A DNA stretch of 43,219 nt from Oscillospiraceae bacterium (GTDB lineage: Bacteria > Bacillota > Clostridia > Oscillospirales > Acutalibacteraceae): the NCBI GenBank assembly GCA_015066445.1, contig SVOK01000017.1:1-43219 (forward strand). Reading direction: 5' to 3'. The translations under genes and the position numbers were made by a program. Below, one piece after another: positions 1 to 43,219 of this stretch. The notes below the pieces were generated by a model. That model was not told the origin of the DNA, ran no database searches, and worked only from the letters and a program-made list of their open reading frames with translations. Position 1 is the first letter of the stretch. Each line of letters starts with the position of its first letter.

Positions 1-67
1 AGCCTGCGAGAATGAATACCAAGCAAAGGGCTAACACAAGGCTCATAATTTTTACTAATTTCTTCAT
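1..67 (-). CDS. Lipoprotein, N-terminal signal peptide only (partial)
   Basis: Only the first 22 codons are in the window, and the gene runs off the left edge. The peptide starts MKKLVKIMSLVLALCLVF and continues ILAG. That is a short basic N-region, a hydrophobic core, and a LAG that would place a lipobox cysteine just outside the window. The start ATG (complement of 65-67) is preceded by a good AGGAGAG ribosome binding site and a near-consensus promoter at 124-152. An exported lipoprotein such as a transporter solute-binding protein is the usual product with such a leader, but nothing of the mature protein is visible. Confidence 0.6.
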   Translation of the reverse strand, partial: MKKLVKIMSLVLALCLVFILAG

Positions 68-123
68 AAAAATCTCTCCTGTAAGTTTAATTTTTTGCAT
101 AAAATGCATTTTTAACAGCTAAA

Positions 124-152
124 ATTATACCACTTTACTATGTAAAAGTCAA
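124..152 (-). promoter_or_regulatory. Sigma-A promoter for the left-edge lipoprotein gene
   Basis: On the minus strand TTGACT (147-152) and TATAAT (124-129) are separated by exactly 17 bases, close to the consensus. A perfect 12-bp inverted repeat (151-162 and 172-183) abuts the -35 element. Confidence 0.75.
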
Positions 153-183
153 CACATATTTGCATATTATTCAAATATGTGTT
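151..183. promoter_or_regulatory. Perfect 12-bp inverted repeat next to the -35 box, possible operator
   Basis: AACACATATTTG at 151-162 is the exact reverse complement of 172-183, with a 9-base spacer. It overlaps the first bases of the -35 element of the lipoprotein promoter. No T-run follows on the minus strand, so it looks more like a protein-binding palindrome than a terminator for the upstream DUF4363 gene. The regulator is unknown. Confidence 0.45.
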
Positions 184-208
184 TAATAGTATGCTTGAAA
201 TTTATAAT

Positions 209-583
209 TTAGAATATGCTGTGAATATTCGGGGTGGTGTCTTCCATAAGCTGATGAAGTAAGGTTTTTACTGTGCCGGAGTATTCATAAAAAATTTCGT
301 TGTTTGTAGTTCCACTATAGGTTTTAAGCGAGCTTATAGCCAACTCGATTTCGTCAATATCGGCGTGATTAGCAAAAAAAGAGAGCCCTTTTTCTTTTTT
401 GCTCCAGTATTTTTCCAATTTTTCCGCCTCTTTTGCGGCATTTTGGTCGGATTCATAAATATTTACGCATTTTTCAAGATATTTATTCGCCTGCGAACAG
501 GCATTGTCTATATAAGAATACCCGTAAATATATGCTGCAATTACAAATAAAAATAATAGTCCTGCGGCTAATAATCTTTTCAA
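209..583 (-). CDS. DUF4363 family protein
   Basis: 124-residue protein with one N-terminal membrane segment (residues about 4-22), followed by a soluble, mostly helical domain rich in Lys and Glu. The length, the single anchor and the position directly after a DUF421 gene match the DUF4363 family, whose function is unknown. The likely start is TTG (complement of 581-583), which overlaps the TGA of the DUF421 gene by 4 bp and has GAGGGAT just upstream, so the two genes are probably translationally coupled. The domain is expected to lie outside the cell. Family recognition is from the protein's look and context, not a search. Confidence 0.7.
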   Translation of the reverse strand: MKRLLAAGLLFLFVIAAYIYGYSYIDNACSQANKYLEKCVNIYESDQNAAKEAEKLEKYWSKKEKGLSFFANHADIDEIELAISSLKTYSGTTNNEIFYEYSGTVKTLLHQLMEDTTPNIHSIF

Positions 584-1257
584 ACGTTATCCCTCTTTTT
601 TACAATGCTGTATTTACCGTTTCGGTCAATAGTCATCAAAAACACATCTTTAACGGTTGCGTTATTCTTTTTTAAGCTTTTGTTTACAGTATTAATATCT
701 ATTTCCAATGCTTTGAGTGAATCTTCAAGTAGCTTGCCGTCGCTTATAATCGGAAGCGGAAGAGCTTTTTCATCAGTTTTAATTTTAAGGTCTCCCACAG
801 TTGCGGGTTGTTCTTCTGCTTTTAACAGCACGCTTAAATTTCCGTTCACTTCAAGCACAGCAAAGGCAACGGTTGAAATATCAAAAACATTTTGTCCTCT
901 TAAAAGCTCTATTAAATCGAGAACTGTCATACGCACATTTTTCATAGCGCTCTGGTCAATAATTCCGTTTTTTATTACAACAACTGATTTACCGCTCATA
1001 ATTTTGCGTATGAATTGATTTTTCATAGCAAGCACTGACATTACAATTTCAAGAATCACCAGCATAAATATTGCCATTATTCCGTTTAAAATCGGCTGGG
1101 AGGTATCCTGCAGGGGAATTGCGGCAATTTCGGATATCAGCAGAGTAATAACTAATTCATTAGGCTGCATATCTCCAATCTGCCGCTTGCCCATTAGCCT
1201 TATTCCAAAGGTTACAAATATATAAAGAATTACTGTTCTGATTATTGTAGTTATCAA
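580..1257 (-). CDS. DUF421 (YetF-type) membrane protein
   Basis: 225-residue protein. It has three hydrophobic segments in the first 80 or so residues, with the family's typical RLMGKRQIGDMQPNELVI stretch near residues 20-37. A soluble C-terminal domain follows, including the motif MTVLDLIELLRGQNVFDIS. This is the layout of the DUF421/YetF family found in many Firmicutes, often near sporulation or stress genes; its biochemical role is unsettled. The start is TTG (complement of 1255-1257), supported by CGGTGAT upstream. It forms a two-gene minus-strand unit with the DUF4363 gene. The first base after the unit's promoter region also begins a divergent transcript at 1315. Confidence 0.85.
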   Translation of the reverse strand: MITTIIRTVILYIFVTFGIRLMGKRQIGDMQPNELVITLLISEIAAIPLQDTSQPILNGIMAIFMLVILEIVMSVLAMKNQFIRKIMSGKSVVVIKNGIIDQSAMKNVRMTVLDLIELLRGQNVFDISTVAFAVLEVNGNLSVLLKAEEQPATVGDLKIKTDEKALPLPIISDGKLLEDSLKALEIDINTVNKSLKKNNATVKDVFLMTIDRNGKYSIVKKRDNV

Positions 1258-1314
1258 ATAATATCACCGTTAAATATTGTACCCATTATTAGCAAAAAAT
1301 ACGTTTGCTTTGTA

Positions 1315-1343
1315 TTGACAAATAATATATTAAGTAATAAAAT
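1315..1343 (+). promoter_or_regulatory. Sigma-A promoter for the 1364-2229 gene pair
   Basis: TTGACA (1315-1320), a 17-base spacer, then TAAAAT (1338-1343), about 20 bases before the first start codon. Confidence 0.7.
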
Positions 1344-1363
1344 TAAAGCTCGGGTGATGCTTG

Positions 1364-1687
1364 ATGTTTGGGTTTAAAAGAAAAAGAAATGAAAACGAAA
1401 ATGTTCTTTGCGAAATGGACGGCAGAGAAATTAAATATGTTACAAGAAGAATAAAAAGTCCTGATGGCTCTGTTAAAGAAACCATTATGGGCAAAGCGGG
1501 CAGAATTGTTGTAATTGACGGTGAAATACGCATAATGTGCGGCGAAAAGGACGTATTTAAATGTATGGCTGAAAATGCGACATATTATACACTGCTCAGC
1601 GGTGACGGTATAACCGTTACAGGCGTTAATTCTCTTAACGGCGAGTATATGGATATGATAGTTTATTATTCTTATCACAGGAAGTAA
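1364..1687 (+). CDS. Small hypothetical protein
   Basis: 107-residue soluble protein that I do not recognise. It begins with a basic run (FGFKRKRNENEN) and continues as a pattern of alternating short hydrophobic and charged residues that suggests a small beta-rich fold. It ends with Tyr-rich YYSYHRK. A TTG lies one codon upstream at 1361, but ATG 1364 is better placed relative to GGGTGA (1352-1357). It has its own strong promoter at 1315-1343 and is followed after 5 bp by the ygjV-like gene, so the two are probably co-transcribed. No signal peptide or membrane segment is visible. Confidence 0.6.
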   Translation: MFGFKRKRNENENVLCEMDGREIKYVTRRIKSPDGSVKETIMGKAGRIVVIDGEIRIMCGEKDVFKCMAENATYYTLLSGDGITVTGVNSLNGEYMDMIVYYSYHRK

Positions 1688-1692
1688 TTTTA

Positions 1693-2229
1693 ATGGATTA
1701 TATAAAAATTATAGCACAGATTATTGGTGTAATAGCTTTTATGCTTTCGGCGATTTCTTTTCAGGCTAAAAGCTTTAAAATGATAAATGTTTTAAAAATA
1801 ATAAGCCAGATATTATTTACAATTCAGTATTTAATGCTTGGCGCATTCACCGCAATGCTTATGAATATGTTCAGCTTTTTGCGGGGCTTTGTTTACATAG
1901 CACTGGAAAATAAAAACAAATCTACCAAATGGGCGCAGTTGGGCTTTAGTATTACATTTATTGCTATGGGCATTATAACTTGGGACGGATGGATTGGTGT
2001 TTTTGCGATTTTGGGAACAGTGTTGCAAACAATAGCATTCGGGAATAAAAATCCTGCAAAAATCAGAATAATTAATTTGCCAACCTGTTTTATGTGGATG
2101 GTGTATAACTGGCATTACCGCTCTGTTGGAGGACTTTTGTCCGATGTGTTCAGCTTGGTTTCGATTATTATCGGTATTATAAGACTCGATATCCCCGAAA
2201 TTAAAAGTAAATTTAAGAAAAAAGTGTAA
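1693..2229 (+). CDS. YgjV-family inner membrane protein
   Basis: 178 residues with about five to six hydrophobic segments throughout. The opening (IIAQIIGVIAFMLSAISFQ) and the middle (a QYLMLGAFTAMLMN stretch near residue 47) match the YgjV family (Imp-YgjV), small bacterial membrane proteins of unknown function. A basic tail (KSKFKKKV) fits a cytoplasmic C-terminus. The gene follows the small hypothetical gene by 5 bp and has AGGAAG upstream of its ATG. No clear terminator lies immediately after it. The only hairpin before spoIVB is the unusual one at 2265-2318. Confidence 0.8.
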   Translation: MDYIKIIAQIIGVIAFMLSAISFQAKSFKMINVLKIISQILFTIQYLMLGAFTAMLMNMFSFLRGFVYIALENKNKSTKWAQLGFSITFIAMGIITWDGWIGVFAILGTVLQTIAFGNKNPAKIRIINLPTCFMWMVYNWHYRSVGGLLSDVFSLVSIIIGIIRLDIPEIKSKFKKKV

Positions 2230-2264
2230 TTTTTAATATTTTTTAGCATTAATATTTTAATTTT

Positions 2265-2318
2265 AAACCGTGCAATATATTTACAGGAGGTACTGTAATG
2301 AAAATTGCACGGTTTTTT
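2265..2318 (+). promoter_or_regulatory. Hairpin that loops out the spoIVB ribosome binding site and start codon
   Basis: AAACCGTGCAAT (2265-2276) pairs perfectly over 12 bp with 2304-2315, and the right arm runs directly into T residues up to 2318. The 27-base loop contains the AGGAGG site (2285-2290) and the spoIVB ATG (2298-2300). It has the form of a terminator hairpin, but the translation start sits within it. Confidence 0.5.
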
Positions 2319-3542
2319 GTTAAATTTTTATTTGCCTGCTCTTTGGCATTAAGTATACTTATATTTTCGGCAATATTTTATTTGCAGAATAATATAAGCA
2401 GTGATTATAAAATAAAAAAAGGCGACAGCCTTGTTATTAATACAAAGGTGCCTGTAACAGCCGAGTTTGGCGGTGTTGAGTTGTCGCAAAGCAAGGCTCT
2501 TTCTGATGTTGGACAAAGCTACAGCGTTGATTTAAAGGCGTTCGGTATTATACCCTTTACAACAGTTAATGTTGAGGTTGTTGACGAAATGTATGTAGCG
2601 GTGTTAGGCAGTCCTTTTGGAATGAAGCTTTATACTGAGGGCGTGCTTGTAATAGAGCTTACAGAGGTTGATACTGCCAACGGACTTAAAAAGCCCGCAG
2701 AATCGGCAGGGCTCAAATTAGGGGATTATATAATTTCGGTGGACGGTAAAAAGGTTACCACCAATGAGGATTTAAGCCGGATTGTTGAACAGTCAGGCGG
2801 TAAGAAAATGAATTTTTCAGTGCTCAGGGAAAAGCAGAAAATAAGAATAAATGTAACCGCCGAAATTTCTAAGGAAACAGGGAATTATAAAATTGGAATT
2901 TGGGTAAGGGACAGCTCTGCAGGAATAGGAACACTCACGTTTTACAGCCCTGCTACGGGAATAATCTGCGGGCTCGGTCACGGTATTTGCGATGAGGATA
3001 CCGGTAGTCTTTTAAAGCTTGATTCAGGGGAGATAGTAAATGCCGAAATAATCTCGGTTGAAAAAGGAGCTGTGGGGAGCCCCGGTCAACTCAACGGTAG
3101 ATTTGGCACAAAAACGCTGGGAGAAATAAATCTTAACAGTAATGCGGGTGTTTATTCAAGACTTGACGGTAAAATTGAATTTTCTTATCTTACAGAGGTA
3201 GCCCTCAAAAACGAAATTAAAGACGGTGACGCTCAGATACTTTGTACCGTTGATGGGGAGACACCAAAGCTTTATTCCTGTAAAATAAAGCTCAGAACCT
3301 CGGCTTATCACAGCAAAACACAGAATATGACAGTTACTGTAACCGATAGTGAGCTGTTAAGCAGAACAGGCGGCATAGTGCAGGGGCTTTCCGGCAGCCC
3401 GATTATCCAGAACGGCAAGCTTATTGGGGCTGTAACTCACGTTCTTATAGACGACCCCACAAGCGGCTACGCAATATTCGCAGAGAATATGCTCGAGACC
3501 GCTCAAAATGTGGCAAATAAGCAGTTAAAAGAAGCATCATAA
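2298..3542 (+). CDS. spoIVB: SpoIVB serine peptidase (stage IV sporulation protein B)
   Basis: 414 residues. An N-terminal membrane anchor (residues about 8-30) is followed by a PDZ domain around residues 100-195 (AESAGLKLGDYIISVDGKKV region) and the SpoIVB (S55) peptidase domain. The likely catalytic His is H228 in GLGHGICDEDTG, the Asp is D350 in TVTDSELL, and the Ser is S365 in GLSGSPI. SpoIVB is secreted from the forespore and cleaves SpoIVFA, which triggers activation of sigma-K in the mother cell. The start ATG has an ideal AGGAGG. In most sporulating Firmicutes spo0A follows this gene; here a convergent DeoR gene follows instead, after a shared terminator. Confidence 0.93.
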   Translation: MKIARFFVKFLFACSLALSILIFSAIFYLQNNISSDYKIKKGDSLVINTKVPVTAEFGGVELSQSKALSDVGQSYSVDLKAFGIIPFTTVNVEVVDEMYVAVLGSPFGMKLYTEGVLVIELTEVDTANGLKKPAESAGLKLGDYIISVDGKKVTTNEDLSRIVEQSGGKKMNFSVLREKQKIRINVTAEISKETGNYKIGIWVRDSSAGIGTLTFYSPATGIICGLGHGICDEDTGSLLKLDSGEIVNAEIISVEKGAVGSPGQLNGRFGTKTLGEINLNSNAGVYSRLDGKIEFSYLTEVALKNEIKDGDAQILCTVDGETPKLYSCKIKLRTSAYHSKTQNMTVTVTDSELLSRTGGIVQGLSGSPIIQNGKLIGAVTHVLIDDPTSGYAIFAENMLETAQNVANKQLKEAS

Positions 3543-3592
3543 ATTTTATCGTGTGAACGTCATCTTAAATGTATTGAAATTGCAAAAATTAT

Positions 3593-3625
3593 ATAAGCAC
3601 CCGTTTTATGGGTGCTTATGTTTTT
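3593..3625. terminator. Bidirectional terminator between spoIVB and deoR
   Basis: ATAAGCACCC and GGGTGCTTAT pair across a short TTTA-rich loop and are followed by GTTTTT on the plus strand. The right arm overlaps the last codons of the convergent deoR gene. Confidence 0.8.
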
Positions 3626-4314
3626 AATATGATATCTGTGATTTCAGTTTTATTGCATAAGGTAAAAGGGAAATCTACTCCAATTTTTGAGGAGTCGCAG
3701 AGGAAATACTGGCGTTTGGAATTTTCTATCATTATTTTACGAAGCGCAATTTCTTCCTCGGAGCTATCGGTAATATCACCGTTTTGAGAAAGTCCCTGAG
3801 AGGAAAAAAAGAGCACATCGGCTTTTGTTTTTTTAACAAATTCTTCTGCAAAGTGCCCGACAAAGCATTCCCTTTTTTGAATAAGCGAGCCACCTGTACA
3901 AAAAACCTTGATATTGCTGTTTTTAAGCTCCTCACAAACCCTTAGATTATTTGTTATAACAGTAAGATTTTTGCGTTCCTTAATATGCTTGCAGATTCTT
4001 CTGACAGTTGATGAGGAATCGAAAATCACTGTGCAACTGTCTTCAATTAAATCGGCGGCTTTTTTTGCAATAAGCTCTTTTTCGGCGGAGTTCTCGTTAT
4101 CCCTTAAATGAATGGGAACAGGCTCCTTATAATATTCGGATATAACCACACCTCCGTATACAAGCTTTACGACTCCTTTTTCGGATAGCTTTTGCAAATC
4201 CCTGCGAACGGTGGCTTCGCTTGTGAAAATAACTGCGGCTATTTCGGAAATTGAAGCAAAGTGAACGGTGGCTAAGTATTTTAATATTTCCTGTTGGCGT
4301 TCTGAGTTATCCAT
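3616..4314 (-). CDS. DeoR-family transcriptional regulator
   Basis: 232 residues from ATG at 4314, chosen because GGAGAG lies just upstream; a longer frame reaching 4365 has no such site. The N-terminus is a DeoR winged helix-turn-helix (ERQQEILKYL, then SEATVRRDLQKLSEKG). The rest is the DeoR C-terminal sensor domain, which usually binds a phosphorylated sugar, with the typical DSSSTVRRICKHI and a CDSSKIG near the end. It is divergent from the gpsA-like/FAD oxidoreductase/kinase genes and probably represses them through the tandem repeats at 4351-4375. The effector is probably a sugar phosphate or polyol phosphate from that pathway, which is inference from the family and position. Confidence 0.88.
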   Translation of the reverse strand: MDNSERQQEILKYLATVHFASISEIAAVIFTSEATVRRDLQKLSEKGVVKLVYGGVVISEYYKEPVPIHLRDNENSAEKELIAKKAADLIEDSCTVIFDSSSTVRRICKHIKERKNLTVITNNLRVCEELKNSNIKVFCTGGSLIQKRECFVGHFAEEFVKKTKADVLFFSSQGLSQNGDITDSSEEEIALRKIMIENSKRQYFLCDSSKIGVDFPFTLCNKTEITDIILKT

Positions 4315-4350
4315 AAATCTCTCCAAAATGAAAAAGTTTTTGCATATTTG

Positions 4351-4375
4351 CAATATTGACTTCAATGATTGACTT
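4351..4375. promoter_or_regulatory. Tandem direct repeat, candidate DeoR operator
   Basis: CAATATTGACTT (4351-4362) is followed directly by CAATGATTGACTT (4363-4375). The two copies differ by a single inserted base, and the second contains the -35 hexamer of the gpsA-like gene. Its position between the divergent deoR and target operon supports repression by DeoR. Confidence 0.5.
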
Positions 4376-4397
4376 TAATTAATGCTTGTTATACAAT
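4369..4397 (+). promoter_or_regulatory. Sigma-A promoter for the gpsA-like operon
   Basis: TTGACT (4369-4374), 17-base spacer, TACAAT (4392-4397). The start codon is about 55 bases downstream. Confidence 0.8.
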
Positions 4398-4451
4398 AAT
4401 TATAAAAGCAAATTTAAGCTTTTGCAAGAACTTTTTCAAAGGAGAATGATT

Positions 4452-5498
4452 ATGGCAGTAGTAACTATAGTAGGATCAGGAATGATGGGTTCGGCGTTGG
4501 CTTTCCCTGCAAGAGAAAACGGCAACGAGGTAAGACTTGTAGGATCTCCGCTTGATAATGAAATAATTGATGAATGCAGAAAATCTAATAAGCACCCTAA
4601 ATTTGATAAAGAGTTTCCCGAGGGTGTAAAATATTTTAAAATTGAGGAGTTGGAGACCGCAATAAACGGCGCAGATATGATTATTGGCGGTGTTTCAAGC
4701 TTTGGCGTTGAATGGTTCGGCGATTTTGTTTTGCCGAAAATCCCGTCAGATATACCTGTGCTCAGCGTTACAAAGGGACTTATGGATACTCCTGATGGTA
4801 AGCTTCTTACATATCCTGATGTATGGAACAAAAAGCTTGAAGCTTCAGGTAAAAAGCTTTCGATTAATGCTATTGGCGGTCCGTGCACAAGCTATGAGCT
4901 TGTTGCTCACGATCAGACCGAGGTTGCTTTTTGCGGTAAGGATATTGAAATACTTAAAAAATTAAAATCCATAATGGCAACAGATTATTATCATATAAGC
5001 CTTTCAACCGATGTTACAGGTATTGAAAGCGCAGTAGCATTAAAAAACGGTTATGCTTTGGGAATAGCGCTGACAATCGGTTTAAATCAAAAGGAATTTG
5101 GAATAGAAAGCGAGCTTCATTTTAATTCTCAGGCGGCAGTTTTCGGTCAGGGTGTTAAGGAAATGTATAAATTACTTGAATACCAAGGAGCTGCAACGCT
5201 TGACAATATCACTGTAGGAGCAGGCGACCTTTATGTAACAGTTTACGGTGGCAGAACAAGACTTGTTGGCATTTTGCTTGGCAGAGGAATGAATATTGAT
5301 GAGGCAAAAGCTGAGCTTAACGGAGTTACGCTTGAATCCTTGGTTGTAGCAGAGCGTGTTGCAAGAGCTGTTAAAAAGGCGGCAGATAAAGGCTTGCTTA
5401 ATCTTAAAGATTTCCCGCTTCTTTTACACGTGGACGAAATAATCACTGAAAAGAAAGATGTTAATATGCCTTGGGAAGCATTTACATTTGAGGGGTAA
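4452..5498 (+). CDS. GpsA-like NAD(P)-dependent glycerol-3-phosphate dehydrogenase family protein
   Basis: 348 residues from ATG 4452, which sits 7 bases after AAAGGAG. The Rossmann motif is VTIVGSGMMGSALAF. Family landmarks follow: SNKHPKF, SVTKGLMD, GGPCTSYE, the catalytic-Lys region VALKNGYALGIA and GAGDLYVTVYGG. The family reduces dihydroxyacetone phosphate to glycerol 3-phosphate for lipid synthesis. This copy departs from the usual GpsA patterns (for example GPS-F-A and C-S-S-R-N) and sits in a DeoR-controlled sugar cluster, so a catabolic role on another polyol or sugar-acid phosphate is possible. It is 3 bp upstream of the FAD oxidoreductase gene, so the two should act together. Confidence 0.8.
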   Translation: MAVVTIVGSGMMGSALAFPARENGNEVRLVGSPLDNEIIDECRKSNKHPKFDKEFPEGVKYFKIEELETAINGADMIIGGVSSFGVEWFGDFVLPKIPSDIPVLSVTKGLMDTPDGKLLTYPDVWNKKLEASGKKLSINAIGGPCTSYELVAHDQTEVAFCGKDIEILKKLKSIMATDYYHISLSTDVTGIESAVALKNGYALGIALTIGLNQKEFGIESELHFNSQAAVFGQGVKEMYKLLEYQGAATLDNITVGAGDLYVTVYGGRTRLVGILLGRGMNIDEAKAELNGVTLESLVVAERVARAVKKAADKGLLNLKDFPLLLHVDEIITEKKDVNMPWEAFTFEG

Positions 5499-5501
5499 GT
5501 T

Positions 5502-6845
5502 ATGAGTACAGTTTGTCTTAATATAGAAAAAGAGCTATTTTGTGATGTTTTGGTAGTTGGCGGCGGCTGTGCAGGATTTTCTGCAGCTGTATGCGCCGCA
5601 CGTGGCAATGCTAAGGTTATTTTAACTGAGCGCAACGGCTATTTAGGCGGAACTGCCACCTCGGGAATGGTAGGCCCGTTTATGACCTCTTATGATACTG
5701 ATGGCGAAAAGCAGCTGATTTGTGGCTTTTTTGATGAGTTTGTAACCCGAATGGAGCAGGTGGGCGGTGCTGTTCACCCCTCAAAGGGTACAGTAAATTC
5801 AGCATATTCCTCATACAGAGTTAAGGGACACAAAAATTTAAGCCATTTTGATATTGAGAGCTATAAATATGTTGCAGAAAAAATTTGTGCTGAAAGCGGC
5901 GTTGAGCTTTTATATCATACAGTATTTTTAACCGCCGATACAAATGACGGTAAAATCACCTCCGCTTATTTTTCAACCCAAGGCGGAGTTATCAAAATTA
6001 ATGCTAAGATATTTATTGATGCTTCAGGTGAAGCTGTGCTTGCAAAATCGGCAGGGGTTAAAATTTTATATGGCGATAAAAACGGTTATATGCAGTCGGC
6101 ATCGTTGTTTTTTACGGTAAAGGGTGTTGATAAGCAGAAAATGGACAGCCGTATGATTCCGATTGACGATATAAGAGAAAAGTTTTATATGGATACTATC
6201 ATAGAAGCCAGAAATAAGGGCGAGTTTCCAAGCAACCGTGCAAAAATTCAGCTGTTTGAGGCAATAAACGGTGAGTGGCTTGTAAATATGACCCAAATTG
6301 ACGGTGTTGATGCCTATTCTGCAAATGAAGTGACAGCGGCAGAAATTGAGGGCAGAGAACAGGCGAGAGGTATAATAGATTTTTTGAGAAAATATGTTAA
6401 GGGTTGCGAAAACATAATACTTTCAAAAACTGCCGATAGCCTAGGGATAAGAGAATCAGGTCATATTGAGGGTGAATATACACTGACTGTTGACGACGCT
6501 GTTAATTCGGTGAAATTTGAGGACTCGGTATTCTGTTGCTCTAATTCCATTGATATTCATACTCCTGAGGGTGTAACCTATATTGCGAGAAAAACCAACG
6601 AGCCTTACTATTTTCCTTACCGTTCTTTAGTGGCTAAGGGAATTGGTAATTTATTGGTTGCAGGCAGATGCGCTTCAGCCGAAAGTGAGATAATGGCGGC
6701 TGTAAGAGTTATGCCGCCTTGCTTTGCTATGGGTCAGGCGGCAGGCACTGCTGCATCAATTGCAGTTCGCGAAAATGTTAACTGCGCAGAAATAAATGTT
6801 AAAGCTTTAAAGGATAAGCTAATAAATGACGGCACGATACTATAA
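5502..6845 (+). CDS. FAD-dependent oxidoreductase (FAD_oxidored family)
   Basis: 447 residues. The N-terminal dinucleotide fold carries CDVLVVGGGCAGFSAAVCAA and the acidic end of strand 2, TERNGYLGGTATSGMV. The GGTATSG segment and the C-terminal FPYRSLVAKGIGNLLVAGRC and MPPCFAMGQAAGTAA motifs are hallmarks of the FAD_oxidored group, a family often encoded beside carbohydrate genes and without a well-defined substrate. The gene starts 3 bp after the GpsA-like gene with GAGGGG as its ribosome site. Possibly it oxidises the same polyol or hydroxy acid handled by its neighbours; this is inferred only from position. Confidence 0.85.
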   Translation: MSTVCLNIEKELFCDVLVVGGGCAGFSAAVCAARGNAKVILTERNGYLGGTATSGMVGPFMTSYDTDGEKQLICGFFDEFVTRMEQVGGAVHPSKGTVNSAYSSYRVKGHKNLSHFDIESYKYVAEKICAESGVELLYHTVFLTADTNDGKITSAYFSTQGGVIKINAKIFIDASGEAVLAKSAGVKILYGDKNGYMQSASLFFTVKGVDKQKMDSRMIPIDDIREKFYMDTIIEARNKGEFPSNRAKIQLFEAINGEWLVNMTQIDGVDAYSANEVTAAEIEGREQARGIIDFLRKYVKGCENIILSKTADSLGIRESGHIEGEYTLTVDDAVNSVKFEDSVFCCSNSIDIHTPEGVTYIARKTNEPYYFPYRSLVAKGIGNLLVAGRCASAESEIMAAVRVMPPCFAMGQAAGTAASIAVRENVNCAEINVKALKDKLINDGTIL

Positions 6846-6915
6846 TTATTGCTATTTTAGTTATAATTTGTTAAAATAAATATAATCATTTTATAAAAAG
6901 CTTGACGGTGATTAT

Positions 6916-7791
6916 ATGAAAATTTTAGCTTTTGGTGAAATTCTGTGGGATGTTTATCCCGATAAGCAGTATATCGGCGGAGCACCGCTTAACTTTGCGG
7001 CTCATCTTTCAAAGCACAATGAGGAAGTGTATATACTTTCTGCTGTGGGTGAAGACGTGTTAGGTGAGAAAGCTTTAAAACAATTAAATAAATGGAATAT
7101 TAAGGCTGATTATGTTTCTGTAATTAAAGATAAGCAGACTGGCAAATGCCTTGTTACTCTTAATGCTGAACAAGTGCCAAGCTATAATCTTTTAAGTGAT
7201 GTGGCTTATGATTATATAAATAGCGAGACTATTAAAGATGGCTTTGATGTTTTGTATTTTGGAACATTGGCGCTCAGAAGTGAGTATAATTTAAAATCGC
7301 TAAAGGGTTTAATTGAGATTGAAAAGTTCAGAGAAGTTTTTGTTGACGTAAATATAAGACCGCCTTTTTATACTGCTGAAACCTTGAAATTTGCTGTAGA
7401 AAAGGCTACAATTTTGAAAATAAGCCTCGAAGAACTGCCGATAGTTGCCGATTTACTTGAAATTAACGCTTATGGCGATTATAGGAATTTTGCAAAAATA
7501 CTCAAAAACAAATTTACCGATTTGAACTGTATTATAATAACACTTGGCGCAGATGGCGCTTACGCCTTTGAATGTGAAACAGAAAAAGAAAGCTTTTGCG
7601 AATGCGCTAAGGTTGAGGTGAAATCTACTGTGGGCGCAGGGGATAGCTTTTCTGCCGCTTTTCTGCACAAATATTTAAGCGGAGTGGATTTAGCATTATG
7701 CACTGAGTATGCCTCAGCAGTGGCAGGCTTTGTGGTTTCAAATTTTGATGCGGTGCCAGAGTATATACCAAGTGAACTAAATAAAAATTAA
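6916..7791 (+). CDS. PfkB-family carbohydrate kinase (fructokinase-like)
   Basis: 291 residues. The ribokinase-family signatures are present: KILAFGEILWDVYPD with IGGAPLNFAAHLSKH near the N-terminus (signature 1) and STVGAGDSFSAAF near residue 238 (signature 2, with the catalytic Asp and anion hole). The length and GGAPLNFA fit the fructokinase branch, which phosphorylates fructose or a related ketose with ATP. The gene is 70 bp after the FAD oxidoreductase, with GGTGAT as ribosome site. It is followed by a strong terminator, so it closes the DeoR cluster. The actual sugar is uncertain. Confidence 0.88.
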   Translation: MKILAFGEILWDVYPDKQYIGGAPLNFAAHLSKHNEEVYILSAVGEDVLGEKALKQLNKWNIKADYVSVIKDKQTGKCLVTLNAEQVPSYNLLSDVAYDYINSETIKDGFDVLYFGTLALRSEYNLKSLKGLIEIEKFREVFVDVNIRPPFYTAETLKFAVEKATILKISLEELPIVADLLEINAYGDYRNFAKILKNKFTDLNCIIITLGADGAYAFECETEKESFCECAKVEVKSTVGAGDSFSAAFLHKYLSGVDLALCTEYASAVAGFVVSNFDAVPEYIPSELNKN

Positions 7792-7839
7792 AAATTGTTA
7801 TAAAATCATCATTACAGTTTAATAATGCTTGCATTTTAA

Positions 7840-7881
7840 AAAAGCTCTTACATAAAGCAGAAGCTAATGTAAGAGCTTTTT
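7840..7881. terminator. Bidirectional terminator between pfkB-type kinase and AraC gene
   Basis: AAAGCTCTTACAT pairs with ATGTAAGAGCTTT around a 16-base loop, with T-runs on both strands. It serves the kinase on the plus strand and the convergent AraC gene on the minus strand. Confidence 0.85.
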
Positions 7882-7890
7882 AGTTTGGTG

Positions 7891-8700
7891 TTAAATTATT
7901 TTAGAATCCATTTTAATTGTTCTTCCTATTTTGTGTTTGTACAGCTTTAAAAAATATGCTGTGTCACAAAAGCCTAAGCGTTCTGCGATTTGTTGTGCCG
8001 AAAGTCCTGCCTGATACATTCTTTTAGCCTCTGCAAATCTTAGCTGATTTCGGTATTCAATGGGGGAAAGTCCCGTATATTCAGTGAATTTTTTTCTGAA
8101 ATAGCTTTCACTTAGGTTGCATTTTTCAGCATAAAGCTTAATTGGCAAATTTTCTGTATAATGTGTATTTATAAACTCAATAGCAGGCTTTAATAACACA
8201 TTTTCAGTAGAGTTTACAATATCCGATGATGACAAAAATGAAAACAGCTTGTAAACCGCTGCTTTTAATTCTAAAATTTCCAAGGGTGAGCTTTTATAAA
8301 TTTGATATGCGTTATTAAATAATTCTAAAGTGGCAGACATTTGACCGATATTTTCTTTATAATAAATTATCAGCTCATCAGGGTCAAATGTAATATTGGT
8401 ATTAAAGCTTATACCTATACCACTGCATAGTTTATTATTAAGACTCTGAGCTTTTGTTTTATATTTAGTGCCTTCGGGAATAAAAATCAGAGTTCCTTTT
8501 TCAGCAGAAAAAATGCGGTCTTCAATTTCATATTTTCTTTGTCCGGAAGTCACGAGGTGTATAACAAGCTTTCTTCTGCCGTCCTTGGAATAATCAATGG
8601 TATCGCCGTTTTTGAATTCCATTTTATATGGCTCGATATCGGTTATATTAAAATCGGAAAAACGTAATTTTGCGAATATGTAATCTAAAATCGTAATCAC
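7891..8700 (-). CDS. AraC-family transcriptional regulator
   Basis: 269 residues at most. The N-terminal half is a cupin-type sensor domain (KGTLIFIPEGTKYK near residue 90). The C-terminal 100 residues hold the two AraC helix-turn-helix motifs (YAEKCNLSESYFRKKF, then SAQQIAERLGFCDTAYFLKLYK). The frame opens with GTG at 8700, but the AGGGG sequence abuts that codon directly, so the true start may be a non-standard codon a few residues in; the first ATG is only at codon 27. The gene is divergent from the six-hairpin glycosidase-like gene and has its own near-consensus promoter, so it probably activates that gene in response to a sugar. Confidence 0.88.
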   Translation of the reverse strand: MITILDYIFAKLRFSDFNITDIEPYKMEFKNGDTIDYSKDGRRKLVIHLVTSGQRKYEIEDRIFSAEKGTLIFIPEGTKYKTKAQSLNNKLCSGIGISFNTNITFDPDELIIYYKENIGQMSATLELFNNAYQIYKSSPLEILELKAAVYKLFSFLSSSDIVNSTENVLLKPAIEFINTHYTENLPIKLYAEKCNLSESYFRKKFTEYTGLSPIEYRNQLRFAEAKRMYQAGLSAQQIAERLGFCDTAYFLKLYKHKIGRTIKMDSKII

Positions 8701-8719
8701 CCCTAAATTTTTTGATTAT

Positions 8720-8748
8720 ATTTTAATATACCAATAATTGTTTGTCAA
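8720..8748 (-). promoter_or_regulatory. Sigma-A promoter for the AraC gene
   Basis: On the minus strand TTGACA (8743-8748) and TAAAAT (8720-8725) are separated by 17 bases. The CGAATAATAC box lies immediately upstream (8757-8766). Confidence 0.75.
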
Positions 8749-8756
8749 TTAAAAAT

Positions 8757-8817
8757 CGAATAATACCTTTTTTGAGTTTAATAGTACATTGAAATTATTC
8801 CTATATATATTTAAAAT
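8757..8817 (+). promoter_or_regulatory. AraC-type operator and promoter for the six-hairpin glycosidase gene
   Basis: CGAATAATAC (8757-8766), 18 bases, then TACATTGAAATTA (8785-8797), which contains the -35 TTGAAA (8789-8794). The -10 is TAAAAT (8812-8817) after 17 bases. The same two boxes at nearly the same spacing occur before the GH30 gene at 31250-31289. Confidence 0.6.
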
Positions 8818-8836
8818 TAGTTTGGAGGCGATAGAG

Positions 8837-10825
8837 TTGAAAAACAAGTTTTTTGAAATTGAATTTAATAAGGAAAACGGCGCAGTAACTTCTATTATAA
8901 ATCCTGCTGATGAGCATAAAATGAATTGGTGCATCGAAAATGCAGGTTGGGGTTTGATTTATTATAATAACACTTTTTATATTGATCCTTTGTATAAGCG
9001 TGAAAATTCGGTTGAAGCAGTAGAGATGACTGAATTCTATGAAGACGAAAGCTGCTGCAGGGCAGAATTCGCTAATGATACGCTAAAAATAACAACAGAG
9101 AGATTTTTTACCGATAACGGTTGTTACAATGAGCGCTATACTATAAAGAATTTAAGAGAAACCGACTTTTTTCTTGAGCAGGGCACTTTAGGTATAAATG
9201 TGCCTTTTAACGACATTTATACCTATGCAGATGACTGTATGGTAAACCGTTGCAATACTCATATTTGGTGCGGTGAAAACACAACATATATCAATGCGCT
9301 TAAAATGGGTGAGTCTGAAATTAATTTAGGTCTGGTTTTAACAAAGGGTGCTATAAAAAATTATAGTGTTAAAAACTGCAAAACAAATCATAGAGGCGAA
9401 TTTATTCTTAATCCAAGCCATTTTGAACTGCTTAGCGGTGAGGAATATGTAATAGAATGGCAGATGTTCTGGCATAAGGGTAAGGATGATTTTGTATCAA
9501 AAGCATACAAATATCCAACATTTGTTAATATTGAAGCTTCACAGTTTACGGTATATGAAAATGAAAATATTGAATTTACGGTAAAATCAAAAAACAGCCT
9601 TGCAAATTTAAAAATAATCTGTGACGGTCAGGAAATAGACTATAGCATTAATGAAAACGGCTATTGCGTTTCGGTGGCACCAAAAAGAGTTGGCGAACAT
9701 AAATTTAATATTATTGCTGACGGTATTTCCACTTATGCAGAGTTTTTTGTAGCCGAAGAATTAGAAACTCTGCTCCGAAAAAGAATTAATTTTATAATTG
9801 AGAAACAGCAATACTGTAGGGAAGATAGCCCTCTTAACGGATCATTTTTAATATATGATAATAAGGAAAAAGAACTGGTTTTTGACTCTGTTTTCAGAGA
9901 CCATAATGCTTGCAGAGAAAGAACTGGTATGGGACTTCTTATTGCTAAATATCTACAAACACACGATAATCCTAAGATGCGTAAGGCACTTGATAAATAT
10001 GTGGCTTTTGTTATACGAGAGGTATTTGATACCGAAACGGGCGAGGTATTTGACGGTGTAAGAAAAAATGTTAAGTTTAAAAGGCTTTATAATGCACCTT
10101 GGATAACTACACTTTTTACCGAGATGTATTTGCTTACAAAGGATAAAACATATCTTAAATATGTGATTAAAGTTTTAGAGCATTATTATTCAGTTGGCGG
10201 TGAAAGATTTTATCCGAACGGACTTTCAATGCGAAGAACAATAGAGGCTTTTGAGAAGGCAGGTCTTTTGGAGGACGCAAAAAGGGTAAAGAAGTGGTAT
10301 GTTGCTCATTCTGATAATATTGTGGCAAACGGACTTTCTTACCCCAAGCACGAGGTTAATTATGAACAAACAATAGTTTCCCCTGCGGCAACCTTTATTT
10401 CAGAAATAGCTTTTGTTACAGGCGAAGAAAAATATAAAACAGAAGCTTTTAAGCACATTAGGATTTTGGAAAGATTTAACGGCGGTCAGCCGAGCTTCCA
10501 CTTAAATGAGTTGCCCATAAGATTCTGGGATGACCGTTGGTTTGGTAAGGAAAGACTTTTCGGTGATACTTTCCCTCATTATTGGAGCTGTCTTACAGCG
10601 AGAGCGTTTAAGGCTTATTATAATTGCTCAGCTGACAGCCGATATAAGAAATTAGCAGAACGCTGTATTAGAAACTGTTTGTGCCTTTTTAACGATAAGG
10701 GTGAAGGCTCTTGTGCCTATGTTTATCCCTTTAAAAGCGGAGATATAAAGGGCGGATTCTATGATGAATGGGCAAATGATCAGGATTTTGCTTTGTATTT
10801 TTATTTAGTTACTAATGAAATTTAA
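8837..10825 (+). CDS. Six-hairpin glycosidase-like protein
   Basis: 662 residues from TTG 8837, chosen because GGAGG (8824-8828) is ideally spaced; the ATG at 8789 lies in the promoter. Residues 1-230 look like a carbohydrate-enzyme beta-sandwich (FFEIEFNKENGAVTSI). Residues about 245-325 resemble an Ig-like segment. The C-terminal half is a helical repeat typical of (alpha/alpha)6-barrel glycosidases (RERTGMGLLIAKYL; YNAPWITTLFTEMYLLT; RFWDDRWFG). There is no signal peptide, so it would act in the cytoplasm on an imported oligosaccharide. The exact family cannot be named from sequence alone. It is followed after 18 bp by an oxidoreductase gene and is probably controlled by the divergent AraC protein. 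Confidence 0.65.
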   Translation: MKNKFFEIEFNKENGAVTSIINPADEHKMNWCIENAGWGLIYYNNTFYIDPLYKRENSVEAVEMTEFYEDESCCRAEFANDTLKITTERFFTDNGCYNERYTIKNLRETDFFLEQGTLGINVPFNDIYTYADDCMVNRCNTHIWCGENTTYINALKMGESEINLGLVLTKGAIKNYSVKNCKTNHRGEFILNPSHFELLSGEEYVIEWQMFWHKGKDDFVSKAYKYPTFVNIEASQFTVYENENIEFTVKSKNSLANLKIICDGQEIDYSINENGYCVSVAPKRVGEHKFNIIADGISTYAEFFVAEELETLLRKRINFIIEKQQYCREDSPLNGSFLIYDNKEKELVFDSVFRDHNACRERTGMGLLIAKYLQTHDNPKMRKALDKYVAFVIREVFDTETGEVFDGVRKNVKFKRLYNAPWITTLFTEMYLLTKDKTYLKYVIKVLEHYYSVGGERFYPNGLSMRRTIEAFEKAGLLEDAKRVKKWYVAHSDNIVANGLSYPKHEVNYEQTIVSPAATFISEIAFVTGEEKYKTEAFKHIRILERFNGGQPSFHLNELPIRFWDDRWFGKERLFGDTFPHYWSCLTARAFKAYYNCSADSRYKKLAERCIRNCLCLFNDKGEGSCAYVYPFKSGDIKGGFYDEWANDQDFALYFYLVTNEI

Positions 10826-10843
10826 AGAGTTATGGTGATTAAT

Positions 10844-12106
10844 ATGAAAAAAACATATACTGTAGCTGTTATAGGTTGCGGAGGCAGGGGATATTCCTAT
10901 ACCAATTTAATAATGAAAAAGGATGAGTTTAATGTCACAGCTATTTGTGATATTAATCCGGAACAACTGCAAAAGATTAATGCTTTAACTAATTTGACAC
11001 CTGATGCAATGTTTTGTACTGAAGAAGAATTTTTCAAGAAAAAAAGAGCAGATGTTTTAATTATTGCTACTACTGACTCTCATCACGTTAGACAATGTAT
11101 TTTAGCCATGGAGTTGGGCTACGATGTCTTGTTAGAAAAACCGATTAGCGATTCTAAAGAAGATATAGAGAAACTATTAAGTGTACAAGAGCGCACAGGT
11201 AAAACGGTTGTAGTTTGTCATGTGATGCGTTATGCTTCGGGAATAGTTAAAATGGAAGAATTATTACAAAAAGGAATTATTGGTAAGATGATTGCAATTG
11301 ACCATTCAGAAAGGGTGGCCTTTTGGCATCAAGCGCAGGCTTATGTGAGACTTCAAAAATTTAATCCTGATACATATCCGACAATTCTTGCAAAATGCTG
11401 TCACGATTTAGATTTAATTCAACATTTTGCAGGGGCTAGCTGTAAGTCGGTTTCCTCAATTGGTGAATTATCCTTTTTCCGTAGAGAAAACGCACCCGAG
11501 GGCTCAGCAGATCGTTGTCTTGATTGTAAATTTGTTGATACCTGTACCTACAGTGCCAAGAAAATTTATATTGATGTCTGGAAAAAAAGAGGTTGTCCTG
11601 CTTTTTCTTGGCCGTATAATAAGGTATCATTAAAAAATCCGACAACGGAGGAGGACTTGTACGAAGGCTTAAGAACCAAGGTTCAGGGAGAGTGCGCCTT
11701 TAAATGCGGCGTAGAATCAGACCCGCATGTTGTTGACCATCAAATGGTACAGATGCAGTTTGAAAACGGTGTAATAGCAAATCTAAAAATGGTGTTTTCT
11801 GCGAACCCGGGCCGTTTGATTGCATTTTATGGTACAGAGGGTGAGATTGTTATGGATGAGGTATTAAACACATTAACAATAAAGCCCTACGGCAAAGATA
11901 TTGAAGTTATAAAACTGAGTAGTCTTGATTTTGGCGGTTGGAGTCACGGCGGAGGAGATGCTGGACTTATTAATGATTTATACAACATTTTAACAGGTGC
12001 TAAAAAGGATTATACCTCGTTAAAGGAATCTGTAGAAAGTCATCTTATTGGAATATCTGCAGAAGAATCCCGACTTGGCGGCGGTAAGATCGTTAACGTT
12101 CATTAA
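10844..12106 (+). CDS. Gfo/Idh/MocA-family oxidoreductase with a cysteine-rich insert
   Basis: 420 residues from ATG 10844, preceded by GGTGAT; an ATG at 10832 is also in frame. The Rossmann fold opens with TVAVIGCGGRGYSYTNLI, then the EKPI motif (VLLEKPISDSK) with the usual catalytic-site Lys. A CCHDLDLI stretch provides the conserved His/Asp region. Within the C-terminal domain, six cysteines (225, 228, 234, 251, 284, 288) form a cluster that looks able to hold a metal. The family oxidises or reduces sugars and their derivatives with NAD(P). It sits 18 bp after the six-hairpin gene, so it probably acts on the same saccharide. Confidence 0.88.
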   Translation: MKKTYTVAVIGCGGRGYSYTNLIMKKDEFNVTAICDINPEQLQKINALTNLTPDAMFCTEEEFFKKKRADVLIIATTDSHHVRQCILAMELGYDVLLEKPISDSKEDIEKLLSVQERTGKTVVVCHVMRYASGIVKMEELLQKGIIGKMIAIDHSERVAFWHQAQAYVRLQKFNPDTYPTILAKCCHDLDLIQHFAGASCKSVSSIGELSFFRRENAPEGSADRCLDCKFVDTCTYSAKKIYIDVWKKRGCPAFSWPYNKVSLKNPTTEEDLYEGLRTKVQGECAFKCGVESDPHVVDHQMVQMQFENGVIANLKMVFSANPGRLIAFYGTEGEIVMDEVLNTLTIKPYGKDIEVIKLSSLDFGGWSHGGGDAGLINDLYNILTGAKKDYTSLKESVESHLIGISAEESRLGGGKIVNVH

Positions 12107-12112
12107 ATTTTT

Positions 12113-12147
12113 AGCCGCACCGCAAATATTAATTTTGCGGTGCGGTT
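12113..12147. terminator. Hairpin between convergent genes
   Basis: AGCCGCACCGCAAA pairs with TTTGCGGTGCGGTT around TATTAAT. The T-tracts are weak on both sides. It covers the stop codon of the convergent PocR-AraC gene. Confidence 0.6.
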
Positions 12148-12935
12148 CTGTATTCTGTGGGTGTAAGCCCCGTTTTTCTTTTAAACAGCTTGCAGAAGTA
12201 TGTATAGTTTTCTATTCCTACATCTTCTGCAATTTTATATATCGGCTCTTTTGTGTTTTTTAGCAATTCTTTGGCTTTTACCATTCGGCGGTCGGTTATA
12301 TATTCGTTAACAGTAGAGTTGAAGTGACTGTGAAAGGCTTCGTAAAGGCGGTTTTTTGATATAAAAAATTTTGAACAAAGCAGTTCTACAGTTAATTCGT
12401 TATTTAAATTTTGCTCAATATAATCTGTGATTTCGGTTATAAAGCTGTCGTTTTCGATTTCAATGGCATTCTGAAACAAAATTCTCGGAAGCAGGTCTGA
12501 AAGGCAGTTGATTTGCTTTTCTGTGAAGTATGGGAGCTTCTGATAAAGCGCATCAAGAACAGGCTTATTGTTAATATCAGAAACGAATTTATTAGATTTG
12601 GGGGAATTTTTGGTGCGAATTCTGCCAAAGATTATGTAGCCTGTAATTATTCCGTTTTTTATTATCGGCATTGCAGAGTCGCAGAGACCGGCGTGGCATA
12701 TATGTCTCTCTAATTTACCGCTTTTTTTGCATTTATTCAAAATATCATTGTCGGAACAAAAGCAGGGCTTTTCTAAAAGATTTAATTTTTGTAGCTTTGA
12801 GCAGTAGTCTTCATCATCATAGGCTCGGACTAAGTAATTAAAATTGTTATCAATAAATGCAATGCTTAAGCCTGCAAGCTCGGATAAATCTGTAATAATA
12901 TGCTGTAAGGTTTCGGTGTTATATTTTATTTTCAT
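12129..12935 (-). CDS. AraC-family regulator with PocR sensor domain
   Basis: 268 residues. Residues about 5-150 match the PocR ligand-binding domain, including a cysteine/histidine cluster (KPCFCSDNDILNKCKKS, then RHICHAGLCDSAMPI). PocR domains sense small hydrocarbon-derived or sugar-alcohol ligands. The C-terminus has two AraC helix-turn-helix motifs (LLCSKFFISKNRLYEAF and IAEDVGIENYTYFCKLFK). Translation starts at an ATG after GGGGGC. The gene is divergent from the beta-propeller gene at 13065 and is likely its regulator. Its own promoter is TTGCAC (12986-12991), 17 bases, TAAAAT (12963-12968). Confidence 0.88.
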   Translation of the reverse strand: MKIKYNTETLQHIITDLSELAGLSIAFIDNNFNYLVRAYDDEDYCSKLQKLNLLEKPCFCSDNDILNKCKKSGKLERHICHAGLCDSAMPIIKNGIITGYIIFGRIRTKNSPKSNKFVSDINNKPVLDALYQKLPYFTEKQINCLSDLLPRILFQNAIEIENDSFITEITDYIEQNLNNELTVELLCSKFFISKNRLYEAFHSHFNSTVNEYITDRRMVKAKELLKNTKEPIYKIAEDVGIENYTYFCKLFKRKTGLTPTEYRTAPQN

Positions 12936-12962
12936 AAAAACGCCCCCTTTTAAATATGTCTT

Positions 12963-12991
12963 ATTTTACTATATTCGGGAAGAAAGTGCAA
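12963..12991 (-). promoter_or_regulatory. Sigma-A promoter for the PocR-AraC gene
   Basis: Minus-strand TTGCAC (12986-12991), 17-base spacer, TAAAAT (12963-12968). Confidence 0.65.
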
Positions 12992-13002
12992 TATTAAGTG
13001 AT

Positions 13003-13039
13003 AAAATTACATTGATTTTTTATGTTTTTATTGTATAAT
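13003..13039 (+). promoter_or_regulatory. Promoter with AraC-type box for the 13065 gene
   Basis: AAAATTACATTGA (13003-13015) is identical over 13 bases to 31272-31284 before the GH30 gene and contains the -35 TTGATT (13012-13017). The -10 is TATAAT (13034-13039) after 16 bases. Confidence 0.6.
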
Positions 13040-13064
13040 TAAAAACTAATAGGAGGGGTTCCTT

Positions 13065-14201
13065 ATGAGCAAATTTTTTAACACACACACAATCAATATA
13101 GGTGAGAAAAAAGAGGCTGAGCCTTTTTTGCGAAAATACGGTATTTATCAGGACGGTACAACACCAATGTACCGTGATACCGACGGAAAGCTCTGGGCAA
13201 TGAGCGGTCATAGCCATATGGGTCATATTGCAGTTTTTTGCGGTACCTCAATTGATAATTTAAAGGAGCTTTATCCTATAAGTACAAACTTTTGTGTTGG
13301 TCATGCTGATTATGCTTTCGCAAACGTAAGATACCCAGAGGGTGTAAAAGCAAGAGGAAGTATCTGGCCGTTTGGTCTTTATATCTGCCCTACAACTCAC
13401 AGATTTTTCTGTTTTTTCCATAACGAATCAGGTTGGGCAGGCAAGGGCACTGCTTATGATTCTTTTGGACCCTGTGTAACCCCTAAGTATGATTCTGATT
13501 TTCGTCATATAGGTCTTATGCACTCTGACGATGAGGGCAGAAACTGGACCTTTGACCGTTGGGTTGTGACAAGTGAAAATGTTTGCTTTACCGATAGATA
13601 CAGCCCTGAGGACGATAGGGTTATAGGACAAAAGGGTGATGTTATCTGCCTTGGCAGTGGGGACTTTACCTTTTTTGATGACCCTAATAGTGATTATCTC
13701 TATTTGATATATAATCAAGCCTTTGTAAATCTTGAGGAGGGCTATTGGGAAAGCTGTCACGCTTATATTGCCCGTACAAGAAAACGTAATGACGGTATTA
13801 TGGGAGATTTTGTAAAGTATTATGACGGCAGCTTTTCAGAGCCGGGCAACTTCGGTAAGGAAACTCCGATTATTGGAAACGCTTGGCATACAAAGTTTGC
13901 ATATTTAAAGAAATATGGGCTGTATATTGCATCATCAACTGCTTTAAATATTTGTAAAAAAGGCGGACCTATATGCGCCGATTATATGGAGCTTCGCACA
14001 AGTAAGGACTTAATTCACTGGAGTGAGCCTGTATCCTTCGAAAAGGACGGTAAGAAATTCGGTTGGCATTACTGCTCATTAGTGCCTCTTGACGATAAAA
14101 ACCCTATTGCAGTAATCGAGGATGATGATTTTGCAATTTTGCTTAATCATAATGGAACTGACAGTTATAGACACGACTGCAAATTTATAAAGTGTGATTA
14201 A
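13065..14201 (+). CDS. Beta-propeller glycoside hydrolase-like protein
   Basis: 378 residues with a strong AGGAGG upstream. The pattern of short beta-strands with repeated W/F-G-D turns, plus one Asp-box (SDDEGRNWTF near residue 157), points to a sialidase- or GH43-like beta-propeller. Acidic residues occur in strand-loop positions, such as PMYRDTDGKLW near the start and SGDFTFFDDPNSDYLY in the middle. There is no signal peptide, so it should be cytoplasmic and act on imported glycans. I cannot name the family or substrate. It is divergent from the PocR-AraC gene and followed after 2 bp by a DMT transporter gene, with which it is probably co-transcribed. Confidence 0.6.
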   Translation: MSKFFNTHTINIGEKKEAEPFLRKYGIYQDGTTPMYRDTDGKLWAMSGHSHMGHIAVFCGTSIDNLKELYPISTNFCVGHADYAFANVRYPEGVKARGSIWPFGLYICPTTHRFFCFFHNESGWAGKGTAYDSFGPCVTPKYDSDFRHIGLMHSDDEGRNWTFDRWVVTSENVCFTDRYSPEDDRVIGQKGDVICLGSGDFTFFDDPNSDYLYLIYNQAFVNLEEGYWESCHAYIARTRKRNDGIMGDFVKYYDGSFSEPGNFGKETPIIGNAWHTKFAYLKKYGLYIASSTALNICKKGGPICADYMELRTSKDLIHWSEPVSFEKDGKKFGWHYCSLVPLDDKNPIAVIEDDDFAILLNHNGTDSYRHDCKFIKCD

Positions 14202-14203
14202 TT

Positions 14204-15067
14204 ATGGTAAACAGTATATATATTATTATAGCAGTTGTAGCTATTTCCTTACAGCATATATGCAAAAAAGCCTATAACGAAAAAATGCTTGGAAAGGCTG
14301 CAATAATATTCAGTGCGCTCTCTTCACTTGCGGCTGCGGTTTTCTTTATATTTCAGGTTAAGCTTCCTGTTAGTGTAGATATAAAGATTTTGCCTTATTC
14401 GGTATTATTTGCTTTGGGCTATGGCTCGGCGGTGCTGTTTTCGGTTCTGGCAATTGGGTGTGGCTCGCTTTCGCTTACATCTCTCATAACTTCTTATTCA
14501 TTGATTATCCCCACGCTTTATGGCCTCGTTTTTAAAGGGGATAAGATAAGCGGATTTTTGATTATAGGTTTACTTCTTTTAATGATAAGTCTGTTTCTTG
14601 TTAACTTTGTTAAGGGGGATAAGGGCACAGCCAAAATTAATGTCAAATGGATTATTTTCGTTTCGATTGCTTTTTTAGGTAACGGCTTATGCTCTGCAGT
14701 GCAAAATGCTCAGGTAGAAGCTTTTGACGGTAAATATAAAAGTGAATTTATGTCAATAGCCTTGCTTTTAGTATTTTTGGTTTTGATGATAGTTTCGTTT
14801 ACAAGCGAAAGAAACCATCTGAAATCAACCGTTCAAAAAGGAATTTTACCGATTATAATATGCGGTGCCGCCAACGGTGTTGCAAATCTTGTGATAATGC
14901 TTTTGTCAGCCAGAATGGAAGCCTCGGTTATGTATCCGCTGGTGTCTGCCGGAAGTATAATTTTAACATATTTAATTTCCTGTTTCTGGTATAAAGAAAA
15001 ATTAAGCTTAATGCAGAATATCGGATTTGTGTTAGGTGTGGCATCAGTAGTTTTTTTGAATTTATAA
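14204..15067 (+). CDS. DMT-superfamily (EamA-type) transporter
   Basis: 287 residues forming about ten hydrophobic helices in two halves of five, the layout of drug/metabolite transporters. Pro- and Gly-rich helices such as GYGSAVLFSVLAIGCGSLSLTS, split by charged loops, fit this family. It starts 2 bp after the propeller gene, with no strong ribosome site of its own, so it is probably translationally coupled. A role in moving the sugar product or a related metabolite is possible; the direction is unknown. It ends before a strong terminator at 15133. Confidence 0.8.
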   Translation: MVNSIYIIIAVVAISLQHICKKAYNEKMLGKAAIIFSALSSLAAAVFFIFQVKLPVSVDIKILPYSVLFALGYGSAVLFSVLAIGCGSLSLTSLITSYSLIIPTLYGLVFKGDKISGFLIIGLLLLMISLFLVNFVKGDKGTAKINVKWIIFVSIAFLGNGLCSAVQNAQVEAFDGKYKSEFMSIALLLVFLVLMIVSFTSERNHLKSTVQKGILPIIICGAANGVANLVIMLLSARMEASVMYPLVSAGSIILTYLISCFWYKEKLSLMQNIGFVLGVASVVFLNL

Positions 15068-15132
15068 TATTGCAAAAATGACCGCAGTAGCATAGATGCA
15101 CGCCTGGATTATGTGTGGAATAAAATTAAAAA

Positions 15133-15181
15133 TAAACTACCCGAAAAAGAGATTTTCACTTTCTCTTCTTCGGGTAGTTTT
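15133..15181. terminator. Bidirectional terminator between DMT and HAD genes
   Basis: AAACTACCCGAA pairs with TTCGGGTAGTTT, with an inner AGAGA/TCTCT stem, and T-runs on both strands. Confidence 0.85.
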
Positions 15182-15188
15182 ATCTGAT

Positions 15189-15815
15189 TTATAGCATTTC
15201 GCTGAAACGGTATACATAGTTATCTGCGGTGGCTTTAAGCTTATCTTCATAATTTTCTGAGAGTTTTTCATAAACTGCCACAGTTTTCATTCCTGCTTTT
15301 TTTGAGGTGGATATTGCAGTAAAATTATCGTCCACGAAAATACATTCGCTAAGCTTTGCATTAAGCCGTTCAGCTGTTTTTTCATAAATTATAGTTTCAG
15401 ACTTGGTGCAACCGAAATCTTCAATTGTCCATACATTTTCAAAAATCTCAAACACACCTAAACGTTTAAGGCAGGCATCAACATAAAGGTGTGGTGATGC
15501 GGTCAACACGTGCAGCCTGTGACCTTGATTTTTCAGTGCTGACAAAGTTTCTTTAACTGTTTCTTTAAGCGGTACTATTGTTGTGTATTGCTCGTAAAGG
15601 TATGTATTGATTTTATTTACATGCTCCTCAAGAGTTGCTTTAACACCTAAAGAAAGAGCATATTCCGCCGCTTTTATATTACCGAGCGGTGTTATTGTTT
15701 CAACAAAATTTTCGGGGCAGGCAATACAGTGCTCGGTAAGCGCTTTAATATGTGTATTAGCCCAGATAGGCATAGAGTCTACAAGCGTTCCGTCAAAATC
15801 AAATATGTAATGCAA
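15189..15815 (-). CDS. HAD-superfamily hydrolase (phosphoglycolate phosphatase-like)
   Basis: 208 residues. Motif I is FDFDGTLVDS with D6 as nucleophile and D8 as acid/base. Motif II is a VLTAS near residue 108. A Lys precedes the final acidic motif IFVDDNFTAIST near residue 165. The helical cap between residues 15 and 90 matches the beta-phosphoglucomutase/phosphatase subgroup. The substrate is probably a small phosphorylated metabolite. The start appears to be TTG (complement of 15813-15815) with AGGAG upstream. It stands alone on the minus strand, between a terminator and the divergent metallophosphatase gene. Confidence 0.85.
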   Translation of the reverse strand: MHYIFDFDGTLVDSMPIWANTHIKALTEHCIACPENFVETITPLGNIKAAEYALSLGVKATLEEHVNKINTYLYEQYTTIVPLKETVKETLSALKNQGHRLHVLTASPHLYVDACLKRLGVFEIFENVWTIEDFGCTKSETIIYEKTAERLNAKLSECIFVDDNFTAISTSKKAGMKTVAVYEKLSENYEDKLKATADNYVYRFSEML

Positions 15816-15928
15816 TGTAATCAGCTCCTAATCTTTAACAGAATAACATATTTGAATTTTGGTTGCAATATAATCTTGAATTTATATTAAAAATGTGTTA
15901 GCATAATCGTAGTTTAGGAGGGGGATTT

Positions 15929-17005
15929 ATGTTAATAACAAAACCTGCTGTTTTTATTGTTGGAGATAATTATCAGATTATGACCTGCGTTGACCGTGCC
16001 GAGCTCATCTGGGTAAAGGTAGGGGATAAGGAGTATTTTGATGCTTCTAACGGCGTAATGCGTACAGGCTCGCTTTTCCACAGCGTTTCGGTGCCTAAAG
16101 AAGTTCTTGATAATGCTGGTGGTTACACTGTTTATGAGCGTGAAATGATAGAAAGAAAGCCTTATTTTTCTGTAACAGGCGAGGTGACTGAACAATATTT
16201 CAGCTTTAAACCTGTTCTCACTAAGGGCGAAATTAGAGCATATCATATCGCAGATGCTCACAACCGCATAGAGTCGCCGATAAAAGCGGCTAAAGCTTTT
16301 GGAGAAATTGATTTTCTTATTTTAAACGGTGATTTGCCTGACAGCAGCAGTAGCCTTAAAAACATTGAAAATGTTTACATACTTGCAGGTGAAATAACAG
16401 GCGGAAATATCCCTGTTATTTTCTCACGTGGCAACCATGATATGCGTGGTATTTGCGCCGAAAATTTTGCTGACTGCACTCCTACAGATAACGGAAAATC
16501 TTATTTTACTTTTAGCCTTGGAAATATTTGGGGAATTGTGCTTGACTGTGCTGAGGATAAGCCTGACAGTCACGAAGAATACGGTTTTACTGTGGCGTGC
16601 CATTCTTTTAGAGAAGCACAGACTGATTTTATAAAGGATATTGTTTCTAAAAAGCCTTATGAGGCTGACGGTATTGAGAAAAGAGTTGTAATTGTTCATA
16701 ATCCATTTACCGATAAGAAAAAAGCACCCTTTGATATCGAGGGTGAGATTTATGCTGAGTGGTCAAGGCTTTTAAAGGAATATATTAAGCCTGATGTTAT
16801 GATATGCGGTCATAAGCATATTTGCGGAGTTTTCCCTGTAGGCGATATATTGGATTACTACGGTCAGCCTTGCACAATTGTTGTTGGTGCTAAGCCGGAG
16901 GGTGAAGAATTCACAGGCTGCGGTTATGTATTCTCAGATGATGGTATTAAGGTGAGCTTTACACGCAGTACAGGTGAAACTACGGAATTTATTAATGTTG
17001 AATAA
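15929..17005 (+). CDS. Calcineurin-like metallophosphatase family protein
   Basis: 358 residues. An N-terminal beta-sandwich (residues about 1-90) is followed by the metallophosphoesterase core. The motifs are in order: D-x-H in HIADAHNRIE, GD in LNGDLPDS, GNHD in SRGNHDMRG, a lone His in VIVHNPF, and GHxH in ICGHKHICG. These residues normally bind two metals. The arrangement resembles purple-acid-phosphatase-type proteins, with the N-terminal domain placed before the enzyme. The substrate is unknown, and no signal peptide is seen. The start has GGAGGGGG upstream. A perfect terminator follows directly. Confidence 0.88.
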   Translation: MLITKPAVFIVGDNYQIMTCVDRAELIWVKVGDKEYFDASNGVMRTGSLFHSVSVPKEVLDNAGGYTVYEREMIERKPYFSVTGEVTEQYFSFKPVLTKGEIRAYHIADAHNRIESPIKAAKAFGEIDFLILNGDLPDSSSSLKNIENVYILAGEITGGNIPVIFSRGNHDMRGICAENFADCTPTDNGKSYFTFSLGNIWGIVLDCAEDKPDSHEEYGFTVACHSFREAQTDFIKDIVSKKPYEADGIEKRVVIVHNPFTDKKKAPFDIEGEIYAEWSRLLKEYIKPDVMICGHKHICGVFPVGDILDYYGQPCTIVVGAKPEGEEFTGCGYVFSDDGIKVSFTRSTGETTEFINVE

Positions 17006-17008
17006 AAA

Positions 17009-17038
17009 AATTGCTGTCTTCAAGACAGCAATTTTTTA
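17009..17038. terminator. Bidirectional terminator between metallophosphatase and prfC
   Basis: AAATTGCTGTCTT pairs with AAGACAGCAATTT around a one-base C loop region, followed by a T-run on either strand. Confidence 0.85.
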
Positions 17039-17041
17039 TTT

Positions 17042-18634
17042 TTAATCTTTACTGAAATCTTCAAGGATAAGTCCTTCGTTTCTTTCAAGCGCCCAGTTAA
17101 TATTCCATTCGCTTGTAAAAATAAGCAGATTATTTCCTTTGAAATCCTGTACCCATTTGGTATCAGAAGTTAGGTTAAGCTTCTTAATATCAATATCCTT
17201 ATTTTTAACCCATCTTATATACTGATATGGCAGGTCGTTGCGGTTAACATCAACATTATATTCGTTTTTGAGGCGGTGCTCAAGCACTTCAAACTGAAGC
17301 ACACCAACAACACCCACTATTACACGCTCCATACCGCTGTTGGGCTCGTGGAAAATCTGAATAGCACCCTCTTGGGCTATCTGTTCAACACCCTTAACAA
17401 ACTGCTTTCTTTTGAGGCTGTCCTTTTGTTCTATAAGGGAAAAATGCTCCGGCGCAAAGGTTGGGATACCCTCAAACTGCACCTTGTGCTTGGCAGAACA
17501 AACGGTATCGCCGATAGAATAAATACCGGGGTCAAACACACCGATAATATCGCCCGCATAGGCTTCGTTAACTATCTGTCTTTCATCAGCCATCATCTGC
17601 TGAGGCTGAGAAAGTCTTACAGGCTTTCCTGCCTGAACATGGAAATAATCAGCGCCTCGTTCAAATTTACCCGAGCAAATTCTGAAGAAGGTAATTCTGT
17701 CACGGTGGTTTTTATTCATATTAGCTTGAATTTTAAATGCAAAAGCAGAAAAATCCTCGCTGAAAGGGCTTACCTCTTCTTCGCCTGACATACGTGGAAG
17801 CGGTGAGGTTGTCATCTTAAGGAAATTTTCAAGGAAAGGCTCAATACCAAAATTGGTAAGCGCTGAGCCAAAGAAAACAGGGGAGAGCTTACCGCAACGC
17901 ACCTTTTCTAAATCGAATTCAAAGCTAGCTCCGTCCAAAAGCTCTATCTGGTCAACAAGCTCTGCTCGCTGATATTCACCGATAAGCTCATCTAATTTTG
18001 CGGTATCGGTTATATCACATTCAATAGGTTTGATTTTATCCTGACCTCTGTGGAACTCACTGAAGGTCAGTATCTCACGTTTGTCACGGTCGAAAACACC
18101 TTTAAAGCTTACTCCACAGCCGATAGGCCAGTTTACAGGGTAGGTACCAATGCCGAATTCCTTTTCAAGCTCATCTAAAAGCTCAAACGGGTCACGGGCT
18201 TCACGGTCAAGCTTGTTAATGAAAGTAAATATCGGGATATTTCTGCGTGCTACAACCCTGAAAAGCTTTCGGGTTTGTGCCTCAATACCCTTAGCAGCGT
18301 CAATTACCATTACAACGCTGTCAGCCGCCATAAGCGTTCTGTAGGTATCCTCTGAGAAGTCCTGGTGACCTGGGGTATCAAGAATATTAATGCAGTAGCC
18401 TTCGTATTCAAACTGCATAACAGAAGAAGTAATAGAAATACCTCTCTGCTTTTCAAGGTCCATCCAGTCACTAACAGCGTGCTTAGCGGTGGCTTTGCCT
18501 TTAACCGAGCCTGCGGTTTGAATAGCACCGCCGTATAAAAGAAACTTTTCTGTAAGGGTTGTTTTACCGGCGTCAGGGTGGGATATTATTGCAAAGGTTC
18601 TGCGTCGTTCAATCTCGTGCTTTAAATTTGCCAA
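17042..18634 (-). CDS. prfC: Peptide chain release factor 3
   Basis: 530 residues from TTG at 18634, chosen for GAGGAG upstream; the frame continues to 18697 but without such a site. The GTPase motifs are P-loop AIISHPDAGKTTLTEK, switch II DTPGHQDFSEDTY, and NKLDREARD (NKxD). The domain order and length fit RF3. RF3 is a GTPase that releases class I release factors from the ribosome after termination. It has its own promoter at 18669-18697 and is monocistronic on the minus strand. Confidence 0.95.
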   Translation of the reverse strand: MANLKHEIERRRTFAIISHPDAGKTTLTEKFLLYGGAIQTAGSVKGKATAKHAVSDWMDLEKQRGISITSSVMQFEYEGYCINILDTPGHQDFSEDTYRTLMAADSVVMVIDAAKGIEAQTRKLFRVVARRNIPIFTFINKLDREARDPFELLDELEKEFGIGTYPVNWPIGCGVSFKGVFDRDKREILTFSEFHRGQDKIKPIECDITDTAKLDELIGEYQRAELVDQIELLDGASFEFDLEKVRCGKLSPVFFGSALTNFGIEPFLENFLKMTTSPLPRMSGEEEVSPFSEDFSAFAFKIQANMNKNHRDRITFFRICSGKFERGADYFHVQAGKPVRLSQPQQMMADERQIVNEAYAGDIIGVFDPGIYSIGDTVCSAKHKVQFEGIPTFAPEHFSLIEQKDSLKRKQFVKGVEQIAQEGAIQIFHEPNSGMERVIVGVVGVLQFEVLEHRLKNEYNVDVNRNDLPYQYIRWVKNKDIDIKKLNLTSDTKWVQDFKGNNLLIFTSEWNINWALERNEGLILEDFSKD

Positions 18635-18668
18635 GAAAATTTCTCCTCTATCTTTATTTAACCGAGTA

Positions 18669-18697
18669 ATTGTATCACATATTTTAAAGCTTTTCAA
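18669..18697 (-). promoter_or_regulatory. Sigma-A promoter for prfC
   Basis: Minus-strand TTGAAA (18692-18697), 17-base spacer, TACAAT (18669-18674). Confidence 0.75.
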
Positions 18698-18778
18698 GAA
18701 TTATATTGTTTTTTTATGGGCTTATTCAGTAAAGCTATGCTTTTTTATAAGAAAAAACCGTTTTTTATAAAAAAAGTA

Positions 18779-18808
18779 TTGACAAAAGATATAGTTAAGT
18801 GGGATAAT
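18779..18808 (+). promoter_or_regulatory. Sigma-A promoter for the rsmD-coaD operon, upstream of the hairpin element
   Basis: TTGACA (18779-18784) and GATAAT (18803-18808), 18 bases apart. The MITE-like element begins at 18820, so the transcript would read through it before reaching rsmD. Confidence 0.6.
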
Positions 18809-18819
18809 ACAATAGGTAT

Positions 18820-19031
18820 TATAATGGTTATAGAAAGTCGAAATAGTGTGGATCTACACTATTTCGACACCAAATCTTCGATTTGGTCACAAATTTTCAA
18901 CGAAAATTTGTCTATGCCCATTGCAATGAATATAGTCAAAATTAAATTTTCAAAAATTTAATTTTGCCAAAGCCGATAAAATCGGCTTGTCGAAACACTT
19001 TTTAGTGTTTCGACATTCTATAATCATTATA
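18820..19031. repeat. MITE-like element: imperfect terminal inverted repeats enclosing six hairpins
   Basis: The ends TATAATGGTTATAGAAAGTC (18820-18839, continuing to 18843) and the reverse complement of 19008-19031 agree in 22 of 24 positions. Between them lie six perfect or near-perfect hairpins: 18837-18868 (13-bp stem), 18869-18887, 18889-18911, 18937-18966 (14-bp stem, 2-base loop), 18970-18988 and 18989-19014. The element carries no gene. An 81-codon frame over it is a chance reading. No other copy was noticed in this window. The flanks (prfC leader and rsmD leader) contain nothing else beyond the promoters noted. Confidence 0.65.
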
Positions 19032-19058
19032 TAGATAAAATTTAAATTGGTGATGTTA

Positions 19059-19604
19059 ATGCGAGTAATTACAGGCTCTGCTAAGGGTAAACGTCTTGTA
19101 ACCCCTGATGGCAGAGATGTACGTCCCACCCCTGAAAGGGTTAAAGAGGGACTGTTCAGTGCTCTGCAGTTTGATATTGAGGGAAGACGGGTTCTTGATT
19201 TATTTACAGGCTCAGGTCAGCTTGGTGTTGAGGCTTTAAGTCGAGGAGCGGCTACCGCCACATTGGTGGATTATTCTGCTGTTTCGGTTAAGGCAGCAAA
19301 AACTAATATAGAAAACTGCGGATTTTGCGACAGGGTCAGAATAATTCAGGCAGATTATGCTGCTTTCTGCGCAATGTGTAATGATACCTTTGATGTGGTA
19401 TTTCTTGATCCGCCTTATAATGCGGGAATACTGATGCCGGCTTTAAAAGCTGTATTGCCGCTTGTGAGTGATTACGGTTTTATTGTATGCGAGCATCCGC
19501 CTGAGGTTGAGCCCGAGCAAAGTGTTGGCGGTTTTTCAATCTGGCGTACTTATCGCTACGGAAAGGTGCTTTTAACCGTATATAAAAGGAGCTGTAGCTT
19601 ATGA
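19059..19604 (+). CDS. rsmD: 16S rRNA (guanine(966)-N2)-methyltransferase RsmD
   Basis: 181 residues from ATG 19059, which gives the family's usual MRVITGSAKGKRL opening; GGTGAT lies just upstream. The SAM-binding motif is VLDLFTGSGQLGVEALSRGA and the catalytic motif is VVFLDPPYN (D-P-P-Y). It methylates guanine 966 of 16S rRNA during 30S assembly. It overlaps coaD by 4 bp (ATGA-type), a common arrangement in Firmicutes. Its leader contains the hairpin element. Confidence 0.95.
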   Translation: MRVITGSAKGKRLVTPDGRDVRPTPERVKEGLFSALQFDIEGRRVLDLFTGSGQLGVEALSRGAATATLVDYSAVSVKAAKTNIENCGFCDRVRIIQADYAAFCAMCNDTFDVVFLDPPYNAGILMPALKAVLPLVSDYGFIVCEHPPEVEPEQSVGGFSIWRTYRYGKVLLTVYKRSCSL

Positions 19605-20089
19605 GGGATAATGTGATAGCAATTTGCCCCGGTAGCTTTGACCCTGTAACCTACGGTCATCTTGATATTATAACCAGAGCTTCTAAAATGTTTCACAAGG
19701 TTATAGTTGTGGTAGCGGGCAATTCTTCAAAAAACTGCTCTTTCACCCCTGAGGAAAGAGTGGAAATGATTAAAAAATGTATTGGAAATCTTCCGAATGT
19801 TTCGGTTGACCATTACGGTGGCTTACTTGCCGAATATGCGGCTAAAAAGGGAGCTACTGCAATTATTAAGGGATTAAGAGCTATGTCTGACTTTGAATAT
19901 GAATTTCAGATGGCTCTCACAAATAAAAAATTAAATCCAAATGTTGAAACCCTGTTTTTAACAACATCGGCGGAGAATATGTATCTCAGCTCAAGTATGG
20001 TTAAACAAATCGCCTTAATGGGCGGGGATATTTCGAGCTTTGTTCCCGAGGTTATTAAGCAGGATATTATAAACAGAATAAAAAAATAA
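19601..20089 (+). CDS. coaD: Phosphopantetheine adenylyltransferase
   Basis: 162 residues. The nucleotidyltransferase signature is CPGSFDPVTYGHLDII (T-x-G-H). KGLRAMSDFEYEFQMA and YLSSSMVKQIA match the family's other two conserved stretches. The enzyme transfers AMP to 4'-phosphopantetheine in coenzyme A synthesis. It overlaps rsmD by 4 bp and ends where the following coiled-coil gene's leader begins, so these three genes form one operon. Confidence 0.96.
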   Translation: MRDNVIAICPGSFDPVTYGHLDIITRASKMFHKVIVVVAGNSSKNCSFTPEERVEMIKKCIGNLPNVSVDHYGGLLAEYAAKKGATAIIKGLRAMSDFEYEFQMALTNKKLNPNVETLFLTTSAENMYLSSSMVKQIALMGGDISSFVPEVIKQDIINRIKK

Positions 20090-20121
20090 TGCCGTTTTAC
20101 GGTTTTACGGAGGAAGAAAAA

Positions 20122-20580
20122 ATGACACTTGACGAATTATTGGAACAATTTGACGAAGTGCTTGACAGCGGCTTCAAAATTCCCGGCAAGAAAACAGTTG
20201 TTGATGTTGAAAGATTAAGAGCAGTTGTAGATGATATCCGTCTTAATATTCCTGCAGAAATCAAGCAGGCTAAGGGTATTGTTGCTGACCGTGCTGACAT
20301 TATTACCAATGCTAAGCGTGAGGCTGACGGTATTATCAGAAACGCTGAAGAGCGTGCAAAGGCTATGACTTCTCAGGAAGAAATAGTTAAGCTTTCTCAG
20401 CAAAAGGCTGCTGAAATTATTGCTACAGCTCAGGCTAAGAGCCGTGAGATGAGAAAGGCAGCTCAGGATTTTGTAGACGATATTATGCGTCGTGCTGATG
20501 AGGGTCTTACTGCTAATCTTGGCGAAGTTCGCAAGACAAGAGCCGCTTTAAAGCAGCAGGTTCCTACAGCTAAAGAATAA
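20122..20580 (+). CDS. Coiled-coil protein of the coaD operon (ATPase/DivIVA-like annotation)
   Basis: 152 residues from ATG 20122, with GGAGGAAG upstream; the longer frame from 20089 lacks one. It starts TLDELLEQFDEVLDSGFKIPG and continues as one long helix with heptads rich in Ala, Glu, Lys and Arg (NAKREADGIIRNAEERAKA). Proteins like this follow coaD in many clostridia and are called ATPase, F-type b-subunit-like or DivIVA-like; none of these names is proven. No membrane segment is seen. A hairpin that may terminate transcription follows at 20614. Confidence 0.7.
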   Translation: MTLDELLEQFDEVLDSGFKIPGKKTVVDVERLRAVVDDIRLNIPAEIKQAKGIVADRADIITNAKREADGIIRNAEERAKAMTSQEEIVKLSQQKAAEIIATAQAKSREMRKAAQDFVDDIMRRADEGLTANLGEVRKTRAALKQQVPTAKE

Positions 20581-20613
20581 TTTTAAAAGTTATTAATTTA
20601 TTGTTTTTTAGGA

Positions 20614-20645
20614 AGCACCCTCGCCCTTGAGGACGGGGTGCTTTT
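20614..20645 (+). terminator. Hairpin with short T-run before ileS
   Basis: AGCACCC (20614-20620) pairs with GGGTGCT (20636-20642), followed by TTT. It is a modest terminator for the coaD operon, or an ileS leader structure. No T-box consensus is seen here. Confidence 0.5.
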
Positions 20646-20665
20646 GGTTGAAAGGAGAAAATGAA

Positions 20666-23600
20666 GTGTATAACAGCATTTCACCTAATCTTAACTTTGT
20701 TGAAGAAGAAAAGAAAATAGAAAAATTTTGGGAAGACGAAAAAATCTTTGAAAAGAGTATCGAATCCCGCGCAAAGGGTGAGCCTTATGTATTTTATGAC
20801 GGTCCGCCTACCGCTAACGGCAAGCCCCATATCGGTCACGTATTGACACGTGTAATTAAAGATATGATTCCCCGTTACAGAACTATGAAGGGCTGTATGG
20901 TGCCCCGTAAGGCTGGTTGGGATACTCACGGTCTTCCTGTTGAGCTTGAGGTTGAAAAGCTTTTAGGTCTTGACGGCAAGGAGCAGATTGAAGAATACGG
21001 CTTAGAGCCTTTTATTGCGCACTGTAAGGAAAGTGTCTGGAAGTATAAGGGTATGTGGGAGGATTTCTCCAAAACGGTTGGCTTCTGGGCTGATATGGAC
21101 GACCCTTATGTTACCTATGACAATAATTTTATTGAGTCTGAGTGGTGGGCTTTAAAGCAGATTTTTGAAAAAGGTCTTTTATATAAAGGCTTTAAAATCG
21201 TGCCATATTGTCCCCGTTGCGGAACTCCGCTTTCTTCTCACGAAGTGGCTCAGGGTTATAAAAACGTTAAAGAACGCAGTGCTGTAGTTCGTTTTAAGGT
21301 GGTAGGGGAGGATGCATACTTCCTTGCCTGGACGACCACTCCTTGGACATTGCCCTCTAACGTAGCACTTTGTGTTAATCCTGACGAAACTTATTGCAAG
21401 GTAAAAGCTGCTGACGGTTATGTTTATTATATGGCTAAGGCTTTGCTTGATAAGGTTTTAGGTAAGCTTGCTTCTGAAGATACTCCTGCTTACGAAATAG
21501 TTGAAGAATTTGTAGGTACAGACCTTGAACACAAGGAATATGAGCCTTTGTTTGATTATGTTAAGCCCGTATGCGATAAGCAGAACAAAAAAGGACATTT
21601 TATCACCTGTGACAGTTATGTAACTATGACTGACGGTACGGGTATCGTTCATATAGCACCCGCTTTTGGTGAGGATGACGCTAAGGTTGGCAGAAAGTAT
21701 GACTTGCCCTTTGTTCAGTTTGTTGACGGTAACGGTAATCTTACAGCTGAAACTCCTTACGAGGGTACTTTTGTTAAGGAAGCAGACCCAATGGTGCTTA
21801 AGGATTTAGAGGCGGCAGGTCTTTTGTTTGACGCTCCTAAGTTTGAGCACGATTATCCTCACTGCTGGCGTTGCGATACACCTCTTATTTACTATGCACG
21901 TGAGTCCTGGTTCATCAAGATGACCGATGTTAAGGAAGACCTTATCAAGAATAACGATACCATTAACTGGATTCCTGAAAGCATTGGTAAGGGCCGTTTC
22001 GGTGACTGGCTTAAAAATGTTCAGGACTGGGGTATTTCACGTAACAGATATTGGGGTACCCCTCTTAATATCTGGACCTGCGAGTGCGGTCATATGCATT
22101 CTATCGGCAGTATTGAGGAATTGAAATCAATGTCCGATAACTGTCCTGACGATATAGAATTACACCGCCCATTTATAGATGCGGTTACAATCAAGTGTCC
22201 TCAATGCGGTAAGGAAATGCACCGTGTACCCGAGGTTATTGACTGTTGGTTTGACTCCGGCTCAATGCCTTTTGCACAGCATCATTATCCTTTTGAGAAT
22301 AAAGAGCTGTTTGAATCACAGTTCCCTGCAGACTTTATTTCTGAGGCTGTTGACCAGACAAGAGGTTGGTTCTATTCACTTCTTGCGATTTCAACCCTTA
22401 TTTTTGATAAAGCACCTTTCAAGAATGTTATAGTTCTCGGTCACGTTCAGGATGAAAACGGCCAGAAAATGAGTAAATCAAAGGGTAACGCAGTAGACCC
22501 GTTTGATGCACTAGAGCAATTCGGTGCTGATGCTATTCGTTGGTATTTCTATACTAACTCAGCGCCTTGGCTTCCTAACCGTTTCCACGATAAGGCTGTA
22601 ATAGAAGGTCAGCGCAAGTTTATGGGTACTCTTTGGAATACCTATGCTTTCTATGTGCTTTATGCAAATATAGATAATTTTGATCCTACACAGTATAATA
22701 TCAATGATTACGAGCTTACAGTAATGGATAAGTGGTTACTGTCCCGCCTTAATTCAACTGTTAAGGCTGTTGATGATAATCTCGCTAACTACCGTATCCC
22801 CGAAGCTGCACGTGCACTTCAGGATTTTGTTGACGAAATGAGTAACTGGTATGTACGTCGTGGACGTGAGCGTTATTGGGTACAGGGTATGACAGACGAT
22901 AAAATCGCCGCATACCTCACCCTTTATACAGCTCTTGTTACAACTGCAAAAGCCGCTGCTCCAATGATTCCGTTTATGGCTGAGAATATTTATCAGAACC
23001 TTGTAAGAAGCATTGATAAGGACGCAACTGTAAGTATCCACCTTTGTGATTTCCCTGAGGTTGATTATAGCCTTATTGATGAAAAACTTGAAGAGCAGAT
23101 GGATAAGGTGCTCGAAATAGTTGTTTTAGGTAGAGCTGCAAGAAACGGTTCTGCTATTAAGAACAGACAGCCGCTTTCAACAATGTATGTTAAGCTTGAC
23201 GGCGAGTTAGAAGAAATTTATGCAGATATAATCAAGGATGAACTTAATATTAAAATGGTTTCTTTCACTAATGAGGTTGATAATTTTGTAACCTATAGCT
23301 TCAAGCCTCAGCTTAAGACCTTAGGTCCTAAGTACGGTAAACAGCTTGGTGAAATCAGAAATCTGTTAAGCGAAATTGACGGCTCTGCAGCTAAAGCTGA
23401 GCTTGATAACAGCGGTGTATTAAAGCTTAATATCTCTATCGGTGAGATTGCTCTTACTGCTGATGATTTGCTTATTGATGCTAAGCAAAAAGAAGGCTTC
23501 TATACTATGAGTGACCGTGGTATCACTGTTGCTATTGATACAACACTTACTACTGAGCTTATTGAGGAAGGCTTTGTGCGTGAGCTTGTAAGTAAGATTC

Positions 23601-23833
23601 AGACCATGCGTAAGGAAGCAGGCTTCAATGTTACAGACCATATTTCCATTGTATTAGAGGGTAGTGAAACTGTTACTTCTATTGCTACTAAAAAGGCTGA
23701 CGATATAGTGGGAGATACTTTGGCAGATTCTATTACTGTGGCTGCGCCTGTTGGCTTTGTAAAGGAATGGGATATTAACGGCGAAACCGTTACTATAGGA
23801 GTCAAGAGAGAAGGAGGCATTCTCGGTGAATAA
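20666..23833 (+). CDS. ileS: Isoleucyl-tRNA synthetase, type 2 (eukaryote-like)
   Basis: 1055 residues from GTG 20666, with AAAGGAG 8 bases upstream. The HIGH motif is at residues 55-58 (GKPHIGHV) and KMSKS at 601-605. The editing domain lies between them (a TTTPWTLPSN near 225). The opening FYDGPPTANGKPHIGH and the long C-terminal part are typical of the type 2 synthetases shared with eukaryotes and archaea, which tend to be insensitive to mupirocin. The enzyme charges tRNA-Ile. It overlaps the next small membrane-protein gene by 8 bp. Its leader is short and lacks a visible T-box. Confidence 0.95.
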   Translation: MYNSISPNLNFVEEEKKIEKFWEDEKIFEKSIESRAKGEPYVFYDGPPTANGKPHIGHVLTRVIKDMIPRYRTMKGCMVPRKAGWDTHGLPVELEVEKLLGLDGKEQIEEYGLEPFIAHCKESVWKYKGMWEDFSKTVGFWADMDDPYVTYDNNFIESEWWALKQIFEKGLLYKGFKIVPYCPRCGTPLSSHEVAQGYKNVKERSAVVRFKVVGEDAYFLAWTTTPWTLPSNVALCVNPDETYCKVKAADGYVYYMAKALLDKVLGKLASEDTPAYEIVEEFVGTDLEHKEYEPLFDYVKPVCDKQNKKGHFITCDSYVTMTDGTGIVHIAPAFGEDDAKVGRKYDLPFVQFVDGNGNLTAETPYEGTFVKEADPMVLKDLEAAGLLFDAPKFEHDYPHCWRCDTPLIYYARESWFIKMTDVKEDLIKNNDTINWIPESIGKGRFGDWLKNVQDWGISRNRYWGTPLNIWTCECGHMHSIGSIEELKSMSDNCPDDIELHRPFIDAVTIKCPQCGKEMHRVPEVIDCWFDSGSMPFAQHHYPFENKELFESQFPADFISEAVDQTRGWFYSLLAISTLIFDKAPFKNVIVLGHVQDENGQKMSKSKGNAVDPFDALEQFGADAIRWYFYTNSAPWLPNRFHDKAVIEGQRKFMGTLWNTYAFYVLYANIDNFDPTQYNINDYELTVMDKWLLSRLNSTVKAVDDNLANYRIPEAARALQDFVDEMSNWYVRRGRERYWVQGMTDDKIAAYLTLYTALVTTAKAAAPMIPFMAENIYQNLVRSIDKDATVSIHLCDFPEVDYSLIDEKLEEQMDKVLEIVVLGRAARNGSAIKNRQPLSTMYVKLDGELEEIYADIIKDELNIKMVSFTNEVDNFVTYSFKPQLKTLGPKYGKQLGEIRNLLSEIDGSAAKAELDNSGVLKLNISIGEIALTADDLLIDAKQKEGFYTMSDRGITVAIDTTLTTELIEEGFVRELVSKIQTMRKEAGFNVTDHISIVLEGSETVTSIATKKADDIVGDTLADSITVAAPVGFVKEWDINGETVTIGVKREGGILGE

Positions 23834-24194
23834 TGACAATATGAATAATACACAAAACGATTTTGTTTTTGAGGATATCAGCTCATCAACACCTGCCGAT
23901 AAATGCAAAAAGCAAATAGAAAAAGCCGTTCGAGTGGTTGATAACTACGGTGACACCGCTGTTAACAACATTGATAAGGTTATTAAAGCGATATCATTTA
24001 TTGTTGCTATCGGTATTTTTCTTGTGTTTGCGGCAATTGCGGTAGTTTTGTATTTATTGGATAAAATGTTCACCTTGGTTGCTATCGGAGTTTTGGTTTT
24101 GGGTATAGTAATGGCACTGATTATGTTGTTTATTATTTATGGTATAGGTCATATAATTACTCAAAATAACGCTCTTTTAAAGAGAAAAGATTAA
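23826..24194 (+). CDS. Small membrane protein downstream of ileS
   Basis: 122 residues from GTG 23826, with GGAGG (23815-23819) upstream. An acidic, soluble N-terminal half (residues 1-55) is followed by two membrane helices at about 56-80 and 84-112 (AISFIVAIGIFLVFAAIAVV), then a short charged tail. I do not recognise the family. The start lies inside the last codons of ileS, so translation is coupled. It closes the operon before a strong terminator at 24201. Confidence 0.6.
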   Translation: MNNDNMNNTQNDFVFEDISSSTPADKCKKQIEKAVRVVDNYGDTAVNNIDKVIKAISFIVAIGIFLVFAAIAVVLYLLDKMFTLVAIGVLVLGIVMALIMLFIIYGIGHIITQNNALLKRKD

Positions 24195-24200
24195 ATTCTG

Positions 24201-24239
24201 GCAACATCTATGACAATGTTTCATAGATGTTGCTTTTTT
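24201..24239 (+). terminator. Terminator after the ileS operon
   Basis: GCAACATCTATGA and TCATAGATGTTGC pair over 13 bp, followed by TTTTTT. Confidence 0.9.
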
Positions 24240-24278
24240 ATCTTAATAATTTTTTAATAAATTGATAATGTATAAGAG

Positions 24279-24307
24279 TTGTAATTTGGCGCGAAATGTG
24301 GTAAACT
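24279..24307 (+). promoter_or_regulatory. Sigma-A promoter for the LtaS-type genes
   Basis: TTGTAA (24279-24284), 17 bases, TAAACT (24302-24307); the leader is about 75 bases long. Confidence 0.5.
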
Positions 24308-24387
24308 GTATATGTTCATATGTAGATTTTTGATGATGTATTAATTAGTCATAACCTTATATAAATGTTTTAGAAAGGGATGCTTAA

Positions 24388-26577
24388 ATGGTTTTTTTGA
24401 AAAAAGCGAGCGCCTTCGCAGTTCGAATTGCAAAAATAATCACTGTTTTTTTGAAAAAAAATTTTGAAGTAACTTCTACCAAACGTTTAAAGATAGCAGG
24501 ATTATCTATTGGGTTTATAACACTTTTAGGAGTGGTTTTCAGGGCAGAAAATTTCCTCGCTCAGGAATTTTCGGCAAAATGGTGGTTGCTTATATTTGCC
24601 TTGGTTTGTCCTTTTATTTTAACGGTTATTACCGCGTTTACAATAAGAATCCGCAGTAATCTTTTTAATCAGATATGGCATTTTCTTCTATTACTGCTGA
24701 TGCCAATTGTAACTGTTACTATGACCGAGTGCCTTAACGGTATATTTATATATGATATGACCTATCTCGGATTTTTAGGTAACTATCTTGTAGTGCTTAT
24801 TTTCTATTTTATTATATTTGCATTATCTGGAAGTCTTAGGCTTTCTTATCTAATAGCAACTCCTATTTTTTATGGCTTTGCCTTAGCTCATTGCTATGTT
24901 ATGGAATTCAGAGGAACTCCTTTTCTTCCAATGGATTTTTTAAGTATTACAACAGCCGTAGGTGTTGCAAATACTTATAATTATATGCCAAACTTCAGAA
25001 TAGTTATAGCAACACTTATATTTATATTTATTATGATTATCGGCTTTAAGACTAAAACTCCTAAATTTCATTTGCTGACAAAAATTATTTCCCGCACTTT
25101 TACCGGAACATTGAGTATGGTTTTGTTGATTTTGTTTTTTGGCACAAGCATTTTTGCCGATATGGGAATTAAGCCTGACTTCTGGAATCAAAGCCGAGGA
25201 TACCGTAATTACGGTTTTGTTTGGAATTTCTTCTGTAATACTAAATATTTATATATGTCAGAGCCGGACGATTATAATTCAAGCAAAATTGATGAATATG
25301 TTAGTGGTGTTGGTGACGATGGAGAGATTAATACTCCGGTTATTGATGACAGCTATACTAAGCCCAATATTATCTGTATTATGAACGAATCCTTATCCGA
25401 TTTATCGGTTTTGGGCGAGCTTACAACAAACATAGATTATATGCCCTTTATGCGTAGCCTTACAGAAAATACCGTTAAGGGTAATCTTTATGTGCCTGTA
25501 ATCGGAGCGGGAACATCAAATACCGAATTTGAATTTTTAACTGGCCACACAACTGCTTTTTTGCCGTCGGGCAGTAATGCTTATATGCTTTATGTTGATA
25601 ACCCAATAGCCTCTTTAGTTTCAACTATGGAAGCTCAGGGCTATTCTTCCTATGCACTTCACCCTTACTATGCAGAGGGTTGGAAGAGAACTTCGGTTTA
25701 TAGCAATTTCGGTTTCAATAAGTTTATAAGCCTTGAAAATATTATGGATATTTCATTGATGAAGGAATATCAGGCAAACGGTAGCGATCCTGATTATTTA
25801 CAGTCGTTAGTAAACGAGCGCTATCCCGGTAAAAATATGCTTTTAAGACAGTATATAAGTGATGCTTATAATTATGAATTGCTTATTGAGGATTTTGAAA
25901 ACAGAGATAAAACTCAGCCATATTTTGCTTTTAATGTTACAATGCAGAACCATGGCGGTTATGCTGTGAGTGCTGAGAATTTTGACGAATGTGTGTATGC
26001 AACCTCTGTATCAAAATATTATAATAAGGCTAATAAATATTTGTCCCTTGTAAAAGCAAGTGACGATGCTTTTAAAGGACTTGTAGAATATTTTTCTAAT
26101 GTGGACGAGCCTACTGTTATATGTATGTTCGGAGACCATCAGCCAACAATTGAAACATCTTTTGTATCAGAGGTTATGGGTGTACCAAACCTTTCAAATC
26201 TTACCACTGAGCAGGAGCAGAGCCGTCATTGTACGCCGTTCTTTATTTGGGCTAATTATGATATTGAGGAACAGTATATTGAAAAGCTAAGCTCCAATTA
26301 TCTTTCTTCCTTGGTGCTTCAGACTGCCGGTGTTAAGCTAACTGAATATAACAAGTACCTTTTAAAGCTCTCTAAAATTCTGCCTGTAATTGATACCGTG
26401 GGTTATATAGATAATCAAGGAGTTTATTATAAATGGAGCGATGCTTCTCCATATACTGATATGCTTGATGATTATGAAAGGGTACAGTATAACAACATTT
26501 TCGACCAACAAAATGTTAATTCGGATATTTTCTATATCAATGGATTTATTCCGCAAGCGACAATTATTGAGGATTAA
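24388..26577 (+). CDS. LTA synthase family protein (LtaS-type sulfatase fold), copy 1
   Basis: 729 residues. Five membrane helices occupy about residues 30-260, followed by an extracellular sulfatase-fold domain. The expected catalytic residues are in place: E334 in IMNESLSDL, the nucleophile T376 in GAGTSNTEF, and D583-H584 in MFGDHQP. LtaS enzymes polymerise glycerol phosphate from phosphatidylglycerol onto a lipid anchor. It is 31 bp upstream of a close paralogue with the same layout, and both are probably transcribed together. A few relatives instead act on other glycerol-phosphate polymers, so the exact product is not certain. Confidence 0.88.
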   Translation: MVFLKKASAFAVRIAKIITVFLKKNFEVTSTKRLKIAGLSIGFITLLGVVFRAENFLAQEFSAKWWLLIFALVCPFILTVITAFTIRIRSNLFNQIWHFLLLLLMPIVTVTMTECLNGIFIYDMTYLGFLGNYLVVLIFYFIIFALSGSLRLSYLIATPIFYGFALAHCYVMEFRGTPFLPMDFLSITTAVGVANTYNYMPNFRIVIATLIFIFIMIIGFKTKTPKFHLLTKIISRTFTGTLSMVLLILFFGTSIFADMGIKPDFWNQSRGYRNYGFVWNFFCNTKYLYMSEPDDYNSSKIDEYVSGVGDDGEINTPVIDDSYTKPNIICIMNESLSDLSVLGELTTNIDYMPFMRSLTENTVKGNLYVPVIGAGTSNTEFEFLTGHTTAFLPSGSNAYMLYVDNPIASLVSTMEAQGYSSYALHPYYAEGWKRTSVYSNFGFNKFISLENIMDISLMKEYQANGSDPDYLQSLVNERYPGKNMLLRQYISDAYNYELLIEDFENRDKTQPYFAFNVTMQNHGGYAVSAENFDECVYATSVSKYYNKANKYLSLVKASDDAFKGLVEYFSNVDEPTVICMFGDHQPTIETSFVSEVMGVPNLSNLTTEQEQSRHCTPFFIWANYDIEEQYIEKLSSNYLSSLVLQTAGVKLTEYNKYLLKLSKILPVIDTVGYIDNQGVYYKWSDASPYTDMLDDYERVQYNNIFDQQNVNSDIFYINGFIPQATIIED

Positions 26578-26608
26578 ATTTGCGGCTTAAATTATAACTG
26601 GGGAAATA

Positions 26609-28795
26609 ATGAAAGAGATGTTTAAAAAAAATATGGGTTATAAATCTAAGCATGCTGCTGATAACAATTTACTTGCTAAATTAAGGGAAAATTTTATTAT
26701 TACTTCTACAAAAGCTTCAAAAATTTGGGGAATGGTAATGTCGGCTATTTTACTTGTAGGAGTCGTTTGGTATTTTTACTCCAAAGCAGGAACTTTCTCG
26801 GATTACAATTTAGGTCTCATTGCAAATGCTATAATTTCTGTGGTTATAGGTTTCGCAATAGCATATAAGCTGAATATTAAAAATAATAGAATTAACCAAG
26901 CGGTAAATGTTGCTCTATTATTAATTTCTCCGATTCTCTTACTGACAATGAGCGAACTTCTCAATAAACTATTAGATTTCGGTTTTACTGTTTTGGGTTT
27001 CTTCGGCGGATATTTTCTTATTTTGTTTTTAATTCTCTTGGTTTATGCTGTTGTTGGCAGTTTCAAAATTTCTTTTATAACTGTTGAAACCCTTGTTTTG
27101 ATTTTGTCAATTATACATTTTTATTTATTCAAATTCCGTGGCACTCCTTTCTTACCGATGGATATTTTAGCTGCGCAAACAGCTGCTAATGTAGCAACTA
27201 CGTATGATTTTTCTCCAGAACCAATTTTGGTTTTTACGGTGCTTTTATATTTGTTGCTTTTAATATTTGTTGTAAAAACATCTGTACCTGAATTTTCTTT
27301 TAAGTTTAATATCAGTTCCAGATTAGTTTCTGCCGCTGTTTCGGTAGTTACTGTAGTGATTTATATTTCAACTAACTTTTTTGTAAGTTTAGGTATTAAG
27401 CCTGATTTTTGGAATCAGTATTTTAGTTGTATAAATCAAGGCTTTTTATTGAATTTTGTTGGTAATTTCAAATATATGTATGTTTCAGAGCCTGACGGTT
27501 ATAACTATGATGAAATTGATGAATATATTAATGAAACATATAATAATTCTGATGATAATTCTGTAAAAACCGATACACCTAATATTATTTGTATAATGAA
27601 TGAGGCTTTATCAGATTTGAGTGTTTTAGGCGATTTTGAAACTAATGAGGATTATATGCCATTTATGAGAAATCTGACGAAAAATACTGTAAAGGGTAAT
27701 TTATATATGTCAGTTATCGGTGGCGGTACTTCTAATTCCGAGTTTGAATTTTTAACAGGGCATAGTATGGCTTTTATGCCATCAGGAAGTTATCCGTATC
27801 AGTCCTATATCAAAAAGCCTATTTCTTCAATTGTTTCTACCCTTAAATGTCAAGGATATTCAGTTGAATCATTCCATCCTTACCGTGCTTCCGGTTGGAG
27901 TCGTACCAACGTTTACGGTAATTTGGGATTTGATAAATTTATAAGCTTGGAAAATATGTTTAATTCTGATTTTATAAATTATTATAATACTTATGAATAT
28001 GATCCCTCATTGTTACAGTCATATGTAGAAACTTATTATCCCAATGATACGGATATGCTTTTGCGTCAATATTTTAGTGATACTTATGATTTCAGGAAAA
28101 TTATTGAGTATTATGAAAACCGTGATAGCTCGAAGCCGTACTTTATGTTTAATGTTACAATGCAAAATCATGGTGGATATACAATGAGCGCTTCTAATTT
28201 TAATGAGAATATCAAGGTGACCTCAACTACTAAAAATTATGACGATGTAAACCGATATCTGTCACTTGTAAAAGAGTCGGATAAGGCTTTTGAAGAGCTG
28301 ATTGAGTATTTCAGCAATATTGATGATCCAACCGTTATTTGTATGTTTGGTGATCATCAGCCATCTTTTGAAACAAAATTCATTAATAACATTATGGAAA
28401 TTAAAAATTCCGATAAAATGACAATCGAACAAAAGCAAAGTCGTTACTGCACACCATTTTATATATGGGCTAATTATGATATTGAGGAACGCTATATTGA
28501 GGCTTTGAGTGCAAATTATCTCTCCGCCTTAGTTCTCGATATTGCTAACGTTAATAAAACCACTTATAATAAGTATTTACTTAAACTTTCTGAAACCTTG
28601 CCCGTTATTGATTTTGCGGGTTATATTGACAATGCAGGAAATTATTATACCTGGGAAGATGAATCCCCATATGAGGATTTGTTAAACAATTATGAAAAAA
28701 TCCAGTATAATAATTTGTTTGACCAAGAAAATGTCGATAAAGAAGTTTTCTATATTAATGGCTATGTGCCCGAGGCTACGGATTTAACCAATTAA
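26609..28795 (+). CDS. LTA synthase family protein (LtaS-type), copy 2
   Basis: 728 residues with the same domain order as copy 1 (five membrane helices, then the sulfatase fold). Catalytic positions are E332 in IMNEALSDL, T374 in GGGTSNSEF and D582-H583 in MFGDHQPSFE. Many stretches are identical between the two copies, such as KPDFWNQ, MQNHGGY and the ESLSDLSVLG-type segment. The N-terminal 60 residues differ. The tandem copies point to a local duplication with later divergence, perhaps a primase/synthase split as known for some LTA systems. The next gene begins 12 bp on. Confidence 0.88.
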   Translation: MKEMFKKNMGYKSKHAADNNLLAKLRENFIITSTKASKIWGMVMSAILLVGVVWYFYSKAGTFSDYNLGLIANAIISVVIGFAIAYKLNIKNNRINQAVNVALLLISPILLLTMSELLNKLLDFGFTVLGFFGGYFLILFLILLVYAVVGSFKISFITVETLVLILSIIHFYLFKFRGTPFLPMDILAAQTAANVATTYDFSPEPILVFTVLLYLLLLIFVVKTSVPEFSFKFNISSRLVSAAVSVVTVVIYISTNFFVSLGIKPDFWNQYFSCINQGFLLNFVGNFKYMYVSEPDGYNYDEIDEYINETYNNSDDNSVKTDTPNIICIMNEALSDLSVLGDFETNEDYMPFMRNLTKNTVKGNLYMSVIGGGTSNSEFEFLTGHSMAFMPSGSYPYQSYIKKPISSIVSTLKCQGYSVESFHPYRASGWSRTNVYGNLGFDKFISLENMFNSDFINYYNTYEYDPSLLQSYVETYYPNDTDMLLRQYFSDTYDFRKIIEYYENRDSSKPYFMFNVTMQNHGGYTMSASNFNENIKVTSTTKNYDDVNRYLSLVKESDKAFEELIEYFSNIDDPTVICMFGDHQPSFETKFINNIMEIKNSDKMTIEQKQSRYCTPFYIWANYDIEERYIEALSANYLSALVLDIANVNKTTYNKYLLKLSETLPVIDFAGYIDNAGNYYTWEDESPYEDLLNNYEKIQYNNLFDQENVDKEVFYINGYVPEATDLTN

Positions 28796-28807
28796 ACGGA
28801 GTTGATT

Positions 28808-29272
28808 ATGAGAAATACAACCCTTTGCCATATAGAGCAAGACGGTAAATATTTAATGCTTCACCGAGTGAAAAAGGAAAATGACCTTAATCACGATAAA
28901 TGGGTGGGTATTGGCGGCAAGTTCGAGGATAAGGAAAGCCCTGAGGAATGTAATTTAAGAGAAACTCTTGAGGAAACAGGGCTTACACTTAATTCTTATA
29001 GATACTGCGGTATTGTAACCTTTGTGTCTGATATCTGGGAAACTGAGTATATGCATATATTCTACAGTGATGATTTTAGCGGTGAATTAAAATCTTGCGA
29101 TGAGGGTGAGCTTTGCTGGGTTAAAATCAATGATGTTTATAACCTTCCTATCTGGGAGGGTGATAAAATTTTTCTGCGTCTTATAGAGGAAAATTCGCCT
29201 TTCTTTTCACTTAAGCTTGAATATAATGGCGATACTCTTGTAAATGCTGTTTTGAACGGAGAAAAGCTATGA
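28808..29272 (+). CDS. NUDIX hydrolase (MutT-like)
   Basis: 154 residues from ATG 28808, with ACGGAG upstream. The NUDIX box is complete at about residues 36-58, beginning GGKFEDKESPEECNLRETLE and continuing ETGL. An N-terminal TLCHIEQDGKYLMLHR matches the 8-oxo-dGTP diphosphatase group. The enzyme cleaves a nucleoside diphosphate linkage, most likely to remove oxidised nucleotides. It overlaps the LOG-family gene by 4 bp, so the pair is co-translated. Confidence 0.88.
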   Translation: MRNTTLCHIEQDGKYLMLHRVKKENDLNHDKWVGIGGKFEDKESPEECNLRETLEETGLTLNSYRYCGIVTFVSDIWETEYMHIFYSDDFSGELKSCDEGELCWVKINDVYNLPIWEGDKIFLRLIEENSPFFSLKLEYNGDTLVNAVLNGEKL

Positions 29273-29850
29273 ATATTTGTCTTTATGGCGCTTCAAGTGC
29301 TGAAATTGATAATTCTTATATTCTGTGCACCGAGGATTTGGGCAAGAAAATGGCTTTGAGGGGTCATTCTCTGGTTTACGGTGGCGGAGCTTCCGGCCTT
29401 ATGGGTGCGGCTGCACGAGGTGTTGTTGCAGGCGGCGGTAAGGTCATAGGTGTAGCGCCTTCGTTCTTTCAGGTGGACGGTGTGTTGTTCGAGGATTGTA
29501 CCGAATTTGTGTATACTGAAACTATGCGTGAACGCAAGCAGATAATGGAGCAAAGGTCTGATGCCTTTATAGTAACTCCGGGTGGTATCGGTACTTTTGA
29601 TGAGTTTTTTGAGATTTTTTCTTTAAAACAGTTAGGTCAACACGAAAAAGCTGTTGCGATTTTCAATATTAACGGCTATTTTAACAGTATGAGAGATATG
29701 CTTGATTTTGCCGTAAAAGAAAAGTTTATGAGCAAGGAAAGCCGTGATTTAGTGCCTTTCTTTGATACCGCAGATGAGCTTTTGAGCTATTTTGAAAGCT
29801 ATAAGCCCGATAAATGCGATCCCGCTGTTTTACGAAAAATTAAACGTTAA
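29269..29850 (+). CDS. LOG family protein (TIGR00730, cytokinin-type phosphoribohydrolase)
   Basis: 193 residues. The Rossmann-like fold has YGGGASGLMGAAARG near residue 37 and the family's PGGIGTFDEFFE near residue 104. METRERK-type residues (MRERKQIM) bind the ribose phosphate. The family hydrolyses nucleoside monophosphates such as isopentenyl-AMP or related purine nucleotides. The ends of this gene and the convergent DUF6512 gene overlap by 4 bp, with no terminator between them. Confidence 0.9.
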   Translation: MNICLYGASSAEIDNSYILCTEDLGKKMALRGHSLVYGGGASGLMGAAARGVVAGGGKVIGVAPSFFQVDGVLFEDCTEFVYTETMRERKQIMEQRSDAFIVTPGGIGTFDEFFEIFSLKQLGQHEKAVAIFNINGYFNSMRDMLDFAVKEKFMSKESRDLVPFFDTADELLSYFESYKPDKCDPAVLRKIKR

Positions 29851-30356
29851 TTGGTTATTGGTGGAGTGAATATACCGAGTGACGGTGGATTATAGCTCCA
29901 GAATACGAAAGCTATAGCTATTATAATTCCTAAGCCTGAAAATACCCAATGAGCTTTGTTGCCTGAAAATTTTGGAGTTTTAAGAAGCTTTGTTTTTTTA
30001 ATCAGCATTGCGATTATTCCAATATAATAAATTGCAATATTTATAAAATCAACGTTATAGCCTAATACACCGCTTACGGTGTAAAACAAGGTTACAATAG
30101 TTAGCATACCGCAAATAACTGATACAACCACTGCCGCAATATAATTTTGCGGCTTTTCTTTTGCCGTAAAAAATTCAAATACAGAGTAAAAAACAGTGGG
30201 GAAGAATAGCAATTTTAAATGCTCCCAAATGCTTTCGTTTGTGCTGAAAAAGTAGCCAACAAATTTGTTGTCATTAGTCCATTCATATAAAAAGTGACCG
30301 ATAGTTCCTAAAAAACCAATCACAAAAAATGCTATAATATTTTTCTTTAATGTCAT
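29847..30356 (-). CDS. DUF6512 family membrane protein
   Basis: 169 residues with five or so hydrophobic helices. The early GHFLYEWTNDNKFVGYFF and NESIWEHLKLLFFPTVFYS are the pattern I associate with DUF6512 proteins of Firmicutes; their function is unknown. The start is an ATG with AAGGGGG upstream. It lies between the overlapping convergent LOG gene and the AraC gene at 30436, and is probably monocistronic. Confidence 0.75.
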   Translation of the reverse strand: MTLKKNIIAFFVIGFLGTIGHFLYEWTNDNKFVGYFFSTNESIWEHLKLLFFPTVFYSVFEFFTAKEKPQNYIAAVVVSVICGMLTIVTLFYTVSGVLGYNVDFINIAIYYIGIIAMLIKKTKLLKTPKFSGNKAHWVFSGLGIIIAIAFVFWSYNPPSLGIFTPPITN

Positions 30357-30397
30357 TATAAGACCCCCTTTAAAATATTATTAAAGATAAAAAAGGG

Positions 30398-30436
30398 AAT
30401 ATGCCAAGACTTCTTAATTAAAGTCCTGGCATATTT
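30398..30436 (-). terminator. Terminator after the AraC gene
   Basis: On the minus strand AATATGCCAGGACT pairs with AGTCTTGGCATATT with one mismatch, followed by CCCTTTTTT. Confidence 0.7.
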
Positions 30437-31233
30437 TAGTTTTCTGTTTTATATTGTTTGGGAGTTAGTCCTGTTTCGGCTTTGAAAATTTTATAGAAGT
30501 AAGCTTCGTCATAAAAGCCTAATAAATAAGTTATTTCTTTAACTGACATCTCGCTGTTTAGAAGCAGATTTTTGGCTTTTTCTATTCTTGTTTTAATTCG
30601 GTATTCATTTGGAGAAATATTAAGATATTTCTTAAAGCTTTTGCGAAGATAGGTTTCGCTAACAGCGCATTTATCGGCAATTTCTGATATAGATAAATTT
30701 CTGTAATCCTCTAATAGAGCTACCGCTTTTGTAATTGCATCGGGAAATGTTTCGTTTTGAATAGTATATTTTTGAGAAAGTATTTTATTAAAAAGCCTGT
30801 ATAAATGACTTTGAATTTCAAATGAGCAGTTATTTGCAGAACTGAAAACAAATGCAATTTGCTTAAAGCTTTTTGTTAAATAATCTGCAGAGCTTAAAAG
30901 CTTTTGCGGTTTATCGTAAAAAATCAGCTCACCGTCATTATCTTTCATACTGAAATTTATAAGATAACTCGTAACAGGTGAAGCATCAGTGCCGAAATAT
31001 ACAGTATATTTACTACCTTTTGGAAGATAGATAATATCACCTGATTTCACTTTTAAAACGCAGTCATCTGTTTTATACTCTATTTCACCCTCAACACAGA
31101 TAAAAAGACCGTTTTGCTCTCTTGGAATATTGTTCATACTGAATTTTTTATCTGTCCATAGCTGAGGAAAGGCTGAAATATCATAAAAAAACACTTGATT
31201 ATTTTTTAAACTTTCAAAAGATTTAACAGTCAT
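30436..31233 (-). CDS. AraC-family transcriptional regulator
   Basis: 265 residues. A cupin-type sensor domain (VKSGDIIYLPKGSKYTVYFG near residue 65) is followed by two helix-turn-helix motifs, IADKCAVSETYLRKSFKKYL and EITYLLGFYDEAYFYKIFKA. The closest look-alike in the window is the AraC protein at 7891; both have the same layout and both read out to genes with the same promoter boxes. The start ATG has AAGGAG. The gene is divergent from the GH30 gene and is probably its activator. The box CGAATAATAC lies on the -10 of its own promoter, so it may regulate itself. Confidence 0.9.
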   Translation of the reverse strand: MTVKSFESLKNNQVFFYDISAFPQLWTDKKFSMNNIPREQNGLFICVEGEIEYKTDDCVLKVKSGDIIYLPKGSKYTVYFGTDASPVTSYLINFSMKDNDGELIFYDKPQKLLSSADYLTKSFKQIAFVFSSANNCSFEIQSHLYRLFNKILSQKYTIQNETFPDAITKAVALLEDYRNLSISEIADKCAVSETYLRKSFKKYLNISPNEYRIKTRIEKAKNLLLNSEMSVKEITYLLGFYDEAYFYKIFKAETGLTPKQYKTEN

Positions 31234-31249
31234 TTTTTCTCCTTTTAAC

Positions 31250-31309
31250 CGAATAATACAATAAAAAAACGAAAATTACATTGAAATTAGTGCTAATATG
31301 TTATTTAAT
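31250..31309 (+). promoter_or_regulatory. AraC-type operator and promoter for the GH30 gene
   Basis: CGAATAATAC (31250-31259), 17 bases, TACATTGAAATTA (31277-31289) with -35 TTGAAA (31281-31286); the -10 is TTTAAT (31304-31309) after 17 bases. The same boxes occur at 8757-8797. Confidence 0.6.
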
Positions 31310-31328
31310 AATAAAAGAGGTGATTTGT

Positions 31329-32726
31329 GTGAAAGCAAGAATTATTGAAACTAATAAAGAAAACAACAATTATTTAACCGAAATCGGCAGCTTTCCGTTT
31401 TTAACCGAAAAGGAAATTAAGAATAACTGCACTGAAGAGCCTACAAGAATGAGGCTTCATCCTTGGGATATTGAGGCTTTTTTAATTAATATTCACCCTG
31501 AGGCAGAGTTTCAGAAAATAATCGGTTTTGGCGGAGCTTTTACCGATACTGCGGCTCACGCATGGCAAAAACTGAGTGAAGAAAAAAGAGAGCAGCTTAT
31601 AAAGGCATATTTTAATGACGAAGAGGGAATTGGTTACAATTTCGGTAGATGCCATATAAGCAGCTGTGATTTCTCAACCGAAAACTATTCTTATGTTGAG
31701 GAAGGGGACGAAACTCTTGACAGCTTTACTATTGAGCGTGACCATAAAGCAATAATTCCGTTTTTAAAGGAAGCTATGAAAGAAAACCCTGAGATTAAGC
31801 TTTTTGCTTCACCCTGGTCGCCGCCTGCTTATATGAAAACTAATAATTCTCTTATTGGCGGTTCCCTTAAAAAGGATTACTATTCTCTTTGGGCAAAATA
31901 TGTGAGAAAATATTTTGACAGCTACAAAGCCGAGGGAATAGATTTCTGGGGCACAACTGTACAAAACGAGCCGAGACATAATCAGGTGTGGGAATCCTGC
32001 GTTTATACCGAAGAAGAGGAACGTGAACTTCTTAAGAACCATTTAGGACCTGCTTTAGAGGGGACCGGAATTAACATTATATGCTATGACCATTGTAAGG
32101 AGCGTCTTTTTGAGCGCTCATACGCTATGTTTGGCGATGAGAAAGCCAACAAATACTGCAAGGGTATTGCTTATCATTGGTATTCAGGCGAACATTGGGG
32201 AGAAATTGAGCTTGTAAGAAACACCTGGAAGGATAAGTACATAATAAACAGCGAGGGCTGTATGGCAGATACCGTAAAGGGTTATAAAAAGCCGCAGGAA
32301 TGGACATACGGCGAAAATTACGGTCACGAGCTTTGCGGTGCGCTAAAAGCTGGTATTAATGGTTTCACTGATTGGAATTTAGTGCTTGATGAGAACAACG
32401 GTCCTGCTCACAACCGAGAGGGCAGACTTTACTGCAATGCTCCTGTGTTCTGCGACGGTGAAAAGGACGAGGTCATTTTAACTCCTGCTTATTACTACAT
32501 CGGTCATTTCAGCAAATTTATTAAGCGAGATGCAGTAAGGCTTGGAATTTCCTCATATTCCGAAAAGGTTGAAAGCGTAGCCTTTAAAAATCCTGACGGA
32601 AGCATCGTTTGTGTTGTGCTGAACCGCACTGATGACGATATGGAATATATATTAAGAATAGGCACAAGCGTTTGCAAGCAGACGATTAAAGCTCATTCCA
32701 TAATTACCGCAATAATAACAGAATAA
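31329..32726 (+). CDS. Glycoside hydrolase family 30 protein (glucosylceramidase-like)
   Basis: 465 residues from GTG 31329, with AGAGGTGA upstream. The GH30 opening IIGFGGAFTDTAAHAW, then SPWSPPAYMKTN, are typical. The acid/base is E214 in TTVQNEPR and the nucleophile is E309 in IINSEGCM. A (beta/alpha)8 barrel is followed by the C-terminal beta-domain. There is no signal peptide, so it should act on imported sugars. Members of the family cleave beta-glucosides, beta-xylosides or glucosylceramide; the actual substrate cannot be read from sequence. It is convergent with the NUDIX gene with a 1-base gap. Confidence 0.92.
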   Translation: MKARIIETNKENNNYLTEIGSFPFLTEKEIKNNCTEEPTRMRLHPWDIEAFLINIHPEAEFQKIIGFGGAFTDTAAHAWQKLSEEKREQLIKAYFNDEEGIGYNFGRCHISSCDFSTENYSYVEEGDETLDSFTIERDHKAIIPFLKEAMKENPEIKLFASPWSPPAYMKTNNSLIGGSLKKDYYSLWAKYVRKYFDSYKAEGIDFWGTTVQNEPRHNQVWESCVYTEEEERELLKNHLGPALEGTGINIICYDHCKERLFERSYAMFGDEKANKYCKGIAYHWYSGEHWGEIELVRNTWKDKYIINSEGCMADTVKGYKKPQEWTYGENYGHELCGALKAGINGFTDWNLVLDENNGPAHNREGRLYCNAPVFCDGEKDEVILTPAYYYIGHFSKFIKRDAVRLGISSYSEKVESVAFKNPDGSIVCVVLNRTDDDMEYILRIGTSVCKQTIKAHSIITAIITE

Positions 32727-32727
32727 A

Positions 32728-33276
32728 TTAAATCTTGCCGCTGTCTTTTAGTAATTTAAGCTTTAAGACGGCGGCTTGTGTTTTAGCGTCCTTAATTTCG
32801 CCGTTTAAAATCATTTCTACAGCTTTTTGAAGCGGTATTCTTTCAACACTTAAAAATTCATCTTCATCGGGACATTGCTCTCCGAATGTAAGGCCTGTGG
32901 CTGCAAACATCCAGATAATTTCGCCGCAGTAGCCGGGAGTTGGATATAACTCGCCTAAGGAAATCAGTTTATCCGCAGTAGCGCCCGTTTCTTCCTTTAA
33001 TTCACGTATGCCGCAGGCCAGTGGGTCTTCATCTTTAGAGTCTCGCTTGCCGGCGGGTATTTCCAAAACAACCTCGGAATAAGGGTATCTGAACTGACGC
33101 ACCATTAAAACCTCGTCATTTTCTGTCAAAGCTGCCACGCATACACCACCATTATGCTCAACAACCTCTCGTGTGGCGGTATTTCCGTTGGGGAGTAAAG
33201 CAGTGTCACGGCGGAGCTTTATAATTCTTCCTTCGTAAATATATTCTTTTGTTAATTGTTTTTCAGTTAAATTCAT
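32728..33276 (-). CDS. NUDIX hydrolase (ADP-ribose pyrophosphatase type)
   Basis: 182 residues from ATG 33276, chosen because AGAAGG is 8 bases upstream; GTG 33285 is also in frame. The N-terminal segment ENDEVLMVRQFRYPYSEVVL and the NUDIX box (starting AGKRDSKDEDPLACGIRELK and continuing EETGA) match the ADP-ribose pyrophosphatase group. It hydrolyses ADP-ribose to AMP and ribose 5-phosphate. It is divergent from the M14 peptidase gene with 57 bp between starts. Confidence 0.9.
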   Translation of the reverse strand: MNLTEKQLTKEYIYEGRIIKLRRDTALLPNGNTATREVVEHNGGVCVAALTENDEVLMVRQFRYPYSEVVLEIPAGKRDSKDEDPLACGIRELKEETGATADKLISLGELYPTPGYCGEIIWMFAATGLTFGEQCPDEDEFLSVERIPLQKAVEMILNGEIKDAKTQAAVLKLKLLKDSGKI

Positions 33277-33333
33277 TATTTGCACCTTCTGTAAATATAT
33301 ATATTATTAGGAATAATTGCAGGAGTGAAAAAA

Positions 33334-34236
33334 GTGGAGAAAATTGTAAATTCAGTTGATTATGATTATTTTAAAAGGCAGAAACTAATTAATAATTTAT
33401 GCCGAAATTTCGGGTTTATTAAAAAGACAACCTTGGGGGTCAGCTGTGGCGGCAGAGAAATCACTGCACTTAAAATAGGTAATGCTTCGGCATATAGCCT
33501 GATTACAGCTGCATTTCACGGAAGCGAGCACATAACCGCAACGGTTTTACTTATGTTTATTGAAGAATTGGCAAACGCTTTAAAGGACGACGGTTACATC
33601 GCAGGCTTTAAAGCTAATAAAGCAATGTCAGGCAGGGGAGCGATATTTGTGCCCTGTGTTAATCCTGACGGTTGTGAAATTTCACTTTTGGGAGCAAAGG
33701 GCTGCGGTTATTTAGCAGAAAGCATTGGAAGACTTTGTAATTTTGACTATAGCCATTGGAACGCAAATTTAAGGGGTGTTGATATAAATCATAATTTTAG
33801 CGCAGGTTGGGAGGAACTGCGCAAAAGGGAAAGGGAAATGGGGATATACGGTCCTTCCCCCACACGCTTTGGTGGATATAAACCTGAAAGTGAGCCTGAG
33901 ACTCTGGCTATTACAGAATTATGCCGAAAAGCGTCTATAAGACACGTTACAGCGCTTCACAGCCAAGGGGAAGTAATTTATTGGAGCTATGGTAGAAAAG
34001 AGCCCTCACGCAGCAGGAGAATGGCTGAGATAATGGCAACCTCATCGGGTTATGCGCTTGATATACCGAGCCCAATAGCGCAAGGCGGCGGATTTAAAGA
34101 TTGGTTTATAACCGAGTTTAACCGTCCGGGATTTACTGTTGAATTAGGTCTTGGTGAAAATCCCTTGCCCGCAGAGGAGGCAGAAAAAATTTATAAAAGA
34201 GTAAGAGAAATGCTTATGCTTTGTACAATAATGTAA
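33334..34236 (+). CDS. M14-family zinc carboxypeptidase
   Basis: 300 residues from GTG 33334; AGGAG lies 9 bases upstream, while the earlier GTG at 33325 overlaps that site. Zinc ligands are H62 and E65 (AAFHGSEH) and H209 (ALHSQGE); the catalytic Glu is E270 (VELGLGENP). The arrangement matches the gamma-D-glutamyl-diaminopimelate peptidases, which cut cell-wall peptides. No signal peptide is visible, so it may work on recycled muropeptides in the cytoplasm. A bidirectional terminator follows. Confidence 0.88.
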   Translation: MEKIVNSVDYDYFKRQKLINNLCRNFGFIKKTTLGVSCGGREITALKIGNASAYSLITAAFHGSEHITATVLLMFIEELANALKDDGYIAGFKANKAMSGRGAIFVPCVNPDGCEISLLGAKGCGYLAESIGRLCNFDYSHWNANLRGVDINHNFSAGWEELRKREREMGIYGPSPTRFGGYKPESEPETLAITELCRKASIRHVTALHSQGEVIYWSYGRKEPSRSRRMAEIMATSSGYALDIPSPIAQGGGFKDWFITEFNRPGFTVELGLGENPLPAEEAEKIYKRVREMLMLCTIM

Positions 34237-34240
34237 TACT

Positions 34241-34272
34241 AAAGGGCGATTTTAAGGTAAAATCGCCCTTTA
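34241..34272. terminator. Bidirectional terminator between M14 peptidase and oadA
   Basis: AAAGGGCGATTTTA and TAAAATCGCCCTTT pair nearly perfectly around a short loop, with A/T-runs on both sides. Confidence 0.9.
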
Positions 34273-34278
34273 AAATTT

Positions 34279-35688
34279 TTATTCAGAAAGATCTTCAACA
34301 ACAAGGTTTCTAACGCCGTTTTCGTCTACTACAGGGGCAGCATCACGAACAGCAAAGAACTTCTCAGCAACCTGAGGGAAAAGTGCATAGCTAAGCACAT
34401 CTTCTGCGCATTTGCCGATGCCTTTTTCTTTCATTTCTTTAGCATAGCTTTCAAGCTCAGGCTTTAAAAGGTCTGCAGGACGGCAGGTGATAACCTTATC
34501 GTCACCAATGCACTTTTTGCGAACTTCCTCATTAACGGGAGCAGGAAGCTTACCGTATTCACCGCGAAGGAGACCTTTAGACTCCTTGGGTACCATTTTA
34601 TAGCGTTCGCCTGAAATAACATTCATTACAGCCTGAGTACCAACAATCTGGCTTGTAGGAGTAACGAGAGGAGGATAACCAAAGTCCTTACGAACACGCG
34701 GAACTTCAGCTAATACATCATAGTATTTATCCTCTTTACCGGCTTGCTTTAACTGAGAAATAGTGTTTGAAAGCATACCGCCGGGAACTTGGTAAAGAAG
34801 TGTTTTAGCGTCAACATTAAGCACCTTGGGGTCAAGTGTGCCTTCGGCCTTCATCTTATCAGCAACTCCACGGAAATGGGTTGCTACATTACTTAATTTT
34901 TCAAGGTCAAGTCCGGTATCACGCTCTGTGCCCTGCAAGGTGGCAACCAATGCTTCGGTAGAGGGGTTGGCTGTACCGTTTGCAAAGGGAGAAAGCGCAG
35001 TATCAACAATATCAACGCCTGCTTGCGCTGCCATTAAATAGGTCATATCACCGGTACCTGTGGTGTTATGAGTGTGAAGATGAATCGGAACCTTAACATT
35101 TTCCTTGAGCTTTTTAACAAGTGAATAAGCGTCGTATGGAAGAAGTAGGTTTGCCATATCCTTGATACAGATAACATCTGCACCCATACTCTCAAGGTCC
35201 TTAGCAAGCTTTACAAAATAATCCTCGTTATGAACAGGGCTTATAGTATAGCTCATTGCAGTTTCGCAGATACCACCGTATTTTTTAGTAGATTTAACAG
35301 CCTGTTCAAGGTTGCGGATATCGTTAAGGGCATCGAATATACGGATAACATCAATACCGTTTTCAATGGACTTTGCAACAAAAGCTTCAACCACATCGTC
35401 AGCATAGTGCTTGTAGCCCAAGATATTCTGACCGCGGAAAAGCATCTGAAGCTTTGTATTGGGCATATGCTTCTTAATTGTGCGAAGTCTCTCCCAAGGG
35501 TCTTCGTTAAGGAAACGCATACAAGAATCAAATGTAGCGCCGCCCCAACATTCAACCGACCAATAGCCGATTTTATCTAAATCTTCAAGAGCAGGAATCA
35601 TATCCTCAATTCTCATTCGTGTTGCAGCCTGTGACTGGTGAGCATCACGGAGAATTGTATCAGTTATAAACAGTTTTTTATTTTCCAT
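34279..35688 (-). CDS. oadA: Oxaloacetate decarboxylase, alpha subunit (carboxyltransferase)
   Basis: 469 residues. DTILRDAHQSQAATRMR and the metal-binding HLHTHNTTGTGDM define the DRE-TIM carboxyltransferase; KDMANLLLPYDA carries the Lys that is carboxylated in this family. It ends without a biotin domain. Instead a separate biotin protein is encoded at 37235. The subunit transfers the carboxyl group of oxaloacetate (or a similar 2-oxo acid) to biotin. It is the last of four genes in the operon, 39 bp after oadB. Confidence 0.9.
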   Translation of the reverse strand: MENKKLFITDTILRDAHQSQAATRMRIEDMIPALEDLDKIGYWSVECWGGATFDSCMRFLNEDPWERLRTIKKHMPNTKLQMLFRGQNILGYKHYADDVVEAFVAKSIENGIDVIRIFDALNDIRNLEQAVKSTKKYGGICETAMSYTISPVHNEDYFVKLAKDLESMGADVICIKDMANLLLPYDAYSLVKKLKENVKVPIHLHTHNTTGTGDMTYLMAAQAGVDIVDTALSPFANGTANPSTEALVATLQGTERDTGLDLEKLSNVATHFRGVADKMKAEGTLDPKVLNVDAKTLLYQVPGGMLSNTISQLKQAGKEDKYYDVLAEVPRVRKDFGYPPLVTPTSQIVGTQAVMNVISGERYKMVPKESKGLLRGEYGKLPAPVNEEVRKKCIGDDKVITCRPADLLKPELESYAKEMKEKGIGKCAEDVLSYALFPQVAEKFFAVRDAAPVVDENGVRNLVVEDLSE

Positions 35689-35727
35689 TATTATCTCCTA
35701 ATTATTAAAGAAAATAGATTTAACTTA

Positions 35728-37200
35728 TTAACCGAACAGTGCTATAAGAACGCCGGCAGCAATTGCTGAACCGATAACGCCTGCAACATTCGGACCCATA
35801 GCGTGCATAAGCAAGAAGTTCGAGGGGTTTTCCTTCTGACCAACAGACTGTGAAACACGGGCTGCCATAGGAACAGCAGAAACACCTGCAGAACCAATAA
35901 GGGGATTTATCTTGTTCTTTGAGAAAAGGTTCATAAGCTTTGCAAGTAATACACCGCAAGCTGTACCCATACCGAAAGCAACAATACCCATAGCAAGAAT
36001 CTTTAAGGTCTGAGCATTAAGGAATGCAGCAGCAGTTGCGGTAGCACCTACAGAAATGCCTAAGAATATTGTAACAATATTCATAAGCTCGTTCTGAGCT
36101 GTCTTGCAAAGGCGCTCTGCAACACCTGACTCTTTCCAAAGGTTACCAAGCATTAAGCAACCAACGAGAGGGGTGGCAGAAGGAACAAGAAGTGCTACGA
36201 AAATTGTAACCGCAATGGGGAAAATAATCTTCTCTGTCTTTGAAACCTGACGTAAAGGCTTCATAACTATCTGACGTTCTTTCTTGGTAGTAAGTAGCTT
36301 CATAATCGGGGGCTGAATTACAGGAACTAACGCCATATAAGAATAAGCTGCAACCGCAATAGGTCCTAAAAGACTTGGGAAAAGCTTAGAGGTTGTGTAA
36401 ATTGCGGTAGGACCGTCAGCACCGCCTATAATACCGATAGATGCGGCAGCCTCCTGTGGGAAACCTAAATATACGCAACCGATAAATGTAGCAAATATAC
36501 CAACTTGTGCGGCAGCGCCCAAAAGTAAGGATTTTGGGTTTGAAATAAGGGGACCAAAATCGGTCATAGCGCCGATACCAACAAAGATAAGGCAGGGATA
36601 AATACCGAACTTAACTCCTAAATATAAGTAGTCAAGCAGACCTGCACTAACTGCGGTAACATTATTTGCGATTAATTCTTTGCCTAAGAAGAGGGAAGCA
36701 TCGCTAACAACAAATTTGCTGTTATCAACAACAACATTGAAACTACTTGCCAAAACCTTTCCGGCTTCGTTTAATAACTCACCCTTGCCGTTTACAAGCA
36801 TATTTTCAACTAAATCAACACCGCTTATATTGAGGTGTCCCAAAACTTCACCATTAAAGAGAACGCTTCCGTTTTTAAGAACTTCAACTGCGCCGCTCTT
36901 TAACAATTCAACATCAATGTCAGCTGAGTTTATAATGTTTGCGCCTGCAAACATACCCCAGTCAATATGACCGCCGTTAAATAACTCCTGATGGTACATT
37001 TCAGCACCGGGTAAATTTGTAAGCAACATACCGAATGCAATACCGATAAGAAGTAACGGTTCAAATTGCTTTTTGATTGCAAGCCAGAGCAAAAGCAGTG
37101 AAACAGCAATCATAACGAGATTCTTCCAGCCACCGTCCATAAAGCTTTCTGCTATCATGGAAAAACCGGTCTGGCGGATGAAATTAATAATACCTTCCAT
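35728..37200 (-). CDS. oadB: Sodium-translocating decarboxylase, beta subunit
   Basis: 490 residues with about nine to eleven hydrophobic helices. The family signature [16 protein letters not shown] and the opening [21 protein letters not shown] are present. The subunit decarboxylates carboxybiotin and pumps Na+ out of the cell. It is longer than usual (about 430): a soluble insert from about residue 65 to 165 ([20 protein letters not shown] and following) precedes the conserved helices, with short beta-hairpin-like repeats. The start ATG has AAAGGAG. It sits between the biotin protein and oadA. Confidence 0.92.
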
Positions 37201-37234
37201 ATTAATTCTCCTTTAAAAAACCGAAACAGCTATA

Positions 37235-37606
37235 TTATGCAATAACACAGAGAACTGCACCGGTCTCTACAGTAGAACCCTTTGTAACATTAACAGAAGC
37301 GATAGTACCGTCACAGGGAGCCATGATTTCGTTTTCCATCTTCATAGCTTCAAGAATCATAAGAACATCGCCCTTCTTAACAGCAGAGCCGTTCTGAACA
37401 TTAACTGCGAGAATGTTTCCGGGCATAGGAGCAGCAACAGTTTCACCACCGGCAGGAGCTGCAGCAGGTGCAGGTGCGGGTGCCGCTGCAGGGGCAGGAG
37501 CAGCCGCAGGAGCGGGGGAAGCAGTTGTTTTAACGTCAGCAGCGTCAACAACCTCTAAAGTGATTTCATAAGCAGTACCGTTTACTGTAACATTGTATTT
37601 TTTCAT
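37235..37606 (-). CDS. Biotin/lipoyl carrier protein of the decarboxylase
   Basis: 123 residues. An N-terminal 28-residue domain is followed by an Ala/Pro linker (residues about 29-53) and the biotin domain, where K89 in EAMKMENE is the biotinylation site. It carries carboxybiotin between the alpha and beta subunits. In many decarboxylases this domain is fused to the alpha subunit, but here it is separate. It lies 18 bp after oadG and 34 bp before oadB. Confidence 0.92.
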   Translation of the reverse strand: MKKYNVTVNGTAYEITLEVVDAADVKTTASPAPAAAPAPAAAPAPAPAAAPAGGETVAAPMPGNILAVNVQNGSAVKKGDVLMILEAMKMENEIMAPCDGTIASVNVTKGSTVETGAVLCVIA

Positions 37607-37624
37607 TTTAATAACACCTTTTCT

Positions 37625-37921
37625 TTAAATTTTTTTGAATGATAAAATTCTTATTGCGGAAACATCTGTGCCCAATTCTTCAGCTAAAGCGGCAGAAACG
37701 GCAGCGATTATTTCCTGACGGTTTTGAATAGGCTGTGCTGCTACAGGGGCAACAACAGCGGGAGCAGAAGCGTTAGAAGCAGATTCGTTATTTTCTTTTT
37801 TGGCAGTTAAACTGCAAACTGCGCTCATTATTTTGCAAAGAATGATAATGCAGATAAGACCGATGAAAACAACGCTTATACCTAAAGCGACTACAAAAGT
37901 ATTTGAAACTTCTGGCAACAA
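37625..37921 (-). CDS. oadG: Sodium pump decarboxylase, gamma subunit (OadG)
   Basis: 98 residues. One membrane helix (residues about 8-33) is followed by an Ala-rich linker (SASNASAPAVVAPVAAQP) and a small tail domain ending ISAIRILSFKKI-like. This is the OadG layout, which anchors the complex. The likely start is TTG at 37921, with GGGAGG upstream. It is the first gene of the operon, followed in order by the biotin protein, oadB and oadA. Confidence 0.85.
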   Translation of the reverse strand: MLPEVSNTFVVALGISVVFIGLICIIILCKIMSAVCSLTAKKENNESASNASAPAVVAPVAAQPIQNRQEIIAAVSAALAEELGTDVSAIRILSFKKI

Positions 37922-38010
37922 AACACACCTCCCTCAAAGGTAAAAAAGATTTTAAATTGGGATATTTTGAAACTTTGAGAAAAAATTAACAAATTTACCC
38001 TTTTAGTGCT

Positions 38011-38039
38011 ATTATATATTCAATTTCAATTTATTACAA
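38011..38039 (-). promoter_or_regulatory. Sigma-A promoter for the oad operon
   Basis: Minus-strand TTGTAA (38034-38039), 17-base spacer, TATAAT (38011-38016). Confidence 0.7.
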
Positions 38040-38150
38040 TATTTAAATCAAAAAAAAGAGTTATTTTTAACTAATATATAAAATTCTTAACAAAAATATA
38101 ACAATTATACCGTGTAACTTTTTTTGGCAAAATTAATAGTATATATTAGG

Positions 38151-38189
38151 ACAACCGATTTGCGGAAAATATATTGCTTATCGGCTGTT
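38151..38189 (+). promoter_or_regulatory. Hairpin in the cotJ leader
   Basis: ACAACCGAT (38151-38159) pairs with ATCGGCTGT (38180-38188) in 8 of 9 positions, followed by TTTT. It lies just upstream of the cotJA ribosome site and may be a leader structure; no clear sporulation promoter was identified. Confidence 0.35.
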
Positions 38190-38213
38190 TTAATTTAAAA
38201 AGGAGAAAACGTA

Positions 38214-38492
38214 ATGGAAAGAAGAGCCTATGATTTAACTCGGATTTTAAGAGATAATATTCCTTGCGATGATTGCGGAAGAAATCCCAACAATTCTGAT
38301 ACTATGGTACCAGAGTGCATTAATACAGAATTTTGCGTGGATTCTCCAAAAGGCTGTAATGAAGATGTCCTTACAATGGCATTTATTAATATGCAGCCTT
38401 TAGAGAGTGTTTATCCAAACGAAACTGCTTTTTCAAGCGGAACATTATTTCCTAACATTGATAAGCCCTTTTACGGAGGTATGAGAAAATGA
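38214..38492 (+). CDS. cotJA: Spore coat-associated protein CotJA
   Basis: 92 residues. An early CDDCGRNPN segment with several cysteines is followed by the family's FINMQPLESVYPNETAFSSG and LFPNIDKPFYGG. CotJA is needed to assemble the CotJ proteins into the inner spore coat. The start has AAAAGGAG. Its end overlaps cotJB by 4 bp, as in other clostridia. Confidence 0.92.
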   Translation: MERRAYDLTRILRDNIPCDDCGRNPNNSDTMVPECINTEFCVDSPKGCNEDVLTMAFINMQPLESVYPNETAFSSGTLFPNIDKPFYGGMRK

Positions 38493-38752
38493 GTAAAGCC
38501 GAGCTTAAGAAAAAAATATTCTCGTACGATTTCGCTATACACGAATTAGTGTTGTTTTTGGATACTCATCCAACAAATAAAAAAGCGATGGCACTTTTGG
38601 AAGAATACAGAAAAAGACGTGCTGAATTAGTAACAGCTTATGAAGAAAGATACGGTGCATTTATTATAAAGCCTTGCGATACTCCCGCCACAGGCTGTTG
38701 GAAATGGTTAGAAGGACCGTGGCCTTGGGAAAATAATTTTATGGAGGGTTAG
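38489..38752 (+). CDS. cotJB: Spore coat protein CotJB
   Basis: 87 residues. The stretches YDFAIHELVLFLDTHPTNKK and the tail WLEGPWPWE are the family marks. CotJB is a small coat protein encoded between cotJA and cotJC. It overlaps cotJA by 4 bp and is 3 bp before cotJC, so all three are co-translated. Confidence 0.93.
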   Translation: MSKAELKKKIFSYDFAIHELVLFLDTHPTNKKAMALLEEYRKRRAELVTAYEERYGAFIIKPCDTPATGCWKWLEGPWPWENNFMEG

Positions 38753-38755
38753 AGA

Positions 38756-39277
38756 ATGTGGCAATATGAAAAGAAATTACAGTATCCCATAAATATCAAA
38801 AATCCCAATCCGAAGTATGCGCAGATAATCATAAGTCAATACGGCGGCCCCGATGGCGAGCTTGGAGCTTCAATGCGCTATTTAACGCAGCGTTATTCAC
38901 AGCCTTTCAATGAGGTTAAGGGAATCCTTACCGATATAGGTACGGAAGAACTCGCTCACTTAGAAATGGTGTGCGCAATGGTGCATCAGCTTACAAGAAA
39001 TTTGACCGAAAAAGATATTAAGGAAAGCGGATTTGATAAATATTTTGTTGACCATACAAACGCAGTTTACCCTGTGGCAGCTGCAGGTATTCCTTGGAGA
39101 GCTGAATATATTCAGGCAAAAGGCGATGTTCTTGCCGATTTGCACGAAGACTTAGCCGCAGATGCCACGACCACCAAAGAACAACCTACACATTCAGGAA
39201 CCCGAAAACCCTTGGTATCACTGGCTTTTCGGCACTTTGAACCTTTTCGCAAAAATGGCATACCTGCAACCATATAA
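38756..39277 (+). pseudogene. cotJC: CotJC (manganese catalase-like coat protein), C-terminal part replaced
   Basis: Residues 1-136 are clearly CotJC: YPINIKNPNPKYAQIIISQY, the metal-ligand region GPDGELGASM (E35) and GTEELAHLEM (E65/H68), and ADLHEDLAAD. After residue 136 (base 39164) the frame turns into unrelated residues (ATTTKEQPTHSGTRKP...) up to a stop at 39275-39277. The second half of the enzyme, including the later His ligand in its usual REREVVHF-like segment, is missing. It looks cut by insertion of the island that fills the rest of the window. The truncated protein is probably inactive as a catalase. Confidence 0.75.
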
Positions 39278-39356
39278 GAACAACTTGACCCCATTTTACA
39301 CTAATTTTTTAAAAATTCACGATAGGACAAGCTGTTTCTGAAGAAATTAAAGAGCA
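39164..39356. other. Boundary stretch between cotJC and the island
   Basis: No gene is visible. A 7-bp inverted repeat (39202-39208, 39226-39232) flanks CCCTTGGTATCACTGGC. A 29-codon reading (39319-39405 on the plus strand, IGQAVSEEIKEHKNRHE) has no start codon and may be a gene remnant. Recombination sites could lie here, but no known pattern was recognised. Confidence 0.35.
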
Positions 39357-39398
39357 TAAAAACAGGCACGAGATTGAAGTTTTCGTGCCTGTTTTTAT
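39357..39398. terminator. Bidirectional terminator at the island end
   Basis: AAAAACAGGCACGA pairs with TCGTGCCTGTTTTT around a 12-base loop, ending the minus-strand operon. Confidence 0.85.
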
Positions 39399-39431
39399 AT
39401 AAAATCTTTTCAAATGCTTCTGTAAAAATTA

Positions 39432-39869
39432 CTATTTTCCGTCGTTTTCTGTAGATTTAACGCCTTCAAGAATTTTCTTGGTAATTTCACCTTGTATTTC
39501 CGGCGAATTAAATGCACCACCGAGCATACCATTGAAAAGTCCTGTCATAATACTACCAGCAGCATTGTATTTGGCGGTATTTTCCAGTTCACTCTCCTTG
39601 CGGATTATCTCATTTTCGTGCTCTTTCTGCATAATCTCAAGCTTGTGTTGGTGCTCCTTTTCTTTGGATTCCATCTCAAGCCGATGCTGCTCTCGAATAG
39701 CATCAATGTCAACCTTGTGTTGTTCCATAAGTTTTTCTATTTCATGTTCATTAGCCAATTGCAATTTTTTTGTTTCGGCTTTTGCTTGGCTTTTTGCAAG
39801 AATAAAACTAATAATACCACTTACGATTGCAGGAACGCACGCAATCAGTAATGTCTTAAGTATTTCCAT
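39432..39869 (-). CDS. Membrane-anchored coiled-coil protein, last gene of the island operon
   Basis: 145 residues. One N-terminal membrane helix (residues about 3-24, LLIACVPAIVSGIISFILA) is followed by a long coiled coil rich in Glu, Lys, His and Gln (residues 30-95). The C-terminal part is Gly-rich (GSIMTGLFNGMLGGAFNS). I do not recognise a family. The start has a weak site. It lies 35 bp after the nuclease gene, with no promoter seen between them. Confidence 0.6.
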   Translation of the reverse strand: MEILKTLLIACVPAIVSGIISFILAKSQAKAETKKLQLANEHEIEKLMEQHKVDIDAIREQHRLEMESKEKEHQHKLEIMQKEHENEIIRKESELENTAKYNAAGSIMTGLFNGMLGGAFNSPEIQGEITKKILEGVKSTENDGK

Positions 39870-39904
39870 AAGTTACGCTCACTTTCTTGTGTTTATCGGC
39901 TGTT

Positions 39905-40999
39905 TTACTGATTTCCCTTTTTGAGATTACAATCACGGCAAAGCATTTGGCAATTTTCAGGTGTGGTATGTCCGCCTTTAGACCATGCTTTAATATGGTC
40001 GGCGTGCATATCTTCAAATTCGAATTCTTCGCCGCAAATTGCGCATTTGTGATTTTGCTTTTCGTAAGCCGCAAGAGCATCACGGCGGTCAAAAGCACGG
40101 ATGGAAAGTTTCTTTTCTTCTCCGGTTAGCAGATACTCATAAATGCCGGATTTTTTCGTTACATCTTCATCACCCATAAGGTGCTGAATTTCTAATTCAA
40201 GAGCTTTGGGATCAAGGTCGGTACGCTTACCGTGTTCGTTATAATACAAGCCCCAAGGTAACCCCTTCATTTCTTTGCGCTTTTTCGGGAAGATGGCTTG
40301 TACCCAATCGATAACAGAACGGAAATAATTCCAAAGTGTTACGGCGCTCGGGTCGTGCTGATGCTCCGACATATAGCCTTCGATGGTTTTACCCTCTGCA
40401 CTTGCTGCCCACAGTATTGCTGTTTCCAGATATTCCTGACGAATACTGGAACCCTTCAAATAGTCACCGGCGAGCGCATCTGCCGCACATCCTGTTTTGG
40501 AGAAGTATCTCTTGGCATCGGAAGTCCAAGAGCCTGCATACACCGCATTCCGCAACTCCTGATCAGTCAGTTGCTCGCCTGCAATGTTAATGATTCTAAA
40601 CCAGTCAAGCTTTTCGCTGTCCGTTCCGTCACATACATAAACAAATAACGGATAATCCAAAATCTTTTTCTTAACGTCGGCAGGTAAATTGTAGAAGTAT
40701 TTATCGTCTACAGAGAAAGACCCATCCACGTACTCGCAAAGAGAAATTGTTCTTTGCTGTCCGTCAAGCACTTCGTATGTATCATCACCGGTTTTGCACC
40801 AATAGATAACGTTTAGCGGCAGTCCTTTAAGAACCGTGCGGATAACCTCATCACGTTGTGCATCCTTGTAGACGAATTCGCGCTGATATTTAGGTCTGAT
40901 ATCGAGTCTTTCATCATAACCTACGACGCCTTCTTCGGCATCATTGAAATATCCTTCACAAACTTCGCCTACTGTTATTTTTCTTTCTTCAATAATCAT
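39905..40999 (-). CDS. DUF262-HNH nuclease protein (GmrSD-like)
   Basis: 364 residues. The N-terminal DUF262 (ParB/Srx-like) domain has the active-site DGQQR at residues 79-83. The C-terminal HNH domain carries zinc cysteines C319, C322, C354, C357 and the catalytic D334-H335 and N349/N358 (CAICGEEFEFEDMHADHI). Together these parts are known from type IV restriction proteins of the GmrSD group, which cleave DNA, often modified DNA. The gene overlaps the methyltransferase stop by 4 bp (ATGA) and has GGAGGTAAAGAA upstream of ATG. The pair suggests a restriction-type role; see findings. Confidence 0.85.
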   Translation of the reverse strand: MIIEERKITVGEVCEGYFNDAEEGVVGYDERLDIRPKYQREFVYKDAQRDEVIRTVLKGLPLNVIYWCKTGDDTYEVLDGQQRTISLCEYVDGSFSVDDKYFYNLPADVKKKILDYPLFVYVCDGTDSEKLDWFRIINIAGEQLTDQELRNAVYAGSWTSDAKRYFSKTGCAADALAGDYLKGSSIRQEYLETAILWAASAEGKTIEGYMSEHQHDPSAVTLWNYFRSVIDWVQAIFPKKRKEMKGLPWGLYYNEHGKRTDLDPKALELEIQHLMGDEDVTKKSGIYEYLLTGEEKKLSIRAFDRRDALAAYEKQNHKCAICGEEFEFEDMHADHIKAWSKGGHTTPENCQMLCRDCNLKKGNQ

Positions 41000-42078
41000 T
41001 TCTTTACCTCCTCGGGGCGTTTGTTTTTTATTAATACGCGAAAATATGTAGCTTTTCCATTAATATTACAAGCATGAGAGTGCCTTTCCTTTATATCTTC
41101 ATTTAATTCGTCACATCCAAATAGAATGTATCTATTAAGTGCGTTTACAATCTCAAATTGCTCGGGATTATATTTGTACATAAATGTAATTGGAACCCCC
41201 ATCACACCATCATAATCCAATGGTATATCTGCTACTTTTGAAACTTCAATTGCATCGATATTATCATATTTAGGATAATCTTCTTCGGAATACTTTTTAA
41301 CAAGAATCATTTCTTCGTGTCTTTTTCTTATGTCAAGATTTGTATACCAAGCAATATTACCCATTGAGCGCCATTTTTGACCTTCTTCATCAACCCAAAA
41401 ACGAGTTTCACGAGGTTCAAAGTATTCTGGGACTCGGAATGCCATATCTCCATTGCCATAACCTAACCATACTTTGTTCTGCATCAGCAATGGGAAAAAT
41501 TCTTTATAAGTTATGGCGTTCTGACTTCCAATTATTATAAAATGCTTGTTGTGCTCAAGTAGCGTTGATACATATTCCCGGAACAAGGAAAAAGGCGGGT
41601 TAGTAACCACAATATCGGACTCATCCATAAGTGCAATACATTCTTCCGATCTAAAATCACCATCGCCGGTTAACTCAACAAGTTCATTAACTCCATTCTT
41701 AAACAACTCTGCCACATCAAGCATATCAACACCACCATCGTCGGTTTGGTCGTATACTTGAGTAACTATTGCTTTATATGGTTTATTTGTGTTTTCTTCA
41801 CCCGTTCCGAGAACATCAAATATCGATAGCTGTTGATTTGCGATAGGAGAACCGGAATAACAAGTCGCAAGTAACTTCTTTAATCCAAGCCTATTAAAAT
41901 TCAAAACGAAATACTTGAAAAAGTTACTTTCAAAAGGATCATCACAATTACATAAAATTGTCTTTCCTCTAAAGTGTTGCTTATAGTGACGCAATTCCTT
42001 CTCAATATCAGTAAGCTGTGTATAAAATTCATCTTCTTTTGTTCTCTCTGCTGTTCTTAAACTTTTATTTCCCGCCAT
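40996..42078 (-). CDS. Adenine-specific methyltransferase, EcoRI family
   Basis: 360 residues. NPPF at 160-163 (IVVTNPPFSLFREYV) is the adenine-N6 methyltransferase catalytic motif IV. The N-terminal ERTKEDEFYTQLTDIEKEL and ILCNCDDPFESNFFKYF match the EcoRI methylase family. It would methylate adenine in a specific DNA site. The ATG overlaps the 105-residue gene by 14 bp and the stop overlaps the nuclease ATG by 4 bp, so it is co-translated with both. The base composition is much more AT-rich than fic. Confidence 0.88.
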   Translation of the reverse strand: MAGNKSLRTAERTKEDEFYTQLTDIEKELRHYKQHFRGKTILCNCDDPFESNFFKYFVLNFNRLGLKKLLATCYSGSPIANQQLSIFDVLGTGEENTNKPYKAIVTQVYDQTDDGGVDMLDVAELFKNGVNELVELTGDGDFRSEECIALMDESDIVVTNPPFSLFREYVSTLLEHNKHFIIIGSQNAITYKEFFPLLMQNKVWLGYGNGDMAFRVPEYFEPRETRFWVDEEGQKWRSMGNIAWYTNLDIRKRHEEMILVKKYSEEDYPKYDNIDAIEVSKVADIPLDYDGVMGVPITFMYKYNPEQFEIVNALNRYILFGCDELNEDIKERHSHACNINGKATYFRVLIKNKRPEEVKK

Positions 42079-42382
42079 TAACTTTTTCCTCCAACTCTAA
42101 TTTAGCAAGTTTTGCTTTTAGAATATCTATCTGAAATTGTATATTCGCAACGATAAGGTTATTGTCTGCTTGATAAAGGTCCACACCGCCAAATTGAGTC
42201 TGTTTAGCAACTGTGGCAAAAGCCATATCGGCATCTGTATATTGTAACGATAGTATCTTTTCTATTGCTTTGTTGCGGTCAAAAAATCCGGTAGTTTGAA
42301 ACCGACGGATGATATTTTCACGCTCGATAATATCTTTTGTAATGGACATCTTATCATATTCTCTTTTGATTGGATTACTCAT
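42065..42382 (-). CDS. Unknown 105-residue protein between fic and methyltransferase
   Basis: Starts at ATG 42382, within the last base of fic. GGAGGAG from the end of fic acts as ribosome site. The protein is helical and charged: ERENIIRRFQTTGFFDRNKA in the middle and QIDILKAKLAKLELEEK at the end, where a coiled coil is likely. It contains TDADMAFATVAKQTQFGG and no membrane segment. It does not show the antitoxin motif known from VbhA-type Fic partners. I do not recognise the family. Confidence 0.6.
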   Translation of the reverse strand: MSNPIKREYDKMSITKDIIERENIIRRFQTTGFFDRNKAIEKILSLQYTDADMAFATVAKQTQFGGVDLYQADNNLIVANIQFQIDILKAKLAKLELEEKVNGGK

Positions 42383-42987
42383 TATAACTCCTCCGTCTTA
42401 AAGGTTGTATAACCCTCGTAGTAGTAGCTGTGGTCGATGCCTTTCATATAGACCTCGCGGCTATGGATATCGTCGGTCAGGGCGGCTTTCAGGATATGCT
42501 TAATCTCGATATCCTTAATGGGACTGCGCTCCATTGCAAGCAGATAGTCCTCTTTATCCACCTTGCTCCAATCGACCACCTTGCCGATCTCTTTCTTGAA
42601 GATGCAATCCAGCCAGATGCGTGTGCTTCTGCCGTTGCCCTCACGGAAGGGATGGGCGATATTCATTTCCACGTATTTCTCCACGACCTCATCAAAAGTG
42701 GACTGGGGCATCTTGTCAATGTTGGCAAGTGCTGCTTCCAGATACATAAGCGGTGCGAAACGGAAGTTGCCCTTTGCAATATTCACGGTGCGAAGCTCAC
42801 CGGCAAAGTAGTAGATCTCGTCAAAGAGATATTTATGGATGGCTTTCAGGGTCGCAAATGTACCGGCCTCCAAGCTATCCAATAAGCCGTTTTCAAACAG
42901 CTCCACGGCCTTCTTTTTACTGATACGTTCCTCTGCTTCTGCAAGCTCCGGGGAGCTGGTAATGCCAAGTTTATTTTCAAGTGCCAT
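42382..42987 (-). CDS. fic: Fic family AMP-transferase-type protein, class III
   Basis: 201 residues from ATG 42987, with GGGGGA upstream (a longer frame from 43173 overlaps the XRE gene). The Fic motif HPFREGNGR is complete at residues 112-120, with the flap upstream (NIAKGNFRFAP). The inhibitory motif S187-x-x-x-E191-G192 lies in the C-terminal helix (DHSYYYEGY), as in class III Fic proteins such as NmFic, which carry their own antitoxin. Such enzymes attach AMP to target proteins, reported for DNA gyrase subunits. Its DNA is clearly more GC-rich than the downstream genes. Confidence 0.92.
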   Translation of the reverse strand: MALENKLGITSSPELAEAEERISKKKAVELFENGLLDSLEAGTFATLKAIHKYLFDEIYYFAGELRTVNIAKGNFRFAPLMYLEAALANIDKMPQSTFDEVVEKYVEMNIAHPFREGNGRSTRIWLDCIFKKEIGKVVDWSKVDKEDYLLAMERSPIKDIEIKHILKAALTDDIHSREVYMKGIDHSYYYEGYTTFKTEEL

Positions 42988-42988
42988 C

Positions 42989-43210
42989 TTATTTGTCCCC
43001 CTTTGCTTCATCGGGGACAAACTCCATAATGTCGTCCACATTGCAACCAAGGGCAGCACAAACCTTGCCCAGGGTGTCCACCTGAACAGATTCGTTCCTG
43101 CCCATCTTCGCCATAGCGTTGGAAGTGATGCCCGATAGCTTAACAAGCTCGGTCTTTTTAAGTCCTCTATCAATAAGTAATTTCCACAATTTATTGTAAC
43201 TGATAGCCAT
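42989..43210 (-). CDS. XRE-family (Cro/C1-type) helix-turn-helix protein
   Basis: 73 residues. The helix-turn-helix is KKTELVKLSGITSNAMAKM, followed by VDTLGKVCAALGCNVDDIME, the usual tail of small Cro/CI-like regulators. The start ATG at 43210 is just inside the right edge, with AGG at the edge as part of its ribosome site. It is the first gene of the island operon in this window, 1 bp before fic, and likely regulates it. The promoter lies outside the window. Confidence 0.88.
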   Translation of the reverse strand: MAISYNKLWKLLIDRGLKKTELVKLSGITSNAMAKMGRNESVQVDTLGKVCAALGCNVDDIMEFVPDEAKGDK

Positions 43211-43219
43211 AGGAAACCT

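Follow-up and report, generated by a model that had tools for sequence, protein, structure and literature searches.

The window, a 43,219-nucleotide stretch of contig SVOK01000017.1 from an Oscillospiraceae bacterium, carries six open reading frames at one end, all on the minus strand between positions 39432 and 43210. In reading order these encode an XRE/Cro-C1 regulator of 73 aa (42989–43210; HTH_26, E 4e-18), which is the first visible gene, a class III Fic AMP-transferase of 201 aa (42382–42987), a 105-aa protein of no known family (42065–42382), an EcoRI-family adenine-N6 DNA methyltransferase of 360 aa (MT; 40996–42078), a DUF262-HNH nuclease of 364 aa (NUC; 39905–40999), and a 145-aa protein (39432–39869). 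XRE and Fic are separated by 1 bp, Fic and the 105-aa gene overlap by 1 bp, the 105-aa gene and MT by 14 bp, and MT and NUC by 4 bp, with a 35-bp gap between NUC and the 145-aa gene. A terminator hairpin with a 17-bp stem (39355–39399, minus strand) closes the unit, its 96-nt stretch folding with a z of -5.8 (0/200 shuffles equally good), and is absent from the list of a generic terminator scan. Judged from this spacing the six genes are probably co-transcribed; the contig ends at 43219, 9 bases upstream of the XRE start, which leaves the beginning of the operon, promoter included, out of view. The ORF positions, profile matches, and hairpin fold confirm the genes, order, domain calls, and terminator proposed in the first-pass annotation.

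The edge of the island is marked by a CotJC fragment of 135 residues (38756–39160, plus strand; domain match), broken after residue 135, with the missing 66 C-terminal residues (query from a relative) finding no match in the window's own 87%-complete assembly. The idea that the island is one of the serine-recombinase elements splitting cotJC is not supported, as the break lies at residue 135, away from the ~33 and ~64 sites, the six genes contain no recombinase domain, and the search for the lost end of cotJC came up empty. In genome G020 the same island adjoins an intact cotJ operon, on the other side of that operon, which is treated here as coincidence. The earlier suggestion of a recent arrival holds in part; the break is real and the patchy spread of the island fits horizontal arrival, but recency is not borne out.

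Class III Fic proteins combine an HPFx[D/E]GNGR active site with a C-terminal [S/T]xxxE[G/N] inhibitory-type motif. The Fic of the window carries HPFREGNGR and a C-terminal SYYYEG, matches NCBIfam NF046029 (class III NmFic) above cut-off with an E of 4.7e-94, and has 5nv5 (E 1e-85) as its closest solved structure, making it a clear and otherwise ordinary member of the class that includes NmFic and EfFic, catalogued in PADLOC as PDC-S04 (E 4e-104). XRE-Fic lies near MT-NUC in 7/80 listed loci, with arrangements such as XRE-Fic-195aa-MT-NUC in L008, where the XRE copy preceding Fic is 100% identical, Fic-105aa-MT-NUC in L009, from another family of the same order, Fic-AbiH-MT-NUC in L011, HTH-Fic-Fic2-105aa-MT-NUC in L013, and partial Fic-195aa-MT-NUC in L035. 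This recurrence of Fic, something, and MT-NUC in other genomes upholds the view of an operon-like unit with defence-type content. None of the 80 listed loci, however, holds all six families, and in a phylum sample of 299 genomes 10 carry Fic (counted at E up to 1e-20), of which the window's genome is the sole one that also has MT-NUC; the two are apart in 9/10 Fic genomes and 5/6 pair genomes. As fic and the methyltransferase pair are usually found apart, the six genes are an assembly of modules, in which XRE-Fic forms a class III Fic module of its own, independent of MT-NUC, and the conserved unit is MT and NUC.

The two proteins of no assigned function had been regarded as the likeliest source of novelty, but the unexpected feature of the locus proved to lie in the MT-NUC pair instead. 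The 105-aa protein has no match in Pfam, NCBIfam, PADLOC, or PHROG, and its relatives (84–86% identity) occur in L009 and L013 alone among the 80 listed loci, with the window's genome its sole carrier among the 299; as a core partner it was rejected, with just these 2/80 loci besides the window, no relative among viruses when searched with its own peptides, and no plasmid match. The 145-aa protein, in which an N-terminal membrane helix and a coiled coil can be read by eye, matches phrog_2542 (function not assigned) over residues 3–89 with an E of 1e-15 and no Pfam family above cut-off, and is present in 0/80 listed loci and in the window's genome alone among the 299. The middle slot is exchanged among loci, being held by the 105-aa protein, a 195-aa protein, AbiH, or a second Fic, and the last gene is exchanged too, with the cargo slots of relatives occupied by AbiH, Abi_alpha, or other genes. 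Both proteins are rare cargo, probably for defence.

MT matches PF13651 (EcoRI_methylase) with an E of 8e-148, is 47% identical to M.EcoRI, and carries an NPPF motif that is invariant in a 61-row alignment. NUC consists of a DUF262 (ParB/Srx-like NTPase) domain, matched by GmrSD_N at residues 33–154, and an HNH domain at residues 319–364, with a DGQQR motif invariant in a 32-row alignment; the best fold match of its predicted model is BrxU (7p9k, E 2e-4), although the pTM of 0.43 limits the model to use at the domain level. An N-terminal DUF262 domain with DGQQR and a C-terminal His-Me-type (HNH) nuclease are features that NUC has in common with the GmrSD/BrxU/SspE family of DUF262 nucleases (passages of PMC10952713). 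NUC differs from these in its length of 364 aa, in a PF01844 HNH domain that replaces the DUF1524 of GmrSD-type Type IV enzymes, and in a near-obligate adenine-methyltransferase partner. The claim that no named system has this composition is half right, since PADLOC calls the pair MTase_II (PDLC03297, E 2.5e-140) and REase_II (PDLC03418, E 8.5e-162) over near full length; this is a catalogue label, silent on guidance or module exchange.

Relatives of NUC were counted in 270 genome and 148 viral-contig loci, and 80 of each were examined. In this NUC-led scan, MT lies upstream of NUC in 71 of the 74 genome loci with enough sequence (6/80 were too short), within -158 to +50 bp in 70/71 and at 1.5 kb in one. 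On viral contigs MT adjoins NUC in all 77 readable loci (3/80 too short), upstream in 73, where 57 gaps lie between -11 and +24 bp, and directly downstream in four. Among the 299 phylum genomes MT occurs in 7 and NUC in 7, adjacent in 6. Plasmids show the same arrangement, with MT upstream in 8/8 NUC-bearing loci checked of 50 matching records; 98 plasmid records match MT against 50 for NUC, at different E limits, which leaves room for a different partner, or no partner at all, for many MTs on plasmids. Two different MTs precede one NUC in L028, L041, and, broken, L026, whilst L084 and L086 lack MT, both in assemblies that may be incomplete. In L223 and L224 the two genes stand 1.1–1.2 kb apart, showing that gene overlap does not force contact between the proteins.

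Two segments of MT are hypervariable in alignment, namely V1 (residues 203–246, 44 residues; 41341–41472, minus strand), equivalent to M.EcoRI residues 183–228, and V2 (residues 311–346, 36 residues; 41041–41148, minus strand), equivalent to M.EcoRI residues 295–315. The module analysis used 60 MT rows from 58/80 loci together with the window; the remaining 22 were set aside because they were truncated or frameshifted, lacked MT, or nearly duplicated another locus, apart from L083, which was simply omitted. Median pairwise identity among these 61 MTs is 73% for the N part, 29.5% for V1, 70% for the middle, and 11% for V2. They comprise 18 V1 types, six of which have at least two members, and 45 V2 types, 34 of which occur once, in 53 combinations with a V1–V2 rho of 0.03. 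On these alignments, both segments are replaced wholesale and largely independently of each other.

This exchange takes place beside an unchanged nuclease. Among 57 genome loci having both genes, 27 locus pairs have NUCs at least 95% identical, and of these six have a common V1 type, three a common V2 type, and one both. In L223 and L224 NUC is 100% and the MT N part 97% identical, against 29% for V1 and 17% for V2. Compared in 60-bp bins, the nucleotide sequence around this V1–V2 stretch is 90–100% identical, starting ~0.5 kb upstream of MT and reaching ~1.5 kb beyond NUC. The exchange lies chiefly in V1 in L039/L048, spans V1 to V2 in L022/L074, and takes in the whole MT in L029/L033, where the adjoining NUC gene is 97–100% identical over most of its length; both modules are retained in L165/L181 (NUC 83%) and L191/L218 (NUC 91%). 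Mapped onto the NUC tree, V1 types require 21 changes against a shuffled mean of 22.2, with 32% of the shuffles reaching so low a count; V2 types show a weak association, with 16 changes against 18.9 (1% as low). On the tree of the MT N part, V1 requires 19 changes against 22.2 (2% as low) and V2 15 against 18.8 (0/300 as low); together with that of V2 on the NUC tree, these associations indicate that exchange is frequent but not free. No NUC column carries information on V1 above the permutation limit, and NUC identity correlates with that of V1 and V2 at a rho of 0.15 and 0.06 in the genome loci, and 0.31 and 0.23 in a viral set of 63/80 loci, from which duplicates above 97% NUC identity were set aside by pairs. 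NUC dN/dS is 0.008–0.024 in 7/8 pairs and 0.069 in the youngest pair. Because loci were retrieved through their resemblance to NUC, the apparent conservation of NUC is inflated; in the distant viral set NUC, at a median of 52%, is conserved no better than the MT frame at 49–52%, and V1 and V2 alone stand out. Taken across these comparisons, NUC does not follow the exchange of V1 and V2, and the swapping of probable DNA-reading parts of MT beside a NUC that stays the same suggests that MT directs what NUC cuts.

MTs paired with EcoRI-type nucleases behave in the opposite manner. Four such MTs, one of them broken and with a short nuclease ORF, give six pairs with identities of 60–81% in the N part, 76–93% in V1, and 81–100% in V2, both segments lying above the N part in 6/6 pairs; L236 (neighbouring ORF not EcoRI-like) and the MT plasmids L234 and L235 (no EcoRI gene listed beside MT) were omitted from this control. 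The V1 module of M.EcoRI is also found, at 65–67%, in the NUC-paired L023, L139, and L140, and M.EcoRI-type V1 occurs in plasmid pairs of E. faecium and A. kunkeei as well. EcoRI, whose gene precedes that of M.EcoRI, reads GAATTC by itself, and as M.EcoRI works with this independent nuclease, guidance is not a requirement of the MT family.

We consider it probable, at roughly two chances in three, that MT and NUC form a two-gene restriction-modification unit in which MT, through exchangeable V1 and V2, sets the specificity of a nuclease with none of its own; V1 and V2 are most likely target-recognition modules, through which MT would give specificity to a generic GmrSD-like nuclease. The conserved catalytic frame of MT would carry these modules, and MT would methylate the host genome at its own site; where the same site is unmethylated, in phage or plasmid DNA, MT would recruit or license NUC, presumably as a complex, with the DUF262 NTPase domain gating the HNH domain so that phage DNA is restricted. 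Homologous recombination at the conserved borders would swap V1, V2, or both, changing methylation and restriction together in one step with NUC unchanged.

The pairing of a nuclease that stays constant with recognition modules that can be exchanged follows the logic of Type III (Mod/Res) and Type I (HsdS TRD) systems. Type III Mod subunits are likewise variable, and the Type III pattern, although no more than the pattern, of a variable recognition part in the methyltransferase and a constant nuclease is seen here. Variable HsdS TRDs are described in a passage of PMC12707154. In contrast to both types, the unit in the window has a DUF262-HNH nuclease and a compact EcoRI-type MT, and no helicase domain, such as the SF2 helicase of Type III Res, is present in any of the six genes; PglZ and BrxC of BREX are likewise absent from the six gene products. 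A bolder extension, which we regard as possible but doubtful, is a new helicase-free form of MT-guided restriction, in which an unmethylated site read by two plug-in modules would load the ParB-like DUF262 nuclease, in the way that parS loads ParB, perhaps as a clamp that departs from the site to cut elsewhere. One NUC would then serve dozens of MT specificities, and V1/V2 recombination would reset, in a single step, a barrier that limits the transfer of DNA among gut bacteria, plasmids, and phages.

The strongest competing explanation, to which we give a distinctly smaller though real chance, is that NUC works without the sequence information of MT and responds to a mark on DNA, or to phage DNA that is modified, in a Type IV or SspE-like manner, with MT separate or supplying the mark. 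This would account for a nuclease agnostic to MT specificity, and draws on the GmrSD/BrxU/SspE-like architecture of NUC, its fold match to BrxU, and the action on or sensing of modified DNA by DUF262 proteins of this group (passages of PMC10952713), as well as on the intact NUC of L086, in an assembly without any PF13651 gene. However, the near-obligate adjacency to one MT family and the tight viral gaps point to a joint function, and DUF1524 is absent. Independent recognition of one site by MT and nuclease, as in orthodox Type II systems, is improbable and already disfavoured; the separate adjacent genes, the PADLOC labels, and the membership of M.EcoRI in such a system agree with it, but the comparative evidence does not show specificity of the two co-varying, since V1 and V2 are exchanged while the adjacent NUC stays identical or nearly so, and EcoRI-type pairs keep both above the rest of MT. 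Equally improbable is that the variation of V1 and V2 serves to evade phage inhibitors, or has some other surface reason, and does not determine DNA specificity. Arms races with inhibitors likewise yield hypervariability, and as no solved relative of MT was found by sequence and Foldseek gave no match at E 0.001 or better, V1 and V2 could not be placed on DNA; such escape would nonetheless sit poorly with the finding that it is just the MTs adjoining EcoRI-type nucleases that conserve both segments better than the N part, with the V1 module common to M.EcoRI and NUC-paired MTs, and with the few recurring V1 types, though most V2 types are single. Least credible is a single six-gene defence system, for which the tight operon and the five recurrences of Fic-x-MT-NUC speak, against the separation of Fic from MT-NUC in the phylum sample and the exchanged middle and last genes.

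No account of the MT-NUC pair was found in the CC-licensed literature searched, including passages of PMC4619093, PMC10952713, PMC12707154, PMC10853773, PMC12839542, PMC11222575, and PMC10305163. MT belongs to the textbook M.EcoRI family, yet the partner of its relatives is a GmrSD-like nuclease in 6/7 genomes of the phylum sample, and the NUC relatives counted in genomes and viral contigs make natural test pairs plentiful. If MT guides NUC, the pair would constitute a compact two-protein means of re-targeting restriction via two short segments, which would explain how specificity changes without self-killing, and labels of 'Type II R-M' may conceal a different division of labour.

The XRE, class III Fic, 105-aa, EcoRI-family methyltransferase (MT), DUF262-HNH nuclease (NUC) and 145-aa genes lie head to tail on the minus strand at the right end of the window, joined in that order by a 1-bp gap, a 1-bp overlap, a 14-bp overlap, a 4-bp overlap and a 35-bp gap, with a 17-bp hairpin forming the 3' boundary; this bears out the layout described in the first-pass annotation (six same-strand genes with overlaps of 1–14 bp or gaps of 1–35 bp). 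The window is the entire contig, the end of which truncates the 5' end of the unit. XRE, Fic, MT and NUC are clearly assigned by Pfam and NCBIfam, the 105-aa protein has no family match in Pfam, NCBIfam, PADLOC or PHROG, and the sole good match of the 145-aa protein is a PHROG of unknown function (E = 1e-15). The further proposal that the six genes form one system did not hold, with the 145-aa protein found in none of 80 related loci (those listed of 270 relatives from a NUC-led scan of the genome collection), the 105-aa protein in two, XRE in two (one copy just 64% identical and without Fic), and Fic in seven (L008, L009, L011, L013, L026, L028 and L035; one partial). Nor does fic generally accompany the MT-NUC pair, which, among the 10 Fic-bearing genomes in a phylum sample of 299, occurs in that of the window alone.

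The slot between Fic and MT is filled by AbiH in L011, by a 195-aa protein with, by eye, a zinc-ribbon-like start in L008 and L035, and by another Fic and then the 105-aa protein in L013, while the slot after NUC holds an Abi_alpha protein in L008 and a protein with a near-identical start in L011. An Abi_C protein lies upstream of the MTs of L028. Since the same slots in relatives hold Abi genes and others, the 105-aa and 145-aa proteins are occupants of cargo slots in a defence island, a position suggesting that they may themselves be defence genes.

The pairing of MT and NUC extends across genomes, viruses and plasmids. Cultured carriers include Faecalibacterium sp. I4-3-84, Anaerotignum, Bifidobacterium saguini, B. 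vansinderenii and Pseudoflavonifractor An44. MT lies upstream of NUC in 71 of the 74 listed genome loci with enough upstream sequence (spacing of -158 to +50 bp in 70 of these), in 73 of 77 readable loci among the viral contigs listed, and in all eight plasmids examined of 50 NUC-bearing records, with MT directly downstream of NUC in the remaining four viral loci (L192 and L198–L200). MT is also present in each of the four phage records that contain the greater part of NUC, two of them representing the same phage. In the phylum sample MT and NUC each occur in seven genomes and are adjacent in six, the seventh MT being a fragment and the seventh NUC interrupted by stops. The three genome exceptions are L044, which retains an MT remnant, L084 and L086. 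In the latter two NUC directly follows an ORF that by eye resembles a truncated Tn916-type integrase (near 9384–10001), and no PF13651 gene was found in either assembly, which may be incomplete. NUC is broken in L084 and intact in L086, and the latter, if its assembly is complete, is compatible with a nuclease that is harmless alone.

Several variations on the pair were also observed. In L028 and L041 one NUC is preceded by a tandem of two MTs that differ in module type, and in L026 by two tandem MTs that are both in pieces. Bifidobacterium vansinderenii (L071 and L076; NZ_NEWD01000016.1) has a pair of MT-NUC units on the same contig, each with a different MT. A small ribbon-helix-helix-like protein, with Pfam scores below cut-off, is present in 17 of the 80 loci (for example L017:8726-8878 and L020:871-1032), abutting or overlapping the MT start in 16 of the 17, and is a possible candidate control protein. 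The MT of a L. pentosus plasmid (L134:1934-2980) has NEPF in place of the NPPF of the other MTs aligned, and its catalysis may be altered, though its NUC gene is open.

Within MT, two segments are hypervariable. Across 61 MTs the median identity is 73% in the N part (residues 14–195) and 70% in the middle part (247–309), but 29.5% in V1 (203–246) and 11% in V2 (311–346). Typed at a limit of 65% identity, V1 falls into 18 types (12 singletons) and V2 into 45 (34 singletons), giving 53 combinations, with V1 and V2 similarity uncorrelated (rho 0.03). In most aligned rows the segments have conserved borders, for example W(F/Y)TNLD after V1, and GVPITF..KY.P.QFEI before and Y.R(I/V).I(R/K)NK.PE after V2. 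In two gut phages of Lachnospiraceae and Anaeroplasmataceae (L136:609-2717 and L137:622-2748), an EcoRI-family adenine MT forms the first half of a ~705-aa fusion protein, the second half of which by eye resembles a C5-cytosine MT, and the V1 (64–68%) and V2 (62%) of these adenine MTs resemble modules of bacterial MTs at NUC loci; an L. plantarum plasmid MT (L235) has a similar annotated length.

The modules are swapped beside a constant nuclease. NUC protein is 97.0–99.5% identical among the six closest loci (the window, L008–L011 and L013), whereas their MTs are far apart. L223 and L224 share 90–100% nucleotide identity per 60-bp bin from ~0.5 kb before MT, upstream of which they differ, into MT, and again from after V2 through NUC to ~1.5 kb beyond, with NUC protein 100%, V1 29% and V2 17% identical. 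The difference between L039 and L048 is chiefly V1 (24%; V2 100%), that between L022 and L074 spans V1 to V2, L008 and L009 share V2 (97–100% nucleotide identity) but not V1, the window and L010 have V1 in common, and L029 and L033 differ in the whole MT beside a NUC gene 97–100% identical over most of its length. Of the 27 locus pairs whose NUC identity is 95% or more, only one matches in the type of both modules. Swapping is not universal among close viral pairs, with both modules retained in L165/L181 and in L191/L218. On the NUC tree V1 changes type 21 times (22.2 when shuffled) and V2 16 times (18.9), a weak signal being retained for V2, while on the tree of the MT N part a signal is retained for both (19 changes for V1 against 22.2, and 15 for V2 against 18.8), suggesting that modules remain with their own frame for a while. 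No NUC alignment column carries information on V1 above the permutation limit, and NUC dN/dS is 0.008–0.024 in seven of eight pairs and 0.069 in the eighth.

The inverse is seen in four MTs adjoining an EcoRI-type nuclease, from E. coli, two Klebsiella plasmids and a Helicobacter phage (in the last the MT is broken and the nuclease ORF short), in which identities are 76–93% for V1, 81–100% for V2 and 60–81% for the N part, and V1 and V2 exceed the middle part in five and six of six pairs, respectively. V1 and V2 are thus conserved when the site is fixed by a partner with sequence specificity of its own, and vary freely with DUF262-HNH. This control is the strongest reason for regarding V1 and V2 as putative recognition modules and the specificity of NUC as probably MT-derived, with the Klebsiella and Helicobacter sites presumed to be GAATTC. 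Furthermore, the V1 of M.EcoRI is 65–67% like that of three NUC-paired MTs, which suggests that the two kinds of MT share a common pool of modules. In M.EcoRI, residues W183, C223 and H235 (published numbering), which lie near V1, have been implicated in the binding or bending of DNA; with a shift for the first Met the plasmid sequence matches all three, but not a fourth such residue, N239.

As predicted from these sequences, MT would methylate sites of the host genome and, at an unmethylated site, recruit or license NUC, the HNH domain of which would be gated by its DUF262 domain, which carries a DGQQR motif and matches both BrxU and the ParB CTPases in fold. Counting against MT guidance are the sampling of loci by NUC similarity, the residual correlations, the 1.1–1.2 kb distance from MT to NUC in L223 and L224, and the less likely alternative that NUC acts as a Type IV or SspE-like enzyme. 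An MT-guided NUC shares the idea of a specificity subunit with helicase-based Type I/III systems and BREX, but with different parts, and its nuclease with the GmrSD family, but with a different partner. The PADLOC label for the pair would be Type II, and the portions of the literature available to our search gave no account of a DUF262-HNH nuclease with module-shuffling EcoRI-type methyltransferases.

At the island edge, CotJC is cut after residue 135 (window 38756-39280), the sequence beyond being unlike cotJC, and a search of the window's own assembly did not recover the C-terminal part of CotJC. This is a third position, as the cotJC splits in genomes of the same family fall at two fixed sites, around codons ~33 and ~64. 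Complementary fragments of the gene occur in 10 of the 41 genomes searched (G118, G145, G148, G149, G153, G164, G170, G172, G177 and G182), with breaks at both sites in G145 and G170. Both pieces lie on one contig in G149 (L147/L148), G172 (L146) and G153 (L145); in the others contig ends could mimic a split. In L007 (G020:C40) an island relative directly precedes an intact cotJ operon, on the opposite side compared with the window. The three splitting elements examined, by eye a ~36 kb prophage-like element, one of ~5 kb, and one of ~14 kb with sugar genes, all carry large serine recombinases. In this family cotJC may be a skin-like hotspot, the elements of which may excise at sporulation.
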